From positions 80,940-144,939 of the forward strand of contig CAJCCO010000120.1 of assembly GCA_903960915.1 (NCBI GenBank): a DNA stretch of 64,000 bases, given 5' to 3'. Of the stretch, positions 1 through 64,000 are shown piece after piece (position 1 is the first letter of the stretch; each line of letters opens with the position of its first letter). The translations under genes and the position numbers were made by a program. The notes beneath the pieces were generated by a model. The model had not been told where the DNA came from. It worked only from the letters and a program-made list of their open reading frames with translations, and did no database searches. This stretch comes from an uncultured beta proteobacterium (GTDB lineage Bacteria > Pseudomonadota > Gammaproteobacteria > Burkholderiales > Burkholderiaceae_C).

Positions 1-289
1 TACCTTCAGCCGTTTTTGGTCCTGTTGACCGCCCCCCGTGGAACTGGCACTTCTGCGTCTTACTTATTTTGAGCGCAGGTCGACCGCATTGCTGCTTGGT
101 ACGGGTAGATTGGGCGGTGCAGCGTAGGCACTTTATGCGGCCACCTGCAGTGGTGATTTGAGACTCGATTTCGTGGAGGTTGTGCATGCCCCAATTATTT
201 CACAATATGAAATAGGCGCAATCTTCCCAAGGCGGCGCACGACCTGCAGACTACCTTGCAAGGGTGAGCTCAAATTCCAGCAGTCTCCA

Positions 290-478
290 TCAACTCCGAC
301 GGTTAACCTGCAAAGCCTCAGCTATTTTGACCAAGTTCATGATGGTCAAGTTGTGCTCGCCCCTCTCAATGCCGCCAACGTACGAGCGGTCCATGTCGGC
401 ATCAACAGCCAACGCTTCCTGAGAGAGGCCCATCTCCGCACGAGTGCTACGAACCGCCGAACCAAGTGCAAGAAGCAT
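290..478 (-). CDS. Small XRE-family helix-turn-helix protein
   Basis: 62-aa ORF with HTH pattern LGSAVRSTRAEMGLSQEALAVDADMDRSYVGGIERGEHNLTIMNLVKIAEAL. Confidence 0.7.
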   Translation of the reverse strand: MLLALGSAVRSTRAEMGLSQEALAVDADMDRSYVGGIERGEHNLTIMNLVKIAEALQVNRRS

Positions 479-661
479 GGGGTCGCCAGCGAAAGTGGGG
501 GATGGTTTTGCAATGCCCGTGACCGTCTTTGGTTGACTTATTAAATTTAATGCGATATCATAATTATTTGTTTATCTTTAATAAATTGCAATATTGAAAC
601 TAAATTCTCAAAAAATTGAGCAAACTTGAATATATTACCCAACACTAAATTTATTAAAAAT

Positions 662-1750
662 ATGCGGTCAATAATATTTATCTTTATCTCACTATTTATT
701 TTTAATGCATTTGGGCAAACAAAAGATCAAATTAGAGGCGAAATAGAATCCGGTAATTTTGACGTCGCTAGAAAATTAGCGCAACAACTAATCAAAAAAA
801 ATGATCCTATTGGGTACTTCACTATCGGTTGGTTGGAAGAACGAAAAAAAACTAATGAAGGTTTTATTAAAGCTTTCCAGGCATACCAAAAAGCCGCTAA
901 TTTAGGTGACTTGTACTCAATTTTTCTTGTCGCCAAAATGTATCAGGAAGGCATTGGTACAATCAAAAATATTGACTCAGCTATAATTTGGTACGACAAA
1001 GCAGTAGAAAAAAATGATATCGAATCAACATTCGAACTTGCAAATATTTATCGCAAACTTGATGGACTCCCTGGAGGATTACAAAAATCATACGATTTAT
1101 ATTTAAAAATTGCACAAAATAAATCAATTGAAAATACTGAAATATCCGTTTTATCTTATTTTTTCCTTGGGTTGATGACGCGAGAATCTACGGTAGTCAG
1201 CGAGAAAAATAACTCTGAAAACTTATTTAATTTTGTTTTAAAATCAACTTTAAAAACAGCAAGGGTAGAATGGGCGAAATCAGAAATTAAATCTTATGTT
1301 GCATCAGGTCAATCACGCGCTGGATTAGGAGATGGCAGTTCAGATGATATTTTATGCGCAAGTTATGGATTTGATTTCGGCACAGTCAATTACGCAGATT
1401 GCCGTTTAAAGATTCAGTCAATAAGACAACAAAACATACAAGCGGATCGCATTTATAATGAACAATTGCATCAATATCAATTAGAACAAAAAAGATATCA
1501 AGAGCAAGTTGCGCGATATGAAAAAGAGCGTGAGAGACAAAAGGGTCTCGCTCAAATGCAATTTGGTCTTGCGTTGCTCGGGGGCACATCACCGAATGCC
1601 TCAGAGAATTTTTCGAATGCGGGCAGAGCTATGCTAGGAATGCCACCGCTTGCACCCAGTCAACCTGCAATACAAAATTTTTCGATTACTAACTCACACG
1701 GTAAAATGACAAATTGCACGATTATTACAAATAATATTAATTGCTTTTAA
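662..1750 (+). CDS. Sel1/TPR-like repeat secreted protein
   Basis: Signal-peptide-like start MRSIIFIFISLFIFNAFGQ; Sel1-like helical repeats (AFQAYQKAANLGDLYSIFLVAKMYQEGIGTIKNIDSAIIWYDKAVEKND); AT-rich codon usage unlike the rest of the window. Provided ORF begins at 626. Confidence 0.7.
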   Translation: MRSIIFIFISLFIFNAFGQTKDQIRGEIESGNFDVARKLAQQLIKKNDPIGYFTIGWLEERKKTNEGFIKAFQAYQKAANLGDLYSIFLVAKMYQEGIGTIKNIDSAIIWYDKAVEKNDIESTFELANIYRKLDGLPGGLQKSYDLYLKIAQNKSIENTEISVLSYFFLGLMTRESTVVSEKNNSENLFNFVLKSTLKTARVEWAKSEIKSYVASGQSRAGLGDGSSDDILCASYGFDFGTVNYADCRLKIQSIRQQNIQADRIYNEQLHQYQLEQKRYQEQVARYEKERERQKGLAQMQFGLALLGGTSPNASENFSNAGRAMLGMPPLAPSQPAIQNFSITNSHGKMTNCTIITNNINCF

Positions 1751-2068
1751 TAATTATTAAATTCATGAGTCGAGGGTAAGGGAATTAACCAGGCCCTAAG
1801 TAATTAAAAATTAATGTTTCAAAAAATATTACACTGAAATTTACAGAGCCGCCGTGCAACCTAAGTCGGAGTTTCACGCCGTTTTTTAGGCGGAGCTGCT
1901 TTTTACATGGCCAAGCCTCATGTTTTTAGCTTGTAATTTTCGATCAGAAAATCTCGTTGGCAATACCAGTTTTCTTTTGCCGACGACGCGGTTTTTACTC
2001 GACACAGGCATTCAAGCTCCAGTTCGTTACCGGAATTAAGTCTCGCAACTCAACTACCGAAAGTCAAC

Positions 2069-2479
2069 ATGGGAACTGGATTAACTTCTAAATGCGCCTG
2101 CGGTTACGAGGCCGAATCCAGCGTTGGCAGTTCAAGGCGAATGCACGGCAAGGAGTTCTTCTTTCCACATCATTGCAAGACCTGCTCAAAGGTGGTCTCT
2201 GTTGATTTACTGGCTAAGCCAGTCTGCTGCAGTCATTGCGGCAGCCAAGAGGTGACGTCCTATGCTGCGGCCACAAAGCTGCTTGATAGCAAAGAAACCC
2301 TAAGCCACCTTGACCCCAAGCTACTTAACCGCCTTGGGCACCACGTCGCTGCGCAGGTGGTGGATAGTGCCTTTTGCTACCGACTGGAAAAAACGTTTGT
2401 ACTGACCAACATCGCCAACGACTGTCCCCGCTGCCATGAGCCAACGTTGAAGTTTGCAGCCTCAGTATTTTATGACTAG
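2069..2479 (+). CDS. Hypothetical zinc-ribbon protein
   Basis: 136-aa ORF with several CxC/CxxC pairs (CACG, CKTC, CSHC, CPRC). Confidence 0.45.
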   Translation: MGTGLTSKCACGYEAESSVGSSRRMHGKEFFFPHHCKTCSKVVSVDLLAKPVCCSHCGSQEVTSYAAATKLLDSKETLSHLDPKLLNRLGHHVAAQVVDSAFCYRLEKTFVLTNIANDCPRCHEPTLKFAASVFYD

Positions 2480-3022
2480 CTGGCGCTGAGGCATCGACAT
2501 GCCAAGATGCCGAAATAGGATCACGAGGGTATTTTCCAGTTTGAGCAAAAAAACCTACTAATTGTCGTAACCGCTAGATTTCGGCGCGAAGATGACAGTT
2601 TGATAGCCACTAGTTCTTGCTATCATTTATTCTTCGATAAAGCCGAACTGAAAGGACATAAATATATTAATATTATTCTGAGATAAAGGAGTTTATCCGG
2701 ATAAAATCATGAATTCATAAAAAGTAGCCGTGTTTAAGCATCGGCGTGTTGCCTTAAAGCGTGGCTTGGTGTCGACATAGGATTTAATATCGGTATCGCC
2801 GAGTAATCGACTAACGTTTTTTTAATGCGCCTGATTAACATCATTTTGGCATTGCCCTCCACAGCATCCAACCCAGATCCAAATTTTCAACACCTACATC
2901 AACGACTTCTGCAAAGTGACAGGAGAAACTGATTATTTTCTGAAGTTTTAATTAAAAATAATGATATGGTCCGTTGTTAAAATAAATTACTTTGATTGAA
3001 AGTTTTCGAAAAGAGGTTCGCT

Positions 3023-4483
3023 ATGGCCGCCCGAGCCACATGGACAGAAGAAACAATTCGCGTCGAAGCTGCAAAGTACAAGACAAAAAACGAATTTAGA
3101 CTCGGATCCGGCGCTGCATATATCGCAATGATTAAGCGGTTTCCAGGACTTTCGGTTGGAATTTTTGGGGAGCATCGTGCGGTCACGATCAAATGGACGG
3201 AGAAGGCACTTCGCGATTTAGCCAAGGATTACGAAACCGCTGGAGGTCTCAAGAAGGCGAATCCATCTGCATACACCACATTAAAACGCAAATTTCCCGG
3301 CTTGATTGATCACCTATTTACCACACCGCCAGAAAAACGACCAATCACAGATACCCAGCGGGTCGCGATAGCCCGACGAGTTATTGATCCGACCAAGCGA
3401 AAATGGAATGAGCTTGCCCTACGTGCCGAGGCTGCAAAGTACGAGACAAAGGTCGATTTCGCTAGGGGAATTTTCACAGCTTATTCGGCAATGCTAAGGC
3501 ACCACCCCGGCCTGATCGATGAGCTTTACGAAAACCAAGGACCCGCAAATAAATTCTGGACAGAGGAATTGCTAAATGTTGAGGCATCCCGCTTCCTTAC
3601 TAAAGCTGAATTCCAGAAAAAGAGCCCGAGTGCTTACAACACGGTCTTGAAGCGCTTCCCGCAACTGATTGATGGGTTGTTTGAAAATCAACTGGAATAC
3701 TGGGACGAAGAAAAATTGCGTTCAGAAGCAGCCAAGTATTCAACCAAAGCTGAATTTAAAGTGGGTTGCAGTAGTGCCTACACTACGATGCTTCGGCGAT
3801 ACCCTGATCTCATTGCTCAACTTTTTGAAAACCAACTGGAACACTGGGACGAAGAAAAACTGCGTGAATTGGCAACCAAGTACGCATCAAAGGTGGACTT
3901 CAAGTCTGCCAACCCCTCCGCATATCATGCCATCAGAACTAGATTTTCGTATCTCCTTGAAGAGTTGTTCGTCAATCAGCTTGAAAGCTGGACTGAAAAA
4001 AAACTGCGAGATGAAGTTGCCAAGTACAAAACGAAGGCCGACTTGCGTCGAGGCAATAGCGCAGCGTATGCACGCTTGCTTACTAGATTCTCTGATCGCA
4101 TCGACGAATTCTGCTCGCACATGGAGGCTGGTTTTCGTGCATCGGACAACGATGCAGTCTATGTTTGGAAAGCGGGACAAACAACTTACAACGCAAAGCC
4201 CGTATATAAGATCGGTGTATCAAGCATGCGTACTGGCAATCAGCGCATCTATGAAGTTGCATCTGATGGTGGGTTTGACGCTGAAATCGTAATAGTTCGA
4301 AACGTCAATAATGCGACCAAAATCGAGGCGGCACTACATTCGATTGGCGACAATCCTGGTTTCATAGGCTTTAACGGTTGCACTGAGTTTAGGGCGCTAA
4401 GCGACGACGAGCTTAATACGGTTGTGACACTTATTGAAGCTGCGGCGAGACAATTCAATGATCAAGATGAGCCCCGTGAATAA
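3023..4483 (+). CDS. Protein with seven ~48-aa helical repeats and a C-terminal GIY-YIG/T5orf172-like domain
   Basis: Repeats of W(T/D)EExLRxEAxKYxTKxEFxxGxxSAYxxMLxRFPxLIDxLFENQ; C-terminus VYVWKAGQTTYNAKPVYKIGVSS...NQRIYEVAS...KIEAALHSIGDNPGFIGFNGCTEFRALSDDEL. AAGAGG Shine-Dalgarno six nt before ATG at 3023; longer TTG start at 2996 also possible. Confidence 0.75.
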   Translation: MAARATWTEETIRVEAAKYKTKNEFRLGSGAAYIAMIKRFPGLSVGIFGEHRAVTIKWTEKALRDLAKDYETAGGLKKANPSAYTTLKRKFPGLIDHLFTTPPEKRPITDTQRVAIARRVIDPTKRKWNELALRAEAAKYETKVDFARGIFTAYSAMLRHHPGLIDELYENQGPANKFWTEELLNVEASRFLTKAEFQKKSPSAYNTVLKRFPQLIDGLFENQLEYWDEEKLRSEAAKYSTKAEFKVGCSSAYTTMLRRYPDLIAQLFENQLEHWDEEKLRELATKYASKVDFKSANPSAYHAIRTRFSYLLEELFVNQLESWTEKKLRDEVAKYKTKADLRRGNSAAYARLLTRFSDRIDEFCSHMEAGFRASDNDAVYVWKAGQTTYNAKPVYKIGVSSMRTGNQRIYEVASDGGFDAEIVIVRNVNNATKIEAALHSIGDNPGFIGFNGCTEFRALSDDELNTVVTLIEAAARQFNDQDEPRE

Positions 4484-4921
4484 CCTTCGGTGTGTTGGTT
4501 GATGAAGTGATTATGAAATACTGAATCCATCACGATATGTATATTTCAGAGATGTACTCAACGGATAGAGGGTTACCAAAGTGTGCTGGCGACCTAGACA
4601 ATTTAAGCCAGCCTGAGGATGCCACGCCGCGCCGTGCCCGCATACTGCCCAATGTCCAACGTTAGACAAAGATCCTCTAGTTTTGTATTTATTTGTGCCG
4701 AACAGTGAATACGCCCAATTGGTGTTGACCCGGCGAATACTGGGGGTACGGTGGGGGTCTGCCGAAGAGAGAACCTGGCTCCGCAATCCAGTATGCGGGT
4801 CGAATGCTGCATGCCAATGGTGAACGCCGAATACACTACATCTGGGCAAGAACGGTTCTTGTCCACTTTTTGTCCAACTAAACCATCAGGAAGTTGAGAT
4901 AAAGCGCACCTCTAGTGTGGC

Positions 4922-4938
4922 TAAGTTGTTGATTTATA
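4922..4938 (+). repeat. Direct repeat copy 1 (TAAGTTGTTGATTTATA), candidate att-like site
   Basis: 16/17 identical to 5067-5083, flanking the moaC remnant. Confidence 0.6.
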
Positions 4939-5069
4939 TGGGCTCCCAAGTGGCCCTGCTCACCGTCTACGACATGTGCAAAGCCGTCGACCGCGGAATG
5001 ACCATCAATGACTGCAAGCTGCTGGAGAAGCACGGGGGCAAGAGCGGGAGTTTTGTGGCGGGGCAGTAA
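4938..5069 (+). pseudogene. moaC: C-terminal remnant of moaC (cyclic pyranopterin monophosphate synthase)
   Basis: Translation [40 protein letters not shown] matches the conserved C-terminus of MoaC; the N-terminal ~3/4 is absent upstream. Confidence 0.85.
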
Positions 5070-5088
5070 GTCGTTGATTTATAACGAC
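5067..5088 (+). repeat. Direct repeat copy 2 overlapping the moaC stop codon, with inverted arms GTCGTT-GATTTAT-AACGAC
   Basis: TAAGTCGTTGATTTATA repeats 4922-4938; perfect 6-bp inverted arms around a 7-bp spacer at 5070-5088, like a tyrosine-recombinase core site. Confidence 0.6.
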
Positions 5089-5201
5089 TTCTTTGCAGTC
5101 CGCCCAGCTTTGACAGCCTCATAAGCTTTTTTGGCTAGGTCAAGTGCTGTCGCTTTTGGTGAGCTCTTCGAAGGATTTGTCCCATTTCTGTCCCACCAAG
5201 G

Positions 5202-5698
5202 ATGGATATGGCATCGTTTCGCAATCGCAGTAATCAATGGCAAGCAAGGGTTCGTCGCACAGGCTATCCAGACGAAACAAGGAGCTTTACATCTCGGCAA
5301 GACGCTGAAAAGTGGGCTCGGTCCGTTGAATCGGACATTGACAAGGGTCAGTTCGTTAACGTCAGTGAGGCTAAGCGCAAGACCTTGGGCGATCTGATCA
5401 GTCGCTACTTAGTCGAAGTTAACCCGCTGATGAAAGGGGCATCGGAAGACACTATTCGACTCAAAGCCATCATGCGCAGGCCATTTGCCAAGGTCATGGG
5501 TGCTTACGAACCAGATCGGTGGCTCAGGATCTTCACTGACCATGAGGTTTATGGGGGGAAGAGTCAACGCAGCGCTACGCTCACCTGAATCAAGACACGT
5601 TGATAGACGCCGCCAATGTGGTGCCATTCACGATGGACTTGCCGATGTTGAGTCTAGCCAGCGCTGGGGGCATGTCGCTATCAAATAGTCTTCGGTAA
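5202..5698 (+). pseudogene. Degenerate tyrosine recombinase/integrase (N-terminal part plus frameshifted C-terminal tail)
   Basis: N-terminal MDMASFRNRSNQWQARVRRTGYPDETRSFTSRQDAEKWARSVESDIDKGQFVNVSEAKRKTLGDLISRYLVEVNPLMKG; after ~5560 another frame reads STQRYAHLNQDTLIDAANVV, the catalytic-Tyr tail; catalytic middle absent. Confidence 0.8.
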
Positions 5699-5725
5699 CA
5701 TACGCTTTTAGCGTATATTTCACAT

Positions 5726-6043
5726 ATGAAATTCGAGTTCGTCGAGTCACCGCTATTTTCATCTTATCTGTCGGACTACCTTTCAGATGATGAGTATTCT
5801 GAGCTGCAAGGCTACTTATGTGAACACCCTGACGCGGGCGACATGGTTAAAGGCTCTGGCGGCGTTCGTAAATTACGCTGGAGCCGCTCAGGCACCGGCA
5901 AATCAGGCGGCGTTCGTGTTTGCTATTACGTACGAACGCAGGCCGGACAGGTGTTGATGTTGGTCATCTATGCCAAGAGTGCGAAGGATTCAATTCCCGG
6001 TCACGTTCTCAAGTTAATTAAGGAGGTAATGGAAGATGCCTAA
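5726..6043 (+). CDS. RelE/HigB-like toxin
   Basis: 105 aa, RKLRWSRSGTGKSGGVRVCYYVRTQAGQVLMLVIYAKSAKDSI pattern; overlaps downstream antitoxin by 8 nt. Confidence 0.85.
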   Translation: MKFEFVESPLFSSYLSDYLSDDEYSELQGYLCEHPDAGDMVKGSGGVRKLRWSRSGTGKSGGVRVCYYVRTQAGQVLMLVIYAKSAKDSIPGHVLKLIKEVMEDA

Positions 6044-6455
6044 GATTACAGAAAAAGCGTTGCAGGCGCGTGACGCCAAGCGCGATATTGGCGCGGAACT
6101 GCTTCAATCTGTGCGCGACTTGAAGGCGGGTCGCTGGGGACGCAAGACAACCATTGAGACGATGCCCGGTGGCTCCGTTCGTCGGCGCGTTGAGTTGCCC
6201 AATGGCACTGTCGCAAAAGACGAGATGCTCACCGGCGCGCGTTGGGCGCTGGTGTCCGCGCGTTCGCATTCGGGTCTCTCGCAGGCAGACTTTGCAAAAG
6301 CGCTGGGCGTGTCTAAACGCACAATAGAAAATTGGGAGCAAGGCAAAGCTGAGCCGACCGGCCCCGCCAAGGTGCTGCTCAACTTAGTCGCCAACTACCC
6401 AGATACAGTCCAACGGTTAGCCAAGATGCGGCCGCAAGACAAAGCCGCTGCTTGA
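6036..6455 (+). CDS. NadS/HigA-like HTH antitoxin
   Basis: HTH RSHSGLSQADFAKALGVSKRTIENWEQGKAEPTGPAKVLLNLVANYPD; overlaps toxin gene. Confidence 0.85.
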   Translation: MPKITEKALQARDAKRDIGAELLQSVRDLKAGRWGRKTTIETMPGGSVRRRVELPNGTVAKDEMLTGARWALVSARSHSGLSQADFAKALGVSKRTIENWEQGKAEPTGPAKVLLNLVANYPDTVQRLAKMRPQDKAAA

Positions 6456-6603
6456 TCGGCTAAAGACACCATTCATCCGTAGGCCTTTCCTTCGTGGATA
6501 AGGTCCGGAAAAATTCACGGTAATCCCCCCAATTTCCACTGAAACTAAAAGTGGAACGTTTAGGCAGCCATGCTTCTCTAGCAACATGAAGTCGTTGATG
6601 CGG

Positions 6604-7758
6604 TTATTTGGCGACGTCAACAGCACTCCAGTCGCGGTACAAGGTTGAGACTTGGTCCATGGCGCGTGCGTCGTTGGAAAAAACAACCAGCATCCGGTTG
6701 TTGTTTGGATTCCAGGCAAGTCTCTGACCGGCGTAACCAGCGGCCCAGTAGGATTTGGGAGCTAGCTTGTCTTCTGTCCATATAAAGTAGCCATAGCCCA
6801 AATGAGCTGTTGGCGTTGTTTTTACTTGGATTTGCGTTTTGCTGGCTTCTCGTATGTAGTCTCCCAGACAGCCCTCGGACTTTTGCTTCTGGTTCACCCA
6901 AACGGCAAACCGAATCCAATCCTCTGCAAACATGCGAATGCCGGCATCTGAGTTACCAAAGCCCAACCTGTCCTGGGCAATGATGGCCGGTCGTTTAATG
7001 CCAGCAGGAAGCAAAACAGATTGCTCAACCCACTGTGCGAAATTCATTTGGGTGGACCTGTTCAAGATGACGCCCAACAGCAAAGGGTCCGTGCTCTTGT
7101 ATTCAAACTTTGCGCCGGCTTTGGCCGAGTCGCCAAAAACGGTTTTGGGGTAAGCGGCAACCTTTTCACGCTTCAGCACATCGAGCATGCTCAAGCTGCC
7201 GGCGTTCAACGCATTCTCTTCCTCTGCCTTGTAGATTCGCGAGTCTGGATAGCCGCCCCACACACCCGAGCTCATCGTCAGGAGATCCTTGACCGTTGAA
7301 TTGCCAAGATCCGTGCCATTTAGCTCGGGGACAAATTCTGTGACCAATGTTTTGAGCGTGATTTTTTTATCACAAATGGCGGCACCAACGGCCAGAGACG
7401 TGACCGTTTTGCCCATGCTCATACTGAAGAGTCGGCGGTTTTCTGGAAGTGGTGTTTTGGCGGCTGACCAGACAAGGTCGCTGCCATCCATCAGAGCCAT
7501 GAACTTGGTCGAGGAGCTCTGAAGAATGTCCTGAGCACGCTTGATCAGCACGGCCTCAGGGTTGGTCGGGGCTCTGGCCTTGAGTTCAAGTGGCGTTGGC
7601 GAAACGTCAGTCTTGTGATGCCATTCGCGCCCGTTGCTTAAAAGCCATTGATCGGGTGCACTGGGCTCACCGCTGGGAGTGGTGGGCATCTGGGCCATCA
7701 CATGGCTAGAAAAAGCCAGCGCGGACCACAACCACAACAGTACATGCATCTTTTTCAT
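6604..7758 (-). CDS. Beta-lactamase-family serine hydrolase
   Basis: SMGKTVTSLAVG (SxxK), EYKSTDPLLLG, GYGYFIW motifs; N-terminal signal peptide MKKMHVLLWLWSALAFSSHVMA. Confidence 0.8.
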   Translation of the reverse strand: MKKMHVLLWLWSALAFSSHVMAQMPTTPSGEPSAPDQWLLSNGREWHHKTDVSPTPLELKARAPTNPEAVLIKRAQDILQSSSTKFMALMDGSDLVWSAAKTPLPENRRLFSMSMGKTVTSLAVGAAICDKKITLKTLVTEFVPELNGTDLGNSTVKDLLTMSSGVWGGYPDSRIYKAEEENALNAGSLSMLDVLKREKVAAYPKTVFGDSAKAGAKFEYKSTDPLLLGVILNRSTQMNFAQWVEQSVLLPAGIKRPAIIAQDRLGFGNSDAGIRMFAEDWIRFAVWVNQKQKSEGCLGDYIREASKTQIQVKTTPTAHLGYGYFIWTEDKLAPKSYWAAGYAGQRLAWNPNNNRMLVVFSNDARAMDQVSTLYRDWSAVDVAK

Positions 7759-7855
7759 TCTGTGGCATTCCCCCAAACCTCTAGACATATTTCAGCTTCC
7801 AGTTTGAATCTACTCAAATCCGGGGCGACGTCGGCCCATGAACGACTGCCCCGCC

Positions 7856-8380
7856 TCAGCTCCAAAACCCGCGCGGTGCAAGTGGCGCCCGTTTGGCTCG
7901 AATGGCGTTCATGAAAAGGCAAGCAATGATGGCCAGGCGCAGGACGAAAAATAGAATGGCCGAGGGCGATGTGGGGTCCTTCATGAGGCCGTAGACGCTG
8001 AATAAGTCGACTGCCCAGCCAAAGATCGCCATGGTCAGGATCACCATGGCGACGCGCTCAAAGTACCAGTCACGCACGTAGCTCAGCACATAAACCGCGC
8101 TGGCCAGCAACACATACAGGCCGCGGTACTGAAAATACGTTGCCAGGTCGTGCATGCCCGGTTGCACGTTGAAACTGTCACCCACGGTGGCCGAGAAAAA
8201 TACCAGCCTGATGATCAGGGTCAGCATCGCCACGGTCAAAAAAATATGGCGGTAGCGAAACCCTTTGTCTGCCCCTTGGAGCAATTTTCTCTCTTGGGGT
8301 GTGAGCAACCCGTCCATATCTGCGTCGCTGATAGGGCGCCGGGCTGGCGTGGAAGGCTCTTGCTGAACGGGTTTTTTCAT
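7856..8380 (-). CDS. Hypothetical membrane protein (paralogue of 8398..8964)
   Basis: LLTPQERKLLQGADKGFRYRHIF shared with neighbour's LLTHQERNQRQGVDPGFKWRMNF, plus VRDWYFERVA and CLFMNAIRAKRAP vs YWRDWYFERVA and CLFMNAIHANRAP. Confidence 0.7.
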   Translation of the reverse strand: MKKPVQQEPSTPARRPISDADMDGLLTPQERKLLQGADKGFRYRHIFLTVAMLTLIIRLVFFSATVGDSFNVQPGMHDLATYFQYRGLYVLLASAVYVLSYVRDWYFERVAMVILTMAIFGWAVDLFSVYGLMKDPTSPSAILFFVLRLAIIACLFMNAIRAKRAPLAPRGFWS

Positions 8381-8397
8381 ACCAGCGACTTGGAATA

Positions 8398-8964
8398 TTA
8401 ATTAAGCCAGCGCCAAAAAGCACGGGGCGCAGGCGGGGCCCGGTTGGCATGAATGGCGTTCATGAACAGGCAGTAAATAATCAGCAACCGCAAGAGCAAA
8501 AAAACCACCACCAGCGGGGGTATTGGGCCCAGTGCAAAGCCCAACACATTGAAAAAATCCATGAACAAGCTCGAAAGGGCCAGTGCAAAGGTGATCAGCG
8601 CGACCCGCTCAAAGTACCAGTCGCGCCAATAGCTAAAGTAGTAAACGACTAAAACGCTCAGTACCAAATAACCACGAAAGGGCAGCACAGGCGCGAGCTT
8701 GTTGGCCCCGTTTTCAAATTGGAGTTTGCTGTAGATGAAGCCCGGGAAAATCAGCATCCAAACGATGAACACCAACAAGGCGACAAGCATGAAGTTCATG
8801 CGCCATTTGAAGCCGGGGTCTACCCCCTGGCGTTGGTTTCTCTCTTGGTGGGTGAGCAGCATCTCCAACTCTTGCTCGCTGATCAGAGGCCCCGCGCCAG
8901 CTTTTTCGCTCAAGTGAGCCGGCAACTGGGTAGGGGTGTGCTGTGGTGCAGGGGTTCGCATCAA
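8398..8964 (-). CDS. Hypothetical membrane protein (paralogue of 7856..8380)
   Basis: Several hydrophobic segments; start overlaps the end of the MinD-like gene by 4 nt. Confidence 0.7.
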   Translation of the reverse strand: MMRTPAPQHTPTQLPAHLSEKAGAGPLISEQELEMLLTHQERNQRQGVDPGFKWRMNFMLVALLVFIVWMLIFPGFIYSKLQFENGANKLAPVLPFRGYLVLSVLVVYYFSYWRDWYFERVALITFALALSSLFMDFFNVLGFALGPIPPLVVVFLLLRLLIIYCLFMNAIHANRAPPAPRAFWRWLN

Positions 8965-9785
8965 TGCAATAAAGTGGCACGCACTGGACGCATTTGTCGG
9001 TCATTGAAAAACTGCACGTTGCCCGACATCTCTTGCAATGGCGTCAATTCGGTCACCGCATGCGCCAGCAGGCCAAAGTCTTTTGCGGCCCGGCTGGTGC
9101 GGGCGTAGGTCATCAAGGGCTCCAAGTGCTTGTGGGCCTCTTCCACCCGGGGGTCATGCTCAATGGTGCCGACATAGTGAACAGTGCGGGGTAAAAACTG
9201 GGCACACACCCGGTTTATTTTGTGGAACAGCAGCTGCCCGTCCAACTGGCTTTTCATCGCATTGGGTACGAGGTAGATTTCGTCAAGCCCGTAGTCCTCT
9301 GTCAATACCTTGATGGTGCCGTAGGCGTCGGCAATGGATGAGGGGTCGTTGCGCGTAACGATCAGGCGCCGATGGCTGGCCGCCATGAAGCTCAGCACCG
9401 CAGGCGAAATGCCCGCAGCCATGTCGACGATCAAGTAGTCAATCGTTTCATCCAGGTCGCTGAAGGCCTGCACAATTTTCAAGGCGTCTACCGCGGTCAA
9501 GGCGGCCAATTGCTGGTTGCCTGAAGCCCCGGGAATCAGGCGCAAGCCTTGTGGCGTGGTGATCGCAATCTCGGCCAGCGTTTTTTCGCCGCGTAAAAAA
9601 TGGCTTAGGTTGAACGGGCAATGGCAGCCCAACAAGATAGGGGCGTTGGCCAGGCCGAGGTCGGCATCAAACAACATCACGCGGTAGCCGCTTTCTTGCA
9701 AGGCCAGGGCCAAATTGACTGCCACCGTGGTCTTGCCAGCACCGCCTTTACCGCTGGCGATACCAATAACTTCAGTGTGTTGCAT
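8961..9785 (-). CDS. MinD/ParA-family (FlhG-like) ATPase
   Basis: Deviant Walker A IASGKGGAGKTTVAVNLALAL; FDADLGLANAPILLG; LIVDMAAGI. Confidence 0.9.
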   Translation of the reverse strand: MQHTEVIGIASGKGGAGKTTVAVNLALALQESGYRVMLFDADLGLANAPILLGCHCPFNLSHFLRGEKTLAEIAITTPQGLRLIPGASGNQQLAALTAVDALKIVQAFSDLDETIDYLIVDMAAGISPAVLSFMAASHRRLIVTRNDPSSIADAYGTIKVLTEDYGLDEIYLVPNAMKSQLDGQLLFHKINRVCAQFLPRTVHYVGTIEHDPRVEEAHKHLEPLMTYARTSRAAKDFGLLAHAVTELTPLQEMSGNVQFFNDRQMRPVRATLLH

Positions 9786-9941
9786 ACACGATTTTTCCAA
9801 CAACTTTAGATATAAAGAATTTTAACTTCTGCGGATTTTATACAAGTAATGTCTACATTGCTCAACGCATTTTTATTAAAGAATCATAAATAGGGGCGGC
9901 AGAATTTTTATAACAATACGCACGCATTATTTTCAATATTT

Positions 9942-11471
9942 TTACTTGGTAAATTTTTGAAAGCTATCTGGATAAGACGCCTGATACCGCAGCAGGTAAT
10001 AGGCGGATTCATCTTGACGACCCAGCAAGCGCTGGCTGGCAATCAGCTTTTCAAGCACCGAGGCTTCGGGCGAAAAATGCAATAACTCCAGGCCGCGCGC
10101 ACGCACGGACGCGGCATTGTCTGGGGTCAAGGTCACCATGGCGAAGTCGGCAAACTTGAGTTGGTCCTGAAAGAACACCAGGCCTTGCACCGCCTCCAGT
10201 GGTTTGTCACGAAAAGCCGGCAAGCGCACCGCGGGCTGCAGGTAAATCTGGCTCACGCGCACGTAATCCCAGCCCACCCAGGTGGTCATGGCCAGCAAGC
10301 ACCCCGCCAACAGACCCCGCGCAGCAGGTGCCAGGGGCTGGATGACGCCGCCAAACAAAGGCCGAGCACGAAAAGGTTGTACACGGGTTTGAACCGCCCC
10401 GGGGGTAAGGGCTAACAGCAACACACTCAAGACCACCGCCAGTTGAAACGGGCCGTACCACAGCGGGTACTCCAGCAGGCTGTGCAGGCCAATCACTGCC
10501 AGCACCGACCAAGCCATTTGTCGCGTGGCATTGGCTTCACGCCAGGGTTGGCCACGCCACACCAGCATCAGCACCAGCGCGCAAATCAGCAAGGCCAGCG
10601 GCAAGCCCAGTTCCACCGCCAGGTGCAAGGGCAGGTTGTGGGCGTTGTCCAGCAGGTCATTGAATCGCGCACCGGGGTAGACCGTGATGAAGTGGGCAAA
10701 GTCCAGCTCGCCCCAGCCCCAGCCAAGCCAGGGTTTTTGCGCAATGAGGTGCAGCACATTGCCCCACAGCACCACGCGGCTGTAAGAGGATTCGGCGGGC
10801 TCTTGAAAGCGGGACAAAATGCCCCGCTCCTGCCCCAGCAGCAGCGGCAAAACCAGCGCAGCCACCACATAGGCCAACGCAGCCACTAGCAGCACGCGGC
10901 GCACTGGCGCACTGCGCCAACCTCCCCACCACAGGTACAGCACCAGCAAGAACAACAACTGCAGCAAGCCCGCACGCGAGGCACTCACAGCCAAACCCGT
11001 GCCCAGCAGCACAGCCAAGGCCACCGGTACCCATGGGGTACGCTGTAAAAAAACGGCAAAACGAGAAAAGGGGCTGCCCGAAGGCCCCGTGCTTTGCCAC
11101 CACAGCAGGGCCGCCAAACCGATGCTGCTCAAGGTGGCAAACTGGTTACGCTGACGCAAATTGGCAAAGGCCTCGCCCGGCTGCGCGTAGTTGACCCACG
11201 GCGCCAGCGCCGCGCTGAAGCCGAAATACTGCAACAAGCCCAGCACGCCACTGAGCGCCGCGGCTATCAACCAGGCGCGGGCCGAGACGGTGGCCAAATC
11301 CAGCGGGTCGCGCTGCCAGGCAAATACCGCCAACACCAAGGCTGCGCACGCTGCGGTCAACAGACTTTGTGCGGCCGAAGACGTTGGGCCAAATGTCAGG
11401 GGATTGAGCCAGGGCAGGGCCAGGGCAAGCACCACCCAGGTGGTTTTTAAGCGGGGCAGAAAAAATTGCAT
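9942..11471 (-). CDS. Wzy/PglL-like O-antigen ligase or pilin O-glycosyltransferase
   Basis: Polytopic protein with RNQFATLSSIGLAALLWW, ENVLHLIAQKPWLGWGWGEL-type segment and NAHNLPLHLAVELGLP; next to a type IV pilin gene. Provided ORF extends to 11558. Confidence 0.8.
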   Translation of the reverse strand: MQFFLPRLKTTWVVLALALPWLNPLTFGPTSSAAQSLLTAACAALVLAVFAWQRDPLDLATVSARAWLIAAALSGVLGLLQYFGFSAALAPWVNYAQPGEAFANLRQRNQFATLSSIGLAALLWWQSTGPSGSPFSRFAVFLQRTPWVPVALAVLLGTGLAVSASRAGLLQLLFLLVLYLWWGGWRSAPVRRVLLVAALAYVVAALVLPLLLGQERGILSRFQEPAESSYSRVVLWGNVLHLIAQKPWLGWGWGELDFAHFITVYPGARFNDLLDNAHNLPLHLAVELGLPLALLICALVLMLVWRGQPWREANATRQMAWSVLAVIGLHSLLEYPLWYGPFQLAVVLSVLLLALTPGAVQTRVQPFRARPLFGGVIQPLAPAARGLLAGCLLAMTTWVGWDYVRVSQIYLQPAVRLPAFRDKPLEAVQGLVFFQDQLKFADFAMVTLTPDNAASVRARGLELLHFSPEASVLEKLIASQRLLGRQDESAYYLLRYQASYPDSFQKFTK

Positions 11472-11547
11472 GGGCGGTATTTGACCATGCGCCGTGGCTT
11501 GGCCAAAGGGTGGGTTGAAGGTGCGCTGGAGAGGTGACAGCGCCAAT

Positions 11548-11574
11548 AAAAAAAGCACCCGGAGGGGTGCTTTT
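11548..11574 (-). terminator. Rho-independent terminator of the pilin gene
   Basis: On minus strand: AAAAGCACCC-CTCC-GGGTGCTTTTTTT. Confidence 0.8.
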
Positions 11575-11614
11575 GCATAACTATCTCTCAGCAGGTGTTA
11601 TGGCCTCGAGGTCA

Positions 11615-12046
11615 TTATTTGCAGTATTTATCAACGCACGTACCACTAACTTTCCAGCTAATTTTTCCGTCGGCATAGATTGGCGTCAATGTATAGGTTT
11701 CACCATTCAAACCACTGGCCGCCGCTGCCGAAGTGCCCACTGCGGTCGCAGTAATGATGCCATTTGTAGTCGTTAATGTAGATAAATAACCGGTAGCAGC
11801 GGAGTTTGCAGGTACGCCATTGGTAGTCGCAGTGCAATTGTCTACAGCCCCCTGGTCCTGAGCGCACAGCTCTACGGCAACCTTCACCACGGAGGTGGCC
11901 AAAATCACTTCAGAGAACTTGGCTTTGGAGGCATAGGTTTGGTAGGCTGGCAAAGCCACCGTCGCCAAAATGCCCACGATGGCAATCACAATCATCAGCT
12001 CAATCAGGGTAAAACCCTTTTGCATAGTTTTCGCATAATTCTTCAT
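11615..12046 (-). CDS. pilA: Type IV pilin (PilA-like)
   Basis: Prepilin motif [30 protein letters not shown]-terminal cysteine pair CVDKYC. Confidence 0.9.
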
Positions 12047-12185
12047 CGTTTACTCCCTTGGATTAAAGAAACCAAAGACTCGGCACACCCCTCATCGGTG
12101 CTCGTGCCAAGCCTCCCTAAACAGCTCCGACCTTACCGTGGCTGGACCCTCCGCGCAACGTATAAATATTTTGCTAACGCTACGC

Positions 12186-14597
12186 TTATTGAATGCACAC
12201 CAGACGCACCATTTTCAGATCGGTCAGGCCCTGAAGCACCTTGTCCATGCCGTCCATTTTCAAGGTGTGCATGCCACGGTCCAGCGCGGTGGCCAGGAGG
12301 TCTGCCACACGGGCGTGGGTATGAATTTGTCGTTTGATCTCGTCGTCGGCAATCAACAGTTCATGCAGCGCCAAGCGGCCTTTGTAGCCTGAGTGGTTGC
12401 AGCGCGCGCACCCCTTTGCGCGGTAGAGCTGCAGCACGCGCGCCGGCTCATCGGGCTGGTGGGGGTCTGGTTGGCCGTACTGCGCGGTCCAGCTTTGCAG
12501 CAGTCGTTCAGACTCGCCTGGGGCATCCAGCTGCCAGGGCGCGCTGTGGCGCAGATCGTCGGCGTACTCGGCCACAAAGCGCTGCAACTCTGCCGCATCG
12601 GGGGTGTAGGCTTCTTTGCAAATGCAGAGTTTTTTGGTCAGGCGCTGGGCCAGAACGCCCACCAGCGCATCGGCAAAATTGAAGGGGTCCATGCCCATGT
12701 CAAGCAAGCGGGTGATGGACTCTGCGGCAGAGTTGGTGTGCAGGGTTGAAAAAACCAGATGGCCAGTGAGCGAGGCCTCGATGCCCATGGCCACGGTTTC
12801 CCGGTCGCGCGATTCCCCCACCATGATGATGTCGGGGTCGGCGCGCAAGAAGGCGCGCATGACCAGCGCAAAGTCAATGCCGGCTTTGCGGTTGATTTGC
12901 ACTTGGCGCAAGCCTTTTTGCGTGATCTCCACGGGGTCTTCTACCGTCCAGATTTTGGTGTCCGGGTTGTTGAGGTGTTTCAAAATGGCGTGCAGCGTGG
13001 TGGTCTTGCCTGAGCCGGTGGGGCCGCACACATAAAACAGGCCGTAGGGTTGGGTGACGGTCTGCACAAGCCGTGCCTGATTCAGCGGGTTCAGACCGAT
13101 TTGGTCCAGCGGCAGGGATTCGCCAGCAACCAGGAGACGCATCACCACATCTTCCAGCCCGCCGGCCGTGGGAATGGTGGCCACGCGTAATTCAATGTCG
13201 AGTGGGCCGTATTTTTTGAACCTGATCTTGCCGTCTTGCGGCTTTCGGCGCTCGGAGATGTCCAGGTCGCACATGATTTTCAGGCGTGTGACCAACGGTT
13301 GGCGAAATGGCGCAGGCACTTCGGCATACGCCACCAGAGTGCCGTCAATGCGAAAGCGAATACCGGTTTTAGACCTGCCGGGCATCGGCTCAATGTGAAT
13401 GTCGGAGGCGCCCTGCTCGTAGGCGTCCACAATGATTTTGTTGACCAGGCGCACCAGCTCATTGGAGGAAGCAGCGGACTCAATGAGGTCCTGGCTTTCT
13501 TCCAACACCTGCGCGTCCATGGTGGAGAGCAGGGTGTCCACCGTGCCAGCTTGCTGATCTGGGCTGAAAAATTGCGCCAGCGTTTGCTTGAACTCGGCGT
13601 GCGTGGTCACTCGGTACACCGTGTGCTGGTGGGCGGGGTAAATTTGCATCACCGCACGGGACTCGCGCACGGCGACCGGGTCCAGACACATGACCACCAG
13701 ACCCTCTGCCGAGTGCGCCAGCGGCAGCCAGCCCTGCTGCGCCATGAATTCGCGTTTGGCCAATGCGTGCAAGTCGTCTGAGCGCAGGCGCCCCGCCTTG
13801 AACGGCTCGTACGGCACGCCGAAGAAACTGGCCAGGCACAGGCCAATTTGCACCAGCTGCAGTTGAAAGTTTTCTACCAGCAAGTCTTGCATGGGGCGCC
13901 GCTCGCGGCTGGCTGCTTCATGGCACTGGGCCAACTCGGCCGATGTCAGACAGCCGTGCTGCACCAGGCTGGCGTATTTGTTGGCCTTGGGCGCAGCCTG
14001 CTCGGCAGATGTCGGCAGGGCCAAGGGCTGCACCGGGGCCGTGACCAGGTTACACAAGGCCTGGCTCAAGGGCACCAGCGCGCTTGCGGCCTGGTCGCTA
14101 AAAGGCTGTCCGTCTTTTTGATTGATGAGTTGCAACACCCCATGCCATTGCCCACCCTGGCGCAAGGGGGTCACCAGCATCTGTCGGGTGCGGTAGCCCG
14201 AGCGCATGTCCACCGCGCCTAGAAAGCGCAGGTCCGGGTGAATTTTTTTCAAGGCCCGGGTGTCGTACACATTGGCCAGGTTAAGCGTTTGCTGCGTCTG
14301 GGCCACGTAACCGGCCAGGCTTTGGGGGGTGACGGGCAAGCGAATGGGGCCGTGGCCGTCCAGCCCGGTCTTGATTCTGGACACCAGGGATTTGCGGTCT
14401 GCACTCGGCAGGTACAAGCTCAGGCGGTCTGCACCGAACACCTCGCAAATAGACTGGCAATGCGCGGGTGTGAGTTGCTCCAGACGGGTGCAGGCCTGGA
14501 GCTGTGCCAGCAGCAGTTGCAGTGCTGGCGAGTCGACACGGTCGGGGGTTGTGCTGGACATGGCCGTGTCACTGTTTTTTGAGGTCTGCGGCATCAT
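12186..14597 (-). CDS. GspE/PilB-family secretion/pilus assembly ATPase with N-terminal GAF-like domain
   Basis: Walker A GPTGSGKTTTLHAIL, EDPVEITQKGLRQVQINRKAGIDFALVMRAFLRADPDIIMVGE, Zn motif CARCNHSGYKGR; N-terminal GAF-like segment LQACTRLEQLTPAHCQSICEVFGADRLSLYL...GVLQLINQKDGQPFSDQ. Confidence 0.9.
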   Translation of the reverse strand: MMPQTSKNSDTAMSSTTPDRVDSPALQLLLAQLQACTRLEQLTPAHCQSICEVFGADRLSLYLPSADRKSLVSRIKTGLDGHGPIRLPVTPQSLAGYVAQTQQTLNLANVYDTRALKKIHPDLRFLGAVDMRSGYRTRQMLVTPLRQGGQWHGVLQLINQKDGQPFSDQAASALVPLSQALCNLVTAPVQPLALPTSAEQAAPKANKYASLVQHGCLTSAELAQCHEAASRERRPMQDLLVENFQLQLVQIGLCLASFFGVPYEPFKAGRLRSDDLHALAKREFMAQQGWLPLAHSAEGLVVMCLDPVAVRESRAVMQIYPAHQHTVYRVTTHAEFKQTLAQFFSPDQQAGTVDTLLSTMDAQVLEESQDLIESAASSNELVRLVNKIIVDAYEQGASDIHIEPMPGRSKTGIRFRIDGTLVAYAEVPAPFRQPLVTRLKIMCDLDISERRKPQDGKIRFKKYGPLDIELRVATIPTAGGLEDVVMRLLVAGESLPLDQIGLNPLNQARLVQTVTQPYGLFYVCGPTGSGKTTTLHAILKHLNNPDTKIWTVEDPVEITQKGLRQVQINRKAGIDFALVMRAFLRADPDIIMVGESRDRETVAMGIEASLTGHLVFSTLHTNSAAESITRLLDMGMDPFNFADALVGVLAQRLTKKLCICKEAYTPDAAELQRFVAEYADDLRHSAPWQLDAPGESERLLQSWTAQYGQPDPHQPDEPARVLQLYRAKGCARCNHSGYKGRLALHELLIADDEIKRQIHTHARVADLLATALDRGMHTLKMDGMDKVLQGLTDLKMVRLVCIQ

Positions 14598-14646
14598 ATA
14601 CCCCAGACCATGCGGCGCAACCGCCAGGGCTAGCTAGCGGGGTCTG

Positions 14647-15357
14647 TCAGTCGGCAGGTGTGGCGGGGGTGGCAGCCGCTCTGTGCTTCACCCAGCTGCC
14701 TAGCAGGAACACCAGCAAGGCGCCGGCAACGCCCAGGCTGTAGTTCCAAAGCGGCGTTTGCGGCAGATAGTCTTTGACTGCGGGATCACTGAGCGCCATG
14801 GTGCCTGCAATCCAGCCCAGCAACATACCCCCCAATGTGATGATGAGCGGAAAGCGGTCCATTAACTTGAGCACCAACTGGCTGCCCCAGATGATGATGG
14901 GAATACTCACCAACAAGCCAAAGATGACCAAGGGCATCTGGTGGTTGGAGCCGGCCCCTGTGGCTGCGCCCGCGATGGCAATGACGTTGTCCACACTCAT
15001 CACCAGGTCCGCCACGATAACGGTCTTGACGGCAGCCCAGAGTTTGTCGCTGCCCTGGATATTGCTGTGCCCGTCATCGTCTGGCGCCAGCAGTTTCACG
15101 CCGATCCAAAGCAGAAGGACTGCACCCACCAGTTTCAGGTAAGGCACTTGCAACAAGGTCAGCGCAAAGGCAATCAGCACAACCCGCAACACAATGGCAC
15201 CCGCGGTGCCCCACAAAATGCCCTTGGTGCGCAGGTGGGGCGGCAGTTGGCGGCACGCCAAGGCAATCACCACGGCATTGTCCCCGCCGAGCAAAATATC
15301 AATCATGATGATCTGCCCAACGGCAAGCCAAAATTGGGCGGTAATGAATTCTTCCAT
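14647..15357 (-). CDS. TerC-family integral membrane protein (YjbE-type)
   Basis: IDILLGGDNAVVIALACRQLP and DLVMSVDNVIAIAGAA motifs. Confidence 0.9.
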   Translation of the reverse strand: MEEFITAQFWLAVGQIIMIDILLGGDNAVVIALACRQLPPHLRTKGILWGTAGAIVLRVVLIAFALTLLQVPYLKLVGAVLLLWIGVKLLAPDDDGHSNIQGSDKLWAAVKTVIVADLVMSVDNVIAIAGAATGAGSNHQMPLVIFGLLVSIPIIIWGSQLVLKLMDRFPLIITLGGMLLGWIAGTMALSDPAVKDYLPQTPLWNYSLGVAGALLVFLLGSWVKHRAAATPATPAD

Positions 15358-15395
15358 GTGTGTCTCTCTTCAGCAGTCCAGGCAACTTATAAACA

Positions 15396-15432
15396 ACGAA
15401 GCCGGATTGTCCATCAGGAAATCCGGCTTCGT
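15396..15432 (-). terminator. Hairpin terminator-like element downstream of sucD
   Basis: 12-bp perfect stem ACGAAGCCGGAT...ATCCGGCTTCGT, weak T tract. Confidence 0.6.
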
Positions 15433-15480
15433 ATTGTGGCTAACCGCAATCAGCGGTTAAACCTGGCAAGCACTAACGGC

Positions 15481-16374
15481 TTACAGCATGGCCTTGAGCA
15501 GCTTGGCCATTTCAGACGGGTTGCGGGTGATTTTGAATCCGCACTCTTCCATCACCGCCAGTTTGGCATCGGCCGTGTCGGCGCCGCCAGAGATCAAGGC
15601 ACCGGCGTGACCCATGCGCTTGCCCGCAGGGGCGGTGACACCGGCGATAAAGCCGACGATGGGTTTTTTCATATTCAGCTTGCACCAGCGCGCCGCTTCG
15701 GCTTCGTCGGGTCCGCCAATTTCGCCAATCATGATGACGGCGTCGGTGTCGGGGTCGTCATTGAAGGCCCGCATGATGTCGATGTGCTTGAGGCCGTTGA
15801 TGGGGTCGCCACCAATACCGACCGCGCTGGACTGGCCCAGACCGATTTCGGTCAGCTGCGCCACCGCTTCGTAGGTCAGGGTGCCGGAGCGGCTCACGAC
15901 GCCAATGCGGCCCTTGCGGTGAATGTGACCGGGCATGATGCCGATCTTGATTTCATCCGGCGTGATGAGGCCGGGGCAGTTGGGGCCGAGCAGCAGGGTT
16001 TTCTTGCCGCCAGCCGCTTCTTTGGCGCGCATTTTGTTGCGCACTTCAAGCATGTCGCGCACGGGAATGCCTTCGGTGATGCAAATCGCCAGGTCCAGGT
16101 CGGCTTCTACCGCTTCCCAGATGGCCGCCGCTGCGCCTGCGGGGGGCACGTAGATGACCGACACGGTCGCGCCGGTGTCGTGGGCCGCTTCTTTGACCGA
16201 AGAAAAAATGGGGATGCCAAAGATGGACTCGCCCGCCTTCTTGGGGTTCACGCCCGCCACGAAGCAGTTTTTGCCATTGGCGTATTCCTGGCACTTTTCA
16301 GTGTGGAACTGACCGGTCTTGCCGGTGATGCCCTGGGTGATGACCTTGGTGTCTTTATTGATGAGGATCGACAT
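15481..16374 (-). CDS. sucD: Succinyl-CoA synthetase alpha subunit
   Basis: MSILINKDTKVITQGITGKTGQFHTEKC; LLGPNCPG; GHAGALISGGADTADAKLAVMEE. Confidence 0.97.
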   Translation of the reverse strand: MSILINKDTKVITQGITGKTGQFHTEKCQEYANGKNCFVAGVNPKKAGESIFGIPIFSSVKEAAHDTGATVSVIYVPPAGAAAAIWEAVEADLDLAICITEGIPVRDMLEVRNKMRAKEAAGGKKTLLLGPNCPGLITPDEIKIGIMPGHIHRKGRIGVVSRSGTLTYEAVAQLTEIGLGQSSAVGIGGDPINGLKHIDIMRAFNDDPDTDAVIMIGEIGGPDEAEAARWCKLNMKKPIVGFIAGVTAPAGKRMGHAGALISGGADTADAKLAVMEECGFKITRNPSEMAKLLKAML

Positions 16375-16444
16375 AATTCACTTTCTAGTCAGTTGGGGAC
16401 AGAGCTGGCTCGCTGTGCGTAGCTGCGGTCTGTCCCGAAAAGTT

Positions 16445-17614
<1,170 letters not shown>

Positions 17615-17776
17615 GAGGGCTTTCTCAGGAATAAGTGGATTTTTCCGCGCAAAAGACAAAAAAGACCTGGCGCACGGGGACTGGACAATTCAATCTTGAA
17701 ATGTATCATGCTGCAACGCACCAAACTTTAGCCATCCTTACAGGCTGGAATTTCATGTCCACTGCTTTTTTTCACC

Positions 17777-18712
17777 ATGCACAAAATATTTATTGATGGC
17801 GAAGCCGGCACCACCGGCCTGCTCATACGCGAACGGCTGGCAACCATGGCCGGCATCGAGGTCGTCAGCATTGCGCCCGAACTGCGCAAGGACGCCAGCG
17901 CCAAACGTGCGCTCATGGCCAGTGTGGACCTGGTCATCTTGTGTCTGCATGACGAAGCAGCGATCGAATCAGTGGCCATGGTGGACGAGTTGGCCAAAAC
18001 CACCGGCCGGCCTGGCCCCAAAATCATTGACGCCTCCAGCGCGCACCGCACGGCGCCGGGCTGGGTGTTTGGTTTTCCAGAACTGGCCGCTGGCCAGCGC
18101 CAGGCCGTGGTGCAGGCGCGCCGCGTCAGCAACCCGGGCTGTTACGCCACCGGCGCCATTGCGCTGATTCGCCCGCTGGTGGACGCCGGCTTGCTGCCGC
18201 GCGACTTTGCGCTCACCCTGCCCGCCATCAGTGGTTATTCGGGGGGCGGACGCAGCTTGATTGAAGCCCATGAAAAAGGCGAAGCCCCGGCGTTTGAACT
18301 CTATGGCCTGGGCCTGAAGCACAAGCACATTCCCGAGATCATGAAATACACCGGGCTGCAGCGCCGTCCGCTGTTTATCCCTGCGGTGGGCAACTTCCGC
18401 CAAGGCATGCTGGTTCAATTGCCGTTGCACCTGGACCTGTTGCCCGGACGCGTGACCGCCCAGGACCTGCGCGACGCCCTGGCCGACCATTACCGTGGCA
18501 GCGACTGGGTCAGTGTGGAAGCCCCCACGCCCGACAACAAACTTGATGCGGCGGCACTGGCCAACACCAACAAAATGGAATTGCGCGTGTTCGCCAACCA
18601 GGGCGTCAGCGACGACTTCCACCACGCCGTGCTGGTCGCCCGTCTGGACAACCTGGGCAAAGGCGCCAGCGGCGCCGCCGTGCAAAACCTGCAGCTGATG
18701 TTGGGAATGTAA
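17777..18712 (+). CDS. argC: N-acetyl-gamma-glutamyl-phosphate reductase (short type)
   Basis: [51 protein letters not shown]. Confidence 0.93.
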
Positions 18713-18725
18713 GGACGGGCCGCCG

Positions 18726-19175
18726 TCAATCGTCGCTATTCCCGGTCACCACGCGGCGGATCACGTCGCCGCTGAAGCCGCGTGTGGCCAAAAAGCGCAT
18801 GTGGCGGGCGGCTTCTGGGGGGCTGCTGGCGGGTTCGCCAAATTTTTTACGCCAGACCTCCCGCGCCCGCTCCAGCTCGGTACTTTTGAGCGTGGCCAGC
18901 GCGGCGTTGACAGCTTGGGGTTCCAGCCCCTTGCCTTGCAACTCTTGCCGAATACGCGCCACGCCGAGTTTGCCGGCGCGCCGGTTCAGTACCGACTCAA
19001 TCACCCGCTGTTCGCTGATGAAGTCCTTGGCCTGCAGCTCATCGAGCGCGCGGGCCAGGGTGCCGGGCTCTTCTTCATAAGGCTTGAGCTTGGCCTCAAG
19101 TTCGGCCCGAGAATGCTCGCGGTTGCTGAGCAAGCGCAGGGCGCGGCCTTTGAGGGACGGTGGGGGCATGGCCAT
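18726..19175 (-). CDS. recX: Regulatory protein RecX
   Basis: LKGRALRLLSNREHSRAELEAKL, directly downstream of recA; ORF track extends into recA but start at 19175 fits. Confidence 0.9.
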   Translation of the reverse strand: MAMPPPSLKGRALRLLSNREHSRAELEAKLKPYEEEPGTLARALDELQAKDFISEQRVIESVLNRRAGKLGVARIRQELQGKGLEPQAVNAALATLKSTELERAREVWRKKFGEPASSPPEAARHMRFLATRGFSGDVIRRVVTGNSDD

Positions 19176-19205
19176 GGCGCGGTCCTGAAGGGGGAAGCGA
19201 GGTAC

Positions 19206-19236
19206 GGGAAGTGGGGAAGTGGGGAAGTGGGGAAGG
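19206..19236 (+). repeat. 9-bp tandem purine-rich repeat (GGGGAAGTG)n upstream of recX
   Basis: gggaagtggggaagtggggaagtggggaag. Confidence 0.85.
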
Positions 19237-19296
19237 GGCAAAGGGCGCCCATGGGTCAGCAGCACGCGCTGCCGGCCCCGCCCCGGCCCACCGTGT

Positions 19297-20388
<1,092 letters not shown>

Positions 20389-20530
20389 GAAAATCTCCTT
20401 GAATATCAACGGTTTGGATGGGTAGCATGGTCTGTTATTAACAACAGGCTGGATGCTTGAACAGTAGTTTATCGCGGCTTGTTCAAAACTGTAAACACTT
20501 TTTTTAGTCAATTTGATTTACTATTTAGCC

Positions 20531-21004
20531 ATGCCTGAAACCCCACCCAACGACCACTGGCGCCAGACCCACCTGGGGCACTGGATGAGCTTGGCATTGC
20601 AGCGTTTTGATGCGCGCGTGCTGGCGCTGATGGCGCAAAACGAAAACGTGCCGCTGGCCTTGTCCAACCTGGCCGCGCGCGGCCCGCTGAGTGCCTCACA
20701 CATTCACATCACGCGTCACCTGGCCCTTGAAGGCTCGCGCCTGACCGATTTGGCACAGCGTGCGGGCGTGAGCAAGCAGGCCATGGGCCAGTTGGTGGGG
20801 CAGTGCGAGGCCTGGGGGCTGGTGACACGCCAGGACGATGCGCGCGACGCCCGCGCCTGGCGCATTGTCTTCACGCCGGTGGGGCTGGCCTGGCTCAAAG
20901 CCTTTGAGCAAGCGGTGGCCCAGGCCGAAAATGAATTGCGAAGTGCCGTCGGCGACGAGGTGGCCACCGTCATCGCCATTGGCCTGGAGGCATATGCCGC
21001 CTAG
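20531..21004 (+). CDS. MarR-family transcriptional regulator
   Basis: wHTH SHIHITRHLALEGSRLTDLAQRAGVSKQAMGQLVGQCEAWGLVTRQDD. Confidence 0.8.
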   Translation: MPETPPNDHWRQTHLGHWMSLALQRFDARVLALMAQNENVPLALSNLAARGPLSASHIHITRHLALEGSRLTDLAQRAGVSKQAMGQLVGQCEAWGLVTRQDDARDARAWRIVFTPVGLAWLKAFEQAVAQAENELRSAVGDEVATVIAIGLEAYAA

Positions 21005-21060
21005 AATGGCCAAAAAAATGCGGGCTACATCCTTGGACCCCGTCACCTCAGGAGACAAGC

Positions 21061-21735
21061 ATGCGAATTCTGATTGCAGAAGATGACCCAGTCCTGGCCG
21101 ATGGCCTGCTGCGCACCCTGCGCAGTTCGGGCGCAGCGGTCGATCATGTCGCCAGCGGCTCCGAAGCCGACGCCGCGCTGATGACCAACACCGAGTTCGA
21201 TTTGCTGATTCTGGACCTGGGCCTGCCCAAAATGCACGGCTTGGAGGTACTGAAAAAACTGCGAGCGCGCGGCTCCTCGCTGCCGGTTCTAATTTTGACC
21301 GCAGCCGACAGCGTCGAAGAGCGCGTCAAGGGCCTGGACTACGGCGCCGACGACTACATGGCCAAACCCTTCAGCCTGCAAGAACTCGAAGCCCGCGTGC
21401 GCGCCCTGAGCCGCCGGGGCATGGGGACGGCCAGCAGCACCATCAAGCACGGCCCGCTGATTTACGACCAGGGCGGCCGCGTAGCCACCATCGACGGCGC
21501 CATGGTGGAGCTGTCCGCCCGCGAACTCGGCTTGCTCGAAGTGCTGCTGCAGCGCGCCGGGCGCCTGGTCAGCAAAGACCAGTTGGTGGAGCGTCTGTGC
21601 GAGTGGGGCGAAGAAGTCAGCAACAACGCCATTGAGGTCTACATTCACCGCCTGCGCAAGAAGATTGAAAAAGGCCCGATCCGTATTGCCACCGTGCGCG
21701 GTTTGGGTTATTGCCTGGAGAAGATTCCCGGGTGA
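21061..21735 (+). CDS. OmpR-family response regulator (QseB/TctD-like)
   Basis: MRILIAEDDPVLADGLLRTL; LLILDLGLPKMHGLEVL; C-terminal wHTH NNAIEVYIHRLRKKI. Confidence 0.93.
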   Translation: MRILIAEDDPVLADGLLRTLRSSGAAVDHVASGSEADAALMTNTEFDLLILDLGLPKMHGLEVLKKLRARGSSLPVLILTAADSVEERVKGLDYGADDYMAKPFSLQELEARVRALSRRGMGTASSTIKHGPLIYDQGGRVATIDGAMVELSARELGLLEVLLQRAGRLVSKDQLVERLCEWGEEVSNNAIEVYIHRLRKKIEKGPIRIATVRGLGYCLEKIPG

Positions 21736-21782
21736 CGGCGCTGGGCGCCACGCTTCTACCGTTTGATTGAAATGAAACCCGT

Positions 21783-23234
21783 GTGAGCATTTTTGACCGC
21801 GAACAGCGATCGCTTTTTGGCGAAATTCTGGACTGGATGCTCACGCCGCTGCTGCTGCTGTGGCCCATCAGCCTGGTACTGACCTGGCTGGTGGCGCAAA
21901 ACATTGCGGGCAAACCGTTTGACCGGGCGCTGGAATACAACGTGGCGGCGCTGGCCCAGTTGGTGACCGTCAGCAACAACCGGGTGCAGTTCAACCTGCC
22001 CCTGCCCGCACGAGAACTGCTGCGTGCCGACGACTCCGACACCGTCTACTACCAGGTGCTGGGCGTGCGCGGCGAACACCTGAGCGGCGAGCGCGACCTG
22101 CCGCTTCCACCCAAGGACGAAAAAATGACGCCCGGCGAGATTCGCATCCGCGACGCCGAGATGGATGGTGCTGATGTGAAGATTGCGTACACCTGGGTCA
22201 CCCTGCCCCTGGCCGAAAGCAGGCCGGTGTTGATTCAGGTGGCAGAAACGCTGGAAAAAAGATCCGTGCTGGCCACCGAAATCGTCAAGGGCGTGATGCT
22301 GCCTCAGTTTGTGATTTTGCCCATGGCCGTGCTGCTGGTGTGGCTGGCGCTGGTGCAGGCCATCAAGCCGCTGAACCGGCTGGAAGAACGCATACGGGCG
22401 CGCAAACCCGACGACCTCAGCCCCATTGACGCCAAGTCTGTGCCGATGGAAGTGGCGCCCCTGGTGTACTCGGTCAACGACCTGCTGCTGCGCCTGAAGG
22501 ACTCGATTGCGACGCAAAAACGTTTTCTCGCCGATGCCGCGCACCAACTCAAAACCCCGCTGGCAGGGCTGCGCATGCAGGCCGACCTGGCCCAGCGCGC
22601 CGATGCCGATGCCGACGCCCTCAAGGAATCCCTTCGCCACATTGGCCGCGCCAGCATTCGCGCCACCCACACCGTGAACCAGTTGCTGGCACTGGCGCGC
22701 GCCGAAAGCAGCGGCTCGGCCATGGCGCGCACCTCCTGCGACCTGGCAGAACTCACCATGTCAGTGGTACGCGACTGCGTGCCGCACGCGCTGGAAAAGC
22801 GCATTGACCTGGGCTATGAGGGCGAACAACCCGGCGCCGAAGGCGGGCAACTGCAGGGCAACGCCACGCTGCTCAAAGAGTTGATTCGCAACCTGGTGGA
22901 CAACGCCATCAACTACACACCGTCAAGCGCAGAAAAGCCTGGCGTCATCACGGTGCGCGTGCTGCTGGACCGCTTTGGCAAAACACTGGTGCTGCAGGTG
23001 GAAGACTCTGGCCCAGGCGTTCCGCTGGCCGAGCGCGAGCTGATTTTTCAGCCCTTTTACCGCGCCCTGGGCACCCAAGCCGACGGCTCCGGCCTGGGCC
23101 TGCCCATCGTGATGGAGATTGCCCACAAGCACAACGCCACCGTCAGCATGGAAGACACCCGGCCCGGCCACAACCCGCCAGGGGCGCGCTTCAACGTGCT
23201 GTTTTTTGCCGAACGCGACACCGTCAACGGCTAA
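21783..23234 (+). CDS. Sensor histidine kinase (TctE/QseC-like)
   Basis: KRFLADAAHQLKTPLAGLRMQADLA H-box; LVDNAINYTP; GSGLGLPIVMEIA. Confidence 0.93.
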   Translation: MSIFDREQRSLFGEILDWMLTPLLLLWPISLVLTWLVAQNIAGKPFDRALEYNVAALAQLVTVSNNRVQFNLPLPARELLRADDSDTVYYQVLGVRGEHLSGERDLPLPPKDEKMTPGEIRIRDAEMDGADVKIAYTWVTLPLAESRPVLIQVAETLEKRSVLATEIVKGVMLPQFVILPMAVLLVWLALVQAIKPLNRLEERIRARKPDDLSPIDAKSVPMEVAPLVYSVNDLLLRLKDSIATQKRFLADAAHQLKTPLAGLRMQADLAQRADADADALKESLRHIGRASIRATHTVNQLLALARAESSGSAMARTSCDLAELTMSVVRDCVPHALEKRIDLGYEGEQPGAEGGQLQGNATLLKELIRNLVDNAINYTPSSAEKPGVITVRVLLDRFGKTLVLQVEDSGPGVPLAERELIFQPFYRALGTQADGSGLGLPIVMEIAHKHNATVSMEDTRPGHNPPGARFNVLFFAERDTVNG

Positions 23235-23270
23235 GACCCCAAGGCCAGCCACGAGGGCTCAGGCGTCGCC

Positions 23271-23954
23271 TTAACAGGGCTCCAGCGCCTTGCCCGCCAG
23301 CAGCGGCTCAAAGGCCTTGAGCTTTTGCAGCAGCGCCTCGTCGGCGGCTGGCAGGCGCAGACGCAGGCCTTGCAACTCGGGCGATTCCTTCACCACCTGA
23401 GCCTTCTGCAAGCCACGTTTTTTCAGCTGTTCCAGCCAGGCATTGGCCAGCCCTTCGCTGGCAAAACCGCCCAAAGACAAACCGGGCACCAGTGCCGGGT
23501 TGCGCAGCGCTTCGTCGCGAATGCCCACGGCCTTGAGTTCGGCGCGCTTGAGGGCTGCCGCATTGGGGTCGGCAAAACGGCCCACGTACACAATCCAGCG
23601 CGCCGGCTGCACCACCGGGTTAAGCAACCAGGTGCCCACCGGCATGCCGGCCACCAGGGCGTCACGCAGGGCGGTCCCCTGCTCGTCTTTGAACAAACCG
23701 GCTTGCAGACATTTGGCCGGCTGGGGCGTGGCCGGCACAAAAGCGGCCCACAGCGCAGGGCTCATCACTTTGACCTCGCTGATGGCCTCCGGCTGAATTT
23801 GCTGCGCCAGGCGCGGCGGTTCGGACGGCTCAACCGGCGTGTCTGCAGCAACGCCGTAGGGCGGTAAACCGACCTGCACCCAGCCGAAATACAGCAGGTT
23901 CACAAGCAGCAGCAGCACCACCACTTTCAATCGTGTCACCTTCAGCCGCGCCAT
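23271..23954 (-). CDS. SPOR-domain-like membrane protein
   Basis: Single N-terminal TM (LKVVVLLLLVNLLYFGWVQVGLPP) and SPOR-like WIVYVGRFADPNAAALKRAELKAVGI; overlaps end of birA. Confidence 0.65.
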   Translation of the reverse strand: MARLKVTRLKVVVLLLLVNLLYFGWVQVGLPPYGVAADTPVEPSEPPRLAQQIQPEAISEVKVMSPALWAAFVPATPQPAKCLQAGLFKDEQGTALRDALVAGMPVGTWLLNPVVQPARWIVYVGRFADPNAAALKRAELKAVGIRDEALRNPALVPGLSLGGFASEGLANAWLEQLKKRGLQKAQVVKESPELQGLRLRLPAADEALLQKLKAFEPLLAGKALEPC

Positions 23955-23956
23955 GT

Positions 23957-24808
23957 TCAGTCCGGCGCCTGCGCCGCAACGGGCAGGGCCATGCCCACCG
24001 GACGCACGCTCACCTCGGCACTGCTGACGCACTGCCAGCCCGTGGCTGTCTGCACCCGCAAAGCGCCGCTCGCATCCACGCCCTGTGCCAGGCCTGTGGT
24101 GCCATCGCTCAGGGTCACGCCTAGGCCTGCCAAGGCATCCACGGCATTAAAGCGGGCCTGAAACGGCGCAAAGCCCTGCTGCGCGAAGACTTGCAGGGTC
24201 TGCACCAGCGCAGGGGCCAAGCGCACCAGCGCCTGCGCCGCCGTCACCCCCGGCCAGACTTCGGCCAACCCCGCCGGCGGCGTAGACAGGCCCGCGGCCG
24301 CCGGCGCGCTCAGGTTCAAACCCATGCCCACCACCGCGTAACGGCTGCCCGAACTCGCGCCGATGTTGGCGGTTTCAATCAAAATGCCGCCGAGCTTGCG
24401 CCCGTGCAGCCACAAATCGTTGGGCCATTTGAGGCGAATGTCTGGGTGCAGGCTGCCCGCTACGCTCAGCCCCACCGCCAGTGACAAGCCAGACCAGTCA
24501 AATGGGGCCAGGGGCAGGCCCAGAGAAAAGGTCAAAGATGTGGAGGGTAAAAAACTTTGCGTGTTGCCTGCGCCCCCTTGCTGGGGTGCGCCCAGGTCGC
24601 TGATCCACTGGCGGCCCAACCGGCCGCGGCCCGCGGTTTGCTTGTGCGCCAGCAGCAACACCGGCTCCCACTGCCCGTTGCGGGCGCGGCGCATCAGCTC
24701 GGAGTTCGTCGAATCAATCTCAGGCAGCACCTCTACCGTGAACCCCGGCAAGGTCGGCGCTACGGCCTCCCAGACCGCCTCGGCGGCACCAGACAGGGTG
24801 TGCGGCAT
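23957..24808 (-). CDS. birA: Biotin--[acetyl-CoA-carboxylase] ligase
   Basis: EIDSTNSELMRRARNG, QTAGRGRLGRQWIS, LKWPNDLWLHGRKLGGILIET. Confidence 0.93.
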   Translation of the reverse strand: MPHTLSGAAEAVWEAVAPTLPGFTVEVLPEIDSTNSELMRRARNGQWEPVLLLAHKQTAGRGRLGRQWISDLGAPQQGGAGNTQSFLPSTSLTFSLGLPLAPFDWSGLSLAVGLSVAGSLHPDIRLKWPNDLWLHGRKLGGILIETANIGASSGSRYAVVGMGLNLSAPAAAGLSTPPAGLAEVWPGVTAAQALVRLAPALVQTLQVFAQQGFAPFQARFNAVDALAGLGVTLSDGTTGLAQGVDASGALRVQTATGWQCVSSAEVSVRPVGMALPVAAQAPD

Positions 24809-24815
24809 GGCGGCT

Positions 24816-25295
24816 TTAGCGGCGCCCGCGTTTGGGGGCCAGCAAGGTGCCCCGGCAGTTCTTGGCGCCGCACCAGCACGGGTACTCGGCCTTGAGTTTG
24901 GGCGTGTAGCGCTCGTCAATGATCAGGCCGTAGTCGTAATTGAGCTCTTCCCCGGCCTTGATATTTCGCAAGGCCTTGATAAAGATACGGCCCTCTTGCT
25001 CGTCGGCTTCGCAGTTGGGCTGGCAGGCGTGGTTGATCCAGCGCGAAGAATTTCCGCCAAACAAGGCATCAATCACATGGGTTTCGTCCACATGAAAGTA
25101 AAAGGTGTGGTTCGGGTCTTTCGGGTCGTGCGGATGGCGCGCCTGCGCCTCTGGCCAGCTGATGATCTGGCCCACGTACTCGATGATGGTTTCGCCCTCG
25201 GCAATGTCCTGCACGGCAAACACGCCTTTACCGTGCACGCCGGAGCGACGGGTTTGAATGCGGCGCTTGTCTTCTGAGGCGATTTTTTTGGACAC
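24816..25295 (-). CDS. SET-domain protein (putative lysine methyltransferase)
   Basis: RRSGVHGKGVFAVQDIAEGETIIEYVGQII; SRWINHACQPNCEA; GEELNYDYGL; post-SET CWCGAKNCRG; GTG start. Confidence 0.93.
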   Translation of the reverse strand: MSKKIASEDKRRIQTRRSGVHGKGVFAVQDIAEGETIIEYVGQIISWPEAQARHPHDPKDPNHTFYFHVDETHVIDALFGGNSSRWINHACQPNCEADEQEGRIFIKALRNIKAGEELNYDYGLIIDERYTPKLKAEYPCWCGAKNCRGTLLAPKRGRR

Positions 25296-25393
25296 GGTAA
25301 AAAATTTGGTATGGTGAACTCGTATGGGCGTGCGTGTGCGCGCTCACGTATGTGCGTGCGCCCGTGCGCCCGCGAGAAACGGATTGTAGTCAG

Positions 25394-28360
25394 ATGAAAA
25401 ACGCAGTAAAAAACGCAACCTCGGCCAAGACCCTGATCATTGCTGAGAAGCCTTCGGTGGCGCAGGACATCGTGCGTGCGCTCACGCCCATTGCCGGCAA
25501 GTTTGACAAGCACGACGAATACTTCGAGAGCGACACCTACGTGGTCACCAGCGCGGTGGGCCACCTGGTGGAGATTCAGGCGCCGGAGGCGTTTGACGTT
25601 AAGCGTGGCAAATGGAGCTTTGCCCACCTGCCGGTGATTCCGCCGCACTTTGACCTCAAGCCCGTGGACAAGACCAAAACACGCCTGAACGCGGTGGTGA
25701 AACAGGCTAAGCGCAAAGACGTGGACCAGATCATCAACGCCTGTGACGCGGGCCGCGAAGGCGAGCTGATCTTCCGCCTGATTGAACAGTACGCCGGTGG
25801 CGCCAAGCCGCTGGGCAAACCAGTGCGCCGCCTGTGGCTGCAGTCCATGACGCCGCAGGCCATTCGCGACGGCTTTGAGAACCTGCGCAGCAATGCGCAA
25901 ATGCAACCGCTGGCCGACGCCGCACGCTGCCGCTCCGAGGCCGACTGGCTGGTGGGCATCAACGGCACGCGGGCCATGACGGCCTTCAACTCGCGCGACG
26001 GTGGTTTCTTCCTGACCACCGTGGGCCGGGTGCAAACGCCCACGCTGTCGGTGGTGGTTGAGCGCGAAGAGCAAATTCGCAAGTTCATCAGCCGCGACTA
26101 CTTTGAGATTCACGCCGAGTTTGCCGCCCATGCCGGTGTCTACCCGGCCAAATGGTTTGACCCGGCGCACAAAAAAGACGCCGAAGATGCGGAGAAAAAA
26201 GAAGACCGCCTGTGGTCCCCTGCCCAGGCCCAGCAAATTGCCGATGCCGTGCGTGGCAAGAGCGCCCGCGTGCAGGAAGAAAGCAAACCCAGCAATAAAA
26301 GCAGCCCCGGCCTGTTTGACCTGACCACTTTGCAGCGCGAGGCCAACGGCCGTTTCGGCTTTTCGGCCAAAACCACGCTGTCCCTGGCGCAAAGCCTGTA
26401 CGAGCGCCACAAAGCGCTGACCTACCCACGTACCGACTCGCGCCACCTGCCCGAGGACTACCTGCAAACCGTCAACGACACCATGGCCATGCTGGCCAAA
26501 AGCCCCATGGGCCACCTGGCGCCCTTTGCCAAAACCGCCATTGCCAAGCACTACATCAAACCCACCAAGAAGGTGTTTGACAACAGCAAGGTCAGCGATC
26601 ACTTTGCCATCATCCCCACGCTGGAAGCCCCCAGCGGCTTGTCCGATGCCGAGCAAAAGCTCTACGACTTTGTGGTGCGCCGCTTCATCGCCGTGTTCTA
26701 CCCCGCGGCTGAATACCAGGTCACCACCCGCATCAGCACGGTAGACGCCAACGCCCAAAGCCACCACTTCAAAACCACCGGCCGGGTGCTGGTGGAGCCC
26801 GGCTGGCTGGCCATCTACGGCAAGGAAGCCGCCGCCGAAGTGGACGATGCCAAAGACGGCGACAAAGGCCAGAACCTGGTGCCGGTGCAGCCCGGCGAGC
26901 AAGTGAGCACGCAAACCGCCGAGGCCAAAGGTCTGAAAACCCGGCCGCCCGCGCGCTACTCGGAGGCCACCTTGCTGGGCGCCATGGAAGGCGCCGGCAA
27001 AACCGTGGAAGACGACGAGCTGCGCGAAGCCATGCAAGAGAAAGGCCTGGGCACGCCCGCCACCCGCTCCAGCATCATCGAGGGCCTGATTGCCGAGAAA
27101 TACATGCTGCGCGAAGGCCGCGAGCTGATTCCAACAGCCAAGGCCTTCCAGCTCATGACGCTGCTGCGCGGCCTGGGCGTGGAAGAGTTGTCCAAAGCCG
27201 AACTGACCGGCGAGTGGGAATACAAGCTGGCGCAAATGGAGCAAGGCAAGATGAGCCGCGAGGCCTTCATGGCCGAGATTGCCGCCATGACCGAGCGCAT
27301 GGTGAAAAAAGCCAAGGAATACGACCGCGACACCATTCCCGGCGACTACGCCACGCTGAGCAGCCCCTGCCCCAACTGCGGCGGCATTGTGAAAGAAAAC
27401 TACCGCCGCTACACCTGCACCGGCAAAACCGGCGCCGAAGAAGGCTGCGGTTTTTCCTTTGGCAAAACACCGGCCGGGCGCACCTTTGAAGTGGCCGAAG
27501 TGGAGCAGTTTCTGCGCGACAAGAAAATTGGCCCGCTTGACGGCTTCCGCTCCAAAGCCGGTTGGCCCTTTACCGCCGAGATGGTGATCAAGTTTGATGA
27601 AGAGACCAAGAACTACAAGCTCGAATTCGACTTTGGCGACGATAAAAAAGGCGAAGAAAGCGGCGAACTGATTGACTTCAGCAGCCAGGAGCCGCTGGGC
27701 GCTTGCCGCAAATGCGGCGCCCACGTGTTTGAACACGGCAAGAACTACGTCTGCGAAAAATCAGTTCCTACGCTGGCGCAACCCACGCCAAGCTGCGACT
27801 TCAAGAGCGGACAGATCATCTTGCAGCAACCGATTGAACGCACGCAAATGCGCAAGCTGCTGGAGACCGGCAAGACCGACCTGTTGGACAAGTTTGTATC
27901 CATGCGCACACGGCGCGCCTTCAAGGCCATGCTGGCCTGGGACGAGGAAGCCGGCAAGGTGAACTTCGAGTTTGCGCCCAGCAAGTTCCCGCCACGCAAA
28001 ACCGCCGCACCACGGGCGGCAGCACCGGGCAAAACTGCGGCTAAAACCACCAAGGCCCCAGCCAAAAAAGCCGCTGCCAAGAAAAGTGCCGCCGTCAAAA
28101 CTCCGCGCAAAACCGCCAGCCCCAAAGCCCCGGCAGCCGGCCTGCAACCCAGCGCCGCGCTGGCCGCCGTGATTGGCAGCGAAGCGGTGGCACGGCCACA
28201 GGTCATCAAAAAGCTGTGGGACTACATCAAGGCCAATGGCCTGCAAGACGCGGCCAACAAGCGCGCCATCAACGCCGACGCCAAGCTACTTGCCGTGTTT
28301 GGCAAGCCGCAGGTGACGATGTTTGAGCTCGCCGGCATTGTCGGCAAGCACCTGGGCTAA
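25394..28360 (+). CDS. topB: DNA topoisomerase III with Lys/Ala/Pro-rich H1-like linker and C-terminal SWIB domain
   Basis: AEKPSVAQDIVRAL; NACDAGREGELIFRLI; LTYPRTDSRHLPEDY; zinc-ribbon CPNCGG; tail KTAAKTTKAPAKKAAAKKSAAVKTPRKTASPKAPAAG followed by SWIB AVARPQVIKKLWDYIKANGLQDAANKRAINADAKLLAVFGKPQVTMFELAGIVGKHL. Confidence 0.93.
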   Translation: MKNAVKNATSAKTLIIAEKPSVAQDIVRALTPIAGKFDKHDEYFESDTYVVTSAVGHLVEIQAPEAFDVKRGKWSFAHLPVIPPHFDLKPVDKTKTRLNAVVKQAKRKDVDQIINACDAGREGELIFRLIEQYAGGAKPLGKPVRRLWLQSMTPQAIRDGFENLRSNAQMQPLADAARCRSEADWLVGINGTRAMTAFNSRDGGFFLTTVGRVQTPTLSVVVEREEQIRKFISRDYFEIHAEFAAHAGVYPAKWFDPAHKKDAEDAEKKEDRLWSPAQAQQIADAVRGKSARVQEESKPSNKSSPGLFDLTTLQREANGRFGFSAKTTLSLAQSLYERHKALTYPRTDSRHLPEDYLQTVNDTMAMLAKSPMGHLAPFAKTAIAKHYIKPTKKVFDNSKVSDHFAIIPTLEAPSGLSDAEQKLYDFVVRRFIAVFYPAAEYQVTTRISTVDANAQSHHFKTTGRVLVEPGWLAIYGKEAAAEVDDAKDGDKGQNLVPVQPGEQVSTQTAEAKGLKTRPPARYSEATLLGAMEGAGKTVEDDELREAMQEKGLGTPATRSSIIEGLIAEKYMLREGRELIPTAKAFQLMTLLRGLGVEELSKAELTGEWEYKLAQMEQGKMSREAFMAEIAAMTERMVKKAKEYDRDTIPGDYATLSSPCPNCGGIVKENYRRYTCTGKTGAEEGCGFSFGKTPAGRTFEVAEVEQFLRDKKIGPLDGFRSKAGWPFTAEMVIKFDEETKNYKLEFDFGDDKKGEESGELIDFSSQEPLGACRKCGAHVFEHGKNYVCEKSVPTLAQPTPSCDFKSGQIILQQPIERTQMRKLLETGKTDLLDKFVSMRTRRAFKAMLAWDEEAGKVNFEFAPSKFPPRKTAAPRAAAPGKTAAKTTKAPAKKAAAKKSAAVKTPRKTASPKAPAAGLQPSAALAAVIGSEAVARPQVIKKLWDYIKANGLQDAANKRAINADAKLLAVFGKPQVTMFELAGIVGKHLG

Positions 28361-28381
28361 ATCGGTTTTGGCGCCCGCGCC

Positions 28382-29122
28382 ATGAACCATGCGGTGGCGC
28401 GTTTGCGCACGGCGCGCCTGGCCCAGCTTACTAAGCCTTTCGTGGCCCGCGGTTCACGCGCCGAGCGCTGCCCAGGTTGTCGCCTGCTACCGAGCCACTG
28501 CCTGTGCGCGCTGCGGCCTGTCTTGCATGCGCCCACGCGGGCGGGTGTCTGTTTGCTGATGGGCGACATTGAAGCCCTCAAACCCAGCAACACCGGCTGG
28601 CTGATTGCCGACGTGCTGCCCGACACCTACGCTTTCGGCTGGGCGCGCACCCGCGTAGACCCGGCGCTGCTGGCCTTGCTGGCCGACCCGCAGTGGCAAC
28701 CCTACCTGGTGTTTCCGGGGGAGTTTGTGGCGCCTGAGCGGGTAGTAAATTCTCTGATGCCGCAGCTGGCCAAGCGTCCGCTGTTTGTGCTGCTGGACGC
28801 CACCTGGGCCGAGGCGCGCAAGATGTTTCTCAAAAGCCCCTACCTGAACCATTTACCAGTGCTGAGTCTGCAGCCGCAAGAGGCGTCTAACTACCAGCTG
28901 CGCCGCTCCACCCGCGACGACCACCTGTGCACCAGCGAAGTGGCCGCCCTGTGCCTGGCCCTGGCCGGCGACACGCAGGCCGCCCACATGCTAGACGCCT
29001 ACCTGGCCGTCTTCAGTCAGCACTACCTGCTGGCACGCGCGCACTTACCGCTCAACTTGGAGGACGCCGCGCACCAGCGCTTGCGCCAATGCGCGGCGCC
29101 GCTCACAGTTGCGGTGGACTGA
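28382..29122 (+). CDS. DTW-domain protein (TapT-like tRNA-uridine aminocarboxypropyltransferase)
   Basis: CPGCRLLPSHCLCAL, LLDATWAEARKM (DTW-like), SLQPQEASNYQLRRSTRDDHLCTSEVAALCL. Confidence 0.85.
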   Translation: MNHAVARLRTARLAQLTKPFVARGSRAERCPGCRLLPSHCLCALRPVLHAPTRAGVCLLMGDIEALKPSNTGWLIADVLPDTYAFGWARTRVDPALLALLADPQWQPYLVFPGEFVAPERVVNSLMPQLAKRPLFVLLDATWAEARKMFLKSPYLNHLPVLSLQPQEASNYQLRRSTRDDHLCTSEVAALCLALAGDTQAAHMLDAYLAVFSQHYLLARAHLPLNLEDAAHQRLRQCAAPLTVAVD

Positions 29123-29188
29123 TCGCAAGAAGCGAAGAACTAAGACACTAGAAAACTAAAAAACCAAAAGGGTCTGGTGGGTCAGGTC

Positions 29189-29596
29189 TTACAGCTCATC
29201 GGGCATCTGCCCGTCAATGTAAAACCAGCGGCCATCCTGGCGCACGAAGCGGCTGATCTCGTGCAGGCGCTGGCCGCGACCGTCCACGCGGTAGCGCGCT
29301 ACAAACTCAACCAACCCGGCGTCGCCCACCATTTGCGCATCACGCACCTCCAGCGCCAGCCACTTGGTGGGCGCCAGCTCCAACTCGCCGGGCACGGTGG
29401 AGACGTGCCAGGTGGCCAGTAAATAGTCGATCAGCCCCAGCGCATAGGCGCTGTAGCGTGAGCGCATGAGCGCCTCGGGCGTGGGCGCGTGCTCACCCAG
29501 GTCCAGCCCCATGTGCCAGGGACGGCAACATTCGTCGTAGGGCAAATCACTGCCGCAGGGACAGGGCGCATGGCGGGGATGGATGTTTTTCTTCAT
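29189..29596 (-). CDS. YchJ-family protein (SEC-C motif)
   Basis: APCPCGSDLPYDECCRPWH; EALMRSRYSAYALGLIDYLLATWH. Confidence 0.9.
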   Translation of the reverse strand: MKKNIHPRHAPCPCGSDLPYDECCRPWHMGLDLGEHAPTPEALMRSRYSAYALGLIDYLLATWHVSTVPGELELAPTKWLALEVRDAQMVGDAGLVEFVARYRVDGRGQRLHEISRFVRQDGRWFYIDGQMPDEL

Positions 29597-29690
29597 GAGG
29601 CGCTATTGTGATGGCTGGTGCCAGCGCATCTGACACGGGGGCACCGGGCCTGGCAGCACCTCACAGCGTCTGGCGCATTGGCTATGATGG

Positions 29691-30488
29691 ATGCGTGATT
29701 TTCAGTCGCCCCCCATGCCCCACAACACCCTGCGCCAACTGGTAGGCACCACACGCTCCGTGCGCAGCAACCGCCACCTCGGTTTGCTGTTGGCGTTTGT
29801 GGCGGGCGCCATCAACGCCGGCGGGTTTTTGGCGATTCAACGCTACACCTCGCACATGAGCGGCATTGTCTCGGGCGTGGTGGATGACCTGGTGCTGGGC
29901 AACATCACGCTGGCCATTGCCGGCGTACTGATGGTGCTGACCTTTGTGGCCGGCGCCATGACGACCGCCATTCTCACCAACTGGGCGCGCTTGCGCCGCC
30001 TGCACAGTGAGTACGCGCTGAGCCTGTTGCTTGAGTCGGCGTTGCTGCTGCTGTTTGGCCTGCTGGGCACCTACCTGGCCACCTACACCACCTTGCTGCT
30101 GCCCGCCACAGCCGCCCTGCTGTGCTTCATCATGGGTTTGCAAAACGCCATCATCACCAAAATGTCGCAAGCCGAGATTCGCACCACGCACATGACCGGC
30201 GTCATCACCGACCTGGGCATTGAGTTGGGCAAACTCTTTTACTGGAACCGCAGCCGCGCCACCATTGACCCGGGCTATGTGCGCGCCAACCGTGACAAGC
30301 TCAAGATTCACGCCTGGCTGCTGGGGTGTTTTCTTGGCGGGGGCCTGAGCGGCGCGCTGGCCTTCAAGTTCATGAGCTATGCCGCCACCGTGCCCTTTGC
30401 CGTGCTGCTGGCGGCACTGGCCATCGTACCGGTGTTTGACGATATTCGCCAAGCGCTACGGTCGGCTCGGCAGCGGCCCGGCGCATAA
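29691..30488 (+). CDS. YoaK/DUF1275 family membrane protein
   Basis: GAINAGGFLAIQRYTSHMSGIVSGVVDDL; GLQNAIITKMSQAEIRTTHMTGVITDLGIELG. Confidence 0.9.
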   Translation: MRDFQSPPMPHNTLRQLVGTTRSVRSNRHLGLLLAFVAGAINAGGFLAIQRYTSHMSGIVSGVVDDLVLGNITLAIAGVLMVLTFVAGAMTTAILTNWARLRRLHSEYALSLLLESALLLLFGLLGTYLATYTTLLLPATAALLCFIMGLQNAIITKMSQAEIRTTHMTGVITDLGIELGKLFYWNRSRATIDPGYVRANRDKLKIHAWLLGCFLGGGLSGALAFKFMSYAATVPFAVLLAALAIVPVFDDIRQALRSARQRPGA

Positions 30489-30505
30489 AAACTGGGGCCC
30501 TTCCT

Positions 30506-31423
30506 GTGGCACTTTCTATGGCACTTCCCATGACACTCCCAGCAACGCTAGCCCTTCCGCTGCCGGTGCAGGGCCTGAGCTGGACGGTGGTGGGCGCGGT
30601 GTTGCTGGGCGCCTTGTTGCACGCGAGCTGGAACGCGCTGGTCAAGTCCAGCGCCGACAAAGACCTCGACATGGTCACCCTGCACCTGATGGGCTCCTTG
30701 ATCGCCTTGCCGCTGCTGGCCACGGTGGGCTGGCCGGCTGCTGCGGCCTGGCCTTTCATTGCCGGCTCGGTGACGCTGCATCTGGGCTATTACCTGACGC
30801 TGTCGGGCGCCTACCGCCATGGTGACCTGGGCCTGACGTACCCGCTCATGCGCGGCGTAGCGCCGCTGCTGGTGGCCTTGAGCGCCAGCGCCTTGCTGGG
30901 TGAAACACTCACGCCCCTGGCTTGGGTAGGTGTGTGGGGTGTGAGCCTGGGCGTGCTGGTGCTGGGCCTGACACGCCAGGCGCTGGCGGCACCCCGGGCG
31001 GTGGCGTTTGCTTTGACCAACGCCGCCATCATTGCCTGCTACACGGTGGTAGACGGGCAAGGCGTGCGCGCCAACCAGGCTGCCGGTGGCCACGCCTTGC
31101 AGTACGTGGCGGCGCTGTTTTTGCTGCACGGCTGGCCCTTCGCTGCTTTGAAACTGGCCCAACGCAAAGGGGCGGTGCTGCCTTATGTGCGCCAACGCTG
31201 GCCGGTAGGCGCCCTGGGGGCTGCGGCTTCGCTGGGCTCTTACGGCATTGCGCTGTGGGCCATGACGCACGCCCCAGTGGCCACGGTGGCGGCGCTGCGC
31301 GAAACCTCGGTGTTGTTTGCCCTGGTGCTCAGCACCTGGCTGCTGAAAGAAAAAATATCGATGCGCCGCGTACTGGGCGCCTGCACCCTGCTGGCCGGGG
31401 TGATGGCGCTGCGGCTGGGCTAA
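30506..31423 (+). CDS. EamA/DMT-family transporter
   Basis: ~10 TM segments; GLTYPLMRGVAPLLVALSASALLGETLTPLAWVGV. Confidence 0.85.
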   Translation: MALSMALPMTLPATLALPLPVQGLSWTVVGAVLLGALLHASWNALVKSSADKDLDMVTLHLMGSLIALPLLATVGWPAAAAWPFIAGSVTLHLGYYLTLSGAYRHGDLGLTYPLMRGVAPLLVALSASALLGETLTPLAWVGVWGVSLGVLVLGLTRQALAAPRAVAFALTNAAIIACYTVVDGQGVRANQAAGGHALQYVAALFLLHGWPFAALKLAQRKGAVLPYVRQRWPVGALGAAASLGSYGIALWAMTHAPVATVAALRETSVLFALVLSTWLLKEKISMRRVLGACTLLAGVMALRLG

Positions 31424-31503
31424 GGTGCGCCCCAACTTGCCAACCTTAAGATTCTTTTAATGTTCGCTAATAAAAATCAGTCCTGACACCTCAGGAGATT
31501 TTT

Positions 31504-33042
31504 ATGTTCAAACGGTTTTTCAATACAGGCTTCAGCCTGGCCCTCGTGGCTGCGCTAGCCGCCTGCGGCAGCAGTGGTTCTGACGACACCAACGGCGATG
31601 GCACGGTTTACGTGGCACCCACCAGCAGCGCCGTGGCCGCCACCTACAACGGCACCATTTCCGGGCTCGGCTCCATCGTCGTCAACGGCGTGCGCTTTGA
31701 AACCGTAGGCGCCAGCGTGGTCGACGGCGATGACCTGTATGGCAGCACGTCCTACCACATGCCTCTGGCCATTGGCATGACAGTGGCCCTCAGCGGCAGC
31801 GCCGATGATGTGGGCGGCACCGGCCAGGCCAGCACCATCCGCATTCTGGGCGGCGTGCGCGGCTACCTGGCTGCGACCCCTGCAGCCAACGCCACGCTGC
31901 TGAACATCGCCTCGGCCCAGAGCGTTGTGGTGGACAGCAATACCGTCTATGGCGGCACCCGCAGCAATGGGGCTGCAGTCACCACCGTAGCGGGCTTGCT
32001 GGCCAATGATGCGGTTGAAATTTATGGCGTGACGCAAACCAATGGCGATTTTTTAGCCACACGTGTAACAGCCCTGCCCAGCATGCCCGGCCTCTACCAG
32101 CTGGCACTGCGCGGCAGCATCACGGCCATTAACTCCAACGTAAACACCAGCGCCAACCAATACACCGTGCAAACCAGCAACACCGACCAAGTCACCGTGG
32201 CCTGCGCCTCACCAGGCTGCAGCCTGAGCCCCAGTGGTGTGAGCCTGAGCGTAGGCGCACCCGTTCGGGTACTGGCCGCCAGTGCCAACAGTTTGAGTGG
32301 TGGTGTGCTGAGCGCCAGCGTTCTGCAAGCGGTCAACCCACGGTTGCTCACCAGCTTCTCGGGTTTTACAGCCAATTACGCCAAGATCAAAGGCCTGACC
32401 CAACAAGTAGGCAGCAGCTGGTTTGTATCGGGCGTAGAGGTAACGGGTGCCAACTTCACCACCCCGGGCGTCTATGTGGAGGTGAAGGGCAGCTGGTCGG
32501 GCCAGACCTTGGTGGCCAGCCAATGGTATGCAGAGAATGACCGCACAGTCGCTGCAGGCAGCAGCCAGGTTAGCTACAACAACGAGCTGTTTGGCCCCGT
32601 GGCCAGCTTGAGCGGCAGCACCTTCAATGTGCAAGGCGTACCTGTGAACAGCACCAATGCCTACTGGGCCAACGGCAGCTTGTCGAGCTTGCAAAATGGT
32701 TCGTATGTCGAAGTCAAAGGGGCCATGAGCAACGGCCAGTTGCTGGCTTCCAAAATAGAGATCAAGACCACGACAAGCGCCAACAACGATGACCATGACA
32801 GCAGCACGCTGCACGGCAGCCAGTTTGAGATTTATGGTTCGATAAGCAACTGGACCTCGCAGACCAGCGCTTTCTCCCTGACCTCTCGCGGTACCGTCTA
32901 TGCGGCACAAAATGTGGCCCAGGTGCGGTTTGAGCACGGTCTTCCCGTCAATGGCAGTTATGTTGAAGCCAAGGGGTATATGCAAGGCAGCACTTTCATG
33001 GTGGTGAAGTTAGAAGTAAAAAATGGCTACCACGATGACTGA
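31504..33042 (+). CDS. DUF5666-type repeat lipoprotein
   Basis: Lipobox-like LVAALAACGSS; repeated GxVxxxxxxxxFxVxGxxV / YVEVKGxxSxGxLxAxKIEI units. Confidence 0.75.
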   Translation: MFKRFFNTGFSLALVAALAACGSSGSDDTNGDGTVYVAPTSSAVAATYNGTISGLGSIVVNGVRFETVGASVVDGDDLYGSTSYHMPLAIGMTVALSGSADDVGGTGQASTIRILGGVRGYLAATPAANATLLNIASAQSVVVDSNTVYGGTRSNGAAVTTVAGLLANDAVEIYGVTQTNGDFLATRVTALPSMPGLYQLALRGSITAINSNVNTSANQYTVQTSNTDQVTVACASPGCSLSPSGVSLSVGAPVRVLAASANSLSGGVLSASVLQAVNPRLLTSFSGFTANYAKIKGLTQQVGSSWFVSGVEVTGANFTTPGVYVEVKGSWSGQTLVASQWYAENDRTVAAGSSQVSYNNELFGPVASLSGSTFNVQGVPVNSTNAYWANGSLSSLQNGSYVEVKGAMSNGQLLASKIEIKTTTSANNDDHDSSTLHGSQFEIYGSISNWTSQTSAFSLTSRGTVYAAQNVAQVRFEHGLPVNGSYVEAKGYMQGSTFMVVKLEVKNGYHDD

Positions 33043-33071
33043 TCTGCCGCTCAACACCAGCAAGTGCTGAG

Positions 33072-33731
33072 ATGCGCTTGCTATTGGTTGAGGATGACGC
33101 GCTGTTGGGTGACGGCATTCAGGCCGGCCTGCGGTTGGCCGGCTATGCCGTGGACTGGGTGCGTGACGGTGCCGCAGCCGCCCTGGCCTTGCGCAATGAA
33201 CGGTATGCCGTTTGCGTGCTTGATCTGGGCTTGCCGCAGCTCGACGGCCTGACCCTGTTGCGCCAACTGCGCAGCCGGGGCGACCACACCCCGGTACTGG
33301 TGCTCAGTGCACGCGACACCCGCGAGGACAAGGTGCAAGGGCTCGATGCTGGTGCAGACGACTACCTGTCCAAACCCTTTGACCTGCCCGAGCTGCAAGC
33401 CCGCTTACGCGCCTTGCTGCGCCGGGCTTCAGGCTCGGGCGAAGCGGTGCTTCGCTTTGGCGAGGTGACGCTCGATACCGTCACGCGGCGCGCCTATTTC
33501 AAGGCAGCGCCGGTTGCCTTATCGGGCCGCGAGCATGCCCTGCTGCACGATTTGCTGAGCCACAACCAAAGCATTCGCTCACGCAGCGAACTCGAACAAA
33601 GCATGTATGCCTGGGGTGAAGAGGTGGAGAGCAATGCGGTCGAGGTCTACATACATCACTTGCGCAAAAAGTTTGGCGCTCACTTCATCAAAACCGTGCG
33701 CGGGCTGGGCTACTCCCTGGGAACTGAATAA
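33072..33731 (+). CDS. OmpR-family response regulator
   Basis: MRLLLVEDDALLGDGIQAGLRLAGYAVDWVRDG; VLDLGLPQLDGL; wHTH. Confidence 0.93.
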   Translation: MRLLLVEDDALLGDGIQAGLRLAGYAVDWVRDGAAAALALRNERYAVCVLDLGLPQLDGLTLLRQLRSRGDHTPVLVLSARDTREDKVQGLDAGADDYLSKPFDLPELQARLRALLRRASGSGEAVLRFGEVTLDTVTRRAYFKAAPVALSGREHALLHDLLSHNQSIRSRSELEQSMYAWGEEVESNAVEVYIHHLRKKFGAHFIKTVRGLGYSLGTE

Positions 33732-35119
33732 TGTCTTTACGCCTGCGTTTGTCGCTAGCCCTGTCATTGCTGATGCTTCTGGTGTGCGCCAGCATGGCTT
33801 GGCTGAGCTATGACAAAGCCCGCCATGAAGCCGACGAACTGTTGGACGGGCAACTGGTGATGGCGGCGCGTTTGATTGAGGCGCAGGTTCATCACGAGAC
33901 TACGCAAGCGCCACTGTCGTCCTTGTCCAAGGCGCTCCCTCAAACCCAACTCACCGAGGTGCTCAACCGCAGCGGCCAGCACCGTTACGAACAGGTGCTG
34001 GCTTTTCGCGTTTGGTCAAACACCGGCGCGCTGTTGCTGCGCTCTCACAACACCGAAGGCTTGAGCCGCCCCAGTGCCCTGGGTTTTAGCAGCCAGGCTG
34101 TGGGCGACCAATCCTGGCGCTTGTTCCTGCGCGCCAGCGACACCGGCGATTTCTTTACCCTGGTGGCGCAACCCGAAAGCGAACGCCACCGGGTGGCGCT
34201 GGAAGTCGCCACCCAGGTGACCTGGCCGGGTTTGCTTTCCATACCCGTGGCCATTTTTTTGGCGGTCTTCGTTGTGTGGAAGGCCCTGCGTCCATTGGCC
34301 ACGCTGACGCGCGAGGTTCGGGGTCGCAGCAGCGCGCAATTACAAAGCCTGCCCACCGTCATGGTGCCCCTGGAGGTGCGCCCGCTGGTGGACTCGATCA
34401 ACGACTTGCTGCACCGGTTGGAACAACGTCTGGAACACGAGCGACGTTTTACAGCGGATGCCGCGCATGAACTGCGCACGCCGATTGCCGGGCTCAAAGT
34501 GCAAGCGCAAGTAGCCGCAGCCACGCAAGACCCGGACGCACGCGCCCACGCCATCGCCCAGGTTTTGCTGGGCCTGCAGCGCGCCGAACGGCTGGTGGAC
34601 CAAATGCTCAGGCTGGCGCGACTCGACCCCCTGCATTCTTTGCAAACACAAGCGGTGGCCCTGCGCCCCTTGTTTCTAGGCTTGCAGGACGACCTGGCGG
34701 CCAGCACCAAAGCGCAGAAGCAACAACTGCTGATTGACTTGCCCCAGACGCGTATGAGCGTGCAGGCCGACCCGCAATTGCTGGAGGTTGCATTGCGCAA
34801 CCTGCTGGATAACGCCAGCCGGTACAGCGAGGCCGGTGCCACTTTGGTGCTGGGCGCGCGCCATACGCCTGGACACATTTGGCTGTATGTCACCAACCCT
34901 GCGCAAGGCATTGATAAAACCGAACTGGCCCAACTGCACCAGCGCTTTTACCGTGGCCAGTCCAAGCACCAGATGGGCAGCGGACTGGGGCTGGCTATTA
35001 CCCAACGCATTGCCGAACTGCACCATTGCCAATTGCTTCTGGCGCAAACGCCAAACCACTTGTTTCAAGCCAGTCTGGGCCCCTTTACCGGTCTGTTGAC
35101 CGACGAAGCTTTGACTTGA
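33731..35119 (+). CDS. Sensor histidine kinase
   Basis: RRFTADAAHELRTPIAGLKVQAQVA; LLDNASRYSE; GSGLGLAITQRIAELH; start overlaps stop of RR gene (TAATG). Confidence 0.93.
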   Translation: MSLRLRLSLALSLLMLLVCASMAWLSYDKARHEADELLDGQLVMAARLIEAQVHHETTQAPLSSLSKALPQTQLTEVLNRSGQHRYEQVLAFRVWSNTGALLLRSHNTEGLSRPSALGFSSQAVGDQSWRLFLRASDTGDFFTLVAQPESERHRVALEVATQVTWPGLLSIPVAIFLAVFVVWKALRPLATLTREVRGRSSAQLQSLPTVMVPLEVRPLVDSINDLLHRLEQRLEHERRFTADAAHELRTPIAGLKVQAQVAAATQDPDARAHAIAQVLLGLQRAERLVDQMLRLARLDPLHSLQTQAVALRPLFLGLQDDLAASTKAQKQQLLIDLPQTRMSVQADPQLLEVALRNLLDNASRYSEAGATLVLGARHTPGHIWLYVTNPAQGIDKTELAQLHQRFYRGQSKHQMGSGLGLAITQRIAELHHCQLLLAQTPNHLFQASLGPFTGLLTDEALT

Positions 35120-35135
35120 AACCCCGCCAGAGGCC

Positions 35136-36053
35136 CTACACGTGCGCCGTGTCGTGCCCGCTCACCACGCGGTAGCCAGAGGTGCCTGGGCTTGCGATCT
35201 CGTAGTCTTCGGTGTGCACCAGCACGCCGTGCGGGCGCAGCAACACAATGCCGTAGGCGCCAGGTTCGTCCACCGAGAGCGTGGTGTCTTCGGCGGCAAA
35301 CGGCATGGGCTGCTGGTGGCACGGGCTCTTGAACACCGAGAACGCAATGCCGTGGTTGGTGCCGCTGATGGTGCGGTGCACATGGCCAGCAAAGATATGG
35401 CGCACATTGCCGTGGCGCAACAGCAGCTCGTAAAACGCCTCACCATTTTTCAGGGCAATGGCGTCCATGCCCACAAAGCCGGTGGCGTGCGGCGGGTGGT
35501 GCATGAAGATGTGCACCGGGCGCTTGCCAGCACTGGCGAGTTGCTGCGCCAGCCAGTCTAGGCGCTGCGCACACAGAAAACCACTGTAACTGTCGGGGAA
35601 GTTGTACGGTGGCGCAAACAGAGTGTCGAGCAGCAGCAGGCGGGCGCCGTCATGCGCGGCAGTGCTGCCGGTGTGGGGCGCCAGGCCTTTATCGATGTCA
35701 CTATTTATGTCTGTATTTATGTCTGTATTTATGTCTATGGCTTGCTGCACAAACCCGTTGCCGTCCAGCGGCGCTTCTGGGAACACAGTGAGGAAGTTTT
35801 CGCGCTGGTCGTGGTTGCCCAAAAGCAGGCTGTAGGGGCAGCGCAGCTCGCTCAGCAAGGCACGCAGTCGCTGGTAAGAGGCCACGTCGCCCCGGTGCGT
35901 CAGGTCGCCGGTGAAGAGCACATGGTGGGTATCGGGGTGGTGTAGGTTGACGTGCGCAATGCCTTTGCGCAGCCGCTCTGACGGGTCCAGCCCAATGATG
36001 CGCCCGCCTTCGGGCAGGATGTGCAGGTCGGTAAAAACAATCAGCTTGCTCAT
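35136..36053 (-). CDS. Metallophosphoesterase (CpdA-like)
   Basis: VFTDLHILPEG; LFTGDLTHRGD; LLGNHDQRENF; FMHHPPH; FAGHVHR. Confidence 0.88.
   Translation of the reverse strand: MSKLIVFTDLHILPEGGRIIGLDPSERLRKGIAHVNLHHPDTHHVLFTGDLTHRGDVASYQRLRALLSELRCPYSLLLGNHDQRENFLTVFPEAPLDGNGFVQQAIDINTDINTDINSDIDKGLAPHTGSTAAHDGARLLLLDTLFAPPYNFPDSYSGFLCAQRLDWLAQQLASAGKRPVHIFMHHPPHATGFVGMDAIALKNGEAFYELLLRHGNVRHIFAGHVHRTISGTNHGIAFSVFKSPCHQQPMPFAAEDTTLSVDEPGAYGIVLLRPHGVLVHTEDYEIASPGTSGYRVVSGHDTAHV
35695..35736 (+). repeat. 12-bp in-frame tandem repeat (TCTGTATTTATG)x3 inside metallophosphoesterase gene
   Basis: Encodes DINTDINTDINSDID on minus strand. Confidence 0.9.
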
Positions 36054-36061
36054 GTCTGGGT

Positions 36062-36979
36062 CTCCTGTTTTGGGTGACGTGCCATGCGCAGCGCCAGCAA
36101 ACCGGCCAGCACAATCACGGCGGCGCCAGCTACCGTGGTGGCGCGTGGAATTTCTTGAAAAAACACAAAGCCCCACAAGGGCGCCCACAAAATACCCGTG
36201 TACTCAAACGGCGCCACGCGGTTGGCCTGGGCAATGCGGTAGGCGCTGGTTAAAAACATCATGCCGGTGGCGGCTACCACGCCGCAGGCGCCAATCAGCA
36301 GCAGGTCGTTGAGCGGAATCCACATCCAGCCGCGCACCAGAAACGCCAGGCTCGGATGCGCCGCGTTCTCAATACCCAGCGCGTGCAACACCAGTGCGGT
36401 GATCACCGCGCCCACAAAGAAACCGGCGTTTTGAAAGAACGACAACACCGAGGCCGGCTGCGTGGCGCCGATCTTGCGCGCCATCAACATGGACGTGCCG
36501 TACATGCAAGCCGACAACAGCGACAGCAGAGCCGCTGGCTCGAACAAACCGGTGCCGGGCTGCAACATCACCATCACCCCGGCAAAGCCCAGCAACACCG
36601 CCGCCCACACCCGCCAGCCCGAATGCTCGCCCAGAAAAGGCCCAGCCAGCGCGGTGACAAAGAGCGGCACGGTGAAATACAACGCCACTGCATCGGCCAG
36701 GGGCAGCGCCGGAAAGGCCATGTAATACGCCGTGTACGACACAAACATGATCAAGGCCCGCGCAATCAGCGGCCCCAACTGGTTGCCAAACAGCGCACGC
36801 CAACCCACTTCGCGCTGCACCAGCGCAAACAAAATGGGAAACGCCACCAGCGAGCGAATCACCACCACCTGGGTCAGCGGGTAAGCGCCACTGACTTGCT
36901 TGATGATGGCGTCTTGCAACGAGAACACGAACACCCCCAGACAAAGGTACAAAATGCCGCGCGCTGTGTTGTTGTGCAT
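36062..36979 (-). CDS. EamA/DMT-family transporter
   Basis: ILYLCLGVFVFSLQDAIIKQVSGAYPLTQVVVIRSLVAFP; RVAPFEYTGILWAPLWGFVFFQEIP; approximate coordinates, start codon uncertain (ORF track 36050..37159). Confidence 0.8.
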
Positions 36980-37130
36980 GTCAGGAGGGATCAGATAAGT
37001 TAAGGTGATGGGGAATACCGCCACGTATTGTGCCCATGCCAAGGACACGCCCCAGAATTCACCCAAAGCCCCGCCCCGCTTTAGGCGAAAATCCCCCCAA
37101 ATCCTACCTTCCCCGAGATGAAAGCCCCGC

Positions 37131-37607
37131 ATGAAAATTGAAAAAGACACCGTGGTCACCCTGAGCTACAAAGTGGCCGACGCCCAAGGCAAACTCATTG
37201 AAGAAGCCAAAGAACCCATGGCCTACCTGCACGGCGGCTACGGCAACACCCTGCCCAAAATTGAAGCCGCCCTAGACGGCCAGACCGCCGGCTTTCAGAC
37301 CGTGCTGGCCCTGAGCCCCGAAGACGCCTTTGGCCTGCGCGACGAAGGCCTGGTACAAACCATTGCCCGTAGCGACTTCCCGCCCGGCGTCAAAGTAGGC
37401 GGCCAACTGCGCGGCCACACCCCCGAAGGCCAGGAGCAGGTGTTTACCGTCATGAAAATCAAGGGCGACCAAGTGCTGCTGGACGGCAACCACCCCTGGG
37501 CCGGCCAAGCCCTGCGCTTCAGCCTGAAAGTGACCGAGGTGCGCAAAGCCCTTGAAGAAGAACTGGCCCACGGCCACGTCCACGGCGCCCACGGCCACCA
37601 CCATTAA
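37131..37607 (+). CDS. slyD: FKBP-type peptidyl-prolyl isomerase SlyD-like
   Basis: KDTVVTLSYKVADAQGKLIEEAKEPMAYLHGGYGNTLPKIEAALDGQ; His-rich C-terminus HGHVHGAHGHHH. Confidence 0.92.
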   Translation: MKIEKDTVVTLSYKVADAQGKLIEEAKEPMAYLHGGYGNTLPKIEAALDGQTAGFQTVLALSPEDAFGLRDEGLVQTIARSDFPPGVKVGGQLRGHTPEGQEQVFTVMKIKGDQVLLDGNHPWAGQALRFSLKVTEVRKALEEELAHGHVHGAHGHHH

Positions 37608-37628
37608 GACCTAGCCGGGCGGGACCTC

Positions 37629-37813
37629 AGCCTGCGCCGTAGCCGCAAACTCGGCAGACAGCCTTTCGTCACGGGCGGCGGTTTGCCAAAACTTTTGCGC
37701 CAGTTCTCAGGCGCGGGGCCACTGGGACAGGGCGGCGGCGGTGGGTTGCAGGGCACGTCTTCATCGCTCCAGTGGCGCGGGTCGCTGCCAAGTTGCAGCT
37801 CGGGGTGGGCCTG
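37629..37813 (-). pseudogene. Internally deleted vestige of a HipA/YjjJ-like gene
   Basis: 37629-37754 is near-identical to 38969-39086 and 37755-37813 is near-identical to ~39816-39869, the intact gene; the ~730 bp between is missing. Confidence 0.85.
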
Positions 37814-37978
37814 CAGCAACACCCGCTCAACAGCAGCTGTTGCATCTGCATGTCCCTTCGCGTTAGTTACACCAATTTGTTTGCCAGTCAGGGCAATATG
37901 GAAATATTTGGCACCCAAAATGTGTGTGTTTGACACCTGATATGCCTTACCCTATAGTAAGGAAAATAGGAATTCAAC

Positions 37979-38221
37979 ATGACAACAGCTACCCTCACAA
38001 GCAAGGGACAAATCACCATTCCCGCCGATGTGCGGCATGACTTGAAGGTCGAAGCGGGTGATCGCGTCGAATTCATCCAGATTGCGCCAGGACGTTACGA
38101 GTTCGTGGCGGCCACTCAGAACGTCACCGAACTCAAAGGCATGTTCGGTAAGCCGGCGAAAACGATTTCCATTGATGACATGAACAAAGCCATAGCCCAA
38201 CGTGGAGCGTCTGCACGATGA
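37979..38221 (+). CDS. AbrB/MazE-family antitoxin
   Basis: TATLTSKGQITIPADVRHDLKVEAGDRVEFI. Confidence 0.9.
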   Translation: MTTATLTSKGQITIPADVRHDLKVEAGDRVEFIQIAPGRYEFVAATQNVTELKGMFGKPAKTISIDDMNKAIAQRGASAR

Positions 38222-38613
38222 TCGGGCTCGATACCAATGTCCTTGTGCGCTACATCATGCAAGACGACCCAAAGCAGTCGCCCAAGGCCTCGGCGCTTAT
38301 TGAGTCGTTGGACTCTGAAAACCCCGGCTTCATCACGGTGGTTTCGGTTGTTGAGTTGTATTGGGTGCTGACCGCCAGCTATGGCCTCACTGGCCAACAG
38401 GTTAAGCAGGCCCTGGAGGTTCTGTTGCGCACAAAGCAGATCATCGTGGACCGTGCTGACCAAGTGCTCAGAGCCTTGCGAGTTTTTGACGATGGCAAAG
38501 CGGATTTCGCTGATTGCCTGATTGAGCGCACCGCCGTTTCAGCGGGATGTGGCCAAACCATGACTTTCGACGTTGGTGCTGCAAAGTATGCAGGCATGAC
38601 GTTGATTCGCTGA
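38218..38613 (+). CDS. PIN-domain toxin (VapC-like)
   Basis: MIGLDTNVLVRYIMQDDP; VELYWVL; DFADCLIERTA; ATGA overlap with antitoxin. Confidence 0.9.
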   Translation: MIGLDTNVLVRYIMQDDPKQSPKASALIESLDSENPGFITVVSVVELYWVLTASYGLTGQQVKQALEVLLRTKQIIVDRADQVLRALRVFDDGKADFADCLIERTAVSAGCGQTMTFDVGAAKYAGMTLIR

Positions 38614-38939
38614 ACACTAAATCCGCGCATTCCCCCTGTTAATGGCGTGCCATTGCGGTGCGCCATACACCGGCCTAATTTGGCCGCTTGCCGCCGCGAT
38701 GCCCTTCGCCCGCGGGAGACTCATGAGATACATCCTATGCAACGCAGAGGGGTATGAGGGCCCGATGCCCTTTGGGTTCGGCAGGTCGATGGGTACTTTG
38801 ACACCCTCGCCGGCCCGTTTAACTGCCTACGATGCGCATGCCTTGGGCTTGGCCAAACTTGCACAGCCTCTTTAACGTGTTAACTTGAATTGTGGCCTTG
38901 CAAAAAACCCACAGGACTACAGCCCCACCACAACCCCCG

Positions 38940-40262
38940 CTACAACCCCGCCACATGCAACGCATTAACCTGCGCCGTTGCCGCAAACTCGGCCGACAGC
39001 CGTTCGTCATTCGCGGCGGTTTGCCAGAACTTTTGCGCCAATTCTCGGGCGCGGGGCCACTGGGCCAGGGTGGCGGTGGTGGGTTGCAGGGCTTGTGCGG
39101 CAAAGCTGCGCGGCACCAGCTCGCCGGCTACTGGGGCATACAGCATGGGCAGCATGTCGTAGACGGGGGACAAGGCCCAGCGCTTGCCTTGCTGCAGCAG
39201 GGAGATGTTGCCATAGTGGCGGTCGGTGTTGGCTATGAGCAGGCCAAAGGCTTCTAGCAGGGCCAGGGTGTTGGCGTCTGCCGGGGTGAGCAATTGGCGG
39301 GCGGCCAGGCGGGTGGCGGTGGCGGCCCAGTTGTCCATTTGGCCCACGTATTGGGCGTCAAACACCAACAAAGACACCATGCCGATGCGCCCGCTTGGCT
39401 TGGACGACGTGCGGTCAAACCGTTCAACCTCCAAAAACACCCGGCCTTGAAAGTTGAAGAGCGCGGTGCGCGCAGCAGACAGCCCGGCTTGCGCCAGGGT
39501 TTGCAGCGCCAGGTGTTCACACACCAGCAGGTCGCGGGTGCGCTGGTCTGCCTGGGTTTGTCCGGCGGCGGAGAACTTGACCAGCACCGAGCGCCCTGCG
39601 GTGACGGTGCAGAACTTGGGTTGCTCGCCCCCGGCCGATGAGCCGGGCAGCGTGCCTTGCATGGCTTGCTCGGCCAGCAGTGGGTAGCTTTCTGCACTGG
39701 GCACGCGCAAGGTGCGCTCGGACAGGCTGTGAAAACGCTGGTACGTGGACTCGCCCAACAGCAGGTTGCCGGGCAGGTCTTCGCCAAACTGGGTGAGGGC
39801 GCGCAGAACGTCTTCATCGCTCCAGTGGCGCGGGTCGCTGCCAAGTTGCAGCGCGGGGTGGGCCTGGGCAAAGGCGCGTCCCATAAAGCCTTGCGGGCGC
39901 ATGTCTTCCAGAAACCAGGGCAAGCCGTCGTGGCGCGCGCCTGGGCCGCCCGCTTCATCGACCCAGTAGCCGCCACCCGCCATGGGCACCAACTGCGCAA
40001 ACAGGCTGACTTGCCCGGTCGCGTCTACCTGCATGATTTGAACGGCACTGCCCACGCCCGGCACGGTACGCGGCAACAGGTAACGCTGCGACCGGGCCGC
40101 ACCCACTTTGCGCACCTGGCCCGCAGCGGTGAGCTTGGCCAAGGCCCGCGATACGGTGGCCTGGCTGGCGCCAAGTTGGGTTTGAAGCTCTGCGCTGCTC
40201 AAGTCTGGCTGTCGGCGCAAGGCTTGCACAATCAAGGGAGCAAGGTCGGGCAAAGCAGCCAT
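38940..40262 (-). CDS. yjjJ: HipA-family protein, YjjJ-like, with N-terminal winged HTH
   Basis: HTH SSAELQTQLGASQATVSRALAKLTAAGQVRKVG; HipA kinase-like GEQPKFCTV, FLEVERFDR, GLLIANTDRHYGNISLL. Confidence 0.85.
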   Translation of the reverse strand: MAALPDLAPLIVQALRRQPDLSSAELQTQLGASQATVSRALAKLTAAGQVRKVGAARSQRYLLPRTVPGVGSAVQIMQVDATGQVSLFAQLVPMAGGGYWVDEAGGPGARHDGLPWFLEDMRPQGFMGRAFAQAHPALQLGSDPRHWSDEDVLRALTQFGEDLPGNLLLGESTYQRFHSLSERTLRVPSAESYPLLAEQAMQGTLPGSSAGGEQPKFCTVTAGRSVLVKFSAAGQTQADQRTRDLLVCEHLALQTLAQAGLSAARTALFNFQGRVFLEVERFDRTSSKPSGRIGMVSLLVFDAQYVGQMDNWAATATRLAARQLLTPADANTLALLEAFGLLIANTDRHYGNISLLQQGKRWALSPVYDMLPMLYAPVAGELVPRSFAAQALQPTTATLAQWPRARELAQKFWQTAANDERLSAEFAATAQVNALHVAGL

Positions 40263-40420
40263 GAATAGATACTGAATAGATAAGTGAATCGATAATTTAT
40301 GCGGCAATCATAGACTATTCATATGTTTCCAGAGGGTATAGCCACTTATTGAACATCTATATGAATAGATATATGAATAGATAAATGAATAGATAAACGG
40401 ATAGATATCTGCATAGATAC
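40263..40420. repeat. Clustered GAATAGATA repeats around the 5' end of the HipA-like gene
   Basis: gaatagatactgaatagataagtgaatcgataa at 40263-40295 and 12-bp repeats atgaatagatat/atgaatagataa at ~40360-40415. Confidence 0.85.
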
Positions 40421-40448
40421 TCATCCCCACCGCCCCCCCTGGCGCCCT

Positions 40449-42755
40449 TTATTTCCCCGGCTTCCAGCGCTTGAGCAGCAAGGCGTTGCTCATGACGCTG
40501 ACGGAGCTCAGGGCCATGGCGGCGCCGGCGACTACGGGGTTTAAAAAGCCCAGCGCAGCCAGCGGGATGCCGGCCACGTTGTAGGCAAAGGCCCAAAACA
40601 GGTTTTGCCGAATTTTGGCCACGGTGCGGTCGGAGATGTCCAGGGCGCCGGCCACCAAAGCCGGGTCGCCGCGCATGAGGGTGATGCCGGCGGCGTGCAT
40701 GGCCACGTCGGTGCCGCCACCGCCGGGGTTGCTCATGGCCAGGCCGACATCGGCGGCGGCCAGGGCCGGGGCGTCGTTGACGCCATCGCCCACCATGGCC
40801 ACCACATGGCCCCCTGCTTTCAAGGCCATGACGCGCGCGGCCTTGTCGCCGGGCAGCACCTCGGCCATGACTTCACCGTCTTCGGGGCGCAGGCCCAGCC
40901 GGCGCGCCATGGCTTCGGCGGCGCCGCGGTTGTCGCCCGAAATCATCACCAGGCGCAAGCCGCGCTGACGCAAGCCCGCCAGGGCTTCTTTGGCACCGGG
41001 TTTGGGCTCGTCGCCAAAGGCCAGCAGGGCGCGCAGGTGCAGGCCGTCTGAACTGTTCTCCACCATGGCTGACACCGTGGCACCTTGGGCCTGCAGGTGG
41101 GTGGCGGCGCCGGCCAGGTCGCCCAGGCTCACCTGGCGTTCTTGCAGCCAGGGCAGGCTGCCCACAAAATAGCGGATGGCACCCACCTCGCCTTCGGTGC
41201 CGCGCCCGGGCACAGCGCGCACATTGTTGGGCGGCGCAATAGGGAGGCCGCGCTCTTGCGCCAGCGCCACCACGGCGCGGGCCAGCGGGTGTTCACTGCC
41301 GCTTTGCAAACTGGCCGCGGCGGCCAGCACGGCCTGGTGGGCGGCGCTGTCGCCAAGCCAGGGCACGTTGCCAGACGGGGACGCGCTGACAGACTGGGAC
41401 GCACTGGCTGACCAGGGCTCGCCGGCCAGCAGCAGAGCGGTCAGGCGCGGGCGGCCCACGGTGAGGGTGCCGGTTTTGTCAAAGGCCACGGTGTCGACTT
41501 TGTGCGCCAGCTCCAACGCCTGCGCGTCTTTGATCAGAATGCCAAACTTGGCTGCCACGCCCGTGCCAGCCATGATGGCGGCCGGTGTGGCCAGCCCCAA
41601 GGCGCAGGGGCAGGCAATCACCAGCACCGCCACGGCGTGTATCACCGCCAGTTCAAACGGGTGGCCGGTTAAATACCAGGCCAGCAGCGTGATGACCGAC
41701 ACCACCACCACCACCGGCACAAACACGGCGCTGACCTGGTCTACCAGGCGCTGAATGGGGGCCTTGGCGGCTTGGGCGTCTTCTACCAGCCGGATGATGC
41801 GCGCCAGCACAGTCTCGGCGCCTACCGCCTTGACCTGCATGACGATGCGGCCTTCGCCGTTGATGGCGCCACCGGTGAGCGCGGCGCCCACGTCTTTGCT
41901 CACGGGCAGGGGCTCGCCGGTGAGCAGCGATTCGTCCACCTGCGTGCGCCCCTCCAGCACCACGCCGTCCACCGGCAGGCGCTCACCAGGGCGCACCACC
42001 AGGTGGTCGCCGGGCAACACCTCGGCCACGGGTACGTCAACCTCGCCGTCCTGGCCGAGCAGGTGCGCCACGTCGGGGCGCAGCGCGTGCAGGGCGCGAA
42101 TGGCAGCCGTGGTTTGGCGCTTGGCGCGCGCCTCCAGCCATTTGCCCAGCAGCACCAGCGTCACCACCAGAGCGGCGCTCTCAAAATACAGGTGGGGCAT
42201 GGTGCCCGGGGCAGCGGTGAGCCATAGCCACATGGACAGGGCCCAGCCCGCTGTGGTGCCCAGCGCCACCAGCAAGTCCATGTTGCCGCTCAGGGCCAGC
42301 AGGGCGTGCCAGCCGGCTTTGTAAAAGCGCGCACCCAGCACAAACTGCACCGGCGTGGCCAGCGCAAATTGCAACCAGGGCGCCAGCATCCAGTGCTGGC
42401 CAAAGAAGTCGCCCAGCATGGGCAGCACCAGTGGGGCCGACAAGGCCAAGCCCAGGGCCACCGGCAGAAAGCCGGCCCAGGGCGAGGGGTCGGGCCCAGC
42501 CAGCGCGGCGTCTGCGGCCACGGGCTCGTAGCCGGCATCGCGCACGGCACGGCGCAGCAGGGCCTCCATTTGCTCGGACGGCGCGAAAAAAATGCGGGCC
42601 GACTCGGTGGCCAGGTTGACGCTGGCGTCTTGCACGCCGGGCACTTTTTTAAGGGCACGTTCAACGCGCCCGACGCACGAGGCGCAGGTCATGCCCTTGA
42701 TGCCAATGTCCAGGGAGGGCTTAAGGTCTGTACTTGGGTCTGTACTTGGGTTCAT
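40449..42755 (-). CDS. copA: Copper-translocating P1B-type ATPase
   Basis: [21 protein letters not shown] motif [47 protein letters not shown]. Confidence 0.95.
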
Positions 42756-42843
42756 AGGCAGAGCTTAGCGCTTGTTGTTTAACGCAAGGGGCACAATCTG
42801 GACAATGGCTGATGTAGGCCAAATTCCTCAGGAGCTTTTTTTC

Positions 42844-43041
42844 ATGAACCAAACCTTCACCGTGCAAGGCATGACCTGCGGCCACTGCGAGAAAGCCGTC
42901 ACCCGTGCCATCCAGAAGCTCGACCCGCAAGCTGAGGTCAGAATTGACCGCGCCGCCAACCAGGTGGACGTGCTGTCCGACCAACCCCACGCCGCACTGG
43001 CCCAGGTGATTGCTGACGAGGGCTACCAAGTCAGCGCGTAA
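42844..43041 (+). CDS. copZ: Heavy-metal-associated (CopZ-like) chaperone
   Basis: MNQTFTVQGMTCGHCEKAVTRAIQKLDPQAEV. Confidence 0.92.
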   Translation: MNQTFTVQGMTCGHCEKAVTRAIQKLDPQAEVRIDRAANQVDVLSDQPHAALAQVIADEGYQVSA

Positions 43042-43161
43042 CCAAGGCTTGCAAGGCTTGCGCCAGAATTTGCAGGCATTCACCCTGGGTTTGATACGAA
43101 TCAAGCGCCCCAGAAGCGGACAAGCGCCCAATGAACTTCTCACACAACACAAGGAGTTCAC

Positions 43162-43359
43162 ATGGGCATCAATGAAGGCGATCTCGACCGCACCCTGCGT
43201 ACCATCGCCGGTATCGTGTTGCTGGGCCTGATGTACATGGGCACGATTGGTCTGTGGGGCTGGCTCGGCCTGGTGCTGGTAGTGACCGGCGCCGCCGGCT
43301 GGTGCCCGCTGTACGCCGCCCTGGGCGTGAACACCTGCCGGGCCAACCCTGAAACCTGA
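43162..43359 (+). CDS. DUF2892-type small membrane protein
   Basis: MGINEGDLDRTLRTIAGIVLLGLMYMGTIGLWGWLGLVLVVTGAAGWCPLYAALGVNTCR. Confidence 0.88.
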   Translation: MGINEGDLDRTLRTIAGIVLLGLMYMGTIGLWGWLGLVLVVTGAAGWCPLYAALGVNTCRANPET

Positions 43360-43372
43360 TGCGCCAACAACC

Positions 43373-44266
43373 TTAAGCCTGCACCTCACCGCCCAGCGCT
43401 TCAAGCAGGGCGGGCAGCAGTTGGCGCAGTTCACCGGTGGCGATGGTGGCGTCGGTGTCGAAACCGTCGTCTTTTCCGGTTGATGCGCCTTCAAACACCA
43501 CATCCAGAAACGCCATTTTCTTGAGCTGCAAGGCCTCGGTCAGTACGAAGGAGACGCGGTTGTTCCAGGTCAGGGCCAGGCGGGTGGGGAGTTTGCCACC
43601 CTGCACGTGCTGGCGCACTTCTTCGTTGTCCAACGGATGGCGGGCGTAGCGCACCACGGCTTTGGACTCGTCGGCGGCTTTCAACTCACATTCACGGTCT
43701 ACGCTGAAGCCCTGCGGCGCCTCTTGGCTAACAAGCCAGTGCGACATGGCAGCGGTGGGCGACATCTGCGTGTTGAGCAGCGTGGCCGACATATCGGGCA
43801 GGCACTTCACCAACAGCGTTAGCACCTCGTCGGCCTTGGCCTGGCTGGCGGCATCCACCACCAGGTAGCGCGCCTCGGGGTCTAGCCACACGGTGACGGA
43901 GGATTGCTTGGTAAAGGCCAGCGGCATCAACGCCAGACGAATGTCGTCCTTGATTTCACGGGTTTCTTTTTTGCCCGGTTTGCGCCCGGTACTGGCCTCA
44001 ATCTGCGCCACGCGCTCCTTGGCCTTGCGGTTGACCACCGAGCTGGGCAGGGCGCGGGTTTCAAGCATCAGCTTGAGCAAAAACTGCCCGGCCACGGCTT
44101 CTGCCAGCGGGCCATGGTCTTCCCCACGCGGTTCGGTCCAGCCGATAGATTTCTCCTGGCTGGCGCCACACTCCACAAAACGCGCGCTCTCCAGACACTC
44201 TTCAATTTGAGCCAGGGTGGCCGACCACTGCGGCCCAATTCGGTACACGATCACATTCTTGAACAC
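43373..44266 (-). CDS. rdgC: Recombination-associated protein RdgC
   Basis: MFKNVIVYRIGPQW; ETRALPSSVVNRKAKERV; PLAFTKQSSVTVWLDPEARYLVVDAAS. Confidence 0.95.
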   Translation of the reverse strand: MFKNVIVYRIGPQWSATLAQIEECLESARFVECGASQEKSIGWTEPRGEDHGPLAEAVAGQFLLKLMLETRALPSSVVNRKAKERVAQIEASTGRKPGKKETREIKDDIRLALMPLAFTKQSSVTVWLDPEARYLVVDAASQAKADEVLTLLVKCLPDMSATLLNTQMSPTAAMSHWLVSQEAPQGFSVDRECELKAADESKAVVRYARHPLDNEEVRQHVQGGKLPTRLALTWNNRVSFVLTEALQLKKMAFLDVVFEGASTGKDDGFDTDATIATGELRQLLPALLEALGGEVQA

Positions 44267-44296
44267 TTGCTTGCCTTTATCGAATTCACTTCAACC

Positions 44297-44327
44297 AACT
44301 TCACTGAAACTAACTTCACTGAAACAA
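44297..44327. repeat. 15-bp tandem repeat AACTTCACTGAAACT upstream of rdgC
   Basis: aacttcactgaaact aacttcactgaaacaa. Confidence 0.85.
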
Positions 44328-44467
44328 ACGCCATCATCCCACCAATTTTTCACGTTACTTTACAAAGTCTTAAGCGAGGGTTGTGGACGCGAAACACAAG
44401 ACGCTCACACTTGAATCTGCGCTGAAACCAATCCTGGTCATTCAGCCCCACACCGAAGGACGCTTTC

Positions 44468-45007
44468 ATGAAATCCATTTTCAAACCCGTTTTGGTAGCC
44501 GTCTTGTTGGCAGGCGCAGGCTTTGCAGCAGTCACCCAAGTTCAAGCCGCTGGCGAACCCGGCGGCATGTTCCCCGGCATGCACGGCGGCGCTGGGCACC
44601 ACATGGGCAGTTCAGATCAAATGAACCCCGCCAAAATGCAAGCCCGGCATAACAAGCACATGGCGGCTCTTAAGGCCAAACTCAAACTCAGCGCCACGCA
44701 AGAAAGTGCCTGGACCACTTTCACAGCCGCCATGCAGCCGCCCGCCAAAGCGATGGGCCAGCGCCCAGACATGACCGAGCTGAGCAAACTGCCCACGCCC
44801 GAGCGCATTGACAAAATGAAAGCGCTGCACGCCGAGCACATGACGGCCATGAACGCCGAGATGAACCAACGCGGTGACGCCGCGAAATCGTTTTACGCCA
44901 CGCTCAGCGAAGATCAGAAAAAAGTATTTGATGCCGAGGCCATGCCCCGCATGGGCCGGGGTGGCCGGTCTGGCGGTCACCACGGTGGCATGCCGAAACA
45001 ACCCTGA
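44468..45007 (+). CDS. Spy/CpxP-family (LTXXQ) periplasmic protein
   Basis: Signal peptide; LKAKLKLSATQESAWTTFTAAMQPP; LSEDQKKVFDAE. Confidence 0.85.
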   Translation: MKSIFKPVLVAVLLAGAGFAAVTQVQAAGEPGGMFPGMHGGAGHHMGSSDQMNPAKMQARHNKHMAALKAKLKLSATQESAWTTFTAAMQPPAKAMGQRPDMTELSKLPTPERIDKMKALHAEHMTAMNAEMNQRGDAAKSFYATLSEDQKKVFDAEAMPRMGRGGRSGGHHGGMPKQP

Positions 45008-45046
45008 GCGGCTTAGCCTGGGCCGGCACTGACAAGGCGAGCTTGA

Positions 45047-45412
45047 TCAGGCCAGCAGAGTTTTCAACTCGCCGCTGGCCATGAGCTTGGCCAGGTCATC
45101 AGCGCCGCCTATCAACTGGCCTTTGACAAAAATCATGGGCAGGGTGGGCCAGCCGGTCCACATCTTCAGGGCATTGCGCTGGCGCCACTGGCTGAAGTAA
45201 TTGCCGTACGCCAAGTAGTGGTAGGGCAGACCGGCTGCGTCCAAAGCCTTGCGCGCTTTCTTGGGGTACGGATTGGCGCCCATGCCCACCACCACAATGG
45301 CGTGCTGCGCAATGGCCGCACGCACTTCGCTCACGATAGCCTCCTCATGGCGGGCCACTTTGTCACGAATAGCGGGGTGAATGTGGGACTCGTCGAGTAC
45401 AAAACGGGGCAT
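45047..45412 (-). CDS. Glutaredoxin-like protein lacking active-site cysteines
   Basis: IVVVGMGANPYPKKARKALDAAGLPYHYL aligned with Grx CPYCKKA; cis-Pro region WTGWPTLPMIFVKGQLIGGADDL; no Cys in the protein. Confidence 0.85.
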   Translation of the reverse strand: MPRFVLDESHIHPAIRDKVARHEEAIVSEVRAAIAQHAIVVVGMGANPYPKKARKALDAAGLPYHYLAYGNYFSQWRQRNALKMWTGWPTLPMIFVKGQLIGGADDLAKLMASGELKTLLA

Positions 45413-45576
45413 GTGGGGTATCCAATGAGTTTGAGAGCTGGGCATTATGCGTTGCCTGGCCCTGGGCTGGCCACGGCAGCCTAAACCTTCAACCTGGAGG
45501 TGCCGTGGAGGTTGGGGCATTACCATCGCCTCTATCCTTTAATCCATCACGGATTGACAGCCACACCCTACAACGC

Positions 45577-46458
45577 ATGAAATATTCTGAAAATAGCCTG
45601 GGCATCGCGGCCATGCTGGCGGCAGTCGGCTCGTTTTCCTTGATGGACGCGGTCATGAAGTCCTTGACCGACAGCTACCCGCCCATGCAGGTCGCGGCGC
45701 TGCGCGGTCTGTCGGCCATGCCGCTGGTCTGCGTCTACGTGCTGTGGCGCCGTGAAGTGCCGCAGCTGTTGCAGGTACGCTGGCCGCTTCACCTGTTACG
45801 CGGCGTGCTGGGCGTTCTCATGCTCTACCTGTTTGCGTATGGCGTGCAAAGGCTGACCCTCGCCAATGCTTACACCATCTTCTTCATTGCACCGCTGATC
45901 ATCACCCTCCTGGCGGTTCCGTTCCTGAAGGAAACCGTGCACCTTCGGCACTGGATCTGCCTTTTTGGCGGCTTGGTAGGCGTGCTGGTGGCCATGCGGC
46001 CCAGCGCCAACGCCATGCTGTCCATGGGGGCCTTGGCGGTGCTTGGTTGTGCCTGCTGTTATGCCGCCTCGGCCGTGGCAGGGCGCCTGCTGACCCGCAC
46101 CGACACCAGCAGCAGCCTGGTCTTCTGGATGACCCTGCTGCTCGGGGTGGGTGCTGGTTTGCTGGCCGCGCCCGACTGGGTCGCGATTGCACCCAAACAC
46201 GGGTTGCTGATCGTCGCTTTGGCCGTCACCGGGTTTTTGGGGCAGCTGGCCATCACCCAGGCCTTCCGCTACGGACAGGCTTCAGTAGTGGCGCCGCTGG
46301 AATACACCGCCCTGGTCTGGGGCGCCGGTCTGGACTGGCTGATCTGGCGCACCCTGCCTGGTGCCAGCACGCTGCTAGGCGCGCTGATCATCATCGGCTG
46401 CGGCCTCTACCTGATCCGGCAGGCACGCAACCCGGCGGTGCTGGTGGCACCAGCCTGA
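45577..46458 (+). CDS. EamA/DMT-family transporter
   Basis: MLAAVGSFSLMDAVMKSLTDSYPPMQVAALRGLSAMPLV; ASVVAPLEYTALVWG. Confidence 0.87.
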   Translation: MKYSENSLGIAAMLAAVGSFSLMDAVMKSLTDSYPPMQVAALRGLSAMPLVCVYVLWRREVPQLLQVRWPLHLLRGVLGVLMLYLFAYGVQRLTLANAYTIFFIAPLIITLLAVPFLKETVHLRHWICLFGGLVGVLVAMRPSANAMLSMGALAVLGCACCYAASAVAGRLLTRTDTSSSLVFWMTLLLGVGAGLLAAPDWVAIAPKHGLLIVALAVTGFLGQLAITQAFRYGQASVVAPLEYTALVWGAGLDWLIWRTLPGASTLLGALIIIGCGLYLIRQARNPAVLVAPA

Positions 46459-46643
46459 GGCGGGTCACACTTGCCGCTGCCGCTTTGCGCATCACTGCCA
46501 GCCAAGATCAACACGACAAACCAACCAGGGCGCTTCTTTGAAGCGCATTGCTTTCCCTGACCAGCCGGGGCTGGGCTTGCTTTGCCTGCTTGGCTGTATT
46601 ACGATGTCATACACGCTAGGTAGGGCGAGTTGAAAGGACAAAA

Positions 46644-46871
46644 ATGAGTACGTTGACCGTGCGTTTGACCGAACGCGAAGAACAGGATTTGCAATGGGCC
46701 TGCGAGCAAAGCGGCAAGACCAAAAGCGAGGTGGTGCGAGAGCTGCTGGCAGAGTCATTGCGGGGATACCGCTTACGTCAGGCTTTGCAAGCGGCGCACG
46801 CCGAGTTGGGCGCTGCGGCGCGGCAGTCGGGTTGGCTGACTGAGGATGACATCTTGCAGGATGTCTCTTGA
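46644..46871 (+). CDS. Ribbon-helix-helix (CopG-type) antitoxin
   Basis: MSTLTVRLTEREEQDLQWACEQSGKTKSEVVRELL. Confidence 0.88.
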   Translation: MSTLTVRLTEREEQDLQWACEQSGKTKSEVVRELLAESLRGYRLRQALQAAHAELGAAARQSGWLTEDDILQDVS

Positions 46872-47266
46872 AGGTTTTTCTGGACACCAATGTGTGGCTG
46901 TCGGCCACCGTGTTTGCAGGTTTGTGCGCAGAGATTTTGACAGCGTCGGCTCAGCGCAACTGGCTGCTGACCACGCGCTTGGTGCAGTCTGAGGCGCACG
47001 AGGTGTTGAGCCGCAAGTTTCCACATTTGCCACAATCCCTGGCCTTGTTTGATTCGATTTGGTCTGAGGCAGCCTGTGTGCCGGACGTGCATGAACCAGC
47101 TGAAGACAACGATGTGCGTTTGGTGCGGGCCGCCCAAGCGGCTGGCGCACTGGTGTTTGTGACAGGCGACCGTCGGGTGTTGGGCTGGGGCATGCAAGGC
47201 GATATGCAAATACTCACCCCCCGAGATACCTGGATGCGCTTGTTTTTACAAAACGGCGCCAATTGA
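46868..47266 (+). CDS. PIN-domain toxin
   Basis: MKVFLDTNVWLSATVF; DNDVRLVRAAQAAGALVFVTGDRRVLG; overlaps antitoxin. Confidence 0.88.
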   Translation: MKVFLDTNVWLSATVFAGLCAEILTASAQRNWLLTTRLVQSEAHEVLSRKFPHLPQSLALFDSIWSEAACVPDVHEPAEDNDVRLVRAAQAAGALVFVTGDRRVLGWGMQGDMQILTPRDTWMRLFLQNGAN

Positions 47267-47321
47267 GGGGTCTTGACCTGCGGCAAGCCGGGCGCCAGCC
47301 GCGCGGCTTAAACTGCTTTGC

Positions 47322-48167
47322 ATGATGCCTTCTCCCCCGCCGCCCACGCCCTCTGCCGACCGTGCGCTAGCTGCGTCGGCGGTGCGCCAGATTGGCTTGT
47401 TGCAACCGCTGGAGTGGCTGGCCTTGGCTTGGCACGACATGGCGCGCTGCGGCTGGCTCAGTTTTGCGCACGGCCTGGTGCTGACGCTGGTGGGCTGGCT
47501 GATTCTGCTGGTGGCGCACGACCGCTTCTGGCTGCTGGCCGGTGCGCTGTCTGGCTTTTTGGTGCTGGCTCCCATTTTGGCCACCAGCTTGTACGCGCTG
47601 AGCCGCGCGCTGGAGCGCGGCGAGGCCGCCAACCTGGGCGTGGTGCAAAGCACTTGGTTCACTTGGCAGCGCGCGCATCGCAACAAATGGGGCAACGATT
47701 ACTGGTGCCTGGTGCAGTTTGGCGCGCTGCTGGCGCTGGCCAGCACCGGTTGGGTCATCACCTCGGCGGCTTTCATCACGCTGCTGGCGCCGGTGCCCAT
47801 TGCCACGCCGCTGGACTTTATTCACCACGTGGTGCTGGCCAAAAACGGCGTGCTGTTTGAGGCCTGGCTGGCTTTGGGCGGCGTGTTGGCTGCGCCCATT
47901 TTTGCGTCCACAGCCATTGCCGTGCCCTTGCTGCTGGACCGACGCGTGAGCCTGTACCGCGCGGTGCTGTTGAGCTGGCACGTGGTGTTGGCCAACCCTT
48001 TGCCCATGGCACTGTGGGCGGCGCTGATCATGGGCTTTACCTTGCTGGGCATGGCCTCGGGCCTGCTCGGGCTGATTGCGGTGGTGCCCATGTTGGGCCA
48101 TGCCAGTTGGCACGCGTACCGTGCCCTGGTGGACGCGTCCACCTTGCCGCCCCGGACACCCGGCTGA
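47322..48167 (+). CDS. DUF2189-type integral membrane protein
   Basis: WLALAWHDMARCGWLSFAHGLVLTLVGWLILLVAHDRFWLLAGALSGFLVLAPILATSLYALSRALERGE. Confidence 0.8.
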   Translation: MMPSPPPPTPSADRALAASAVRQIGLLQPLEWLALAWHDMARCGWLSFAHGLVLTLVGWLILLVAHDRFWLLAGALSGFLVLAPILATSLYALSRALERGEAANLGVVQSTWFTWQRAHRNKWGNDYWCLVQFGALLALASTGWVITSAAFITLLAPVPIATPLDFIHHVVLAKNGVLFEAWLALGGVLAAPIFASTAIAVPLLLDRRVSLYRAVLLSWHVVLANPLPMALWAALIMGFTLLGMASGLLGLIAVVPMLGHASWHAYRALVDASTLPPRTPG

Positions 48168-48379
48168 TGTGGGGCTACACCGAAGCGCAAATTGCGGGCT
48201 TTGGCCTGAGCTTTGGCGTTGGCGCCTTCATGCTCTACATGCTGTTCATCATTGGCCAACTGGCCTGGGAATCGAAGGCTGGCAAGTTTGGCACCTTCGT
48301 CATCTTCCTGGGCCTGGCGTTTGGCATGACGGGCTTTGTGGCCAAGTACCTGATTCAGTGGTTTATTGAGTCACGGTAA
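48167..48379 (+). CDS. DUF2788-type small membrane protein
   Basis: MWGYTEAQIAGFGLSFGVGAFMLYMLFIIGQLAWESKAGKFGTFVIFLGLAFGMTGFVAKYLIQW; ATG overlaps stop of preceding gene. Confidence 0.78.
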   Translation: MWGYTEAQIAGFGLSFGVGAFMLYMLFIIGQLAWESKAGKFGTFVIFLGLAFGMTGFVAKYLIQWFIESR

Positions 48380-51088
48380 CTGGTTTAGCGCGGCCTGAAG
48401 CGGTAACACAATGGCACGGGTGGGGTCGCCATCGGCCTTGTAGGCTGCTTCTTCAAACCCCAACTCGCGCGCCAGTTTCAGCATGCGATCGTTGTAGTCC
48501 AGCACCGTGGCCACCAGGCGCTGCGTGCCCTGGCTGCGCAGGTAGGCAATCAGCTTTTGCATCAACAACAGGCCCAGGCCGCTGCCTTTGAGGTCTGAGC
48601 GCACGATGACGCCAAACTCGGCGTCCACGTTGTCGGGGTCGGTCATGGCACGCACCACCCCCAGCGTTTGCGTTTGGCCGTCCGGGCCAGGGGCCAAGGC
48701 CACAAACGCGATCTCACGGGCATAGTCAATTTGCACCAGCCGCGCCAGCTCGCTGCGCGCCATGGTGCGCTTGCTATAGAACACCCGCATGCGCACGTCT
48801 TCGGGGTCAAGCTGCTGCAAGAACGCGGCGTGCTGTGCTTCGTCTTCGGGGCGAATCGGGCGCAGCGTGAGCGGGCGGCCTTGCCAGACCTGTGTTTTTT
48901 CCAGCTCGACCGGGTACGGTTTGATGGCAAAGTTGGCCGCCCCTGCGGGCTGCTTGGCGCTGACGCGAATGCGCGCATCAAGCGCCAACACGCCCTCAAA
49001 GTTAACGATGAGCGGGTTGATGTCGAGCTCGGCAATCTGCGCCACCTGGGCCAGCAATTGCGACAAGGCCACCAGCACGCCGTGCAGCGCGGCCTGGTCG
49101 GCGGGCGGGGTGTCACGCCAGCCGGCCAGCAAACGCGCCACCCGGGTTCGCGCTACCAGCGCCTGCGCCAGCGGTGTGTTCAAGGGGGGCAGCGCCACGG
49201 CGCGGTCGGCCATCACTTCCACCGCCGTGCCGCCTTGGCCAAACAGAATGACTGGGCCAAACACCGGGTCGATGCTGCTGCCCACTATCAGCTCTTGCGC
49301 GTGTTGGCGGCGCACCATGGCCTGCACGCTGAAGCCCTGCAAGCGGGCGCTGGGCAGCGCAGTGCCCAGGCGCTCCAGCATGGTGCGGGCGGCGGCTTGC
49401 ACGGCCGGTGCGTCTGGCAAGTTCAACACCACGCCGCCAGCGTCGGACTTGTGCGAAATATCGTCGGACACAATTTTGAGCACCACCGGAAAACCGGTGG
49501 CCTGAGCCGCTTGCACCGCTGCCTCGGGGGTGGGCGCCACACGTTGCGTGGCCACCACCGGAATGCCACAGGCCTGCAGCACGGCCTTGGCTTCAGGCTC
49601 GCTGAGCATCTCGCGCCCCTGCGCCAGCGCCGCTTGCACCAGGGCCTGAATGGTTTCAATGGCCTGGGGGCTGAGCGGCGCTTGGGACGGCACGGCCGGT
49701 GGGGCTTCACTCAGTTCGGCCTGGTTGCTGCGGTAGCGCTGCAACATGGCGAAGGCGTCTACCGCTTGCTCCGGCGTGTCAAAGTTGGCCACGCCGGCAT
49801 CTTGAAACAGATGACGCGCCTGGGCCACCGCCTGGTCGCCCAGCCAGCAGCTCAGCACGCGGGGCGGCTGGGCGGGCAGGGCTGAGTCAGACGGTCGGCG
49901 CACCAGCGGCAGCAGGGCTTGCGCAATGTCGGCACTGGGCACGATGGCGGTGGGTGCATGGATAAAAAGCACGGCGCCAGCTTCGGGCGCGGCCTGCAAA
50001 ATCTTCAGTGCCTCCACATAGCGGGCCACGGGTGCATCGCCAATGATGTCGACCGGGTTGGCGTGCGACCAGTTGGCCGGCAGCACGGCGTCAAGCTGCG
50101 TGCGCGTGGCCTCGCTCAGGCGAGATAGCGGCACCAAGGCGCGCGCTGCGGCATCGGCCGCCATCACACCGGCCCCGCCGCCGTTGGTCAGGATGGTGAT
50201 GGCCTCGTCGCGGTTGCCGCGAAAGCGCGACAGCATTTCGGCCGCCAAAAACAGTTCCTGCAAAGTGTCCACGCGCAGCATGCCGGCGCGCGCAATGGCG
50301 GCGTCAAACACAATGTCAGAACCCGCCAGCGCGCCGGTGTGCGAGGCCGCCGCCAATTGGCCCAGCGCCGAGCGCCCAGCCTTGACGATGATCACCGGCT
50401 TGTTGCGCGCGGCCGCGCGGGCCGCCGACATGAATTTGCGCGGTGACTCGATGGACTCGGCGTAGAGCAGAATAGCGCGCGTTTTGGCGTCACTGGCCAG
50501 GTAGTCCAGCATGTCGCCAAAGTCCACATCGGCGTGCTCACCCAGCGAGACAAAGTGAGAAAAACCAATGCCCTTGCCTTGCGCCCAGTCCAGCATGGCC
50601 GTCACCAGCGCACCAGACTGCGACACAAAGGCCAACTCGCCGGGCTGCGCGTCGATGTGCGAAAAGCTGGCGTTCAGGCCGCTGTGCGGCGACAGCAGGC
50701 CAATGCAGTTGGGCCCCAAAATGCGCAGCAAATGCGGGCGGGCAGCGGCTTGCATGGCCTGTTTTTGCACCGCCGTCATGCCCGCGCTCAACACCACGGC
50801 GGCGCGCGTGCCGCGTTGCGCCAGTTCTTCAATCAAGCCGGCCACCGTATCGGCGGGTGTGCAAATAACGGCCAGGTCCGGCGCCTGCGGCAGGTCGGCC
50901 GTGCGCGCCACCACCAAATGGCCGCCTAGCACCGGGCGCTTGGGGTTGACGGCGTACAAGGCGCCTTGAAAGGCCCCCGCGCTCAGGTTGCGCCATACCG
51001 TGGCACCTACGCTGGCGGGGCGCAACGAGGCGCCAAAGACGGCAATGGAGGCGGGGTCGAACAGCGAATCGAGGTTACGAATGCTCAT
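48371..51088 (-). CDS. NDP-forming acyl-CoA synthetase-like protein fused to GNAT acetyltransferase (Pat/YfiQ type)
   Basis: SIAVFGASLRPASVGATVWRNL; GPNCIGLLSP; ATP-grasp GFPVVLKIVSDDISHKSDAGGVVLNL; C-terminal GNAT LKGSGLGLLLMQKLIAYLRSQGTQRL. Confidence 0.9.
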   Translation of the reverse strand: MSIRNLDSLFDPASIAVFGASLRPASVGATVWRNLSAGAFQGALYAVNPKRPVLGGHLVVARTADLPQAPDLAVICTPADTVAGLIEELAQRGTRAAVVLSAGMTAVQKQAMQAAARPHLLRILGPNCIGLLSPHSGLNASFSHIDAQPGELAFVSQSGALVTAMLDWAQGKGIGFSHFVSLGEHADVDFGDMLDYLASDAKTRAILLYAESIESPRKFMSAARAAARNKPVIIVKAGRSALGQLAAASHTGALAGSDIVFDAAIARAGMLRVDTLQELFLAAEMLSRFRGNRDEAITILTNGGGAGVMAADAAARALVPLSRLSEATRTQLDAVLPANWSHANPVDIIGDAPVARYVEALKILQAAPEAGAVLFIHAPTAIVPSADIAQALLPLVRRPSDSALPAQPPRVLSCWLGDQAVAQARHLFQDAGVANFDTPEQAVDAFAMLQRYRSNQAELSEAPPAVPSQAPLSPQAIETIQALVQAALAQGREMLSEPEAKAVLQACGIPVVATQRVAPTPEAAVQAAQATGFPVVLKIVSDDISHKSDAGGVVLNLPDAPAVQAAARTMLERLGTALPSARLQGFSVQAMVRRQHAQELIVGSSIDPVFGPVILFGQGGTAVEVMADRAVALPPLNTPLAQALVARTRVARLLAGWRDTPPADQAALHGVLVALSQLLAQVAQIAELDINPLIVNFEGVLALDARIRVSAKQPAGAANFAIKPYPVELEKTQVWQGRPLTLRPIRPEDEAQHAAFLQQLDPEDVRMRVFYSKRTMARSELARLVQIDYAREIAFVALAPGPDGQTQTLGVVRAMTDPDNVDAEFGVIVRSDLKGSGLGLLLMQKLIAYLRSQGTQRLVATVLDYNDRMLKLARELGFEEAAYKADGDPTRAIVLPLQAALNQLP

Positions 51089-51131
51089 GGCTGGTCATGG
51101 CTGCTCAGGACTGCCGTGGCGGTGTCATGGT

Positions 51132-51764
51132 TCAGCCAAAAGGCCGCACGCCAATCAGGTAACCGTGCAACCACATCGCAAACGCCAGCCAGGCGGCCAC
51201 GCCCAGCACCAGCGTGATCAAGGTGGCGCCGGTGTTGCCGCGGATGTAGACGGTGCCGTCACGCCGGTCGCGTTGGCGTGCCGCCTTAAAGTTCAACACA
51301 GCCCAGACCAAAAACGCGCCAAACAACAGCACATGGGCCACATTCCCATTGGCCAGCAGGTGGGCCAGCGCCCAGGTCTTCACGGCCAACACCATGGGGT
51401 GGTGCAGGCGCGCCTTGATGCGGTTGCGCGGCACGTAGGCTGCCGCCAGCAAGACAAAAGAAACCAAGGTCAGCAGCGAGGCCAGGTGGCGCATGCCCAC
51501 GGGCGGGCTCCACAACTGCACCGGCGTTTGCCGCGCCAGGCCAAAGCCCCAAATGATCAGCCCCAGCCCCAGCAGCGACAACAGCGAATACAGCCCTTTC
51601 CAGGCCGGATCGCCCAGGCGCTCACGGGTACGCAGGCGCCAGGGCTCGGCCACGATGCGCACCGAATGCACGCCCAAAAATACCAGCAAACCCAGCACCA
51701 GGTAGACAAGGTTCGTCGGGTAGGTCAGATTCATCAAATTTGCCATGAACAGCTCCAGTGCCAA
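51132..51764 (-). CDS. NnrU-family membrane protein
   Basis: LGLLVFLGVHSVRIVAEPWRLRTRERLGDPAWKGLYSLLSLLGLGLIIWGFG; RNRIKARLHHPMVLAVKTWALAHLLANG. Confidence 0.9.
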   Translation of the reverse strand: MALELFMANLMNLTYPTNLVYLVLGLLVFLGVHSVRIVAEPWRLRTRERLGDPAWKGLYSLLSLLGLGLIIWGFGLARQTPVQLWSPPVGMRHLASLLTLVSFVLLAAAYVPRNRIKARLHHPMVLAVKTWALAHLLANGNVAHVLLFGAFLVWAVLNFKAARQRDRRDGTVYIRGNTGATLITLVLGVAAWLAFAMWLHGYLIGVRPFG

Positions 51765-51903
51765 ACCTGGCGCGGCCTTTCTCAGGCAAAGCGCAGGTCT
51801 ATGGGGTGTGCTTGACGGCCGTCATGCACTGCGGCTCATTATCCGGCGTGCTTAAAAGCCCTTAATTAACGCGGATCAAAGCTGCCACCATTAGACGCGT
51901 GGC

Positions 51904-52038
51904 AAATTACCCTAGCCCGTCATTGCGAGCGAAGCGCGGAAATTACCCCAGCCCGTCATTGCGAGCGAAGCGCGGCAATCCAGGCTGTTTTGTACGCCAC
52001 CATGGACTGCCACGGCCTTGCGGCCTCGCGGTGACGGG
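51904..52038. repeat. Palindromic GTCATTGCGAGCGAAGCG-type intergenic repeat with a 36-bp tandem duplication of its left end
   Basis: 51904-51939 and 51940-51975 identical except 1 nt; CCCGTCATTGCGAG...GGCAATCCA pairs with TGGACTGCC...CGCGGTGACGGG ending 52038. Confidence 0.85.
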
Positions 52039-52058
52039 TGTGCTGTCTTTGCGAGCCA

Positions 52059-53636
52059 TTAGCTCGCTTCGCGGGCGCGCAGTTTGAAGCGCTGAATTTT
52101 GCCGGTGGCGGTTTTGGGGAGCTCGGTCAGAAACTCAATCAGGCGGGGGTATTTGTAGGGTGCCAGGCGGTCTTTGACGAAGGCTTGCAGTTCGGCCTCG
52201 GTGGCTTGGGCGCCATGTTTGAGCACCACGAAGGCCTTGGTGCGGGTCAGGCCCTGGGCATCGGGTACGCCAATGACGGCGGCTTCGAGCACGCTGGGGT
52301 GTTGCACCAGGGTGGACTCCACTTCAAAGGGCGACACGTAAATGCCGCTGACCTTGAGCATGTCGTCGCTGCGCCCGGCGTAGGTGTACGAGCCGTCGGC
52401 GTTGCGCACGTATTTGTCGCCGCTTTTGGTCCAGGCGCCCTGGAAGGTGTCGCGCGATTTTTCGCGGTTGCCCCAGTACATCAGCGCGGCGCTGGGGCCG
52501 TTGATGTAGAGGTCGCCGGTTTCGCCGTCGGCCACCGCGCCGCCATCGTCGTCTCGCAGGGCAATGTCGTAGCCGGGGACCGGCCAGCCGGTGGTGCCGT
52601 AGCGAACCTGGCCGGGGCGGTTGGACAGGTAGACGTGCAGCATTTCGGTGGAGCCAATGCCGTCAATTATTTCGACCCCAAAGTGCGCGGTGAAACGCTC
52701 GCCCAACTCGGCTGGCAAGGCTTCGCCCGCCGAGGAGCACAGGCGCAGCGCGGTGTCTTTTTTGGCCGGCAACGCGGGCGAGGCCAGCATGCCGGCAAAG
52801 CCGGTGGGGGCGCCAAAAAAGACGCTGGGCCGGGTGTTGCCCAGGCCGCCCAGCCAACGCTTGAAGGTGGCCTCGGGGGTGGGGCGTTCGGCCATCAGGA
52901 TGACGCTGGCGCCCACGCTCAAGGGAAAGGTCAACGCATTGCCCAGGCCGTAGGCAAAGAACAACTTAGCCGCCGAAAAGCAGACGTCGTGCTCGGTGAG
53001 GCCCAACACGCGTTTGCCATACAGCTCGGCCGTCCAGTAGGGGTTGGCGTGGGTGTGCAGCGTGCCTTTGGGGCGGCCGGTGGAGCCCGAGGAGTAGAGC
53101 CAGAAACCGGGGTCGTCCGGGCTGGTGGGGGCCGCCTGCGCCAGCGGGGCGTGTTGCGCCAGCAAGGCATCAAGCGCTATGGCGCCTGCCGGCAGAACGT
53201 CGGTGGGGCGCGCCACGATGAGGTGCTTGACCTCGTGCGCGGCTTGCACCAGGGCTTGCTGCAGCACCGGCAAGAGCGCCCCAGAGGTGATGACCGCCTG
53301 CGCCCGGCTGTGTTGCAGCATGTAGGCGTAATCGTCGGCGGTGAGCAGGGTGTTCACCGCCACCGGCACGATGCCGGCATACAGCGCCCCGAGAAAGCTC
53401 ACCGGCCAGTCGTTGATGTCGTGCATCAGCAGCAGCACGCGCTCTTCACGCCGCACGCCACTGGCCAGCAGCGCCTGCGCCAGGCGCGCCGCCTGCTCGG
53501 CCAGCGCGCCGTAGCTCAGGCTGCCCTGGTCGTCTATGTAGGCGGTCTTGCCAGCGCGTTGCTGGTTGAGCGTGAAGAGGTGCTGGGCAAAATTGAACAC
53601 GGCACCGGGTGGCTGGATGTGGGCAACTGGGGTCAT
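52059..53636 (-). CDS. Benzoate-CoA ligase
   Basis: AMP-binding LYSSGSTGRPKGTLHTHANPYWTAELYGKRVLGL; DMLKVSGIYVSPFEVE; PKTATGKIQRFKLR; in box cluster. Confidence 0.92.
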   Translation of the reverse strand: MTPVAHIQPPGAVFNFAQHLFTLNQQRAGKTAYIDDQGSLSYGALAEQAARLAQALLASGVRREERVLLLMHDINDWPVSFLGALYAGIVPVAVNTLLTADDYAYMLQHSRAQAVITSGALLPVLQQALVQAAHEVKHLIVARPTDVLPAGAIALDALLAQHAPLAQAAPTSPDDPGFWLYSSGSTGRPKGTLHTHANPYWTAELYGKRVLGLTEHDVCFSAAKLFFAYGLGNALTFPLSVGASVILMAERPTPEATFKRWLGGLGNTRPSVFFGAPTGFAGMLASPALPAKKDTALRLCSSAGEALPAELGERFTAHFGVEIIDGIGSTEMLHVYLSNRPGQVRYGTTGWPVPGYDIALRDDDGGAVADGETGDLYINGPSAALMYWGNREKSRDTFQGAWTKSGDKYVRNADGSYTYAGRSDDMLKVSGIYVSPFEVESTLVQHPSVLEAAVIGVPDAQGLTRTKAFVVLKHGAQATEAELQAFVKDRLAPYKYPRLIEFLTELPKTATGKIQRFKLRAREAS

Positions 53637-53677
53637 GGTGTCTTCTCGGGTTGGCGTTGATTCAAGGGGGTAGCGGT

Positions 53678-55231
53678 TTACAGCGCAGCCAGCACGGCGG
53701 TGCTGGCTTGCAGCGCGCTGCGGCGGTGGTAAAAATTCAGGGCGCGCAGGCCGCCTAGCTCTTCGCCGCCACCAGCCCGGCCTGGGCCACCGTGCAGCGA
53801 CTGCGGCATGACGTTGCCGTGCCCGGTGTGCAACTGCGCCACGTCAGGCGAGACGATGTGCACGCGTCCGTGGCTGTCGGCCAGTTCCAGCGCGGTGCTG
53901 GCCAGCGTGGCCGGGTCGGCGCCAAACAGCGAGCACACCAGCGAACCCTGGCCACGGCGCACCAGCGCCAGCGCGTGGGGCAGGTCGCGGTAAGGCATCA
54001 AGGTGGCTACGGGGCCGAACACTTCGGTGTCATGGGCGCGGTCTGCCGCATCGGGCTGGCGGGTGCCCAAGAGCGTGGGGCCCACGCAGCAGGCCAGGGC
54101 CGGGTCGGCGTCCACCAGGGTGAGCTGGGCGCCATCAAACAAGACCTCGGTTTGGGTTTGCAGATACGCCAGCCCTTCACGCACGCTGTTCAGTTGTGCG
54201 CGGTTGACCAGTGCGCCCATGCGCACGCTGTCATTGCGCGGATTGCCCACGGTGGTTTTGGCCAGGCGCGCGGCAATAGCGGCAGCGGCAGCGTCGTAAC
54301 TGGCCTCGGGCACAAAGACGCGGCGAATGGCGGTGCACTTCTGGCCTGACTTGACGGTCATCTCACGCGCCACTTCTTTCACCAGCAGGTCAAAGGCTTC
54401 GCTGCCGGGCGCGGCGTCGGGCAGCAGCAGGGCGGAGTTGACGCTGTCGGCCTCAATGTTGACGCGCACCGAGTGCTGCACCACGGCCGGGTGCGAGCGA
54501 ATGATGGCGGCGGTTTCGGCCGAGCCGGTGAAAGAGACCATATCCATTGGCTGCAGCGCGTCCAGCAAGCCGGCCGAGCTGCCGCACACCACCGACAAGG
54601 CGCCGGGCGGGAAGATGCCAGCCTGCACCACGTCTTGCACCATGCGCTGGGTCAGCCAGGCCGTGGCGGTAGCCGGTTTGATGACCACCGGCACGCCCGA
54701 GAGCAGCGCGGGCGCGGCTTTCTCCCACAAGCCCCAGGCCGGAAAGTTGAAGGCGTTGATAAACAAGGCCAGACCGCGAATGGGCGTGAACACGTGTTGC
54801 GACGCAAACAAAGGGTCTTTGCCCAGGCGGGCGGCCTCGCCATCGCGCATGAAGTGGCCGTCGCCCAGCGATTCGCCCAGCTTGGCGTAGGTGCTCAGTG
54901 TGAAGATGGCGCCGTCAATGTCCACCGCCGAGTCGGTTTTGACGGTGCCGCTGTTGGCGGTGGCGATGTCGTAGTAGGCGTCGCGGTTGGCTTGCAGCAC
55001 CTTGACCGCCGCTGCCAGCAAGGCAGCGCGTTGGCCGTAGCTCAAGGCGCGCAGAGCAGCGCCGCCTTGTGCGCGCGCAAAGTCAAAGCCGCCCACCAGG
55101 TCCAGGCCGGTGGCGTCCACGCGCACCAATTCGGTCCCCAGCACGGGGTCGGTCAACGCGGTGCCTGTGCCGCTGCCGTTTTGCCATTGGCCACCCAGGT
55201 AGTTGGAAAGAAGCGGGCTTGTCGATTGCAT
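53678..55231 (-). CDS. boxD: 3,4-dehydroadipyl-CoA semialdehyde dehydrogenase
   Basis: Aldehyde-dehydrogenase VVIKPATATAWLTQRMVQDV, SFTGSAETA, GQKCTAIRRVFVP; divergent from boxR. Confidence 0.9.
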   Translation of the reverse strand: MQSTSPLLSNYLGGQWQNGSGTGTALTDPVLGTELVRVDATGLDLVGGFDFARAQGGAALRALSYGQRAALLAAAVKVLQANRDAYYDIATANSGTVKTDSAVDIDGAIFTLSTYAKLGESLGDGHFMRDGEAARLGKDPLFASQHVFTPIRGLALFINAFNFPAWGLWEKAAPALLSGVPVVIKPATATAWLTQRMVQDVVQAGIFPPGALSVVCGSSAGLLDALQPMDMVSFTGSAETAAIIRSHPAVVQHSVRVNIEADSVNSALLLPDAAPGSEAFDLLVKEVAREMTVKSGQKCTAIRRVFVPEASYDAAAAAIAARLAKTTVGNPRNDSVRMGALVNRAQLNSVREGLAYLQTQTEVLFDGAQLTLVDADPALACCVGPTLLGTRQPDAADRAHDTEVFGPVATLMPYRDLPHALALVRRGQGSLVCSLFGADPATLASTALELADSHGRVHIVSPDVAQLHTGHGNVMPQSLHGGPGRAGGGEELGGLRALNFYHRRSALQASTAVLAAL

Positions 55232-55296
55232 AAAAAGGCCTTGAAGTCGTGAATAAATGGTTTGCAGACGTCCACACTTGTCTTGACAAAGGGACT

Positions 55297-55310
55297 TGCA
55301 CAAAATTGCA
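55297..55310. promoter_or_regulatory. Candidate BoxR operator 1 (TGCA-CAAAAT-TGCA)
   Basis: Matches TGCA-N6-TGCA in the boxD/boxR intergenic region. Confidence 0.7.
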
Positions 55311-55356
55311 ACATGAATTATTGTGCGTGCACGAACGATAAAGTTTCCCGAGCACC

Positions 55357-56331
55357 ATGTCAAGCACTATATTGCATATTCCTACCACCCCGGCTGATGA
55401 CGCCTTGGACGACCATGCGCCCTTAGCGGGTCTGGCCGCACTCCAAATGAGCACCGAACCGCCCAAGAAACACCCATTTTTAGAGGCGCTGGGCGAGCGC
55501 GTGCGGGCCTTGCGCTCGCGCCGCGGCATGACGCGCAAGGCGCTGGCGCAGTTGGCCGATGTGTCTGAGCGCCACCTGGCCAACCTCGAATACGGCGTGG
55601 GCAATGCCTCTATCTTGGTGTTGTTGCAGGTGGCCGGCGCACTGCAATGCTCGCTAGGTGAGTTGATTGGCGACATCACCACCTCGTCGCCTGAATGGCT
55701 GATGATTCGGGAGTTGCTGGAGCAGCGCGACGAGGCCACCCTGCAGCGCGTGCGCGTGGCGGTGGGCGAAATGCTGGGCACCGGCGGCGGCAATGCCAAC
55801 ACCAGTTCGCGCATTGCGCTGGTGGGCTTACGCGGCGCGGGCAAGTCCACGCTGGGGCAAATGCTGGCTGACGACCTGGGGTTTCCGTTTGTCGAGCTGA
55901 GCCGCGAAATTGAAAAGTTTGCCGGCTGCAGCGTGGCTGAAATTCAAGCGCTGTATGGCGTCAACGCCTACCGCCGCTACGAGCGCCGAGCGCTGGAGGA
56001 GGCGATTCAAATCCATTCCGAGGCCGTCATTGCCACCCCCGGCGGCCTGGTGTCCGACCCGGCCACCTTCAACCAGTTGCTGGCGCACTGCACCACCGTC
56101 TGGCTCAAGGCCGACGCGCAGGACCACATGAAACGCGTGTTGGCGCAGGGCGACACCCGGCCCATGGCCGCCAGCAAAGAGGCGATGGAAGACCTCAAAG
56201 GCATTCTGGCGGGCCGCGCCGCTTTTTATGCCAAGGCCCAACTGCAGGTCGATACCAGCGCCCAGCCACTGGCGCTTACTTTCATGGACCTGCGCGAGCA
56301 GGTGCGCCGCCTGCTGCAATTGAGTGCCTGA
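55357..56331 (+). CDS. boxR: BoxR/BzdR-type regulator (HTH plus shikimate kinase-like domain)
   Basis: GERVRALRSRRGMTRKALAQLADVSERHLANLEYGVGNASILVLLQVA plus IALVGLRGAGKSTLGQMLADDLGFPFVELSREIEKFAGCSVAEI. Confidence 0.93.
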   Translation: MSSTILHIPTTPADDALDDHAPLAGLAALQMSTEPPKKHPFLEALGERVRALRSRRGMTRKALAQLADVSERHLANLEYGVGNASILVLLQVAGALQCSLGELIGDITTSSPEWLMIRELLEQRDEATLQRVRVAVGEMLGTGGGNANTSSRIALVGLRGAGKSTLGQMLADDLGFPFVELSREIEKFAGCSVAEIQALYGVNAYRRYERRALEEAIQIHSEAVIATPGGLVSDPATFNQLLAHCTTVWLKADAQDHMKRVLAQGDTRPMAASKEAMEDLKGILAGRAAFYAKAQLQVDTSAQPLALTFMDLREQVRRLLQLSA

Positions 56332-56371
56332 ATAAAATCTGCAAAAAAGTGCTTGACGCCGGAAATTAACA

Positions 56372-56385
56372 TGCATTAAACTGCA
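56372..56385. promoter_or_regulatory. Candidate BoxR operator 2 (TGCA-TTAAAC-TGCA)
   Basis: TGCA-N6-TGCA upstream of boxC; TTGACG at 56353-56358 is a candidate -35 and the operator overlaps the -10 region. Confidence 0.7.
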
Positions 56386-56400
56386 GTTATCGTCTAAACC

Positions 56401-58095
56401 ATGTCTTGTTTGCCTAATTTTTCAGGAGCCCGCCCCATGAACACCAGCCCCCGCGTTGAATACCAGACCCACCCGTCCCAGTACAAGCACTGGAAGCTCA
56501 GCTTTGACGGTGCCGTGGCCACATTGAAGGCTGACTTTGATGAAAACGCGGGCCTGCGCCCCGGCTACAAGCTCAAGCTCAACAGTTACGACCTGGGCGT
56601 GGACATTGAACTCAACGACGCGGTGCAACGCATTCGCTTTGAGCATCCCGAAGTGCGCACCGTGGTGGTGACCAGCGCCAAGGAAAAAGTGTTTTGCTCG
56701 GGCGCCAACATCTTCATGCTGGGTGTCTCCAGCCACGCCTGGAAAGTGAACTTCTGCAAGTTCACCAACGAAACCCGCAACGGCCTGGAAGACTCGTCCA
56801 AGCACAGCGGCCTGAAGTTTTTGGCGGCTGTGAACGGCGCCTGCGCCGGTGGCGGTTACGAGCTGGCGCTGGCCTGCGATGAAATCATTTTGGTGGACGA
56901 CCGCGCCAGCGCCGTGAGCCTGCCTGAAGTGCCTCTGCTGGGCGTGCTGCCCGGCACCGGCGGCCTGACGCGCGTGACCGACAAGCGCCATGTGCGCCAC
57001 GACCTGGCCGACATTTTTTGCACCAGCGTGGAAGGTGTGCGCGGCCAAAAAGCGGTGGACTGGCGTCTGGTGGACGCGGTGGCCAAGACCTCGGTATTTG
57101 CCCAAACCGTGCAAGCCCGCGCCCAGGAGCTGGCCGCACAAAGCGACCGCCCCGCCCACGGCCAGGGCGTGCAACTTTTGCCGCTGCAGCGCACGCTGCA
57201 AGCCGATGCCCTGCACTACCAGCATGTGGCGGTAGAAATTGACCGCGCCAAGCGCGTGGCCACCTTCACCGTGAAAGCCCCGGCAGGCGCGCAACCCACC
57301 GACCTGGCCGGCATTGAAGCGCTGGGCGACACCTGGTACCCCCTGGCTATGGCGCGCGAGCTGGAAGACGCAATTTTGACCATGCGCACCAACGAACTCG
57401 ACATTGGCGTGTGGCTGATTAAAACCAGCGGCGACGCGGCCGCCGTGCTGGCCATGGACGCCACGCTGCTGGCGCATCAAAACCATTGGCTGGTGCGCGA
57501 AACCATTGGCCTGCTGCGCCGCACGCTGAGCCGCCTGGACGTGTCCTCGCGCAGCCTGTTTGCGCTGATCGAGCCCGGCTCCTGCTTTGCCGGCACGCTG
57601 CTGGAAATGGCGCTGGCCTGCGACCGCGTGTACCAGCTGGCACTGCCCGATGACGAAGCCGGCGCGCCCAAAATTACCGTGGCCGAGACCAACTTTGGCC
57701 TCTACCCCATGGCCACCGACCAGAGCCGCCTGGGCCGGCGTTTTTATGACGAGCAGGGTCCGTTGGACGCGGTGCGCGCCCATGCCGGCCAGCCGCTGGA
57801 CGCCGACGCCGCCTTTGCCCTGGGCCTGGTGACCGCCAACCCGGACGATATCGACTGGGCTGACGAGGTGCGCATTGCCATTGAAGAACGCGTGGCGATG
57901 TCGCCCGACGCGCTCACCGGCCTGGAAGCCAACCTGCGCTTCAACAGCCAGGAAAACATGGCCACGCGCATTTTTGGCCGTCTGACCGCTTGGCAAAACT
58001 GGATCTTCCAGCGCCCCAACGCGGTCGGTGAAAAAGGCGCGCTCAAGGTCTACGGCAAGGGCGACAAAGCCGCCTTTGACTGGAACCGCGTCTAA
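56401..58095 (+). CDS. boxC: 2,3-epoxybenzoyl-CoA dihydrolase (benzoyl-CoA-dihydrodiol lyase)
   Basis: Double crotonase-like protein: YQTHPSQYKHWKLSFDGAVATL; AKEKVFCSGANIFMLG; NGACAGGGYELALACDEI. Confidence 0.95.
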   Translation: MSCLPNFSGARPMNTSPRVEYQTHPSQYKHWKLSFDGAVATLKADFDENAGLRPGYKLKLNSYDLGVDIELNDAVQRIRFEHPEVRTVVVTSAKEKVFCSGANIFMLGVSSHAWKVNFCKFTNETRNGLEDSSKHSGLKFLAAVNGACAGGGYELALACDEIILVDDRASAVSLPEVPLLGVLPGTGGLTRVTDKRHVRHDLADIFCTSVEGVRGQKAVDWRLVDAVAKTSVFAQTVQARAQELAAQSDRPAHGQGVQLLPLQRTLQADALHYQHVAVEIDRAKRVATFTVKAPAGAQPTDLAGIEALGDTWYPLAMARELEDAILTMRTNELDIGVWLIKTSGDAAAVLAMDATLLAHQNHWLVRETIGLLRRTLSRLDVSSRSLFALIEPGSCFAGTLLEMALACDRVYQLALPDDEAGAPKITVAETNFGLYPMATDQSRLGRRFYDEQGPLDAVRAHAGQPLDADAAFALGLVTANPDDIDWADEVRIAIEERVAMSPDALTGLEANLRFNSQENMATRIFGRLTAWQNWIFQRPNAVGEKGALKVYGKGDKAAFDWNRV

Positions 58096-58151
58096 CGCCT
58101 AACCTGCCCCCATATTTTTACAGCCCCCCTCATTTCAACCAGGAGTTCATC

Positions 58152-59579
58152 ATGTCCGGTATCAACTACAGCGAAAAGATTCCCAACAACGTCAACCTGA
58201 ACGAAGACCGCACCCTGCAGCGCGCGCTGGAGCAGTGGCAGCCCAACTTCATCAACTGGTGGGACGACATGGGCCCCGAAGGCTCCACCGACATGGACGT
58301 GTACCTGCGCACCGCCGTGAGCGTGGACCCACAAGGCTGGGCACAGTTTGGCCACGTCAAGATGCGCGACTACCGTTGGGGCATCTTTTTGAACCCTGGC
58401 GAGACCGACCGCACCATTCACTTTGGCGACCACAAGGGCGAGAAAGTCTGGCAAGACGTGCCCGGCGAGCACCGCGCCAACCTGCGCCGCATCATCGTGA
58501 CGCAGGGCGACACCGAGCCCGCCTCGGTGGAGCAGCAGCGCCACCTGGGCAATACCGCGCCCAGCATGTACGACCTGCGCAACCTGTTCCAGATCAACGT
58601 AGAAGAAGGCCGCCACCTGTGGGCCATGGTGTACCTGTTGCACAAACACTTTGGCCGTGACGGCCGTGAAGAAGCCGAGGGCCTGTTGGAGCGCCGCAGC
58701 GGTGACGCCAACAACCCGCGCATTCTGGGCGCCTTCAACGAAGCCACGCCTGATTGGCTGAGCTTCTTCATGTTCACCTACTTCACCGACCGCGACGGCA
58801 AGTACCAACTTTGCGCCCTGGCCGAGAGCGCCTTTGACCCGCTGGCGCGCACCACCAAGTTCATGCTGACTGAAGAGGCGCACCACATGTTTGTGGGCGA
58901 GAGCGGCATCTCGCGCGTGATCTCGCGCACCGCGCAGGCCATGAACGAACTCAAAACCGATGACGTGGGCAAGCTGCGCGCCGCCGGTGTGATTGACCTG
59001 CCCACGATTCAGCGCTACATCAACTTCCACTTCAGCGTGACGGTTGATTTGTTTGGCGCCGACGAGTCGAGCAACGCCGCCACCTTCTACAGCTCTGGCC
59101 TGAAAGGCCGCTATGAAGAAGGCAAGCGCGACGACGACCACGTGCTCAAGGGCCAGACCTACAAGGTGCTGGAAGCCAAGAACGGCCAGCTGGTGGAAAA
59201 AGAAGTGCCGATGCTCAACGCTTTGAACGAAGTGCTGCGCGACGACTACATCAAAGACTCGGTGGCTGGCGTAGACCGCTGGAACAAAGTGCTGGCCAAA
59301 GCCGGCCTTGCCACGCGCCTGAGCGTGCCGCACAAGGCCTTCCACCGCAACATTGGCTTGCTGTCCAAAGTAAAAGTGTCGCCCGATGGCCGTGTGGTCT
59401 CCGAGACTGAGTGGCAAATGATGGTGGCGCAGTGGCTGCCCAGCAATGAAGACCGCGCCTACGTGGCCAGCCTGATGGGCCGTGTGGTGGAGCCGGGAAA
59501 ATTTGCCAACTGGATTGCGCCGCCTGTGATGGGCATCAACCGCAACCCGGTGGACTTTGAGTACGTGCGGTTTAATTGA
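58152..59579 (+). CDS. boxB: Benzoyl-CoA 2,3-epoxidase subunit B
   Basis: INYSEKIPNNVNLNEDRTLQRALEQWQPNFINWWDDMGPEGS; EEAHHMFVGESGI. Confidence 0.96.
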   Translation: MSGINYSEKIPNNVNLNEDRTLQRALEQWQPNFINWWDDMGPEGSTDMDVYLRTAVSVDPQGWAQFGHVKMRDYRWGIFLNPGETDRTIHFGDHKGEKVWQDVPGEHRANLRRIIVTQGDTEPASVEQQRHLGNTAPSMYDLRNLFQINVEEGRHLWAMVYLLHKHFGRDGREEAEGLLERRSGDANNPRILGAFNEATPDWLSFFMFTYFTDRDGKYQLCALAESAFDPLARTTKFMLTEEAHHMFVGESGISRVISRTAQAMNELKTDDVGKLRAAGVIDLPTIQRYINFHFSVTVDLFGADESSNAATFYSSGLKGRYEEGKRDDDHVLKGQTYKVLEAKNGQLVEKEVPMLNALNEVLRDDYIKDSVAGVDRWNKVLAKAGLATRLSVPHKAFHRNIGLLSKVKVSPDGRVVSETEWQMMVAQWLPSNEDRAYVASLMGRVVEPGKFANWIAPPVMGINRNPVDFEYVRFN

Positions 59580-59641
59580 GGGCTGCCTAGCCAGCATTGA
59601 AGCCACAGCCCCACTGCCGAGCGCGTGAGGCAGTGACCAGA

Positions 59642-59663
59642 CAGGGGGCTCCACAGCCCCCTG
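59642..59663 (+). terminator. Strong intercistronic hairpin between boxB and boxA
   Basis: CAGGGGGCT-CCAC-AGCCCCCTG followed by TT. Confidence 0.65.
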
Positions 59664-59694
59664 TTGCATGAGAAGGACGTTTTTGGAGACCGCC

Positions 59695-61026
59695 ATGGAC
59701 CTGACCACCGCCCCCGTGATCAAGCAGCATTTGATCGACCCCGAAATTTGCATCCGCTGCAACACGTGCGAGGCCATTTGCCCGGTGGGCGCCATCACGC
59801 ACAACGACCTGAACTACGTGGTGGACGCCAGCAAGTGCAACTTGTGCATGGACTGCATCTCGCCCTGTCCCACCGGCTCCATTGACAACTGGCGCACGAT
59901 GCCGCGCATCATGGCCTACACCCCGGCCGAGCAATTCACCTGGGAAGAGCTGCCTGCGGAGTTGTCGCCGGAGCAACTGGCCGAGGCGGGTATTGACGCG
60001 TCGGGCGTATTGGATGCATTCAACACAGCGGGTGCAACACCCGTGTTGAGCACCGCAGCACTGTCCAGTAACGTCACCGATGCCACCGCCGCCGCCATGA
60101 CCGGCACGGAAGCGCCCTTTAACAGCGCCGCCTACGGCGCCACCTTGCCGCCGTGGTCTGCCGCGCACGCCTTCACCAACCTGTACGGCCCCAAGGCGGC
60201 AGAGAAAACCATCACCGCCAGCGTGACGGGCAATGTGCGCGTGACGCAAGTGGGCAGCGACTACGACACCCACCACATCGTGCTGGACTTTGGCCACCTG
60301 CCGTTTCCGGTGCTGGAGGGCCAGTCCATTGGCATCATTCCGCCGGGTGTGGACGCCAAAGGCCGACCGCACCACGCGCGCCAGTACTCGGTGGCCAGCC
60401 CGCGCAACGGCGAGCGTGCCGGCTACAACAACCTGTCGCTCACCATCAAGCGCGTGCTGGAAGACCACCAGGGCCAACCCGTGCGCGGCGTGGGCTCCAA
60501 CTTCATGTGCGACTTGTTGGTAGGCGACAAAGTGCAGGTGATCGGGCCCTTTGGTGCCAGCTTTTTAATGCCCAACCATCCGCGCTCCAACATCGTGATG
60601 ATCTGCACCGGCACCGGCAGCGCCCCCATGCGCGCCATGACCGAGTGGCGCCGGCGACTGCGCCAGTCCGGCAAGTTTGAAGGCGGCAAATTGATGCTGT
60701 TTTTTGGCGCACGCACGCCCGAGGAACTGCCCTACTTTGGCCCGCTGCAAAAGTTGCCCAAAGACTTCATCGACATCAACTTTGCCTTCTCACGCCGGCC
60801 CGGCCAACCCAAACACTACGTGCAAGACGCCCTGCGCGAACGCGCCGCCGACATCGCCCCGCTACTGGCCGACCCCAACACCTACTTCTTCGTCTGCGGC
60901 CTCAAAAGCATGGAAGAAGGCGTGCTGCTGGCCATGCAGGACGTCGCCCAACAATCCGGCCAGTCGTGGCCCGCACTCAGCGCCGCCCTGAAAAAAGAAG
61001 GCCGGCTGCACCTGGAAACTTACTGA
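59695..61026 (+). CDS. boxA: Benzoyl-CoA 2,3-epoxidase reductase subunit A
   Basis: Two 4Fe-4S motifs [14 protein letters not shown] and [17 protein letters not shown]-like [13 protein letters not shown]. Confidence 0.95.
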
Positions 61027-61057
61027 GGTATTGGGCGGCTTGATTGCTCTGGTGAAG

Positions 61058-62932
61058 CTACTGCTGCACCAACTGCCCCAAGGCGGCCAAGCCCACCGGG
61101 GCCTGGGGCAACCACGGCAACACGTAACTGCGTTGTGACAAACCTTGGGTTACCCGCGCCATTTGTAGTTGCTCGCCCTGCAGTCTCGCTTTGAGCAGCG
61201 GATCTTGTGTGCCTGCGGCCAGCACGCTTTTGTTGATGACCCAGGCAAAGGGTTCAATGTGGGCGCGGCGCAAGTCATCTTGCAGGGCCTGGGCCTGCGA
61301 GACGGGCGTGGTTTCGGGCAGGGTTACCAAAATAATTCGGGTGTAGCTGGGGTCTTGCAGGCGCATCAGAGGGGTGACGACGTGGCCCGCATGGCCTTCA
61401 AATTCACGCATCATCTGGCGGTGGTAGGCGCCTGTGGCGTCCATCAGCAGCAACGAGTGGCCGGTGGGCGCGGTGTCCAGCACCACAAAGGCACTCCTGC
61501 CTTCGCTCACCACGCGGGAGAACGCATGAAACACGGCCACCTCTTCGGTACAAGGGGAGCGCAGGTCTTCGAGCATCAGGGCTTGCTCTTGCGCGTCCAG
61601 ATGCGGCGCTTTGGCGGCCATGATTTTGTCGATGTAGCGCTGCGTTTCCAGTGCCGGATCAATACGGTCCACCTGTAGACCGGGCAGTTCGCCTGCCAGC
61701 GTGCCGGTTAAATGGGCGGCGGGGTCTGTGGTGCTGAGGTGAACCGTTTTGCCACGTTGCACCAAGCCAATGGCCAGCGCCGCAGCCACCGTGGTTTTTC
61801 CCACCCCGCCTTTGCCCATGACCATGATCAGGCCGTGCTCGGCCAAGGCCAGTTCATCGGCCAGGGCGGCCAGCCCTTGTCCCTGAGCACTGTAGGTGGT
61901 GGCTGATAAGGGCGACAAAGCAAGCGCAGGGGTGCCGGTCATGTCAGCCGCCCCTGTCAGGCCCAGACCCTCGGTGGGTAGGAGCAGCGCGCGCAAGGCC
62001 GGCAAACCCACGGTGTCAAAGGCTCGCAGGGGCACTTGGTCTTGGGGCAGGGCGCGCAGCGCTGCGGGCAACTCGGCCAGGGCTTGCGTACCCAATGCTT
62101 CGATGGCACAGGCAATGGCGTCGTTGGGGTCACTGGCATGGAACACGCCGTTGACCACCAGGCGCTGGTTATGCAAGCCCAACAGCTGCAATTCTTGCGA
62201 GGTTCTGGCGGCCTCCTGGATCGCCCCGGTGTCTGGCCGGGTGACCAGCACAACGGTGGTTATCTGCGGATCACTCAGCGCATCTAGTGCGGCCTTGAAG
62301 CGCAGCTCTTGCATCTTCAGGCCCGAATGTGGCCCCAGGCAGGACGCACCGCGGTCGTTACCGGCCAAAAAACCACTCCAAGCTTTGGGCAGGCTCAGCA
62401 GGCGCAGGGTGTGGCCGGTGGGTGCGGTGTCAAAAATGACGTGGTCATAGGGCTGGTCTTGGTCTGACAGCAGGGTGGCAAACTCGTCAAACGAGGCGAT
62501 CTCGGTGGTGCAAGCACCCGATAGTTGTTCGCGCACGGTGGCGAGTTCTTGCTCGCTAGCGTCTGCTTGCATTTGCGCTATGACGCGCTGACGGTAGGCC
62601 TGGGCCGCCGTGTCGGGATCGATGTTCAAGACCGACAGGCCGGGCGCATGCGGCACGGGTGTGGCGCTATTGCTGAGTGCCATGCCCAGCATTTCGTCCA
62701 GGTTAGAGGCGGCGTCTGTGCTGACGAGCAAGACGCGCAGGCCCATGTCTGCCAAATACAGCGCGACAGCGGTTGAGAGCGAGGTTTTTCCCACGCCGCC
62801 TTTGCCCGTAAAAAACAGATGCCGGGTGGGCTGGTGCAGCAGGTTCAGCGGGCGCGGGCTCAGCCAACGCGCCACCTTTTCGTGGGAAGGAACGCCACCG
62901 CTGTGCACCAAACGACCTTCGACTACTTCCAT
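61058..62932 (-). CDS. arsA: Double-domain ArsA/TRC40-family ATPase
   Basis: Two P-loops FFTGKGGVGKTSL and MVMGKGGVGKTTV; DTAPTGH twice; ArsA metal-site cysteine contexts SGACTTEIASFDEF, GASCLGPHSGL, LRSPCTEEVAVFHAF. Confidence 0.92.
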   Translation of the reverse strand: MEVVEGRLVHSGGVPSHEKVARWLSPRPLNLLHQPTRHLFFTGKGGVGKTSLSTAVALYLADMGLRVLLVSTDAASNLDEMLGMALSNSATPVPHAPGLSVLNIDPDTAAQAYRQRVIAQMQADASEQELATVREQLSGACTTEIASFDEFATLLSDQDQPYDHVIFDTAPTGHTLRLLSLPKAWSGFLAGNDRGASCLGPHSGLKMQELRFKAALDALSDPQITTVVLVTRPDTGAIQEAARTSQELQLLGLHNQRLVVNGVFHASDPNDAIACAIEALGTQALAELPAALRALPQDQVPLRAFDTVGLPALRALLLPTEGLGLTGAADMTGTPALALSPLSATTYSAQGQGLAALADELALAEHGLIMVMGKGGVGKTTVAAALAIGLVQRGKTVHLSTTDPAAHLTGTLAGELPGLQVDRIDPALETQRYIDKIMAAKAPHLDAQEQALMLEDLRSPCTEEVAVFHAFSRVVSEGRSAFVVLDTAPTGHSLLLMDATGAYHRQMMREFEGHAGHVVTPLMRLQDPSYTRIILVTLPETTPVSQAQALQDDLRRAHIEPFAWVINKSVLAAGTQDPLLKARLQGEQLQMARVTQGLSQRSYVLPWLPQAPVGLAALGQLVQQ

Positions 62933-63080
62933 CCATCAACTCCTGGTGCAAGACCGTAACAATTTACGGTACATGGTCTCAGGAGAAGTCGTTGGTCGTA
63001 TTGATCTGGGACAGGCCCGCCAGCGACGCGCGGTCTATTCAGCTTGTACCGGGGCTGTGCCTAGGTTTTGCGACCCGGCT

Positions 63081-63251
63081 TTAGTCTTCGGTTTGCGCAG
63101 ACTTGGCGGATGGCTCAGGGGTGGCCGGTGTGGCCGGCATCGCCACCGGCATGCACATTTTTTCGCCGTCCCATTGTTGGCCGCACCAGCAGTGGCCTTG
63201 GGCGTCGATGATGCAGGTGCCGGTGCCGCAGCAGCGTTCGTCGTCTTGCAT
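63081..63251 (-). CDS. Small cysteine-rich protein
   Basis: MQDDERCCGTGTCIIDAQGHCWCGQQWDGEKMCMPV. Confidence 0.6.
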   Translation of the reverse strand: MQDDERCCGTGTCIIDAQGHCWCGQQWDGEKMCMPVAMPATPATPEPSAKSAQTED

Positions 63252-63559
63252 GGCTGATGTAGGGGTTAGCAAAGACTTGCCGGTGGTGCCTTCATTTCTC
63301 CAATGAAGACACAAAAACCAGCTAGAAAAGTCTTGCCGAAATTGAACGCAGAGTTTTGCCGTTTGTGGGGTATCGGAAGCAAAAACTTGCCGTTTGGATT
63401 GCAGAAAAAATCAGGGGTGATCAAGTTCTTCATAAGTTTCCCAATATCGGCTCAATCAATGCCCAAGAGAGTGACGAATTGACCGCGTAGGGGTCAAATC
63501 CAGCCCTCATTGTAGGCAAGCTTGCGAGGGATAGCCAGAACATTCCGCCGACGGTCTCT

Positions 63560-63913
63560 TCAGGCCGCTGAGTCCTCACCCTTGGAATTCCAAGCCCCAA
63601 AGCACTTGCTAAAAGGCTGCAGCATTGGATCAATGGCATCGGCCTCAGCGAGTGCCGCCTCTGACCAGATTAGATAGTCTGCTGATTGCTCACCAACGCA
63701 GTCCGGGTGCTCCCTCATTGCCTCGACAAGACTGCGAATATCGTGAGCACGCCGCATGTTTGAGGCGGCATCGGCAATCTCCTTTCTTATCGCAGCCTTC
63801 CTGGAGTTGATAGCTGCCAAGCGCATCGCTTCATCTTTGCGTTTTCGTTCTGCAATCTCTTTGTTGAATTGCAACGCAAAGTGAGCCACTATTTGCAACC
63901 AATATTGAGCCAC
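63560..63913 (-). CDS. Hypothetical coiled-coil protein
   Basis: 117-aa ORF, charged helical FNKEIAERKRKDEAMRLAAINSRKAAIRKEIADAASNMRRAHDI; no overlapping better candidate. Confidence 0.4.
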   Translation of the reverse strand: MAQYWLQIVAHFALQFNKEIAERKRKDEAMRLAAINSRKAAIRKEIADAASNMRRAHDIRSLVEAMREHPDCVGEQSADYLIWSEAALAEADAIDPMLQPFSKCFGAWNSKGEDSAA

Positions 63914-64000
63914 CGGTTTTTAAATAATTTGGCTTAGTCGGTTGTGGATAAGTTTAACTGTTCTGCGTTTTTTACTCCTTTCCCTTTTGATTTCTTTGAC

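Follow-up and report, generated by a model that had tools for sequence, protein, structure and literature searches.

The stretch of DNA analysed here, referred to as the window, comprises 64,000 nucleotides (positions 80,940–144,939) of contig CAJCCO010000120.1 in assembly GCA_903960915.1, from an uncultured beta proteobacterium of the Burkholderiaceae_C. Near its start, an intact open reading frame on the plus strand (3023–4483), with AGAGG just 5' of the ATG, encodes a protein of 486 residues in which an array of repeats is followed by a C-terminal nuclease-type domain. The gene is present as a single copy in its own genome, and in one of 301 sampled genomes of the host family. An HMM of the repeat unit, built and iterated from the window protein and its relatives, identifies seven units of 43–45 residues, with i-Evalues from 5e-12 to 4e-17, starting at residues 7, 58, 128, 179, 227, 275, and 323 (nucleotides 3041–3175, 3194–3328, 3404–3538, 3557–3691, 3701–3835, 3845–3979, and 3989–4123, all on the plus strand). 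The preliminary description had likewise counted seven repeats, but the spacing of about 48 residues that it gave applies to units 4–7 only; the successive spacings are 51, 70, 51, 48, 48, and 48 residues, with a linker of 25 residues in front of unit 3. Unit 7 ends with the (D)E.CSHM motif of the family.

The gene is the last one of an integrative, satellite-like element of about 9.8 kb inserted in the 3' end of moaC. The sequence preceding the window contains, in order, an intact moaC, a tyrosine integrase, an unassigned open reading frame, a RepB-like reading frame (judged by eye), and a gene for an AAA_25/PriCT_2 protein; the integrase and replication genes of the element are thus located outside the window, and are full length. 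The cargo within the window consists of a Sel1/TPR protein (626–1750, plus strand) with a signal-peptide-like start, a zinc-ribbon-like reading frame (2069–2479, plus strand; phrog_8538), and the nuclease gene, after which a duplicate of the moaC 3' end (4947–5096, plus strand) marks the attR side, with 89% identity over 150 bp to the intact moaC. A 17-bp repeat on the plus strand, TAAGTTGTTGATTTATA at 4922–4938 and TAAGTCGTTGATTTATA at 5067–5083, was found twice where 0.01 copies are expected, and is a candidate att core at the end of the element. The GC content of the element is 48%, compared with 61% in the window downstream of position 7000, and the Sel1/TPR gene, at about 31%, is far from the rest of the region. 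Beyond the element lies a truncated tyrosine integrase (5202–5588, plus strand), which confirms the integrase debris mentioned in the preliminary description. Since the second moaC end precedes this remnant, the most plausible reading is that an older element at the same site begins here.

No report of an integrase–primase element at moaC was found in a search of the literature. In a Polynucleobacter (L103), a relative of the nuclease gene follows genes for an integrase and a D5-type primase/helicase, in the same layout as in the window element. A related element in another genome (G217) has an integrase 38%, a RepB-like protein 62%, and an AAA_25 protein 52% identical to those of the window element, but differs in its cargo, which includes a gene for a subtilase. 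In G671, chromosomal genes come directly after the moaC end, and one of them is of the O-antigen-ligase-like type (judged by eye) found at 9942–11558 in the window. An apparent second moaC 3' end in this genome is a moaC gene cut by the end of the contig, and not a duplication.

The C-terminal part of the protein (residues 375–486; 4145–4480, plus strand) scores just below the cut-offs of the Pfam models T5orf172 (E=0.0026; 18.6 bits against a cut-off of 20) and MUG113 (E=0.0007; 20.5 bits against 22.3), and the phage relative BcepSauron exceeds the MUG113 cut-off (24.1 compared with 22.3 bits). The corresponding part of the close relative L103 matches a PHROG annotated as endonuclease (E=4e-7), and a profile of the window subfamily reaches ordinary T5orf172-like domains in distant bacteria (E=3e-5), where they are C-terminal in long coiled-coil proteins. 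The residues Y380, W382, K396, G398, R408, E435, G442, G452, F456, and R457 are invariant in 14 of 14 relatives, the window protein included. The AlphaFold model of residues 223–486, based on 112 aligned rows, has a mean pLDDT of 90.9, with values above 90 in the C-terminal fold, and a predicted β–β–α–β–α topology (strands 377–389 and 392–401, helix 405–416, strand 420–427, and helix 431–439). R408 (codon 4244–4246) is placed on the first of the two predicted helices, and E435 (codon 4325–4327) on the later one. Foldseek searches against viral models return many named T5orf172 proteins with a probability of 1.00, and target TM values of 0.63–0.66 for small single-domain T5orf172 targets; among solved structures in the PDB, no relative was found by sequence or by fold. 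Sister proteins have canonical GIY-YIG domains within arrays of this repeat, but a profile comparison of the window domain with these was not significant, and homology by this route was rejected; the superfamily placement therefore rests on T5orf172. Taken together, the motif, the predicted topology, and the Foldseek matches support a nuclease-type domain of the T5orf172/MUG113 branch of the GIY-YIG superfamily, in agreement with both the T5orf172-like end and the conserved arginine and glutamate noted previously.

As for the repeat, its consensus is WT.E.C..EA.KY.TR.EF....S..AY..A...GWLDEICSHM, for which neither Pfam nor NCBIfam holds a model. A match of the repeats to Pfam AAA_8 (E=1e-4) is below cut-off and clashes with the predicted fold, and was judged to be due to chance. 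PHROG 20046, of unknown function, spans the repeat array (E=8e-44) and leaves the nuclease domain outside. The repeat was found in at least 160 viral candidate loci, of which 80 were kept, and in 27 loci of GTDB genomes, such that most relatives reside in phages and not in bacteria; the preliminary description had likewise placed similar repeats in phage and bacterial proteins. The number of units ranges from 1 to 12 across 116 distinct proteins, not all of which are full length, and some proteins (e.g., those of L010 and L107) consist of repeats only.

A single unit, modeled alone (unit 5 of the window protein), is predicted by AlphaFold to form four short helices with a pLDDT of 88. Neither sequence nor Foldseek comparison relates the repeat to any solved structure, and no known DNA-binding fold was matched; structure prediction thus bears out the C-terminal half of the preliminary description, but not a recognised DNA-binding fold in the repeats. 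Since Foldseek finds no solved relative, the predicted fold does not amount to proof of DNA binding. The most variable positions of the unit (17, 20, 24, 28, and 31) are located on helices 2–3, as expected of a recognition face, but equally of any exposed surface.

The preliminary description regarded the array as recently duplicated, on account of an exact 144-bp period between adjacent units (3681 compared with 3825). The register exists, but it corresponds to one patch of about 41 bp with three mismatches. Whole units of the window array are 41–58% identical at the DNA level (55% for units 5 and 6), and only about half of the residues identical between units use the same codon; recent duplication of this array is not supported, and was rejected. 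Judged from these comparisons, the window array is old, and has been homogenised locally, in one patch. Changes in repeat number do occur in the family: two viral contigs (L004 and L005, near 4893–6764) that are 99.8% identical upstream differ by exactly one unit (9 compared with 10), representing a real and clean gain or loss of a single repeat.

Fusions join the repeat to DNA-acting enzymes of five kinds. Canonical GIY-YIG domains are found within the array in PVA23, L005, L036, and others, and T5orf172/MUG113-like domains accompany the repeats in the window protein, BcepSauron, L103, and L104. The remaining kinds are Vsr/PD-(D/E)XK-like domains (REase_MTES_1575/DUF559; L013, L065, and L122), Mom/GNAT domains (L018, L024, L030, and L065), and SF2 helicases (L014 and L060). 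In addition, an endonuclease-VII-type zinc module precedes two repeat units in L135 and L136. All recognised fusion partners act on DNA. Because an uncatalogued module is joined to so many phage DNA enzymes, the repeat looks like a reusable part by which phages aim enzymes at DNA. The absence of a relative among solved structures means that we can only infer DNA binding by the repeats, and we do so from these fusions.

The SF2 helicases (L014:564–2792 and L060:3519–5603) carry four to five C-terminal repeat units, and in other phages a separate repeat gene is located directly upstream of a helicase gene. Arrays joined to Mom-like/GNAT domains occur in L018, L030, L034, and L065, three of which also have a Vsr-like nuclease domain; these proteins are possibly phage DNA-modification enzymes aimed by the repeats.

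In phages, the distribution of the repeat-nuclease gene resembles that of free-standing homing endonuclease genes. Vibrio phage 1.210 has the gene upstream of a helicase gene, and the equivalent slot in Vibrio phage 1.076, where the flanks are 75% and 72% identical, is occupied by an endonuclease-VII-like protein of 257 residues (phrog_1035, E=4e-18). In L132, the gene is inserted between the terminase and the prohead/major head genes, and in L155, with a terminase 67% identical to that of L132, the same slot contains about 215 bp and no such gene. Further members adjoin genes for a helicase, an exonuclease, or a tRNA nucleotidyltransferase. The occupied, empty, and differently occupied slots all concern phage relatives, and the slot of the window copy is inside the integrative element. 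By their genomic placement, then, the phage relatives behave like free-standing homing endonuclease genes.

Phage homing endonucleases that combine T5orf172 with repeated CapR/DUF723/DUF4379 zinc-finger domains are known, and have been described as free-standing homing genes (PMC10448857). Like the window protein, they have the T5orf172 domain at one end and repeats arranged as beads on a string at the other, and further likenesses are the change of repeat number by recombination and the location between conserved phage genes. The window repeat differs in being a family of its own, all-helical, 43–45 residues long, and without a Pfam model, and in that its gene resides on a bacterial integrative element. 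No match was found between the window protein and the DUF723 or DUF4379 models, and units 1–6 are devoid of a Cys/His ligand set; because the internal units have no such cysteine and histidine residues, the window repeat is not a zinc finger. In Odn of phage ICP1, which combines T5orf172 with RepA_N and has been shown experimentally to be a site-directed nuclease (PMC8263062), a C-terminal T5orf172 nuclease domain is similarly preceded by an N-terminal DNA-targeting region, a role that the repeats would have in the window protein, and the setting is also one of phage–satellite conflict. Here, repeats take the place of RepA_N, to which the window protein has no match, and it is the satellite-like element that carries the nuclease. 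I-TevI and other GIY-YIG homing endonucleases share the superfamily layout with a modular, in our case putative, DNA-binding part. TALE proteins, on the other hand, have units of 33–35 residues with one base-specifying residue pair each, whereas the window units are 43–45 residues long, spaced by 48–70 residues, and display no readable code; the sequence-reading role suggested in the preliminary description is not supported by the analysis.

Based on the architecture, motif, predicted fold, fusions, slot exchange, and element context, we consider it likely that the window protein is a DNA endonuclease of the T5orf172 branch that is tethered to DNA by its array, and that derives from a homing-type lineage of phages and is now cargo of the moaC element. 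The seven four-helix modules would hold the enzyme on DNA, and the C-terminal domain would nick or cut beside the bound site by means of R408 and a metal-binding E435. Within the element of about 9.8 kb, such an enzyme would most likely cut competing phages or elements in which its target is present, or persist as a homing gene of the element; it may be a homing passenger, or else a weapon directed at other mobile DNA that competes with the element.

A possible, but in our view doubtful, alternative is that the protein is primarily a defence nuclease of the integrative element against phages and other elements, and not the product of a homing gene, with an array that reads a site in rival mobile DNA by a logic similar to that of Odn, a T5orf172 nuclease that cuts satellite origins (PMC8263062). 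The position of the gene in a cargo zone, which in the related G217 element holds different genes, a subtilase gene among them, agrees with such a role. Of the two kinds of neighbours considered in the preliminary description, mobile DNA is evident (the integrative element, and phages). As for defence, one relative (L187 of G619, 5469–14229) is found beside a transposase-like reading frame, a MazEF-like pair, and type I restriction-modification-like reading frames, all recognised by eye, but the PADLOC models do not match the window protein. The predominance of phage-borne relatives and the lack of a conserved partner or immunity gene also argue against dedicated defence.

Alternatively, the repeats might not read DNA but bind protein or RNA, and serve as a scaffold by which the nuclease, helicase, or modification domain is brought to a phage complex. 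The lack of a match to known DNA-binding folds, the low charge of the window units (net −2 to +4 per unit, i.e., not basic), and the repeat-only proteins are consistent with a scaffold. This is nevertheless improbable considering that the recognised partners all act on DNA, that the array replaces the DNA-binding part in proteins with the layout of homing endonucleases (PMC10448857), and that the variable positions cluster on helices 2–3. Decaying, pseudogene-like cargo devoid of present function is very unlikely: the adjoining integrase copy is truncated and the gene is rare in the family, but the reading frame, the ribosome-binding-like site, and the motif residues are all intact, as are the integrase and replication genes of the element itself.

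For the preferred reading, a DNA-tethered endonuclease of phage homing-type origin, the T5orf172 enzymes with zinc-finger arrays are the known precedent, and the all-helical, non-zinc repeat appears to be new; no such unit common to five enzyme classes was found in the searched libraries or literature. Common in phages and without a Pfam model, the family occurs joined to nucleases, DNA-modifying enzymes, and a helicase, and site-specific DNA binding by the repeat would explain how the attached enzymes are aimed. A non-zinc array would then be added to the zinc-finger ones already known from phage homing endonucleases, and provide a compact natural scaffold with a copy number that shifts by single units. 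To the bolder proposal that the repeat is a new modular DNA-recognition unit across five phage enzyme classes, with a long, evolvable target that would be determined by the number of copies and by the variable residues on helices 2–3, such that arrays of 3–12 units form a natural programmable DNA-binding platform, we give little credence. As cargo of a bacterial integrative element, the window nuclease links phage homing genes to phage–satellite conflict.

Other traces of mobile DNA are present nearby. A RelE-like toxin gene (PF06296, E=9e-5) adjoins a gene for an XRE-type HTH antitoxin (HTH_3, E=5e-9) at 5726–6455 on the plus strand, beside the second integrase remnant, and the two probably form a HigBA-like pair. 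The moaC 3' end also has an inverted match of 33 bp (88%) at 6568–6600 on the minus strand, which may have been left by the far end of the older element. A second copy of the AAA_25 gene of the moaC element, located elsewhere in this genome (G000:C145:4261–5343), is broken by two in-frame TGA codons.
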